Position numbers and translations under genes: made by a program. Positions 1-26,814 of a DNA stretch of 26,814 nt are shown piece by piece (the first letter of the stretch is position 1; every line of letters starts with the position of its first letter). The notes below the pieces were generated by a model. The model was not told the origin of the DNA. It was given only the letters and a program-made list of their open reading frames with translations, and did no database searches. Source of the stretch: a virus; IMG/VR virus record IMGVR_UViG_3300042291_000991, positions 1 through 26,814 of that record; one strand, written 5' to 3'.

Positions 1-1
1 T

Positions 2-532
2 GCACCCATAGATTATCCTTTTATGGTTAGTGCAACCCTAAATTCAAGACCCGGAGTAATTATTCCATTTACCTATGACAATATAGTAGTAGGACGAACA
101 ACTAGATTCTTAGATGATCGTAAACCGGTATGGTTAAATGACTTTCAACCTGGATATGTATTTGGTACTGATTTACAGCATGCTAATTGGCAACATGTAA
201 TTGTAACCGAAGGTATATTTGACGCATTGTCGATTAGCGGGCTTGCACTCATGCACAATACAGTAAGTGATGCACAAGCAAGATTGATACGTACCTTGGG
301 TCGAGAAATAACTGTAGTGCCAGATCAAGATCAACCTGGTATGGAGTTGGTAGAACGTGCCTTGGAGCTGGGTTGGGCAGTCAGCATGCCTGAGTGGGAA
401 GGCTGTAAGGATGTAAACGATGCTGTAATCAAATATGGTCGCTTGGCAACTTTGCTAACTATAATGCAATCAAGGGAAACCAGCCGAATCAAAATAGAAA
501 TGCGGAGAAAACAAGTTGTTAAAAGAATATAA
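2..532 (+). CDS. DNA primase, T4 gp61-like, C-terminal part (5' truncated by window edge)
   Basis: The frame is open from base 2, so the gene begins outside the window; the first in-frame ATG at 23 is probably internal. The visible part contains a TOPRIM fold: the glutamate motif VIVTEGIFDAL (nt about 197-230) and the DxD motif VVPDQDQPG (nt about 313-339), which bind the catalytic metal in primases and topoisomerases. In T4, gp61 makes the pentanucleotide RNA primers for lagging-strand synthesis and works with the gp41 helicase. Here the next gene is that helicase, overlapping by 17 bases, which supports the primase call over other TOPRIM proteins. The zinc-binding N-terminal domain is not in view. 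Confidence 0.8.
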   Translation, partial: APIDYPFMVSATLNSRPGVIIPFTYDNIVVGRTTRFLDDRKPVWLNDFQPGYVFGTDLQHANWQHVIVTEGIFDALSISGLALMHNTVSDAQARLIRTLGREITVVPDQDQPGMELVERALELGWAVSMPEWEGCKDVNDAVIKYGRLATLLTIMQSRETSRIKIEMRRKQVVKRI

Positions 533-1901
533 TGTAGATGTTCAGCGTTTGTTTTTGGAAATGATGTTGTGTGACGCACAGAGTTATGTGCGTGTGCAGA
601 ACATTTATAATCCTGAAAACTTTGATCGCAATCTTAGAGCAGCCGCTGAGTTTATCAAGGAACATTGTGAACAACATCATACCATGCCAGATCGAGCACA
701 GATATCTGCAACCACAGGCATAGCATTACAAGACATTCCAGACTTAAACGACGGACACTTTGATTGGTTTTTGGAGGAATTCGAAGCGTTTACTCGTAGA
801 CAAGAACTAGAACGTGCAATTTTGAAGTCTGCAGACCTGTTGGAGAAAGGCGAGTTTGATCCAGTTGAAAAACTAATCAAGGACGCAGTACAGATATCCT
901 TAACCAAGGATATGGGCACTGATTACTTTGGCAGCCCGGGAGAACGTATTAACCGATACTTTAATTCTGGTGGACAAGTGTCAACAGGTTGGCCGCAAAT
1001 GGATCGATTGTTGTACGGTGGATTCAGCAGAGGTGAACTCAACATCTTTGCTGGTGGTTCTGGATCAGGTAAGAGCTTGGTCATGATGAATATTGCACTC
1101 AACTGGTTACAACAAGGACTCAGCGGTGTTTATATATCGTTAGAATTGAGCGAAGAACTGTGTGCTCTTCGTACAGATGCCATGTTGACCAGCATGAGTA
1201 CCAAGGACATTCGCAAAGACATATCGACTACTGAACTCAAAGTCAAGATGATGGGCAAGAAAGCGGGCGAATATCGTATCAAGGCATTTCCAGCACAAAG
1301 CACAGTAAACGACATTAGAAGTTACATTAAAGAAGTACAGATACAGACTGGTATTAAGATTGACTTTGTTATGGTTGACTACTTGGATTTGTTGATGCCG
1401 GTCAGTGCCAAGGTCAGTCCCAACGACTTGTTTGTCAAAGACAAGTATGTGTCGGAAGAACTGCGTAACTTGGCCAAAGAATTGGGCGTGTTGTTTGTGA
1501 CAGCAAGCCAGTTGAATAGATCAGCAGTGGAAGAAATTGAATTTGACCACAGTCATATATCGGGTGGTATTAGTAAGATCAACACAGCCGACAACGTGTT
1601 TGGTATCTTTACTAGTCGAGCAATGCGTGAACGTGGCCGTTATCAAATACAATGTATGAAGTCACGTAGCTCAACAGGCGTAGGACAGAAGATTGAACTG
1701 GAATACAACATTGAAACCATGCGTATTACAGATCCCGGTGAGGATATGACCAGTCAAGGTCCCAAGCCCAGTATTATGGATTCTATTAAATCTCGTAGTG
1801 ATGTTACTCAATCTGACAGCCAAGAAGACATACCCCGGGTCACAGCTGACATACAGAGCAGCAAGCTAAAACAATTGCTCGGACAAATAAAAACAACTTA
1901 A
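516..1901 (+). CDS. Replicative DNA helicase, DnaB/T4 gp41-like
   Basis: This 461-residue RecA-fold helicase has a Walker A motif GGSGSGKS near residue 180, a Walker B segment MVDYLDLL near 288, and the later TASQLNRSA and SGGISKI motifs typical of the DnaB family. The N-terminal ~150 residues form the helical domain that in this family contacts primase. It would unwind the fork as a hexamer and couple to the primase encoded just upstream. The length is close to that of T4 gp41 (475). I take the TTG at 516 as start because GGAG lies eight bases upstream and the frame has no ATG nearby; the start overlaps the primase end by 17 bases, implying translational coupling. Confidence 0.9.
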   Translation: MLKEYNVDVQRLFLEMMLCDAQSYVRVQNIYNPENFDRNLRAAAEFIKEHCEQHHTMPDRAQISATTGIALQDIPDLNDGHFDWFLEEFEAFTRRQELERAILKSADLLEKGEFDPVEKLIKDAVQISLTKDMGTDYFGSPGERINRYFNSGGQVSTGWPQMDRLLYGGFSRGELNIFAGGSGSGKSLVMMNIALNWLQQGLSGVYISLELSEELCALRTDAMLTSMSTKDIRKDISTTELKVKMMGKKAGEYRIKAFPAQSTVNDIRSYIKEVQIQTGIKIDFVMVDYLDLLMPVSAKVSPNDLFVKDKYVSEELRNLAKELGVLFVTASQLNRSAVEEIEFDHSHISGGISKINTADNVFGIFTSRAMRERGRYQIQCMKSRSSTGVGQKIELEYNIETMRITDPGEDMTSQGPKPSIMDSIKSRSDVTQSDSQEDIPRVTADIQSSKLKQLLGQIKTT

Positions 1902-1906
1902 CATGT

Positions 1907-3049
1907 ATGAAAGATAAAAAATATTTTTGTTACGAAATTTACAAAAATCTTGCCATAGCGTCTGATCCATCCGGAAAGGTGGGATACAGTCCTTGCTCTT
2001 ACTATCGAGGTTTTATTAAAGTTTCAGACGATATTGATATTTCTAAAATTTGGAACAGCCAGGAACATGTAGCGTTAAAACAATCAGTAGAAAATGATCA
2101 GCCAATACCTGGTTGTGCCAGCTGTTATCAAGAAGAAGCTGCTGGCTTAAAAAGCAGAAGGATGGGCTCAAAAGAATTTTATGAGATTTTTCAAAACAAT
2201 ACCGATATCGACATTTCAGGTCCTCAGGGATTGGATTATAGGGTGGGTAATTTGTGTAATCTTAAATGTGTTATATGTGGCCCTAGTAATAGCACGTCGT
2301 GGATTCCGGACTACTCACGCATATACCCAGACCGATCAGTAGAGATTTTTAAGCATCGAAAAAACGAACAGATTTTTTTATCCGATCCCAAAGTAGTTGA
2401 AAATATTAATATTGTGCATTTACACGGTGGTGGTGAACCGCTAATGAGCAATGCCCATATAAAGTTACTAGAACTAATACGCGATACAAAAGGATTATCG
2501 GATGTACGTATCTTATACAATACCAATGGCACGATCAGGGCTAGTGATCAGGTACTTGAATTATTGAGTCAATGCCGGTTAATAGAATTGTATTTTAGTA
2601 TAGACGATGTTGGATCAAGATTTGAATACCAACGCACTGGTGCTAAATGGACAGAGATAGAAGATAATATTTCTTGGTACAAACAGAAAATGCCGCACAA
2701 TCATATGTTTAACATCAATTGCACATGGGGATATTTGAATTTTTATTATCTGCCGGACTTAGTAGATTGGTATAATAAAAACTTTTCTACTAATAGATAT
2801 GGGGATCCAGTTAACCTTATCTTTCAAAAGGCCCTGGGGCAATTTTGTTTATCTTACATATCATCAACTATGTTACAAATGTTTAAAAAAAGATTTGCCA
2901 ATTATCCGACCCTACTGCCTTTGCTATATTCATTGAGTATAGATAACAGTAAGGATCATTCTGAATTTTGGAATTCCATACAAAATATCGATAAGATAAG
3001 AAAACAAGATTTTAAAAATCTTCACTCTGAATGGAGTCAATTACTATGA
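1907..3049 (+). CDS. Radical SAM enzyme with N-terminal twitch/SPASM-like cysteine region
   Basis: The 380-residue protein carries the radical SAM signature CNLKCVIC (CX3CX2C, C117, C121, C124), which ligates the [4Fe-4S] cluster that cleaves S-adenosylmethionine, and a GGEP motif at 175-178 that contacts SAM. Before the barrel are further cysteines (C30, C70, C73 in a CASCYQEE context), like the N-terminal twitch-type auxiliary cluster domain seen in a subfamily of radical SAM proteins. The substrate cannot be told; related proteins modify peptides or small molecules. The stop overlaps the next gene's start (ATGA), so the two probably act together. Base composition is clearly richer in A and T than the helicase, hinting at separate origin. 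It is a likely client for the IscU and IscA encoded downstream. Confidence 0.85.
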   Translation: MKDKKYFCYEIYKNLAIASDPSGKVGYSPCSYYRGFIKVSDDIDISKIWNSQEHVALKQSVENDQPIPGCASCYQEEAAGLKSRRMGSKEFYEIFQNNTDIDISGPQGLDYRVGNLCNLKCVICGPSNSTSWIPDYSRIYPDRSVEIFKHRKNEQIFLSDPKVVENINIVHLHGGGEPLMSNAHIKLLELIRDTKGLSDVRILYNTNGTIRASDQVLELLSQCRLIELYFSIDDVGSRFEYQRTGAKWTEIEDNISWYKQKMPHNHMFNINCTWGYLNFYYLPDLVDWYNKNFSTNRYGDPVNLIFQKALGQFCLSYISSTMLQMFKKRFANYPTLLPLLYSLSIDNSKDHSEFWNSIQNIDKIRKQDFKNLHSEWSQLL

Positions 3050-3570
3050 AGATATTATGTACAGGTAACCCTTCTCATAATACTATAGCTAGTGCTATAC
3101 ATCGGCTGTTTCCGTCTGCTGAATTTGCTAGTCGTGCTACCGGTTACGATCTTAGATTTTGGGATAAAGGAAGCGAAGATCATTTCCGTATGTGTATTAA
3201 AAACTATGATGTTTTCATCAACAGCTCTTATATTTGCAGTGGGGGTCAGTTAGCATTATTAGAAGCTACACACACCGAATGGGCATTAGCGGGCATACAT
3301 GGTCATATTATTAATATTGGAAGTTCAGCAGAATGGGAAGGTATTAATACCAAATTTGATAGCTACAGTATACAAAAAAGAGGACTACGAGATCGTAGCT
3401 TACAGTTAAATGGCAAAAAATGCATAAAAACCTCTCATATTATTGCAGGTGGTCTTAACGACAAGTTACCAGGACACGAAAACTGGTTATCATTAGATGA
3501 TATTGCTGACACCATACTTTGGATATTACAAAATAAAGTACAGATACCGTTGCTGCAAATACAGACTTAG
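3046..3570 (+). CDS. Short-chain dehydrogenase/reductase-like NAD(P)-binding protein
   Basis: A 174-residue protein starting at the ATG that overlaps the radical SAM stop codon (ATGA). The N-terminus MKILCTGNPSHNTIA fits a Rossmann beta-strand and nucleotide loop, although the glycine pattern is reduced. INIGSSAEW followed by YSIQKRG supplies the Ser...YxxxK catalytic set of short-chain dehydrogenases. The protein is shorter than the usual 230-260 residues, so it is a minimal or degenerate member. Coupling to the radical SAM gene suggests a shared pathway, perhaps reduction or epimerisation of a sugar or modified product. AT-rich like its partner. The enzyme class is moderately sure; the substrate is unknown. 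Confidence 0.6.
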   Translation: MKILCTGNPSHNTIASAIHRLFPSAEFASRATGYDLRFWDKGSEDHFRMCIKNYDVFINSSYICSGGQLALLEATHTEWALAGIHGHIINIGSSAEWEGINTKFDSYSIQKRGLRDRSLQLNGKKCIKTSHIIAGGLNDKLPGHENWLSLDDIADTILWILQNKVQIPLLQIQT

Positions 3571-3594
3571 TAGTAAAGTCTAAATAATTATTAT

Positions 3595-3602
3595 AATAAA
3601 TA
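3595..3602 (+). promoter_or_regulatory. Candidate T4-type late promoter (AATAAATA)
   Basis: The octamer differs from the T4 late consensus TATAAATA at one position and is followed by C, as at 15385. It lies 18 bases before the start of the 85-residue gene. A second near-match, TCTAAATA, sits at 3579-3586. The sequence is AT-rich, so chance is possible. Confidence 0.4.
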
Positions 3603-3620
3603 CTCAAAGAGATTATTTTT

Positions 3621-3878
3621 ATGCAAAAACATACACGCAGTATCTTGGAAGAACTAGATACGATCTATCAAGATCGCTTTCAGGATCGAGACCGCCGCTA
3701 CATTGTAGAAAGTCGTGCCACTAATGTGATTGCCAGCGCCATTAGATTAATCGAACAGATTGAATCTGCTTATCCTCCGGATCAAGCAGATAATTTAGTA
3801 AGAAAACTTTTGAATGCAATTCGTGACAAAGATCCTAAAAAATTTACAAGAACCGTGAGAAGAACTGATGCAGATTAA
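3621..3878 (+). CDS. Small conserved-looking phage protein, 85 residues, unknown function
   Basis: A highly charged, probably all-helical protein. Its first half is rich in Asp and Arg (IYQDRFQDRDRRYI) and it ends in a basic stretch before RRTDAD. There is no signal peptide or membrane segment. It follows a candidate late promoter and its 3' end overlaps the start of the 633-residue gene by 11 bases, so the two are probably co-translated and may work as a pair. The open frame, the fit between neighbours and the codon use support a real gene. I do not recognise a named family. Confidence 0.65.
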   Translation: MQKHTRSILEELDTIYQDRFQDRDRRYIVESRATNVIASAIRLIEQIESAYPPDQADNLVRKLLNAIRDKDPKKFTRTVRRTDAD

Positions 3879-5769
3879 CGAAGGCGGTAATGTATTCAAA
3901 GATACAGCCGGTAATCCACTCACCCAGCGTATTGCTCAAGCTGATGTCATGCCCACTGCTCAATGGCTAGAGAAGATTACTGGCCTTGACCTCACTAAAG
4001 ACAAAGACAAGCGTGATGGCAAGCCAATTCGATGGCTAGGATCGACTGGCCGCAAGGCTGATTCAGGCGATCTAGACATGAGTGTTGATGCTGGCGAAAT
4101 GACAAAAGATCAGTTGGTCGCAGTGTTAGCACAATGGGCCAAGAGTAAAGGTGTGGATCCTGCCAAATACATCAAAAAATCAGGCTCTGCTGTGCACTTT
4201 TTTACTGCCATCAATGGCGACCCTAAGAATGGATTTGTACAAACAGACTTTATGTTTAGTAATAAACCAAGATGGACACAATTTGTATTAAGCAGCGATC
4301 CTCGTAGCAAATATAAAGGTGCACTGCGCAACATCATGATGAACAGTATGGCCAAGGCCTTGGGATACAAGTTGAATCAAAACGACGGTATTATGGATCG
4401 TGCTACCAATGAGTTGATCACAGACGATCCTGCTCAGGTAGCTCAAATGCTACTAAATCCCAATGCCACAGTGGCTGATCTTTACAGCGTAGAAGCCATC
4501 CTAAAATCATTGGAAGCAGACCCAAAACGTGCTACCAAGATTGCCGACTTTAAAGCACACATGGATCGCGAAGGCATACAGTTCGACGAAGGCATCTACG
4601 AAACAACAGAACTCTACACTGAATATAACGAAGTCAGCATCATGGCCCGTTTACGTGATCGCATTGTAAATCAAGGTATGCAGGTCATTGTGGAAGGTGT
4701 GCGTATTGAGCACCCCGAGGACATGATATTTGATCAGCGTCCCAGTGCTGGTCTCAAGCAAGCACTAGATGGCATCGTAGCTGCTGCTCGGAATCCTAGT
4801 GAGACCACAGTTAAATGGGACGGAAAACCAGCCATTATATTTGGCCGTAAACCCAACGGGGAATTTGTGCTGACTGATAAGTCGGGATTTGGTGCCAAAG
4901 GCTATGATGGATTGGCTACCAACCCAGAACAGATTGCTAAAATTATGAATATGCGTGGTGGCGAGCGTGGCGAACTTATTGCTCTTTATCAACGATTGTT
5001 TCCTATGCTGCGTCGTGCAGTACCCGAAGACTTTCGCGGCTATGTTCAAGGCGACTTGTTGTACAGTGAAGCACCTGCGTTGAAGGGTGATAATTATGTA
5101 TTCACACCCAATACTGTAACATATACAGTGCCGGCCAACACAGACCTGGGCCAAAAAATTTCACAAAGCACTGCAGCAGTGGCTATTCATACTGCATTGT
5201 CGGCTCCGGGTGCAGCACCTACACCTATACGTGCTGCTGCTTTAGAACCCAGTCCGGGACTGTTGATTTTGGATCCCAGTTTGAAAGAACCACGTGAGAT
5301 CAAGTTAAACGCTGCCACTGTTAAAGATGCTACCAGTCTGCTCACACAGTACGGTGCAGCAATGGATCGTTTGTTTAATCCCGCTGAACTGCGAGCACGT
5401 AAGATCAGCGATTTTCCTATCTTGATTAAAACCTACATCAACAGCCGTGTTCGCGGTGGCAGCTATGACAACTTGATCGGCGGATTTGGCGATTGGGTCA
5501 AACAAAAAGCACCAGCAAAAGCACCACGCATATTTGAATGGGCTACTGAAAACAAGCAGGCAGTGGCAGCACTATTTCAAGCATTCTTAGAAATATCCAG
5601 CCTTAAGAATCAAGTGGTCCGTCAGTTAGATGCACAAGCACACGATGTACAGGCCAGCATCAACAACGAACCTGGACACGAAGGCTATGTGGGCAACGGT
5701 ATGAAGTTTGTGGATCGCATGCGTTTTAGTGCTGCAAACTTTGCCAAAAATAATCCTGAATTAGGATAG
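3868..5769 (+). CDS. Large phage protein: pol-beta-type nucleotidyltransferase domain plus KxDG ligase-like domain
   Basis: A 633-residue protein. Residues 58-70 read GSTGRKADSGDLD, the GS...DxD signature of the pol-beta nucleotidyltransferase superfamily, and VQTDFMF supplies the third acidic residue at D127. After a helical linker (about 180-300) comes TVKWDGKPAIIFGR with K316-W-D-G319, which matches motif I of the DNA/RNA ligase and capping-enzyme superfamily, where the lysine becomes nucleotidylated. GYVQGDLLYSE further on could be motif III. I find no clear motif IV or V. Similar large proteins occur in marine T4-like phages as uncharacterised products (recalled, not searched). A role in RNA or DNA end repair is inference; a structural or head-associated role cannot be excluded. 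The start was chosen at 3868, overlapping the upstream gene by 11 bases. Confidence 0.6.
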   Translation: MQINEGGNVFKDTAGNPLTQRIAQADVMPTAQWLEKITGLDLTKDKDKRDGKPIRWLGSTGRKADSGDLDMSVDAGEMTKDQLVAVLAQWAKSKGVDPAKYIKKSGSAVHFFTAINGDPKNGFVQTDFMFSNKPRWTQFVLSSDPRSKYKGALRNIMMNSMAKALGYKLNQNDGIMDRATNELITDDPAQVAQMLLNPNATVADLYSVEAILKSLEADPKRATKIADFKAHMDREGIQFDEGIYETTELYTEYNEVSIMARLRDRIVNQGMQVIVEGVRIEHPEDMIFDQRPSAGLKQALDGIVAAARNPSETTVKWDGKPAIIFGRKPNGEFVLTDKSGFGAKGYDGLATNPEQIAKIMNMRGGERGELIALYQRLFPMLRRAVPEDFRGYVQGDLLYSEAPALKGDNYVFTPNTVTYTVPANTDLGQKISQSTAAVAIHTALSAPGAAPTPIRAAALEPSPGLLILDPSLKEPREIKLNAATVKDATSLLTQYGAAMDRLFNPAELRARKISDFPILIKTYINSRVRGGSYDNLIGGFGDWVKQKAPAKAPRIFEWATENKQAVAALFQAFLEISSLKNQVVRQLDAQAHDVQASINNEPGHEGYVGNGMKFVDRMRFSAANFAKNNPELG

Positions 5770-5794
5770 GTACTGGCCGATTTCTGTCATTTGG

Positions 5795-5802
5795 TATAAA
5801 TA
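5795..5802 (+). promoter_or_regulatory. T4-type late promoter TATAAATA
   Basis: Exact match to the T4 late-promoter octamer, read by host polymerase with the phage gp55-type sigma factor. It lies 43 bases before the start of the 155-residue putative virion gene, leaving a leader of about 38 bases that contains a strong AAGGAG ribosome site at 5833-5838. It is the best late-promoter match in the window. Confidence 0.75.
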
Positions 5803-5845
5803 AATGCAGGGACAAAACATTCCCACTTAACCAAGGAGCTTTAAA

Positions 5846-6313
5846 ATGGCATTTTTTCCACCAGCAAATGGCGATGCACAACCGGTATTCGCATTAGACT
5901 TAGCAAACGGCCCACAACAAGGCCAAATCTCTTCAGCTGCACTAGTGCAGATGGCAGGTCCAAAACTGGACTTCTTCAGCGTTGTAGTTCAGAACGGTTC
6001 ACAACAGAACATTGACTTGCAAAACCAGTTGGGTAACGTAACATCAGGCGTTTTCACACCAGGTGTTGTTGTTCAACTAAATCAAAGCATTCAAGAGACA
6101 GCCACCATTGCCATGTACCAGGTTGAAGCTGCTTCATCTGGTCTGATCAGCTACGCTGTATATCCAAGTGGTGCTTACACTGCTGCCACTCTGCAAGCTC
6201 AACTGCGTGCCTTGGGCAACATTCAGATCACAGCCAGCGATGGTACAGTGACTGGTGTCAACGTTACAGGTACAGACGTTGTAAACGTAGGTTTCAAACT
6301 AGCTACCAGCTAA
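5846..6313 (+). CDS. Putative virion (head decoration or other abundant structural) protein
   Basis: A 155-residue protein rich in Gln, Asn, Ala, Val and Gly, with no cysteine and alternating hydrophobic residues suggestive of a beta-sandwich. It has no signal peptide or membrane segment. It forms its own transcription unit: an exact late octamer upstream, a strong AAGGAG site eight bases before the ATG, and a rho-independent terminator immediately downstream. Such an arrangement fits a highly expressed late structural protein. Which virion part it belongs to cannot be read from sequence; a capsid decoration protein is the best guess. Confidence 0.6.
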   Translation: MAFFPPANGDAQPVFALDLANGPQQGQISSAALVQMAGPKLDFFSVVVQNGSQQNIDLQNQLGNVTSGVFTPGVVVQLNQSIQETATIAMYQVEAASSGLISYAVYPSGAYTAATLQAQLRALGNIQITASDGTVTGVNVTGTDVVNVGFKLATS

Positions 6314-6338
6314 TTTCGAGTCAGTTTAGTATAGACCC

Positions 6339-6369
6339 AAGCCCCGGATTTATTTTGGGGCTTTCTTTT
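6339..6369 (+). terminator. Rho-independent terminator after the putative virion gene
   Basis: A perfect 7-bp stem, AAGCCCC (6339-6345) with GGGGCTT (6357-6363), an 11-base AT-rich loop and a T-rich tail (TCTTTT). It starts 26 bases after the stop codon of the 155-residue gene. It is the only classical terminator I found. Confidence 0.85.
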
Positions 6370-6389
6370 GACCATTAAATACCTATACT

Positions 6390-7052
6390 ATGCAACCACT
6401 CAACCCAATTCCATTATGGCCTATCCTGATGTATGATTTTCAGTGGGACGACCACGATCAATATCGAGACGAGATTGCCCAGGTATGTTACGACCTCGAA
6501 GAGAAGAAACATGTCAGTAATGTAGCACCAGATGCCAAACGCGGCCTGTACGAAAGCGGATTTGACTTTGTATCTACAGATTCGCCTGCTGTGCTGGCAT
6601 TCAGTCACTGGGCCAAACAGTGTATGTTTCGTGCTGCCGCCAATGCCAACAAGGCCTATTGGCCCCCAGGTATGAATGTCACAGTAGAGATACACGAATC
6701 CTGGTGCCACATCACACGTGATGGTGGCTATCATGACATGCATGCTCATCCTGGTAGTTCTTGGTCTGCTATCTATTACGTAGACACCGGAGACATGGGT
6801 GCTGCTGAAGATAAAAATGGTGTCAACAGATTTTACAACCCCAATAATTGTGCCTATGCAGATGCAGGAATGGCCTGGACCAATCGCAACACCAGCATTG
6901 ACTTCAGAGCTGAACCTGGTATGATGGTTGTTTTCCCCAGTTGGCTACAACATTCTGCTGTGGTTTATCGCGGCACCAAGGATCGTATTGTGATTGCGTT
7001 GAATTGCAGAATTACTCGGTCTGATATGTCACAGGTGTCGATATCAACATGA
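6390..7052 (+). CDS. 2-oxoglutarate/Fe(II)-dependent oxygenase-like protein
   Basis: A 220-residue protein resembling the TIGR02466-type putative 2OG-Fe(II) oxygenases. The metal region is YHDMHAHPG (H115, H118, H120), followed by the strand SAIYYVDTGD. The distal histidine is in PSWLQHSAV (H188), and the downstream arginine that would bind 2-oxoglutarate is in the RGTKDRIVIALN segment. The fold's double-stranded beta-helix is expected around these. Such enzymes hydroxylate proteins, nucleic acids or small molecules, and the substrate is not evident here. The stop overlaps the next start (ATGA), so it is co-translated with the 146-residue protein, which may be its substrate or simply a neighbour. 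These oxygenases are frequent in T4-like marine phages. Confidence 0.75.
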   Translation: MQPLNPIPLWPILMYDFQWDDHDQYRDEIAQVCYDLEEKKHVSNVAPDAKRGLYESGFDFVSTDSPAVLAFSHWAKQCMFRAAANANKAYWPPGMNVTVEIHESWCHITRDGGYHDMHAHPGSSWSAIYYVDTGDMGAAEDKNGVNRFYNPNNCAYADAGMAWTNRNTSIDFRAEPGMMVVFPSWLQHSAVVYRGTKDRIVIALNCRITRSDMSQVSIST

Positions 7053-7489
7053 CTTTACGAATAAAATGCACCACACGCTTTGACATCACAGAAACTGGCA
7101 TACGTAATCGTGTGTTCAGATCAAACATGCCATTCCGGGACAAAACTGGACGAACAATTGTAACACAAGCAGAATGGCAACAAGCTAGAAATCAACAAGC
7201 TAATTGGGAAACTGTGAATCAAGTGATCAGTTTGCGTACACTGCCTGAGCGTATATCAGCTCCGATGGCAGATTCTGCTGCTGCAACTTGGTCATTTGAA
7301 TTTGACGTAGTTGACCCTGGTTCTATTGCTCATAACAACGACCCTGTGGGTTATCTAATAGCTGACTGCAACGGGGTTCCGATGATAACTGGACTTGGAG
7401 AATCTTCTGATAATGCTGCATTTTTATCCAGCCAAGACACAGCAGCCAATATTTGGTTTGATGTTGTTCAACAGATTGACCATAAATAA
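7049..7489 (+). CDS. Unknown phage protein, 146 residues
   Basis: It starts in an ATGA overlap with the oxygenase gene. The sequence looks beta-rich (TWSFEFDVVDPG, VGYLIADCNGVPMI), without signal peptide, membrane span or recognisable catalytic motif. It might be a virion or tail-associated protein, judging only by its place among late-type genes. The terminal codons CAT AAA TAA also form a late-promoter octamer for the following gene. I do not recognise a named family. Confidence 0.6.
   Translation: MTLRIKCTTRFDITETGIRNRVFRSNMPFRDKTGRTIVTQAEWQQARNQQANWETVNQVISLRTLPERISAPMADSAAATWSFEFDVVDPGSIAHNNDPVGYLIADCNGVPMITGLGESSDNAAFLSSQDTAANIWFDVVQQIDHK
7481..7488 (+). promoter_or_regulatory. Candidate T4-type late promoter (CATAAATA) inside the end of the 146-residue gene
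   Basis: One mismatch from TATAAATA. Transcription would start near 7494, 14 bases before the ATG at 7508, with AAGGA just ahead of it. The octamer is made from the last two codons and the stop of the preceding gene. Confidence 0.5.
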
Positions 7490-7507
7490 TCTGTCTAAGG
7501 ATACATT

Positions 7508-7771
7508 ATGGTTGATACTACTGATATCGAAAAAAAGAGTTTGGAAGCACACGTGGAATTGTGTGCTGAACGTTATCGATTTCTAGAAAATAAGTTGGAG
7601 ACAGTGGAAGCCACTGTCAGTAACGTCAATGAAATGGTTGTTGATATTCGAGACATGATGGATAAAATAGTAGACAAACGTAATAATCAGATAATCAACT
7701 GGGGCACTGCTATTATAGGCAGCCTAGTAGCTTCTATTGTGTACCTTGTGATGCAATACGTGATCAAATGA
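7508..7771 (+). CDS. Small coiled-coil protein with C-terminal membrane segment, 87 residues
   Basis: The first ~60 residues form a heptad-like helix (LENKLETVEATVSNVNEMV, then DIRDMMDKIVDK). The C-terminus holds a single membrane span, roughly residues 65-85 (WGTAIIGSLVASIVYLVMQY). The layout, a cytoplasmic coiled coil anchored at its C-terminal end, occurs in small phage proteins next to structural or lysis genes. A spanin or holin role is possible but unsupported: it has no signal peptide and only one span. AAGGA precedes the ATG, and the stop overlaps the next gene's start (ATGA). Confidence 0.65.
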   Translation: MVDTTDIEKKSLEAHVELCAERYRFLENKLETVEATVSNVNEMVVDIRDMMDKIVDKRNNQIINWGTAIIGSLVASIVYLVMQYVIK

Positions 7772-8271
7772 AAAAACAAGAAAAGATTCTACAAAAGCTA
7801 CAACAAATTGTTGAGCCAGAATATAACCAGCTTAAATCTAATATGATTATAGCTCAAAACAATCAATATCATGTGTTTGATCGATATACTATAGAAAAAT
7901 CTGCTGACAACACTTATTCAGTTGCAAGACAACGTTATGTAGACAAAATTTTCTCTACATTGCCAGTAGCCCTGAGTTGGTGTATTGCAGACAAGATTCG
8001 AAACAGTCGATTGGCTTATGCTTTACAAAATTTAGATCAAGAGCGTTTAAGAATTGCTGCAGATGTGTTTGTTAGAGAATCCTTGTTAAAACAAATAAAA
8101 GACCCTGAACGCAGAGAAATAACATATATTAAAATTACAGCCAAAAAACAAGGTCTTAGAGCTGTAGAAAATCGTCTTGCCAAATGTGTTAGTTTGGCTA
8201 AATACTATCAGATACGAGGATTCAACCGCGATGAAACTGCACGAACTAGACACACTCAAACAACAAGATAA
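7768..8271 (+). CDS. Unknown phage protein, 167 residues, helical and basic
   Basis: It starts by ATGA overlap with the membrane-anchored coiled-coil gene. The protein is rich in Lys, Gln and Arg and predicted mainly helical, with the segment LPVALSWCIADKIRNSRLAYAL in the middle and an ending rich in Arg and Thr. No enzyme motif, signal or membrane span is visible. Its last 41 bases overlap the start of the next gene in another frame, which is a long overlap even for a phage. Position suggests a virion assembly role. I do not recognise the family. Confidence 0.6.
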   Translation: MKKQEKILQKLQQIVEPEYNQLKSNMIIAQNNQYHVFDRYTIEKSADNTYSVARQRYVDKIFSTLPVALSWCIADKIRNSRLAYALQNLDQERLRIAADVFVRESLLKQIKDPERREITYIKITAKKQGLRAVENRLAKCVSLAKYYQIRGFNRDETARTRHTQTTR

Positions 8272-9475
8272 AGCAGCACAAGTATTGGAACAACGATTGG
8301 GTCAATCCGTTTCGTTTTCAAATCTTAGTCTGCGTGAATCACGTCACATGCTACTGCGTGTACGTGGCTTAATTAACGAACACAGAGCCAGTGCTGCGTC
8401 ACATTCAAGCGAACGTGATCCTGCTTATCTCAAGTTAATTATGCTGGAATCAGGACTTAAAGGTCGGCTGAAAGAAGGTGCACCTCCTACAGTATTACCT
8501 TCTGATCAGAAATACACACAAGCATTAAGCCGAGTATATGGTCAACAGATAGTAAATAATCCTAAGTTCTCTGACTTGCTTGCCAGATTAAAGCGAGCAA
8601 CTCCAAATGAACGAGAATTAGATATTATTATCAAAACTGGTACATTACCAAATCATCTTGAAGAAATTGCTACTACTATGCCTGGGCAAGCACCTGTTGC
8701 CGGAACGATGCCTGCTACTGGCACTGTTGCAGCAAAGCCAGGACAACCAGTTGCTGCACCTGTAAATCTTAAAGATCCAAAACTTGTTGCTGCTACTAAA
8801 AAAGCACAATCGGGTCAAACACTGAATCCTCAGGAAAAAGAAATGATGGCTGCTGCTGGTGCTGCTGCTGTGGCTATGCAGAAAGAATCGCAACAAGCCC
8901 GCCGTAGACTGCGAGAAAGCGAAATACAACAGGCCCAGGTTGTGTTGGCTGCTCAAGATATGGTTGATCAAATCCAAAAAATGCTTGAGCAGATTTCTGC
9001 TATGCAGTTTAAAGATTTGCCAGCTCTGACAGATTCAATCAAGAACGACATGGGTGTTGATCAAGCCACTGCTTATCAATCAGCTGCTGCTGCCGCACTA
9101 ACACAATTGTTGGCAGGTGTACAACAAGGCAAGACAGCCTTAGAAGGTGCACAAGGTACACTAACAGGCCAAGCTCCGGTGGTACCTGGTACAGAACCTG
9201 CTGCCGACATGGGCGCAGATTTAAATGCAGAACCGGATGTAGATGTAGATGTTGACGCAGAAATTACACCTGCTGACGACGAAGAACCAACACCGTTGGG
9301 TGCTCCTGAAACATTAGGTCGCGAACGCCGTGTTGCTGAGGCCGCCAAGAAAGGCAAGCCAGATTTCCTGGATCTTGACAAAGACGGCAACAAAAAAGAA
9401 ACAATGAAATCGGCTGCGGCTGACAAAAAAGCAGGACCGAAGAAAGGTGTTAATCCTTTTGCCAAATCAAAATAA
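8231..9475 (+). CDS. Ala/Gln-rich low-complexity protein with acidic middle and Lys-rich tail, 414 residues
   Basis: I choose the ATG at 8231 (MKLHELDTLKQQD), because an upstream in-frame ATG at 8177 would add residues that look unlike a protein start and deepen the overlap. Residues 1-130 look helical and charged. A Pro/Ala/Thr-rich region near 155-190 is followed by Ala-rich helices (QARRRLRESEIQQAQVV) and an acidic repeat (DVDVDVDAEITPADDEEP) near 335-355. The end contains KPDFLDLDKDGNKKE, which resembles a calcium-loop-like DxDxDG stretch, then a very basic tail. The make-up recalls prohead core or scaffold proteins of T4-like phages, but this is inference. It is followed by a stop/start overlap with the next gene (TAATG). 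Confidence 0.6.
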   Translation: MKLHELDTLKQQDKAAQVLEQRLGQSVSFSNLSLRESRHMLLRVRGLINEHRASAASHSSERDPAYLKLIMLESGLKGRLKEGAPPTVLPSDQKYTQALSRVYGQQIVNNPKFSDLLARLKRATPNERELDIIIKTGTLPNHLEEIATTMPGQAPVAGTMPATGTVAAKPGQPVAAPVNLKDPKLVAATKKAQSGQTLNPQEKEMMAAAGAAAVAMQKESQQARRRLRESEIQQAQVVLAAQDMVDQIQKMLEQISAMQFKDLPALTDSIKNDMGVDQATAYQSAAAAALTQLLAGVQQGKTALEGAQGTLTGQAPVVPGTEPAADMGADLNAEPDVDVDVDAEITPADDEEPTPLGAPETLGRERRVAEAAKKGKPDFLDLDKDGNKKETMKSAAADKKAGPKKGVNPFAKSK

Positions 9476-9825
9476 TGCGATTAGTTGAGTTCGAAGTATC
9501 AAGCGTAAACACAGAAAAACTGGCTGCTTTAAGCCAGTTTCTGTTGTCTCGTACCGAAGATACCAATGCTAAGAAAACTATGCCGGTGTCAAGTTTTCTT
9601 GACCTAGCCAACAACATGGGTGTCGGCATCACAGATGACCAATTACGCAATCTTGTACAACAACCCCCACTTAGCGAAATAATTGCCAATATCGAAGGCG
9701 ATGCTGAAACTGGCACAATTACATTTAAAGGTGCTGAAGAAGTAGCACCTAATATGAGCGTGGATCAAGCTCGTGACACAGTCGACACAATGGCCAAACG
9801 AGCACTAAACAAAAAAGGACTTTGA
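9475..9825 (+). CDS. Unknown phage protein, 116 residues
   Basis: It starts in the TAATG overlap with the preceding low-complexity gene, so the two are probably translated together. The sequence has a helical N-terminal half (EKLAALSQFLLSRTEDTNAK), a segment SSFLDLANNMGVGITDDQL that looks like a small helical fold, and a short beta stretch GTITFKGAEEV before a helical end. No catalytic motif, signal or membrane span. Context suggests a virion or assembly protein. Family not recognised. Confidence 0.65.
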   Translation: MRLVEFEVSSVNTEKLAALSQFLLSRTEDTNAKKTMPVSSFLDLANNMGVGITDDQLRNLVQQPPLSEIIANIEGDAETGTITFKGAEEVAPNMSVDQARDTVDTMAKRALNKKGL

Positions 9826-9827
9826 TC

Positions 9828-9944
9828 ATGTTAGAAACAATTTTCTGGTTATTACTGGGTGCATTTGTGGGCTGGAATTTCCCCCAGCCAGATTTTGCCA
9901 AAGCTATCCAAGCAAAGATACTGGGCCTTTTTAAGAAATCGTGA
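9828..9944 (+). CDS. Very small membrane protein, 38 residues
   Basis: The frame ATG TTA GAA begins two bases after the previous stop and ends in TGA at 9942-9944, overlapping the GTG start of the next gene. It encodes an N-terminal hydrophobic helix, MLETIFWLLLGAFVGWN (residues 1-17), then an amphipathic basic tail ending LGLFKKS. Size, tight fit between neighbours and the aromatic-rich helix support a real single-span protein at the inner membrane. Function is unknown; with the hydrolase next door a lysis-related role is conceivable but unproven. Confidence 0.55.
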   Translation: MLETIFWLLLGAFVGWNFPQPDFAKAIQAKILGLFKKS

Positions 9945-10519
9945 ACCTTGTTTATATTCACGGTGCCAGTGCCACCGGGGATAGTTTCAATTACATTCGG
10001 CACCATCTCGACCACCCTGACGAAATTGTCATAGAATACGACAGCCAAAATGGATTTGATCGTAATTTAGCAGACATGAAAAATATTGTCAGTAACATTG
10101 ACAACATTGTGTTTGTGTGCCACAGTCTCGGCGGCATCTATGCCCTGCACTTGGCCTCTGCTTTTCCAGATCATATATTGGGTGCTGTAACAATGAGTAC
10201 ACCTTACGGTGGAGCCGAGTCAGCAGACTATGCCAAATACTTTTTGCCATTTAACCGGTTGTTACGAGATATAGGACCCAACAGCGACCCAATGAAAACT
10301 GCCAGCCGTATTCAACTGCAGCATCCTTGGTTAAATGTAGTGACCACAAGAGGTGATAGTCCTTGGATAATGCAACCCAATGATGGCGTGGTTACTGTGA
10401 ATAGCATGCGGCATAGATCTGAAATGCAGCTTCGGGAACTGTATATCAATCATTACGAAGTGGTAATGAGTCCCAAAACAGTTGATATCATCAAAGAGTT
10501 CGTGTATAATATTAAATAG
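9941..10519 (+). CDS. Alpha/beta hydrolase (lipase/esterase-like)
   Basis: The 192-residue protein begins at GTG (overlapping the small membrane protein stop) with the strand LVYIHGASATGDSF, whose HG pair forms the oxyanion side. The nucleophile elbow is CHSLGG with S62. A plausible acid is D148 in PNDGVVTV and the histidine H171 in INHYEVV, completing a Ser-Asp-His triad in the right order. There is no signal peptide, so it acts in the cytoplasm unless released. It may cut an ester in a lipid, cell-wall component or small molecule. The last codons overlap a strong sigma70-type promoter for the next genes. Confidence 0.8.
   Translation: MNLVYIHGASATGDSFNYIRHHLDHPDEIVIEYDSQNGFDRNLADMKNIVSNIDNIVFVCHSLGGIYALHLASAFPDHILGAVTMSTPYGGAESADYAKYFLPFNRLLRDIGPNSDPMKTASRIQLQHPWLNVVTTRGDSPWIMQPNDGVVTVNSMRHRSEMQLRELYINHYEVVMSPKTVDIIKEFVYNIK
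10482..10510 (+). promoter_or_regulatory. Sigma70-type promoter for the secreted protein/iscU unit
   Basis: TTGATA (10482-10487), a 17-base spacer, then the perfect -10 TATAAT (10505-10510). Transcription would start near 10517, giving a leader of about 29 bases containing an extended AAGGAGGT ribosome site at 10532-10539. The promoter lies within the end of the hydrolase gene. Confidence 0.8.
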
Positions 10520-10545
10520 TAATATAGAACCCAAGGAGGTCTATT

Positions 10546-10893
10546 ATGAAACGTATATTTCTCGGTGTATTTTTAGCTGTCTTTCTTGTGGGCACCACAC
10601 AAGCAGGTGGTTACGGCCGTGGCTACTATAACGGCTATAACAATGGCTATCGCAATAGTTACAATAATGCCTGGGCCTGGGGCGGAGCAGCCTTTTTGGG
10701 AGGAGCCATCATTGGTGGAGCACTCACATACGGAGCAAGACCTTATTATGCACCACCTCCTGTATACTATGCACCACCTCCTGTATACTATGCACCTCCG
10801 CCAGTATACTACACACCACCGCCGGCCACTTATGTAGATCCAAATCCGGCACCAGTGCTGTACTGGGATAGTGTTTGTCAGTGTTATAGATAA
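10546..10893 (+). CDS. Secreted or envelope Gly/Tyr-rich protein with YAPPPVY repeats
   Basis: A 115-residue protein with a clear Sec signal peptide (MKRIFLGVFLAVFLVGTTQA, cleavage after QA). The mature part is very rich in Gly, Tyr and Asn (GRGYYNGYNNGYRNSY), followed by a glycine-zipper-like hydrophobic stretch (AFLGGAIIGGALTYGA, about 49-64) and three to four YAPPPVY units (68-95). The end contains a CQC motif. It would be exported to the periplasm or outer membrane of the host. The ribosome site is close to ideal and a strong promoter precedes it, so expression should be high and early. It resembles host-type small glycine-rich envelope proteins rather than virion proteins. Function unknown; altering the infected cell's surface is one possibility. 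Confidence 0.75.
   Translation: MKRIFLGVFLAVFLVGTTQAGGYGRGYYNGYNNGYRNSYNNAWAWGGAAFLGGAIIGGALTYGARPYYAPPPVYYAPPPVYYAPPPVYYTPPPATYVDPNPAPVLYWDSVCQCYR
10747..10830 (+). repeat. 21-bp in-frame tandem repeat coding for YAPPPVY
   Basis: Units at 10747-10767 and 10768-10788 are identical; 10789-10809 differs at a few third-codon positions; 10810-10830 is degenerate. The exact copy pair suggests recent slippage, while the third unit has drifted silently, indicating selection on the peptide. Confidence 0.9.
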
Positions 10894-10902
10894 GGAAGCA
10901 AA

Positions 10903-11277
10903 ATGGCATATTCAGACAAAGTATTAGATCATTACGAAAATCCTCGCAACGTAGGATCATTTGAAAAAGGTGACGACGACGTAGGCACAGGAATGGTAGG
11001 TGCACCCGCATGCGGTGATGTAATGAAACTACAAATCAAAGTCCTGGACGGAATTATTACAGATGCACGATTCAAAACATACGGCTGCGGCTCGGCCATT
11101 GCCAGTTCGTCATTGGTTACTGAATGGGTCAAAGGGCGAACTCTTGACGAAGCAGCGACAATTAGAAATACTGAAATCGCTCAAGAACTCGCACTCCCGC
11201 CGGTTAAGATACATTGCAGCATCCTTGCAGAAGATGCTATCCGAGCAGCCATAGCAGACTACAGAAACAAACATTAA
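10903..11277 (+). CDS. iscU: Iron-sulfur cluster assembly scaffold IscU
   Basis: A full-length, 124-residue IscU. The cluster ligands and helpers are all present: C37 and D39 in GAPACGDVMKL, C62 in TYGCGSAIASSS, H104 and C105 in KIHCSILAEDA. The LPPVK motif at 98-102, which binds the HscA chaperone in bacteria, is intact. The protein is nearly collinear with E. coli IscU as I remember it, with one residue missing near position 48. IscU receives sulfur from IscS and iron and builds [2Fe-2S] clusters, then passes them to carriers such as IscA. No IscS, HscA, HscB or ferredoxin is in the window, so host partners must be used. It sits nine bases after the secreted-protein gene, under the same sigma70 promoter, and its stop overlaps the SGNH gene start (TAATG). 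Very unusual cargo for a tailed phage. Confidence 0.96.
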   Translation: MAYSDKVLDHYENPRNVGSFEKGDDDVGTGMVGAPACGDVMKLQIKVLDGIITDARFKTYGCGSAIASSSLVTEWVKGRTLDEAATIRNTEIAQELALPPVKIHCSILAEDAIRAAIADYRNKH

Positions 11278-12155
11278 TGATATTACCAAATTTAGTATTG
11301 GTGATTCGTGCCAATTGCTGCTGGACAGAATCTGGTATTGATACATTATCTAGATGCCGTGATAAAAAAAGATTTCTCGAATATCCAGATCCGGTTGAAT
11401 ATTGTTACAACAGTCGCGGATTCCGTGATGTTGAATGGCCCGAAGATCTGCAATCTGCCATATGGTGTGTCGGCGACAGCTTTACTGCTGGCATTGGGTC
11501 AGCATATGAAAACATATGGCCACAGAAATTATCAGCTATAACTGGACGCAGAACAGTAAATGTTGCCATGGATGGAGCCAGTAATAATTGGATAGCTCAA
11601 CGTGTAAAAGAAATTGCCAAGCATATCAACCCAGAAAATATAGTTGTCATGTGGAGTTCGGTTGAACGTAGAGAAAAGTCAGCTGATGAAAGCCGTAACA
11701 AATTCTTCCAAAAGTTTTACAACGATGTTAAGGATCCATCTTGGCCAAACTGCCCAACAGCAGATAAATTCAATACCTTACCATTAGCAATAAGACAAGA
11801 ATTAGCAAAGGATCACACAATTGGACTGCATTTACGTATTTCTAAGGATCTTGAATCAATTGAAATTATTAACCTTGATGAACTCAGAATAGTGCAGCTC
11901 ATAGCCGAGCAAAATGAGCATATGAGCAACTTTGAAAGTTGTGTAGAATTACTCAAAGATGTAAAATCAAACTTAATTTGTAGTTTTATTCCAGGCTTCG
12001 CAGAAGAACAATATCAAGCAGATTATGTCAAGGCATGTCGTTACGGACACATGTTGCCTATAATCAAGAAATTGGACCTGGCACGAGATGGCCATCATTT
12101 TGATAAAATAACTAGTCAGTGGGTGGCGGAGCAGATAGTGCCACTGTTGAAGTAA
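11277..12155 (+). CDS. SGNH/GDSL-type hydrolase-like protein
   Basis: I start it at the ATG in the TAATG overlap with iscU (292 residues, MILPNLVLVIR). Block I is VGDSFTAG with nucleophile S68 (G66-D67-S68). DGASNN near residue 100 could supply the block III asparagine, and DGHHFD near the end gives the D271-x-x-H274 pair of block V. This is a cytoplasmic protein without signal peptide. SGNH enzymes remove or transfer acyl groups on sugars, lipids and polysaccharides; related proteins are common in large phages, often beside glycan or sulfotransferase genes. The last 44 bases overlap the 3' end of the minus-strand gene. Confidence 0.8.
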   Translation: MILPNLVLVIRANCCWTESGIDTLSRCRDKKRFLEYPDPVEYCYNSRGFRDVEWPEDLQSAIWCVGDSFTAGIGSAYENIWPQKLSAITGRRTVNVAMDGASNNWIAQRVKEIAKHINPENIVVMWSSVERREKSADESRNKFFQKFYNDVKDPSWPNCPTADKFNTLPLAIRQELAKDHTIGLHLRISKDLESIEIINLDELRIVQLIAEQNEHMSNFESCVELLKDVKSNLICSFIPGFAEEQYQADYVKACRYGHMLPIIKKLDLARDGHHFDKITSQWVAEQIVPLLK

Positions 12156-13272
12156 ACTGGTCTTTATTGTCAGGTTGCCAAATTGGACGTTCTTTTTCGT
12201 TTGCTTTTTCTATATTTTCTTCTGTGATCAGTTGACCGATACCGGGATTATCTGTAATCCATCGATTATAAACATCTACACACTCATTGAAGTTTTTGAT
12301 CATAAAACGTTTTTCTTTAAGAGTCTGCTTCTTAATAGGAACAGTTTCTACCATGATACCCAATTCAACCATGCGTTCAATAGACTTGTTAACTTGTAAG
12401 TAATTGCGATAATTATCTTTTAAAAAATCACGACGGTCCTGGGGTAAAAATTGAACTATACTTTTGATATCGGCTGTTATTAATCCGGTACCTGCTTTGG
12501 AATTAGAATTGTGTGTTAATTGTGTAAAACTTTCTGGCCGCTCTAATGCCAATGTGCCAATATCGCTGGCATAATAATGGCAGCGATTCCAGTCAGCAAA
12601 GTCTATGCCGTATGTGTCTTGCCAAGAAATCTTGGGTTGACCTGCAAATATAGGAAGATTAATAATGTATTTTTCGATGTCTTTGAGATGAGTATCATAT
12701 TTGAAATACGAAGCCACGTTAAAGTGTGCGTCACACCATTCTAAATAGATTTTGTAATCAACTAAAGTTTTAACAATAACTTCTGGATCAATAGTTATTT
12801 GTTCTTTGTAAAGATTAATAAAAGTATTTATTTTTTCTTCAGCAGAATATACATTAATTTTTTTAGTTACAGTATTGATACCCCAGCTGAGTGCATGTTC
12901 AAAAACATTTTCTCTGCGACAGGATATAATAAAAAAGTTCTTGTTGAGATATTGATAGAATGGTATCTGTTCGGCCAATGTATCTTTTCTATTGCGTATA
13001 TGGTAATGTGCAAGTCTGGAAGTTTTATAATGGTCGCAGCCGTCTAATGTGCGTACTATTTCTTCTAGACTTTGGTAGTATCCCCAGGGCTGTTCTGGTT
13101 TACCCAATATCTCTCTGTTGAAATCCGGACTGTAAAACTTGGTAATACCATTTGTAAGTTCGTGCAAATTGATTACCGGTCGATCATATTGGTGGAACTG
13201 CATGTAAACTGTAATCAGCCTTTGTAGTAAAGTACTGCCAACAGCATCTGGTGTTAAAATAAGTACGTTCAT
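12112..13272 (-). CDS. Sulfotransferase-like P-loop protein, minus strand
   Basis: The 386-residue reading begins at the ATG at 13272 (MNVLILTPDAVGSTLLQRL); an in-frame ATG 33 bases upstream (13305) would add an unlikely leader. GSTLLQRL at 12-19 fits the 5'-phosphosulfate-binding loop of sulfotransferases, which replaces a normal Walker A. The segment FIISCRRENVFEHALSW, near 118-134, fits the 3'-phosphate-binding RxxNxxEHALSW block. It would transfer sulfate from PAPS to a hydroxyl or amine, but such loops also occur in non-sulfotransferase relatives. The C-terminal ~100 residues are low-identity helical sequence. It is convergent with the SGNH gene (44-base overlap) and divergent from the APS-kinase-like gene, which could make its donor. 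The region is AT-rich. Confidence 0.65.
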   Translation of the reverse strand: MNVLILTPDAVGSTLLQRLITVYMQFHQYDRPVINLHELTNGITKFYSPDFNREILGKPEQPWGYYQSLEEIVRTLDGCDHYKTSRLAHYHIRNRKDTLAEQIPFYQYLNKNFFIISCRRENVFEHALSWGINTVTKKINVYSAEEKINTFINLYKEQITIDPEVIVKTLVDYKIYLEWCDAHFNVASYFKYDTHLKDIEKYIINLPIFAGQPKISWQDTYGIDFADWNRCHYYASDIGTLALERPESFTQLTHNSNSKAGTGLITADIKSIVQFLPQDRRDFLKDNYRNYLQVNKSIERMVELGIMVETVPIKKQTLKEKRFMIKNFNECVDVYNRWITDNPGIGQLITEENIEKANEKERPIWQPDNKDQFTSTVALSAPPPTD

Positions 13273-13291
13273 GCGGGTATTTAAGTAAATA

Positions 13292-13320
13292 TTGACACAG
13301 TTCAAATTATCTGCTACAAT
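13292..13320 (+). promoter_or_regulatory. Sigma70-type promoter for the kinase/iscA/nuclease operon
   Basis: A perfect -35 TTGACA (13292-13297), 17-base spacer and -10 TACAAT (13315-13320). The start would be near 13327, followed by GAGGA at 13330-13334 and the ATG at 13341. It lies in the 68-base gap between divergent genes. Confidence 0.85.
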
Positions 13321-13340
13321 AATCTAATAGAGGAAATCAC

Positions 13341-14147
13341 ATGGCAAAACGTATTTTAATCATGGGCCTGCCCGGTTCTGGTAAAACAACAATGGCGACA
13401 GCACTTAAAAATCACATTGAAGACATCAAACATGAAGGTTATGGAATCACAGTCGAGTGGTTCAATGCCGACGAGATTAGAAAAAAATTCAACGATTGGG
13501 ACTTTAGTGAAGCAGGTCGCATTCGTCAGAGTCTGCGTATGGATGATTTGGCTGCAAAATCCATAGCAGACTATGTAATCTGCGACTTTGTGGCACCATT
13601 GGTAGAAATGCGTAACAATTTCAAAGCTGATTGGACCATTTGGATGGATACAATTGAAAAAGGACGTTATGAGGATACCAATAAAGCATTTGTAGCTCCT
13701 ACATTATATGACTTTCGCATCACAGAACAAGATGCTGCCAAGTGGTCGGTGTTTGTAGCCGATCATATTTTAGCTGATCAACGCCGTCCTGTGTTTGACT
13801 GGCGTAAGGAAACAGTGCAAATGTTGGGTCGGTGGCAACCATGGCATACTGGACATCGTGCCTTGTTTGAGCGTTTGTTGCAGCGTACAGGACAAGTTAT
13901 TATTCAAATCCGCGATGTGCAAGGTTGGCAAGGCAGCAATCCATTTGGTCTAGAGGAAGTTAAAGAATTCATACGTAGAGATCTAGATCCGTTGTACCAA
14001 GGCCAATATGATATTCAAATTGTACCCAACATTGTACACATTGGCTGGGGGCGTGGCGTGGGATACACATCAGGTGAAGAGACATTTGACGAATCGATTA
14101 CCAAGATTTCCGGTACTGATATCCGTCGACAGATGGGCTTAAAATGA
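13341..14147 (+). CDS. Fusion of an APS-kinase-like domain with an HxGH nucleotidyltransferase domain
   Basis: A 268-residue two-domain protein. Residues 1-150 resemble adenylylsulfate kinase (CysC): Walker A GLPGSGKTT (9-17), then WFNADEIRKKFNDWDFSEAGRIRQSLR, matching the CysC DGDNxR and FSDADRxENIRR blocks, and VAPTLYDF late in the domain. Residues 158-268 carry GRWQPWHTGH (163-172) and ISGTDIRR (256-263), the HxGH and ISGTxIR motifs of the NMN/pantetheine/ATP-sulfurylase nucleotidyltransferase superfamily; the GRxQPxHxGH form is closest to NMN adenylyltransferases. It could make PAPS, in which case it would feed the sulfotransferase-like proteins, or act on a nucleotide cofactor or sugar phosphate. 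It is the first gene of a coupled run (ATGA overlap with the next gene). Domain calls are solid; the reaction is not. Confidence 0.8.
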   Translation: MAKRILIMGLPGSGKTTMATALKNHIEDIKHEGYGITVEWFNADEIRKKFNDWDFSEAGRIRQSLRMDDLAAKSIADYVICDFVAPLVEMRNNFKADWTIWMDTIEKGRYEDTNKAFVAPTLYDFRITEQDAAKWSVFVADHILADQRRPVFDWRKETVQMLGRWQPWHTGHRALFERLLQRTGQVIIQIRDVQGWQGSNPFGLEEVKEFIRRDLDPLYQGQYDIQIVPNIVHIGWGRGVGYTSGEETFDESITKISGTDIRRQMGLK

Positions 14148-14356
14148 ATAAGTACTATATAAGATATAACACCAAACATGGAGAAGGTGATCTAGTATGG
14201 CGTGTCTTTGAAAACGGATCAGAATTTTTGGTACGCAATATTGACATTCGAGTTCCAGTGTTGGGTGAGTCTACCACGGAAGGTGATGTTGTAAAATGGA
14301 ATATCGCCTGTAATGGTAGTATGGACATAATCGACGGAGTCGCAATAATATCATGA
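14144..14356 (+). CDS. Small phage protein, 70 residues, unknown
   Basis: It is joined to both neighbours by ATGA overlaps, between the kinase fusion and iscA, so it is certainly translated with them. The sequence begins MNKYYIRYNTKHGEG and looks like a compact beta fold (DLVWRVFENGSEFLVRNIDI). The WNIACNGSMDIIDG segment has one cysteine, too few to ligate a metal alone. No known motif. Similar short proteins appear in replication or metabolism segments of T4-like marine phages. Confidence 0.7.
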   Translation: MNKYYIRYNTKHGEGDLVWRVFENGSEFLVRNIDIRVPVLGESTTEGDVVKWNIACNGSMDIIDGVAIIS

Positions 14357-14679
14357 TTACCATAACTGAAACAGCAGCAAAGAAGATTGTCAGCAATATA
14401 GCCCGACGTGGGCAGGGAGTGGGCATTAAGGTGGGGGTAAAGACCACTGGCTGTTCTGGTCTTGCGTATGTGTTAGAATATCTGGACGAAGCACCATGCA
14501 CATGGGACTGGACAGAGCACGAAAAAGACGGAGCCAGAGTTTGGATAAATGCCAAGGATCTAGCATACATCGACGGACTCGAAATTGATTATGTCCGTAA
14601 AGGTCTTAACGAAGGCTTTGATTTTATCAATCCCAAGGAAGCAGCCCGTTGCGGTTGCGGAGAAAGCTTTACAATCTAA
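14353..14679 (+). CDS. iscA: A-type iron-sulfur carrier IscA
   Basis: A 108-residue A-type carrier with the three cluster cysteines in place: C34 in TTGCSGLAYVLEY and C100, C102 in the C-terminal RCGCGESF. The GLNEGFDFINP block before them matches IscA (and SufA) better than ErpA. An extra cysteine at C49 is outside the usual set. A-type carriers accept clusters from IscU and hand them to apo-proteins. The gene is about 3 kb from the phage iscU, in a different operon (kinase fusion, 70-residue gene, iscA, nuclease) under the 13292 promoter. It starts by ATGA overlap and ends in a TAATG overlap with the nuclease. Confidence in the A-type family is very high; IscA versus SufA is the main uncertainty. 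Confidence 0.92.
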   Translation: MITITETAAKKIVSNIARRGQGVGIKVGVKTTGCSGLAYVLEYLDEAPCTWDWTEHEKDGARVWINAKDLAYIDGLEIDYVRKGLNEGFDFINPKEAARCGCGESFTI

Positions 14680-15389
14680 TGATAACACAACGATACAGCT
14701 ATATACCCATCGACAGAACTACTGTGGATGGCAAAAGACATTACTGTTTGCCCGATGGAAAAAAAGTACCCAGTGTAACAACAATCCTAGATCGGACCAA
14801 GCCACAGGAAGCCAGAGATGCACTGGCAAACTGGCGAAAGAATGTAGGCGAACAACGTGCTCAACAAATCACTACAGAAGCAGCCAACAGAGGCACACGC
14901 ATGCATGCCTACTTGGAAACTTATGTGATGATGGACGAAATGAAGCCTTTGCCTGGCAACCCATTTGCACATCCTAGTTGGTTTATGGCTGCTGAGATTA
15001 TTTTGCAAGGGCTAGTAAATGCTAACGAATTCTGGGGTACAGAAGTTCCTGTGTATTATAGTGGGTTATATGCAGGCACCACAGACTTGGTGGGCAAGTG
15101 GAAGGATCAACCTGCCATCATGGATTTCAAGCAAAGCAACAAGGTCAAGAAGCGTGAGTACATCACTGACTACTTCTTGCAGCTGGCAGCATACGCACAA
15201 GCTCACAACGAAATGCACGGAACAGACATCAACACCGGCGTTATTTTAATGGCTGTGCAGCCCAAACTGTTGGAAGATCACACTTACACCACGCCTCAGT
15301 ATATGGAATTTGTTATTGAAGGCGACGAATTTAAGTACTGGTCAAACGAATGGACCAAACGAGTTGAGCTATACTATCTAACAGCATAA
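14679..15389 (+). CDS. PD-(D/E)XK exonuclease, RecB/Cas4-like fold
   Basis: The start is the ATG in the TAATG overlap with iscA (236 residues, MITQRYSYIPIDR). It has the RecB-family core: H76 in RGTRMHAYLE, D136 in AGTTDLVGKW, D149-F-K151 in IMDFKQSNK, and QLAAYAQA as the QxxxY helix. These are the metal-binding and catalytic residues. Cas4 and AddB relatives add a four-cysteine [4Fe-4S] cluster; this protein has a single cysteine (near residue 23), so it does not have that cluster. It probably degrades or processes DNA ends in replication, recombination or host-DNA breakdown. The stop overlaps a candidate late promoter. Confidence 0.85.
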   Translation: MITQRYSYIPIDRTTVDGKRHYCLPDGKKVPSVTTILDRTKPQEARDALANWRKNVGEQRAQQITTEAANRGTRMHAYLETYVMMDEMKPLPGNPFAHPSWFMAAEIILQGLVNANEFWGTEVPVYYSGLYAGTTDLVGKWKDQPAIMDFKQSNKVKKREYITDYFLQLAAYAQAHNEMHGTDINTGVILMAVQPKLLEDHTYTTPQYMEFVIEGDEFKYWSNEWTKRVELYYLTA

Positions 15390-15392
15390 ATA
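15385..15392 (+). promoter_or_regulatory. Candidate T4-type late promoter (CATAAATA) for the tailspike
   Basis: One mismatch from TATAAATA, followed by C as at other sites here. It overlaps the nuclease stop codon and would start transcription near 15398, 18 bases before the tailspike ATG. Confidence 0.5.
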
Positions 15393-15409
15393 CCTAATCA
15401 AATAGGTAT
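15390..15409 (+). repeat. 7-bp inverted repeat before the tailspike gene
   Basis: ATACCTA (15390-15396) and TAGGTAT (15403-15409) flank a 6-base loop. It overlaps the late octamer and the presumed start point, so it is more likely a DNA-level site than an RNA hairpin of the late transcript. Confidence 0.5.
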
Positions 15410-15415
15410 ACGTAA

Positions 15416-17002
15416 ATGGCCATTGTACAAATCTCAAGAATTACCAACCGCAAAGGTTTAATAGAAAACCTGCCGCAGTTGGCTGGTGCCGAATTAGGGT
15501 GGGCAATTGATACTCGCCAACTGTTTATTGGAAACGGAACACTCGAAGAAGGTGCGCCGGTTATCGGTAACACAGAAATTTTAACACAATTTTCCGACAT
15601 TACTGCACTTAGTAACTATACTTACAAAGATATTGCTGTAGGGTATGCTGCTCAAACAGGTCCTACATCTAGTGATCCAATAGTACGTACAGTACAAGCC
15701 AAACTAGACGATTTTGCAGATGTTAGAGATTTTGGGGCAGTCGGCGATGGATCCGCTGATGATACTGAAGCAATTAATCGTGCCTTATATCAATTGTATT
15801 GTGTCGAAACTAACACTCAAATTCGCCGTTCCTTATATTTTCCGGCTGGTACATATAGAATTACAGAAAGTTTAATAATTCCCACCTATGCAAAACTTGT
15901 TGGGGAAGGTGCTGACTGTACTATTATACAATTAGATACAAGTAGTGATATTTCCAGTTTAAGTGCTTACGTAGCAAGATATGGTGATAGTTTACAGCAA
16001 ACAGGTGTTAACATTGGTAGCAATGGAGCAACTGCCCCTCGTAATATCGAAATTAGTTCAATGACATTCGGAACTGTGGAAATTACTGACGTATTTTTAG
16101 TCGAAAATGCCACACAATGTTATTTTGATAGTGTAAATTTTGTCGGGCCATTAACCACAAGTAGTATAACTGCTGACCCTGCTAGCGATGACATAGCTGG
16201 TGTAAGATTTGCCAGCACAGCCAGCTTAGTGTGTAATCAAATTACATTCGACAAATGTAGATTTGCAGGCCTGAATTATGGCATCAACACAGACCAAGAA
16301 ATTAATTCGATTACTGTAAGCAACAGTAAATTTGAAATTTTATATCAAGGTATCACATTAGGAACCAGTACTCCTGTAAATGGCGGTGCCACTGGATTTC
16401 GAGCAGTCCATAATATGTTTGATTTGGTATATGCCCAAGGCATAGTTTACGACTTAGTCGATCTTAATGTCACAGCTTATAACGTATTCTATGACGTAGG
16501 CAATAACTATACTAGCAATCCTGTAGTTGCTGTCATTGAATTTGGCAACGATAACAACGCCAGTATATCTGATATGTTTGAACGCAGTAACGACGAAGCT
16601 AATGCAGTTTCTCGTGTATTGGTAACTGGTGCAAGCACCACTACCGGCACACAGATACAGATAGGACGGTATGCTCGAGAAAACGGCAGAACACAATCTT
16701 TAGGTAACAATCAATCTAATCAGACTATTTTTACAACTGATACTGCAACTATAAAAGCATTTCAAATGACATATACTATTCAAAGAGACATTGCTATAAG
16801 ATTCGGAACACTTATAGTGACAGCACAAAATTCTGATGATAGTAGTTTGACGCTGGCATACGCAGATGATTTTACAGAAAACATAGACACCGGAATTACT
16901 TTAGCAGTATCTCAATCAAGCAATGTGATTACAGTGAAATATTCAAGTACAAATACTGGACTAATTGGTACACTTACTTACTCACTTTCATATCTGTCTT
17001 AA
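15416..17002 (+). CDS. Tailspike/tail fibre with pectate-lyase-type beta-helix
   Basis: A 528-residue protein. The first ~45 residues (LPQLAGAELGWAIDTRQLFIGNGT) match the short N-terminal module shared by tropism-determinant-like tail proteins. A pectate-lyase-3-type start follows near residue 100 (VRDFGAVGDGSADDTEAIN), then an extended run of beta-helix rungs to about residue 400 (ISSMTFGTVEITDVF, ITFDKCRFAGLNYGINTD) and a beta-rich C-terminal domain. Such proteins bind and often cut surface polysaccharide, so this one probably sets host range. No single catalytic pair can be assigned with confidence. A candidate late promoter lies upstream, and the next gene starts directly at the stop. Confidence 0.8.
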   Translation: MAIVQISRITNRKGLIENLPQLAGAELGWAIDTRQLFIGNGTLEEGAPVIGNTEILTQFSDITALSNYTYKDIAVGYAAQTGPTSSDPIVRTVQAKLDDFADVRDFGAVGDGSADDTEAINRALYQLYCVETNTQIRRSLYFPAGTYRITESLIIPTYAKLVGEGADCTIIQLDTSSDISSLSAYVARYGDSLQQTGVNIGSNGATAPRNIEISSMTFGTVEITDVFLVENATQCYFDSVNFVGPLTTSSITADPASDDIAGVRFASTASLVCNQITFDKCRFAGLNYGINTDQEINSITVSNSKFEILYQGITLGTSTPVNGGATGFRAVHNMFDLVYAQGIVYDLVDLNVTAYNVFYDVGNNYTSNPVVAVIEFGNDNNASISDMFERSNDEANAVSRVLVTGASTTTGTQIQIGRYARENGRTQSLGNNQSNQTIFTTDTATIKAFQMTYTIQRDIAIRFGTLIVTAQNSDDSSLTLAYADDFTENIDTGITLAVSQSSNVITVKYSSTNTGLIGTLTYSLSYLS

Positions 17003-17431
17003 ATGTGGGAAGCCCTGTATCAAGATAGGCTTACCGACTGGCACAAACTAAGACAAGCCGCTAATACATTAAACCAGCAAGATCAATTGCTTTCCATTAA
17101 TAATTGGTGGTTTTGTGCCCCTATAATTAACAGGGTTATTACATGGGATGATCCCGCCAAGTGGCCAGCTCCTTGGGAATTATTAAACAATAAAGGTTAT
17201 TGTGAGCTTGCTAGAGCACTAGGTATAGTGTATACTATAATGCTAGTAGATAATAGAACCTACACAAATTTAAAAATAATACAGACTGAAAAAGACAATT
17301 TAGTCCTGGTTGATGACGGGAAATATATATTGAATTGGGCACCAGGCGAGATGTTAAATACCCACTCAGCACCAATACCCACTGTTAAGAACATGATCGA
17401 CAGTTCTAAATTAGAAAGTTTTTTACAATAA
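17003..17431 (+). CDS. Unknown protein after the tailspike, 142 residues
   Basis: The ATG follows the tailspike stop directly, so it is likely a tail-associated partner or chaperone. It is rich in Trp (DWHKLRQ, INNWWFCAPI, KWPAPWELLNN). The stretch NNKGYCELARALGI has a conserved-looking cysteine in a helix start, somewhat like the catalytic cysteine of transglutaminase or papain-like folds, but no matching His-Asp pair is obvious, so I do not claim an enzyme. The C-terminal part ends PIPTVKNMIDSSKLESFLQ. Family not recognised. Confidence 0.6.
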   Translation: MWEALYQDRLTDWHKLRQAANTLNQQDQLLSINNWWFCAPIINRVITWDDPAKWPAPWELLNNKGYCELARALGIVYTIMLVDNRTYTNLKIIQTEKDNLVLVDDGKYILNWAPGEMLNTHSAPIPTVKNMIDSSKLESFLQ

Positions 17432-17438
17432 GCGACAA

Positions 17439-19757
17439 ATGACAATTCAAGTACAAAAAAGAAGCGGTAATCGTGAGCCTTTGAATATCGACAAATGGCA
17501 ATCGCAAATTACCAAAGTTTGCAATGGTATAGCAGATGTAAGTCAAAGCATGATCGAAATCAAAAGTCAACCACACTTTTACGACGGGATTACCACAAAA
17601 GAAATTGATGAAATTACCTTACGTGCCATTGTTGATTTGATAGACGTAGAATCAAATCCTGACGTAGGCAACACCAATTATCAATACGTAGCAGGTAAGC
17701 AACGCTTATCGATGTTGCGTAAAGACGTATATGGCTCTTATGAGCCTCCGTGTCTGTATGAAATTGTTTGCAAAAACGTGGCAGCAGGCGTATACACTAG
17801 TGAACTGCTGACTTGGTACACAGAGGATGATTGGAATCGCCTGGATGATATAATTGATCATGAAAAAGATGAACAGTACGGCTATGCTGCTATTGAACAG
17901 TTAATCGAAAAGTATCTAGTACGCAATCGCACCACTCGAGAAACATACGAAACTCCACAAGTACGTTACATAGTTGCAGCGGCCACTGTGTTTCACAAAG
18001 AAGAGCCTAATTCGGCTCGTATAAAATATATCAAAGAATATTACAATGCCGCAAGCGACGGCCTCTTTACTCTTGCTACTCCTGTACTTGCTGGTCTTGG
18101 CACTCCAACTAAACAGTTTAGTAGTTGTGTGCTTATTCGCAGTGACGATAATCTCGATAGCATCTTTGCATCCGGAGAAATGATGGCCAAGTATGCGGCC
18201 AAACGTGCCGGTATTGGCTTAGAGATTGGCCGCCTACGCCCGTTAGGCGCACCCATACGCGGCGGTGAGATCATGCACACCGGCATGATTCCATTCTTAA
18301 AGAAATGGTTTGGTGACTTGCGTAGTTGTAGCCAAGGTGGTATTCGCAATGCATCGGCTACTGTATTCTATCCCATATGGCATTACCAGTTTGATGACCT
18401 TATTGTGCTTAAAAACAATCAAGGTACAGAAGAGACCCGTGTACGCTTTATGGATTACGGTGTTGTACTTTCTGCACTCTTCTGGAGACGCTTTAAGAAC
18501 AAAGAGAATATTACATTCTTTGATCCCAATGAAGTGCCTGATCTACATCAAGCTTTCTATAGCAATACAGCTAAGTTTGAAGAACTGTATGTCAAATACG
18601 AAAAGCGTAAAGACCTACGAAAGAAAACAATGAGTGCCGAAGAAGTATTCAAGTCGGGACTGTTGAAAGAACGCACAGACACAGGTCGTATCTATCTTGT
18701 GTTTATCGACAACGTACAGAGTCAAGGTCCATTTGACCCTGAATTCCATACAATTTTCCAAAGCAACTTGTGCTGTGAGATTCTATTGCCCACAGTGCCA
18801 TTCCAACGCTTAGACGACGATGAAGGTCGCATTGCATTGTGTACACTGGGATCGTTAAACTGGGGTGCGTTTCGTAATCCTGAAGACATGCGACGTGCTG
18901 CACGTATTTTACATCGTAGCTTAAACAACATCTTGGACTATCAAGATTTCTTGAGTATTCAAAGTAAGTTAAGCAATGATGAGATTCGTCCCATTGGCAT
19001 TGGTATTACTAATTTGGCATATTGGCACGCCAAACGTGGACTCAAGTATGGCGAGAAAGAAGCACTGACTGAAGTCAAATCGTGGATGGAGCATCAAGCT
19101 TTCTATCTAACTGAAGCTAGTGTTGAACTGGCTCGAGAACGTGGACCATGCCTACACAGTGATCGTACACGCTACGGACAAGGCACATTCCCTTGGGAAC
19201 TACGTGCTGCGGGCGTTAACGAACTTGCTGACTTTACACCTGAACTTGATTGGGAAACTCTACGTGCCCAAATGAAAGAGTACGGTGTACGCAATGCCAC
19301 ACAAATGGCTATTGCCCCTGTTGAATCCAGTTCAGTTGTGATCAACTCAACCAACGGCATTGAACTGCCCATGAGCTTGATCACAGTCAAGGAATCAAAA
19401 GCCGGATCGTTAGTACAGGTAGTTCCAGAATATCAAAAGCTCAAAAACAAATATCAGTTGATGTGGGAACAGCGTGACTGCGATGGTTACTTGAAGACAG
19501 CGTCTGTGTTGGCAGCGTATGTAGATCAAAGTATCTCAACTAACACATTCTACAATCCTGCGCACTTTGCAGATCGTAAAGTGCCCACAACATTGATTGC
19601 CAAGAACTTGATGCAGGCACATCACTGGGGTCTTAAGACTTTCTACTACAGCCTGATCAACAAACAAGGATCTAAAGCTGTTGCAGAAGAGGCTCCTACT
19701 ATGTTAGAAGCAATTGATTTTGATGATGCAGAAGATTGTGAGGCCTGTAAACTATAA
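17439..19757 (+). CDS. nrdA: Class Ia ribonucleotide reductase alpha subunit NrdA
   Basis: The 772-residue protein reduces ribonucleotides to deoxyribonucleotides. An ATP-cone domain (about 1-95, VQKRSGNREPLNIDKW) is kept, so allosteric activity control may remain. The active-site cysteines align with E. coli: C230 in SSCVLI (C225), C445 in SNLCCEI (C439, thiyl radical; N443 and E447 around it) and C468 in LCTLGSLN (C462), with the same 23-residue gap between the last two. NSTNGIELPMS carries the late conserved block. The C-terminal pair C767-x-x-C770 (DCEACKL) relays electrons from glutaredoxin or thioredoxin. It ends in TAATG, coupled to the aldolase gene, and nrdB follows about 2 kb later. 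Confidence 0.96.
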   Translation: MTIQVQKRSGNREPLNIDKWQSQITKVCNGIADVSQSMIEIKSQPHFYDGITTKEIDEITLRAIVDLIDVESNPDVGNTNYQYVAGKQRLSMLRKDVYGSYEPPCLYEIVCKNVAAGVYTSELLTWYTEDDWNRLDDIIDHEKDEQYGYAAIEQLIEKYLVRNRTTRETYETPQVRYIVAAATVFHKEEPNSARIKYIKEYYNAASDGLFTLATPVLAGLGTPTKQFSSCVLIRSDDNLDSIFASGEMMAKYAAKRAGIGLEIGRLRPLGAPIRGGEIMHTGMIPFLKKWFGDLRSCSQGGIRNASATVFYPIWHYQFDDLIVLKNNQGTEETRVRFMDYGVVLSALFWRRFKNKENITFFDPNEVPDLHQAFYSNTAKFEELYVKYEKRKDLRKKTMSAEEVFKSGLLKERTDTGRIYLVFIDNVQSQGPFDPEFHTIFQSNLCCEILLPTVPFQRLDDDEGRIALCTLGSLNWGAFRNPEDMRRAARILHRSLNNILDYQDFLSIQSKLSNDEIRPIGIGITNLAYWHAKRGLKYGEKEALTEVKSWMEHQAFYLTEASVELARERGPCLHSDRTRYGQGTFPWELRAAGVNELADFTPELDWETLRAQMKEYGVRNATQMAIAPVESSSVVINSTNGIELPMSLITVKESKAGSLVQVVPEYQKLKNKYQLMWEQRDCDGYLKTASVLAAYVDQSISTNTFYNPAHFADRKVPTTLIAKNLMQAHHWGLKTFYYSLINKQGSKAVAEEAPTMLEAIDFDDAEDCEACKL

Positions 19758-20374
19758 TGTTAGAAACTATTTGCGACATCATGATAGACGCTTACAAGCG
19801 TAATTGGATCACTAGCCGAGACGGCAATGTTAGTATTCGTCACCACGGCCGAGATCATTTCTACGTTACACCCAGTGGTGTGCGTAAACAAACTCTGCAA
19901 CCTGATCAGTTTAAGAAGATCGGATTTGGCAGTGATAGTGGTGCTGTTGAGTTACCTTACACCGACATCAGTGCTAATCTGAGACCAAGTGGTGAATTAC
20001 CCATGCACTTTGGCCTGCAGACCAAAATTGATACCGAAGTGCGAGTAATCATGCACTTTCATCCCACGTATACCACCGCAGCTATGTATGCAGGTATTGA
20101 TCTACCCAATCTACTCAATGAATTTCCAGAATTGAGTCGATATACCTCAGTGGGTCCAACGGTGGGTATTATACCGCCCATTACACAAGACCTAGCCGAT
20201 GCATGTATCGAGAATATTGGATTCAATGCAGATACCGGTGAGATCAAGTACAATATTATTGGCATGGACAGACACGGAGTAGTTGCTGTTGACACAAGTC
20301 CCTGGCGTGCTTATGAACATATTGAGAGACTAGAGCACATTTGCAAGATTGTATTGGCTAGTGGAAAATATTAA
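19757..20374 (+). CDS. Class II aldolase/adducin-family protein
   Basis: The 205-residue protein has the Zn-binding HxH of class II aldolases in VIMHFHPTY (H100, H102), a conserved glutamate in SGELPMHF, and a later histidine in RHGVVAVDTSPWRAYEHIE. SRDGNVSIR at the N-terminus and YVTPSG fit the phosphate-binding loops of fuculose/ribulose-phosphate aldolases or epimerases. It would catalyse reversible aldol cleavage or 4-epimerisation of a sugar phosphate, or act as a methylthioribulose-phosphate dehydratase-like enzyme. It is coupled to nrdA through TAATG, which is odd for sugar metabolism and may reflect supply of sugar phosphate for nucleotides. A 14-base overlap leads into the next gene. 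Confidence 0.8.
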   Translation: MLETICDIMIDAYKRNWITSRDGNVSIRHHGRDHFYVTPSGVRKQTLQPDQFKKIGFGSDSGAVELPYTDISANLRPSGELPMHFGLQTKIDTEVRVIMHFHPTYTTAAMYAGIDLPNLLNEFPELSRYTSVGPTVGIIPPITQDLADACIENIGFNADTGEIKYNIIGMDRHGVVAVDTSPWRAYEHIERLEHICKIVLASGKY

Positions 20375-20555
20375 ATTTGCCTGGTGGCCCACTAGAGTGA
20401 CCAGTGGGCGACTAATATGGTTAACGAGGTATTGGCACCATCGTAGTCTATACGATAAAAACACAGGTCGTCCACCATTGAATAATTTGTATTTTCAATG
20501 GACAGAAACCGCCCAAGAGAGAACTTGGAGATTATTAAAAGAAACAGTAGTCTAA
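20361..20555 (+). CDS. Small Trp-rich phage protein, 64 residues
   Basis: I start it at the GTG at 20361, overlapping the aldolase end by 14 bases; no strong ribosome site is seen, so coupling is likely. The sequence is dense in aromatic and basic residues (IKFAWWPTRVTSGRLIWLTRYW, then QERTWRLLKETVV), with a compact form. The stop falls two bases before the next ATG. It resembles short hypothetical proteins seen in cyanophage-type genomes, from memory only. Role unknown. Confidence 0.6.
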   Translation: MENIKFAWWPTRVTSGRLIWLTRYWHHRSLYDKNTGRPPLNNLYFQWTETAQERTWRLLKETVV

Positions 20556-20557
20556 AT

Positions 20558-21166
20558 ATGATTTATATAGATGACAAAGACGTTTGGCCAAAACTTAGTG
20601 TAGACGATCTGTGGGTCTATGACAAATTGATTCTGGCAAAAAAATTAGGACATCAAGCTGCACCGGCAGGAGTTCCAGTGCCCACTGCCGGTTGGTATGT
20701 GGTACGTCCCATTACCAATTTACGCATGATGAGCCGCGGAGCAGAGAAAATTTGGCTCACTCCCGATGATGTAGATCTTGTGCCCGACGGATTTTTCTGG
20801 ACAGAGTATTTTGAAGGACGTCACATCTCGGTGGATTTCCACCATGGTATCGGGGTATTGGCAGTAGAAGGATTTAGAAACAGCAACAGACTGGATAGAT
20901 TCTGTAGATGGGAAAAAATACATAACACATATCAGTTTCCTGCGGTGCTGGGCAACATGTATCTAAGACAACCCTGGATCAACATAGAATATGTGGGGTC
21001 AAAAATCATCGAACTTCACATGCGTTGGAATGACGATTTCAGTAATCACACCAGCGATGTTATATATCCAGTCTGGCAGGATGATCCTATTCCGCAACCT
21101 GAAAATACCACTTGGTATCACAGTCCAGCAGGTGATAGACTGGGATTTTGGATATCACATAAATAG
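20558..21166 (+). CDS. Unknown phage protein, 202 residues
   Basis: The start is the ATG at 20558 (MIYIDDKDVWPKLSVDDL); an upstream in-frame ATG would run through the neighbouring gene. The stretch WVYDKLILAKKLGHQAAP followed by GWYVVRPITNLRMMSRGA has the look of an ATP-grasp N-terminal and lysine-binding region, but the catalytic end motifs are not clear, so this is only a hint. FFWTEYFEGRHISVDFHHG and the Trp-rich ending suggest a beta-rich fold. It is adjacent to small phage genes and six bases before the next gene. Confidence 0.6.
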   Translation: MIYIDDKDVWPKLSVDDLWVYDKLILAKKLGHQAAPAGVPVPTAGWYVVRPITNLRMMSRGAEKIWLTPDDVDLVPDGFFWTEYFEGRHISVDFHHGIGVLAVEGFRNSNRLDRFCRWEKIHNTYQFPAVLGNMYLRQPWINIEYVGSKIIELHMRWNDDFSNHTSDVIYPVWQDDPIPQPENTTWYHSPAGDRLGFWISHK

Positions 21167-21171
21167 TTTTT

Positions 21172-21675
21172 ATGAAGATCAAAGATATATTAACAGAATC
21201 CAGTAACCTGTTGTCCAAATGGCGCAACGACGAACCAGTGGCATTTGTCAAAAGCCTTACTAAGAAATTGGGACAGCCTGATGAACTCACAGCTAATCGT
21301 GCTGTATGGTACGATCAAGATGGTTTTAAACGCATAGAAGTTCTGGACGAATATATCCTGCACTGCTGTCCAGCACCGCATTATGATTTTGTGTACAGTA
21401 CCATAGATCTGCATGTGCCAACGAAGTTTGTGCGAGTACTGGCAGAGTCGTCTGAAAGCATCTTGATAGACCTGCTGAAAAACGAAGTATCTGCTCGCTG
21501 TGCCACACTCAGTGCCAATGCAGTGACCTTAAACTATGTGTTGGATGTGGTTTCGGGACGAGTGCAAGGATCAAAAGAAGAATACGAGCGTCGCATTAAA
21601 CAACTGTACAAGAACAAGTTGAATCCAGATCCCGAATGGTGGCCGGATGTTACAAAAGAAGTTAGAAAAAAATAA
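21172..21675 (+). CDS. Unknown phage protein, 167 residues
   Basis: It begins MKIKDILTESSNLL, a common opening in T4-like phage proteins. The middle is mixed (EYILHCCPAPHYDFVYSTIDLHVP), with a CC pair that is not part of a known metal motif. The end is charged and helical (EEYERRIKQLYKNKLNPDP, then VTKEVRKK). No signal or membrane span. It lies just before the nrdB promoter region. Family not recognised. Confidence 0.6.
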   Translation: MKIKDILTESSNLLSKWRNDEPVAFVKSLTKKLGQPDELTANRAVWYDQDGFKRIEVLDEYILHCCPAPHYDFVYSTIDLHVPTKFVRVLAESSESILIDLLKNEVSARCATLSANAVTLNYVLDVVSGRVQGSKEEYERRIKQLYKNKLNPDPEWWPDVTKEVRKK

Positions 21676-21691
21676 TCAAAAGTAAAAGTGT

Positions 21692-21720
21692 TTGACAAAC
21701 TAAACACACCATGTTAAAAT
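21692..21720 (+). promoter_or_regulatory. Sigma70-type promoter for nrdB
   Basis: TTGACA (21692-21697), 17-base spacer, TAAAAT (21715-21720). The start would be near 21727, giving a leader of about 67 bases before nrdB. It lies in the largest intergenic gap of the window (21676-21793). Confidence 0.8.
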
Positions 21721-21733
21721 AGACTTTTAACAT
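21711..21733 (+). promoter_or_regulatory. Operator-like 9-bp inverted repeat across the nrdB -10 and start point
   Basis: ATGTTAAAA (21711-21719) and TTTTAACAT (21725-21733) are perfect inverted copies around a 5-base spacer. The left arm covers the -10 box and the right arm the start site. This is where a repressor dimer would block transcription. It does not resemble the NrdR box I know. Confidence 0.5.
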
Positions 21734-21758
21734 TAGAACTCCTAATCTTCTGGAAATC

Positions 21759-21797
21759 ATGCAACAATCACAATTATGTCAAAGAAATAAACTATGA
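21759..21797 (+). CDS. Possible 12-codon leader peptide before nrdB
   Basis: An ATG at 21759, preceded by GGAAA, opens a frame MQQSQLCQRNKL whose TGA stop (21795-21797) overlaps the nrdB ATG (ATGA). nrdB itself has no clear ribosome site, so its translation may depend on reading this leader. Short frames arise by chance, so confidence is low. Confidence 0.3.
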   Translation: MQQSQLCQRNKL

Positions 21798-22897
21798 GCA
21801 CAGCACAATACAATTTAAAAACAAAAACAGATTACTTGAATCGCAAGATGTTTCTGGATCCAGCAGGCCCAGTTACTATACAACGCTTTGAAGAAGTCAA
21901 GTACAACAAGATTGCCAACTTTGAAACTACAGCACGTGGTTTCTTTTGGGTACCTGAAGAGATTAGCCTAACCAAGGATGCCGGCGACTTCAAAGATGCC
22001 AGCGATGCTGTCAAGCACATCTTCACCAGCAACCTGTTACGCCAAACTGCCTTAGACAGCTTGCAAGGACGTGGTCCTGCACAGGTGTTTACACCTTGTG
22101 TGAGTTTGCCCGAACTAGAAGCCCTGATGTATAACTGGAGCTTCTTTGAAACAAACATCCATAGTCGTAGCTACAGTCATATCATTCGCAACATCTACAA
22201 CGTGCCCAAAGATGTATTCAACACTATTCACGACACCGAAGAGATTGTTGGTATGGCCGCTAGTGTTGGCCGGTATTATGACGAACTCCATGTAATCAAC
22301 TGTCGTAAAGAACTTAATCCTGACAGTGTTACTGAGAAAGAACACATCAAAGCAATATGGTTAGCCTTGCACGCCAGCTATGCACTTGAAGCCTTCCGCT
22401 TTATGGTCAGCTTTGCTACCAGTTTAGCAATGGTTGAAAATCGTATCTTCATCGGCAATGGCAACATCATCAGTTTGATACTGCAAGACGAGTTATTGCA
22501 TAAAGGCTGGACTGCTTTCTTGATCAATCAGGTGGTCAAAGAAGATCCTCGCTTTGCAGAGGTCAAGGCCGATTGTGAAGAAGAAGTTTACGAAGTTTAC
22601 CGAGATGTCATTCGTGAAGAAAAGGCCTGGGCCACTTACTTGTTTAAGAAAGGTCCTGTGATTGGTCTCAACGCCAACATCTTAATGGACTTTGTGGACT
22701 ACACAGCAGTAGACGCACTCAAGCAGATTGGCATCAAGTATCAAGGCACAGCACCACGCACCACACCGATTCCTTGGTTCAACAAGCACACTGACATACA
22801 CAAGAAACAATCGGCATTACAGGAAACTGAATCAACGAACTATGTTATTGGTGTAATGAGCGATGATCTTGACTATGATCAATTACCGTCACTATAA
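21794..22897 (+). CDS. nrdB: Class Ia ribonucleotide reductase beta subunit NrdB
   Basis: The 367-residue ferritin-like protein carries the di-iron centre and tyrosyl radical for NrdA. ALDSLQGRGP supplies the first ligand (D88), FFETNIHSRSYSH holds E119, H123 and radical tyrosine Y127, ALEAFRF has the third carboxylate, and QDELLHKGW the final ExxH pair. Compared with E. coli (E115, H118, Y122) the glutamate is one residue further from the histidine (ExxxH rather than ExxH), an oddity noted below. It has its own sigma70 promoter, separate from nrdA, and is followed within nine bases by glutaredoxin. The ending DDLDYDQLPSL matches the usual C-terminal tail that docks on NrdA. Confidence 0.95.
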   Translation: MSTAQYNLKTKTDYLNRKMFLDPAGPVTIQRFEEVKYNKIANFETTARGFFWVPEEISLTKDAGDFKDASDAVKHIFTSNLLRQTALDSLQGRGPAQVFTPCVSLPELEALMYNWSFFETNIHSRSYSHIIRNIYNVPKDVFNTIHDTEEIVGMAASVGRYYDELHVINCRKELNPDSVTEKEHIKAIWLALHASYALEAFRFMVSFATSLAMVENRIFIGNGNIISLILQDELLHKGWTAFLINQVVKEDPRFAEVKADCEEEVYEVYRDVIREEKAWATYLFKKGPVIGLNANILMDFVDYTAVDALKQIGIKYQGTAPRTTPIPWFNKHTDIHKKQSALQETESTNYVIGVMSDDLDYDQLPSL

Positions 22898-22906
22898 GGA
22901 GAAAAA

Positions 22907-23152
22907 ATGACACTGACAGTATACACCAAAGACAATTGTCCGTTTTGCGATCGAGCCAAAACGCTTTTAGAAAGTCGCGGGATAGCGTATAATACTATTA
23001 ACTTGGAACAGCAACCAGATGCTCGCGAGTTTTTAGTGAATCAAGGCCTGCGTAGTGTTCCCCAAATTTTCAATGACACAACACTATTGCAGGGCGGTTA
23101 TCAAGGACTAGCAGCACAACCTGAAGAATTTTGGACCCAACTTAAAGGATAA
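22907..23152 (+). CDS. Glutaredoxin (dithiol, CPFC)
   Basis: The 81-residue protein starts after a strong TAAGGAG (22895-22901) and has the CPFC active site (C11, C14), the cis-proline loop SVPQIF and the GG glutathione site (LLQGGYQGL), at normal length. It would reduce the C-terminal cysteines of NrdA. The dithiol site makes a role as Fe-S carrier less likely than for CGFS monothiol glutaredoxins. Its position directly after nrdB supports the ribonucleotide-reduction role. The stop overlaps the next ATG (TAATG). Confidence 0.92.
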   Translation: MTLTVYTKDNCPFCDRAKTLLESRGIAYNTINLEQQPDAREFLVNQGLRSVPQIFNDTTLLQGGYQGLAAQPEEFWTQLKG

Positions 23153-23457
23153 TGATGAACGAAGGCGAAATTAACACAATCAAACTTACTTCTGGCGAAG
23201 AAGTTGTGGCAAAAATTATGAAGATTGACGACGGTATGTTAGTTGTTAAACAACCAGTCAGTATTGGGCCTGGCCCAAACGGCGGTCCTCCGATGCTGAT
23301 GCCCAGCATGTTTACCGCCGAAATGGGCCAGGATGTAATCCTATATGCTTCGGCAATTTCTATGATTGCCCCCACAAGAGAAGATGTTAAAGTTTCTTAT
23401 ATTAAAGCAACAACCGGCATTGATGTGCCGGCCAAGAAACAAATTATTACAGGTTAA
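23152..23457 (+). CDS. Small Sm-like-looking phage protein, 101 residues
   Basis: It starts in a TAATG overlap with glutaredoxin (an ATG three bases later is also possible). The first half, TIKLTSGEEVVAKIMKIDDG then MLVVKQPVSIG, follows the strand pattern of Sm/LSm folds, in which a TGE-like turn precedes a bent sheet. A Gly/Pro-rich loop (GPGPNGGPPMLMP) and a second strand pair (DVILYASAISMIAPT) follow. It could bind RNA or form a ring, but this rests on pattern alone. It ends in a 4-base TTAA overlap with the convergent methyltransferase stop. Confidence 0.55.
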   Translation: MMNEGEINTIKLTSGEEVVAKIMKIDDGMLVVKQPVSIGPGPNGGPPMLMPSMFTAEMGQDVILYASAISMIAPTREDVKVSYIKATTGIDVPAKKQIITG

Positions 23458-24188
23458 GGATTCCGCTTAAACAGGAAAAACAATCTGTCTTGATCCTGTT
23501 TAAGTGTTTCGAGAGTCAAGTTGTACTTCTTGGCCAACTCATACGCAACATCAAAGGACCATGGAAATATATCAACCCATGGTCCATTTTTGTGACTGTG
23601 TCCAGGATTGCAACGCATCCACAAATGCCCGTTGGGAGCCAGCAGGTTAACAGTGGCAGCAAATCGTATTTCGATATCCTCCCTGCTGTTAAAGTTAATT
23701 GATCCTAATGCAATAACATGATCATAACTGGCTGGCTCTACATGATAATCCAAAATATCCACTTGGAAATCAGCACAGTTGTTGTAAGGATCAATACCTA
23801 TTAGATTAGGAATACGCCCTTTAAATGGGTTGTATCCGCAACCCACATCCAACACTCGTTTTGGATTAGCACGGCAGATTTCTTCTGCAATACGGTATCC
23901 TGTCCATTGATATTGTTCAGTTCTGGGTTTCCAAATCTCACCAAAGAACCACAACAAATAACGTACATCGGTACGCTCTACCAAATCCGCAACAGTGCCT
24001 TCTATTTCCACAGGTACATTAAATGTAGAACTTAGTTCTTGCTGAAACTTTAGTTTACGTGCCGGAGTCCAGGGTAAATCTCTTAAATCCGTATCAGCAC
24101 CGAACGCTGTACGAATTTCTTTATATTTTGGTAAATGAAAGGTATCTTGCATTTTTTCTAAGATATGATTAAAAATTTTGTTATTCAT
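23454..24188 (-). CDS. Class I SAM-dependent methyltransferase, minus strand
   Basis: I use the ATG at 24188 (MNNKIFNHILEKMQD, 244 residues); an in-frame ATG 42 bases upstream is less likely. Motif I is VLDVGCGYNPF, followed by LIGIDPYNNCADFQVDILDY (acidic end of strand 2 and the D motif) and HVIALGSINF (motif IV/post). This is a small-molecule or protein methyltransferase; the substrate is not clear. It is convergent with the Sm-like gene (TTAA overlap) and divergent from the TctC operon, with a 105-base gap between the two starts. An 11-bp inverted repeat lies within its last codons. Confidence 0.8.
   Translation of the reverse strand: MNNKIFNHILEKMQDTFHLPKYKEIRTAFGADTDLRDLPWTPARKLKFQQELSSTFNVPVEIEGTVADLVERTDVRYLLWFFGEIWKPRTEQYQWTGYRIAEEICRANPKRVLDVGCGYNPFKGRIPNLIGIDPYNNCADFQVDILDYHVEPASYDHVIALGSINFNSREDIEIRFAATVNLLAPNGHLWMRCNPGHSHKNGPWVDIFPWSFDVAYELAKKYNLTLETLKQDQDRLFFLFKRNP
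23466..23504 (+). repeat. 11-bp perfect inverted repeat at the convergent gene junction
   Basis: CTTAAACAGGA (23466-23476) and TCCTGTTTAAG (23494-23504) flank a 17-base loop, within the end of the methyltransferase gene and just after the Sm-like stop. No T-run follows on either strand, so it is not a classical terminator, but the hairpin could stop or protect transcripts from both sides. Confidence 0.6.
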
Positions 24189-24214
24189 AAGTTTTTTTGT
24201 CAAAAAGGTAAATA

Positions 24215-24243
24215 AAAGTACAAACTGCAAAAAAATTTGCCAA
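24215..24243 (-). promoter_or_regulatory. Weak candidate promoter for the methyltransferase
   Basis: On the minus strand TTGGCA (24243-24238), 17 bases, TACTTT (24220-24215). The -35 overlaps the -35 of the divergent TctC promoter, so the two could interfere. The -10 is poor. Confidence 0.35.
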
Positions 24244-24265
24244 TTTGTGTAATATCAACTATATA
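24237..24265 (+). promoter_or_regulatory. Candidate sigma70-type promoter for the TctC operon
   Basis: TTGCCA (24237-24242), 17-base spacer, TATATA (24260-24265). The start would be near 24272, followed by AAGGA (24282-24286) and the ATG at 24294. Confidence 0.6.
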
Positions 24266-24293
24266 TATCATTAATCTCGCAAAGGAAATAATA

Positions 24294-25283
24294 ATGAAAC
24301 GTTTTATCACCGCAATTGTGTTGGCTGCAATGGCCACTGCTGCCGTCCCTGCACAAGCATGGGAGCCAACAAAACCAGTCACTGTAATAGTAGGAAACAC
24401 TCCGGGTGCTGGTAACGAAATTGCATTTAGAAAACTAGCAGAAATTGTACAACGTACAAATCCCAAGTTTATATTTGTTGTGCAGAACATTCCAGGTGCA
24501 GACAGTGTGGTTGCACAAAACAGATTCTTAGATGCAGCCCCAGATGGATACACTGTCAATTTACCCAGTCACATGAGTACCTATGTCACCAATGACATAT
24601 GGCAAAAAGACATTAAAAAATTCAACTATGATTCTTTTACAGATGTGCTGACTATGGGTAAAAGTCCCTTGGTATTGGTTGCTAGTCCAAAAAGCATGAT
24701 CAATACTCCGGAAGACTTTATAACATTGATTGCTAAAACTAATAAACCAGTTAATATAGCAACAGGTGGTGGAGCCCACAGAACTGCATTTGAATACCTG
24801 ATGTTCCGCGGACAAGGTAACAAGGATCTTGTGAAACCCATTAGATTCAATGGTCCTATGCCAGCTGTTACTAGTGTGGCCACATTTGATCTCAAAGGTG
24901 GTACAGAATTTGGAATCATGCCTATTGCTGTAGCTAAACCCTTGATCGACGCTGGCAAAGTAAAGGCCATTGGATTTACTGGCACAAGAAAAATGGAACA
25001 ATATCCCAAGGTACCTCTGTTGAACACTGTTGCCCCAGGCATCAATGTATACGCAGCTTGGTCACTGCAATTGCCCCCAAAAACTCCTGCAGATATTGTC
25101 AAATGGTATCAACAAGAATTTTCTAAAGCAGTGTTATCTAAAGAATACACAGAATGGGCCAACAATCAGGTTGTGTTTATTGAGGAAGCAGAACTTGTAC
25201 CTGCAGGCCTACGTCAACACATGAATGATCTTAGGTCTACATTTTTGCCAGTACTCCAGACAATTGATTTAAGTAAAGAATGA
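24294..25283 (+). CDS. TctC/Bug-type periplasmic solute-binding protein of a tripartite tricarboxylate-type transporter
   Basis: The 329-residue protein, from the ATG at 24294 with AAGGA ahead, begins with a Sec signal peptide (MKRFITAIVLAAMATAAVPAQA, cleaved before WEP). The mature part has the family blocks KPVTVIVGNTPGAGNE, IPGADSVVAQNRFLDAAPDGYTV and the later TGGGAHRTAFEYL ligand-binding loop. Such proteins bind organic acids such as citrate, or amino-acid-like ligands, in the periplasm and pass them to TctA and TctB, which are absent here; it must use host membrane partners or act by sequestering a ligand. The family is abundant in betaproteobacteria, so it is probably captured from the host. 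It leads a coupled operon (ATGA overlap with the next gene). It is not a usual phage gene. Confidence 0.9.
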   Translation: MKRFITAIVLAAMATAAVPAQAWEPTKPVTVIVGNTPGAGNEIAFRKLAEIVQRTNPKFIFVVQNIPGADSVVAQNRFLDAAPDGYTVNLPSHMSTYVTNDIWQKDIKKFNYDSFTDVLTMGKSPLVLVASPKSMINTPEDFITLIAKTNKPVNIATGGGAHRTAFEYLMFRGQGNKDLVKPIRFNGPMPAVTSVATFDLKGGTEFGIMPIAVAKPLIDAGKVKAIGFTGTRKMEQYPKVPLLNTVAPGINVYAAWSLQLPPKTPADIVKWYQQEFSKAVLSKEYTEWANNQVVFIEEAELVPAGLRQHMNDLRSTFLPVLQTIDLSKE

Positions 25284-25894
25284 AATATATTTTTATGGCA
25301 GGTGCACCAGGATCCAAGTGGTCCAGTGTGAGCAAAAACATTTACTTTAGTCCTAGCATTGATCGTAGTGATGCTAGTCCTAAACGTGAGTACTGGCACG
25401 ATGCGTCGGGTACTAATCAACTAATGCATATGGGTGCATACTTTGATCCTGGCATGGAGTTTGGTGATTTTTTTGATCGATTATCAGATTATAGTAAAGA
25501 AGAATGCGAAGCAGAATTTGATCGTCCGTTCTCTGGAGAAGGTGTACGTATCATCAAGAGTCATGTGTTTGCACATCATATTGACTTTTTGAAGCAGACT
25601 TGGCCTGACTGTCCTGTCATTCTTGTACATCGCAACAACGATGCTTGTCTAGGTTGGTGGGTCAAGTGCGGACATTTCGGCATTACCTATCCTACATACA
25701 ATGAATACTATCGTGATTTAAAACACATGGCTGAAATTATTGCAAACCAAAACAGAGATATATTAGCAGCGTGGCAGCAAAGCTATTTCCTGCAGAACAA
25801 TCTGGTATTGGCGCAAACCTTGCGAATTAAACCTCCGCCAGCAGAATACTATCAAGACTATAATGCCCAAGATATAGGAGTAACAGTATTATGA
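25280..25894 (+). CDS. Sulfotransferase-like P-loop protein, 204 residues
   Basis: It starts in an ATGA overlap with the TctC gene. The opening MKYIFMAGAPGSKWSSVSKN has a P-loop-like GAPGSKWSS (8-16) that fits the 5'-phosphosulfate loop. VILVHRNNDACLGWW near 115-129 fits the 3'-phosphate block with its arginine. The length is short for a sulfotransferase. Similar proteins with AGAPGSKWSS openings occur in cyanophages as uncharacterised, from memory. The acceptor is unknown. The stop overlaps the 2-oxoglutarate oxygenase start (ATGA), pointing to a joint pathway. Confidence 0.65.
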   Translation: MKYIFMAGAPGSKWSSVSKNIYFSPSIDRSDASPKREYWHDASGTNQLMHMGAYFDPGMEFGDFFDRLSDYSKEECEAEFDRPFSGEGVRIIKSHVFAHHIDFLKQTWPDCPVILVHRNNDACLGWWVKCGHFGITYPTYNEYYRDLKHMAEIIANQNRDILAAWQQSYFLQNNLVLAQTLRIKPPPAEYYQDYNAQDIGVTVL

Positions 25895-26580
25895 ACAGCA
25901 GTTGGGATAAAAGCAAGTTGATCAGTAACTATCACTTTGATAATAAAACATTTGATCCAACAGTAGACCGCGTGATTGAACTAGGCAACATTGTGCCTAA
26001 TTGGACAGAAGATTTGCCTGATATCATTGAGCGTAGTCGTCCGGCTACCTGGGCAACTCGCGGCTACAAGGGCGAAGGTATAGAAGCTCCTCCTGCAGAA
26101 TTAGCTACGGAAGAATACGATCTGGAACGTGCCGGTTATGACCGCAATACAGTTATTACGCACCTTAACTGGGCCATGCCTGATAGTTTACAACGTGTCA
26201 GTGACTTTTTTGGATTAGCTGATTGCATGAATCGCATACATATACAAATGCCAGGTGAGTTGTGGAACTTACACATAGACAAACTGTACAAATGGTGTCC
26301 GGAGAATCCAGAACGTGTGATGCGTATTATGATTCAATTAACTGATTGGCAACCTGGTCAATTTTGGGAGTACGGCACATATCACCACAACCGTTGGTCT
26401 GCTGGCGAAGTCACTACATTTGATTGGGCTAATTTGCCTCATAGTACAGCAAATGCTGGTCATCACCCCCGCGTGACATTACAGATAACTGGTGTCATTA
26501 CAGATACTACAACTCTAGCATTGGAAAAATTAGCTAATGACTCAATTATTAATATTGACCGGTCCGCAAGGGTCAGGTAA
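25891..26580 (+). CDS. Aspartyl/asparaginyl beta-hydroxylase-like 2OG-Fe(II) oxygenase
   Basis: A 229-residue protein with HxD iron ligands in LHIDKLYKW (H128, D130), and PHSTANAGHHPRVTLQITG with distal H184 and the 2-oxoglutarate-binding R194, spaced as in Asp/Asn hydroxylases. It hydroxylates a protein side chain or a small molecule. It is translationally coupled to the sulfotransferase-like gene upstream and overlaps the next gene by 44 bases. It is a second iron oxygenase in the window, unlike the one at 6390 in sequence type. No signal peptide. Confidence 0.8.
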   Translation: MNSSWDKSKLISNYHFDNKTFDPTVDRVIELGNIVPNWTEDLPDIIERSRPATWATRGYKGEGIEAPPAELATEEYDLERAGYDRNTVITHLNWAMPDSLQRVSDFFGLADCMNRIHIQMPGELWNLHIDKLYKWCPENPERVMRIMIQLTDWQPGQFWEYGTYHHNRWSAGEVTTFDWANLPHSTANAGHHPRVTLQITGVITDTTTLALEKLANDSIINIDRSARVR

Positions 26581-26814
26581 TCATTTATTCAGTAAGATAT
26601 TTGCTCAGCATCCAGATGTAAATGCCTGGACAGCCCTCAACAATGCTGTCTGGGTAGGGCACGATCAAGAGCCGTTTGCTGCCATGTGGAAAGATCCCGC
26701 ACTGGCACAAACTTACAATTGGGCATCTCACAAGTATCATGTAACCAGCATAAGTTGTCCTTATCGAGATCACGGTGTCGATGCTTGGCCCAAATACGAA
26801 AGTTTTATACAATC
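26537..26814 (+). CDS. P-loop/sulfotransferase-like protein, 3' truncated by window end
   Basis: The frame from the ATG at 26537 stays open to the window end (92 codons). It starts MTQLLILTGPQGSGNHLFSK, a phosphate-binding loop (GPQGSGNHLF) near residues 9-18 that suits a sulfotransferase-type 5' loop as well as a small kinase. The following sequence, AWTALNNAVWVGHDQEPF, is not diagnostic. It overlaps the end of the oxygenase gene by 44 bases in another frame and would be the fourth gene of the TctC operon. The family call is tentative because the second motif is beyond the edge. Confidence 0.55.
   Translation, partial: MTQLLILTGPQGSGNHLFSKIFAQHPDVNAWTALNNAVWVGHDQEPFAAMWKDPALAQTYNWASHKYHVTSISCPYRDHGVDAWPKYESFIQ

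What the first reader, a model, noticed from the sequence alone, without database searches (positions are those of the whole stretch)
3868..5769. One 633-residue protein joins a pol-beta-type nucleotidyltransferase to a KxDG ligase-like domain
GS(58-59)...D68xD70...D127 is the nucleotidyltransferase set; K316-W-D-G319 is ligase/capping motif I. The two reactions in one chain suggest nucleic-acid end processing (add a nucleotide, then seal), possibly RNA repair. Motifs IV and V are not seen, so the second domain might be diverged.
Basis: partly seen in the sequence, partly recalled or inferred. Interest (0 to 1): 0.7.

Follow-up and report, generated by a model that had tools for sequence, protein, structure and literature searches.

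The report
Fused nucleotidyltransferase and RNA-ligase-like phage enzyme
A large aquatic bacterial virus carries one late-made protein that joins a polymerase-beta-type nucleotide-adding domain to a diverged RNA-ligase-type domain (Pfam DUF6267, 'unknown function'); relatives carry the two as neighbouring genes among virion-protein genes, so it is probably an end-repair enzyme that may travel in the virus particle.

Summary
Window 3868-5769 encodes 633 aa with a pol-beta-superfamily nucleotidyltransferase (NTase) at the N terminus and KWDG at 316-319. Both active sites are invariant in 44 representatives under 85% identical. They are present: III-like G391..D396 plus P414-N415, IV E605-G-Y-V608, V K613-x-V-x-R617, with about 110 mostly helical residues inserted between IIIa and IV. 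The C-terminal half is Pfam DUF6267, found without the NTase in more than 400 cyanophage records. Structure search puts the NTase on polymerases mu/lambda/beta. It puts DUF6267, weakly, on polynucleotide ligases and on the ligase-like proteins of jumbo phages PA5oct and Atu_ph07. In four jumbo phages a separate NTase gene lies beside or near a separate ligase-like gene, in the same place after the replicative helicase. The PA5oct NTase is annotated as seen in virions. The operon has a T4-type late promoter in 33 of 36 relatives. Close relatives also encode an ordinary DNA ligase but no recognised Rnl1, Rnl2 or RlaP. Best reading: a late, probably packaged, bifunctional end-healing and sealing enzyme, more RNA-ligase-like than DNA-ligase-like. 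Substrate and activity are untested. DUF6267 itself was not reported in two cyanophage virion proteomes.

The parts
3595..3603 (+). T4-type late-promoter element AATAAATAC, 18 nt before the leader gene
   Evidence: NATAAATA lies within 80 nt upstream of this leader gene in 33 of 36 relatives; shuffled expectation 1.9; 0 of 12 upstream of the helicase gene; 0 of 44 directly upstream of the NTase-ligase ORF
3621..3878 (+). 85-aa leader gene, homologue of PA5oct gp259 ('virion structural protein'); its last 11 nt overlap the start of the NTase-ligase ORF
   Evidence: phrog_11854 'virion structural protein' E 2.6e-13; tblastn to PA5oct, Phosso and others; upstream of the enzyme gene in 37 of 43 relatives with enough sequence
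3868..5769 (+). 633-aa NTase-ligase fusion protein
   Evidence: the full-length fusion was extracted from 131 viral-contig loci
3868..4572 (+). N-terminal pol-beta-superfamily nucleotidyltransferase domain (residues 1-235)
   Evidence: AF2 pLDDT about 90 over most of it; Foldseek best hits pol mu/lambda/beta; homologous to separate genes of Phosso, Atu_ph07, PA5oct, HMM E 8e-33 / 4e-26 / 1e-18
4039..4077 (+). NTase motif G58-S59 ... S66-G67-D68-x-D70
   Evidence: 44 of 44 representatives
4246..4248 (+). third catalytic Asp, D127
   Evidence: 44 of 44
4591..4701 (+). predicted flexible linker (residues 242-278)
   Evidence: pLDDT below 50
4705..5748 (+). DUF6267 domain (residues 280-627), ligase-like
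   Evidence: Pfam PF19782 E 1.1e-39, above cut-off; AF2 pLDDT 87, pTM 0.80
4813..4824 (+). motif I, K316-W-D-G319 (putative nucleotidylated lysine)
   Evidence: 44 of 44; invariant also in the cyanophage-type DUF6267 proteins of alignment A3
5038..5124 (+). motif III equivalent G391-x3-(G/A)-D396 followed by P414-N415-x-V-x-Y419; jumbo-phage ligases have PN(T/S/V)(V/I)xY here
5188..5193 (+). motif IIIa-position H441-T442
   Evidence: H 44 of 44, T 40 of 44
5311..5637 (+). mostly helical insertion between motifs IIIa and IV (residues 482-590)
   Evidence: secondary structure of AF2 model
5680..5691 (+). motif IV, E605-G-Y-V608
   Evidence: E, G, V 44 of 44
5704..5718 (+). motif V, K613-x-V-x-R617
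   Evidence: K, V, R 44 of 44

Best explanation
The protein is a bifunctional nucleic-acid end-healing and sealing enzyme. Inferred mechanism: (1) the N-terminal pol-beta-type NTase adds one or a few nucleotides to a damaged or recessed 3' end, using the G58S59 / D68-D70-D127 metal site. (2) The C-terminal DUF6267 domain, a diverged covalent nucleotidyltransferase closest to the phage Rnl1-like RNA ligases, forms an enzyme-NMP on K316, activates a 5'-phosphate end and joins it to the 3'-OH. (3) The gene is transcribed late in an operon whose other genes have virion-protein homologues, so the enzyme is probably packaged and delivered with the DNA, to repair cut tRNA or other RNA (or nicked incoming DNA) before early genes are expressed. 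Shown here: the domain order, invariance of both active sites, fold assignment of the NTase, motif, profile and structure links of DUF6267 to ligases, linkage of the two domains as neighbouring genes elsewhere, and the late-promoter and virion-gene context. Inferred: catalysis, RNA as substrate, and packaging of this protein.
For: Both active sites invariant in 44 diverse representatives. NTase model matches family X polymerases. The ligase-domain model is good (pLDDT 87); in PDB the 16 best Foldseek hits are all polynucleotide ligases. In the viral library the first hits beyond DUF6267-like and DUF6267-cytidyltransferase proteins include PA5oct's 446-aa protein (E 1.7e-3, prob 1.00) and the Atu_ph07 protein named 'RNA ligase' (E 3e-3, prob 0.89), the same two that synteny pointed to. 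hhalign: DUF6267 against the jumbo ligase-like alignment P 2e-4, motif I on motif I; against PA5oct gp256 P 1.3e-4 over the motif IV-V region; jumbo ligase-like against Rnl1 P 1e-4; unrelated-protein and reversed controls P 0.017 or worse. The Atu_ph07 ligase spans Pfam RNA_ligase 3-169/171 at E 0.002, below the curated cut-off. NTase and ligase-like genes overlap in Phosso, Atu_ph07 and L177 and are 1.3 kb apart in PA5oct. PA5oct NTase gp253 and many neighbours carry ESI-MS/MS notes. Late promoter 33/36. An ordinary DNA ligase in 6 of 8 relatives' contigs argues against a housekeeping DNA-ligase role. The cytidylyltransferase that is next to DUF6267 in some cyanophages, and fused to it in others (phrog_455; S-PM2 591 aa), is a virion protein in S-SM1 (PMC3037559), S-SCSM1 (PMC9602691) and S-CREM2 (PMC10665884).
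Against: No PDB Foldseek match of the ligase domain passes E 0.001 and TM-scores are low. Motif III has D instead of E, and motif V has K-x-V-x-R instead of K-x-K. The direct DUF6267-Rnl1 profile match is not significant (P 0.03). DUF6267 is absent from the S-CREM2 virion list (gp87) and from S-SCSM1's virion annotation (ORF257), and PA5oct's ligase-like gp256 has no MS note, so packaging of the ligase part has no direct support. No 5'-kinase or 3'-phosphatase partner was identified beside it.
Confidence: 0.55

Rival explanations
1. A DNA rather than RNA repair enzyme: a minimal family-X-like polymerase plus a sealing domain that fills gaps and closes nicks in the injected genome, comparable in logic to a viral pol X plus ligase pair; in cyanophages DUF6267 might replace the missing T4-type DNA ligase.
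For: The NTase is structurally closest to gap-filling, end-joining polymerases mu and lambda. The locus sits beside the primase and replicative helicase. PF01068 DNA ligase was not found in P-RSM6, S-CAM9 or Melnitz.
Against: Six of 8 relatives' contigs carry an ordinary DNA ligase as well. DUF6267 ends about 16 residues after motif V, so there is no C-terminal OB fold or motif VI as in DNA ligases. The profile chain leads to Rnl1 through the jumbo proteins, not to T4 gp30.
Confidence: 0.2
2. A virion-delivered effector that nucleotidylates proteins, small molecules or a cap-like RNA end rather than joining two ends; the ligase-type domain may only form or transfer NMP.
For: Pol-beta NTases and covalent nucleotidyltransferases include such enzymes (general knowledge). 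The locus holds virion proteins and other nucleotide-transferring enzymes, such as the packaged NMNAT/cytidylyltransferase of cyanophages, and T4 packages the Alt ADP-ribosyltransferase (T4 record). Motifs III and V are atypical.
Against: Conserved co-occurrence of an NTase and a ligase-like protein in several phage groups fits joint action on ends better.
Confidence: 0.15
3. A virion or assembly protein whose ligase-like fold has a mainly structural role, as T4 Rnl1 also promotes tail-fibre attachment.
For: T4 RnlA is annotated as a tail fibre attachment catalyst. S-CREM2 DUF6267 lies two genes after the long tail fibre gene. Late promoter and structural neighbourhood.
Against: Complete invariance of both catalytic sets argues for catalysis. 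DUF6267 not seen in two cyanophage virion proteomes.
Confidence: 0.07
4. The motifs are chance matches in an unrelated structural protein.
For: No known enzyme family is hit by sequence in Pfam or PDB.
Against: Fold searches, invariance, profile matches on the right motifs and independent synteny.
Confidence: 0.03

Closest known systems
DUF6267 (Pfam PF19782; PHROG phrog_455)
   Same: The C-terminal half is a member (E 1e-39); the cyanophage-type homologues share the invariant KWDG, GDL, EG(Y/F)V and KxVxR.
   Different: Cyanophage members lack the N-terminal NTase; some are instead fused to a HIGH-type cytidylyltransferase.
Rnl1-type phage RNA ligases (T4 RnlA)
   Same: Motif I KxDG, EGYV at motif IV, lysine at motif V, P-x-N / PN pattern after motif III; linked by profile through the jumbo-phage proteins.
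   Different: Not recognised by PF09511 or PF09414; motif III D not E; helical insertion before motif IV; chain ends soon after motif V; fused to an NTase.
RlaP plus RNA ligase repair pairs (Burroughs and Aravind; described in PMC7824862)
   Same: A pol-beta NTase acting with an ATP-dependent RNA ligase is the predicted logic: restore lost nucleotides, then seal.
   Different: The NTase is not RlaP by Pfam and resembles family X polymerases; domains fused in one chain; late operon among virion genes rather than with tRNA repair genes.
NTase / ligase-like neighbouring genes of jumbo phages Phosso, Atu_ph07, PA5oct and contig L177
   Same: Same NTase family, a ligase-like neighbour, the same leader gene, and the same position after the replicative helicase.
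   Different: Two genes instead of one fusion; three of the four genomes also have a separate Rnl1 and Rnl2 elsewhere.
Family X DNA polymerases (pol mu, lambda, beta)
   Same: Best structural matches of the NTase; similar GS...SGDxD signature (sequence comparison from memory).
   Different: TM-scores 0.34-0.45 by target length; no Pfam PF14792 match in the window.

Membership tests
DUF6267 (PF19782) | Pfam match above curated cut-off | tested here: met
   137.4 bits against cut-off 27, residues 280-627
Covalent nucleotidyltransferase (ligase/capping) superfamily | Motif I KxDG on a strand, conserved | tested here: met
   K316WDG 44/44; K at strand end in model
Covalent nucleotidyltransferase (ligase/capping) superfamily | Motifs III, IV, V in order | tested here: met
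   G391..D396, E605-G-x-V608, K613-x-V-x-R617, invariant; III and V are atypical
Covalent nucleotidyltransferase (ligase/capping) superfamily | Fold match to solved members | tested here: inconclusive
   Best 16 PDB hits are all ligases but E 0.1-1, TM low; viral-library matches to ligase-like jumbo proteins E 2-3e-3
Covalent nucleotidyltransferase (ligase/capping) superfamily | Lysyl-NMP formation | not testable with these tools
   needs biochemistry
Rnl1 / RNA ligase (PF09511, PF09414) | Pfam recognition | tested here: not met
   only DUF6267 found for P0001 at E up to 1
Rnl1 / RNA ligase (PF09511, PF09414) | Profile-profile link | tested here: inconclusive
   direct P 0.03; indirect through jumbo proteins P 2e-4 and 1e-4
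ATP-dependent DNA ligase (PF01068) / capping enzyme | Pfam recognition | tested here: not met
   PF01068 finds nothing in the window record
ATP-dependent DNA ligase (PF01068) / capping enzyme | C-terminal OB domain with motif VI | tested here: not met
   protein ends 16 residues after R617; only a helix follows motif V
Pol-beta nucleotidyltransferase superfamily | G[GS]-x8-13-DxD plus third Asp on the sheet | tested here: met
   G58S59, D68, D70, D127 44/44; fold match prob 1.00
RlaP (PF10127) | Pfam recognition | tested here: not met
   no RlaP match in any of 15 NTase-domain sequences; none in relatives' contigs
DNA polymerase family X | PF14792 palm profile | tested here: not met
   no match in the window record; a single weak thumb hit, E 0.19, in one relative
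Virion-packaged protein | Detected in purified particles | tested here: inconclusive
   PA5oct NTase homologue annotated ESI-MS/MS; DUF6267 not listed for S-CREM2 or S-SCSM1

The most novel reading that the evidence does not exclude
Diverse large phages pack a pol-X-like NTase with an Rnl1-like sealing enzyme into the particle as a ready-made end-repair kit delivered at entry, and DUF6267, widespread in cyanophages, is the missing sealing enzyme of that system.
Probability: 0.3. Interest if true: 0.8.

Novelty: new variant of a known kind. Interest (0 to 1): 0.6.

Why it matters
It gives a testable enzymatic identity to DUF6267, a 'function unknown' family carried by hundreds of cyanophages, and shows it fused to a pol-beta nucleotidyltransferase in a large family of aquatic phages. 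NTase/RNA-ligase repair pairs were known as separate genes; here the pair is a single protein in a late operon whose other genes have virion-protein homologues. That raises the question of whether phages inject nucleic-acid repair enzymes with their genome, which proteomics and simple adenylylation assays can answer.

Tried and rejected
Sequence searches of PDB with the protein and with either domain profile found nothing meaningful. RlaP membership of the NTase: rejected by Pfam; a profile comparison with the one RlaP sequence recovered gave P 0.17, uninformative. Direct profile match of DUF6267 to T4 Rnl2, gp30 or single Rnl1: no signal. Bacterial or prophage homologues: none found. Looking for the NTase as a separate gene next to DUF6267 in Methylophilales phage Melnitz: the 361-aa upstream gene is unrelated; the upstream gene of S-CAM9 gave no match to the full-length family profile either. 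S-SCSM1 virion protein ORF90, next to the packaged NMNAT, was hoped to be DUF6267 but is another family; its DUF6267 is ORF257. A weak match of the 85-aa gene to a 'Ku-like' PHROG (E 0.002) was not pursued; it would suit an end-joining story but is too weak. The related-locus scan with the PA5oct NTase found no relatives.

Full report
What is there. The window is a 26.8-kb IMG/VR virus record from a large tailed phage with T4-like features (late-promoter motif, primase/helicase, ribonucleotide reductase genes). The C-terminal part, residues 280-627, is Pfam DUF6267 at E 1.1e-39, a family of unknown function; no other Pfam family is found. The N-terminal part has no Pfam family.

Is it more than chance? 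A scan with the protein found 127 relatives in viral contigs and a scan with an alignment found at least 575; none was found in bacterial or archaeal genomes. From the fetched loci I extracted 131 full-length fusions and reduced them to 44 representatives below 85% identity (mean pairwise identity 54%). G58, S59, S66, G67, D68, D70, D127, K316, W317, D318, G319, R327, G391, D396, P414, N415, H441, E605, G606, V608, K613, V615 and R617 are 44/44. Both active sites are therefore under full constraint.

Fold of the NTase. The AlphaFold2 model of the whole protein has mean pLDDT 83, with a disordered linker at 242-278. The 50 best Foldseek matches in PDB are all DNA polymerases mu, lambda or beta, probability 0.99-1.00, E 0.004-0.04, TM-score 0.34-0.45 by target length. 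The signature GSTGRKADSGDLD is of the pol beta type (comparison from memory). Sequence profiles do not recognise it as family X or as RlaP, so I file it only in the superfamily.

Fold of DUF6267. The domain alone gives a better model (pLDDT 87, pTM 0.80). The 16 best PDB matches are all DNA or RNA ligases, but none is significant on its own (E 0.1-1, TM-scores low). In the library of viral models the first hits are DUF6267-like proteins, including ones fused to cytidyltransferases (S-PM2, 591 aa). Further down, still ahead of ordinary RNA ligases, come PA5oct's 446-aa protein (E 1.7e-3, prob 1.00) and an Atu_ph07 protein named RNA ligase (E 3e-3, prob 0.89). Profile comparisons agree. DUF6267 against the jumbo-phage ligase-like proteins gives P 2e-4 with motif I aligned to motif I. 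Against PA5oct gp256 it gives P 1.3e-4 over the motif IV-V region. The jumbo proteins against Rnl1 ligases give P 1e-4 across motifs I-III. Unrelated T4 proteins and reversed alignments give P 0.017 or worse. The direct comparison DUF6267-Rnl1 is not significant (P 0.03). DUF6267 ends soon after motif V, without the OB domain of DNA ligases and capping enzymes. I conclude that it is a diverged ligase-superfamily domain, nearer to Rnl1-like RNA ligases than to DNA ligases.

Gene neighbourhood. Sinorhizobium phage Phosso, Agrobacterium phage Atu_ph07, Pseudomonas phage PA5oct and contig L177 carry the NTase as a separate gene (HMM E 8e-33, 4e-26 and 1e-18 for the first three; L177 by tblastn to Atu_ph07). 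It overlaps a ligase-like gene with KLDG/KIDG, PN(T/S/V)(V/I)xY and EG(V/F/Y)V motifs, or in PA5oct lies 1.3 kb from it. All have, just upstream and just after the replicative helicase, a homologue of the 85-aa leader gene at 3621-3878. Four jumbo phages with two genes and this family with one fused gene form a domain-fusion argument that the two domains act together. In the window family the leader gene lies upstream in 37 of 43 cases.

Late expression and the virion. A T4-type late promoter element NATAAATA lies within 80 nt upstream of the leader gene in 33 of 36 relatives (shuffled expectation 1.9), in 0 of 12 upstream of the helicase gene and in 0 of 44 directly upstream of the enzyme gene. 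In the window the leader ORF overlaps the enzyme ORF by 11 nt, so the enzyme is probably expressed from that late promoter. PA5oct gp253, the NTase homologue, and many neighbours are annotated as structural proteins seen by ESI-MS/MS. In some cyanophages DUF6267 is next to a cytidylyltransferase/NMNAT-like gene or fused to it (phrog_455). That enzyme is in the virions of S-SM1 (PMC3037559), S-SCSM1 (PMC9602691) and S-CREM2 (PMC10665884). Against packaging of the ligase part: PA5oct gp256 has no MS note, S-CREM2 gp87 (DUF6267) is not in its virion list, and S-SCSM1 ORF257 (DUF6267) is annotated hypothetical, not virion.

What else the phages encode. Six of eight relatives' contigs also encode an ordinary ATP-dependent DNA ligase (PF01068). 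None has RlaP or Rnl1; the two PF09414 hits among them overlap that DNA ligase gene. Three of the jumbo phages have separate Rnl1 and Rnl2 genes elsewhere, and Atu_ph07 also has RlaP, so the virion-locus pair is an extra, specialised set. The three cyanophage-type genomes tested had no PF01068 match, which leaves a DNA role there open.

Mechanism. Most likely the NTase restores nucleotides at a 3' end and DUF6267 seals the ends through a lysyl-NMP on K316. This is the logic proposed for RlaP with RNA ligases (PMC7824862), but with a different NTase family, in one polypeptide and in a late operon beside virion genes. Catalysis, substrate and packaging remain to be shown.

Noticed in passing
window 3595-3603 and 5795-5802: T4-type late promoter motifs; exact TATAAATA before the 155-aa gene at 5846; NATAAATA in 21 of 31 relatives before the 7508 gene and in 10 of 28 before the 5846 gene.
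   Followed up: partly
window 13341-14147: P-loop kinase joined to a weakly matching cytidylyltransferase-like (HIGH) domain, NadR-like (phrog_10255 E 3e-43; PF01583, weak PF01467); a possible NAD enzyme in the same window.
   Followed up: no
window 10903-11277 and 14353-14679: Phage-encoded iron-sulphur assembly proteins: NifU_N/IscU-like (E 8e-52) and IscA/HesB-like (E 9e-14).
   Followed up: no
window 24237-25283: TctC-type solute-binding receptor (E 1e-21), unusual in a phage genome.
   Followed up: no
window 1907-3049: Radical SAM protein (E 5e-9) directly after the helicase gene.
   Followed up: no
L093 8643-12393 (Atu_ph07): Run of related ~250-aa genes (shared YRG...FCTG-like motifs) starting three genes after the NTase; possibly packaged effectors.
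   Followed up: no
L282 42459-43793 (S-SCSM1 ORF90): Virion protein of phrog_1462 with a W(S/N)PADI motif also seen in unannotated genes just upstream of DUF6267 in S-SSM2 and S-RIM8.
   Followed up: partly
L078 / record G005: The fusion gene is split into two overlapping frames at about residue 372, a frameshift or assembly error.
   Followed up: no
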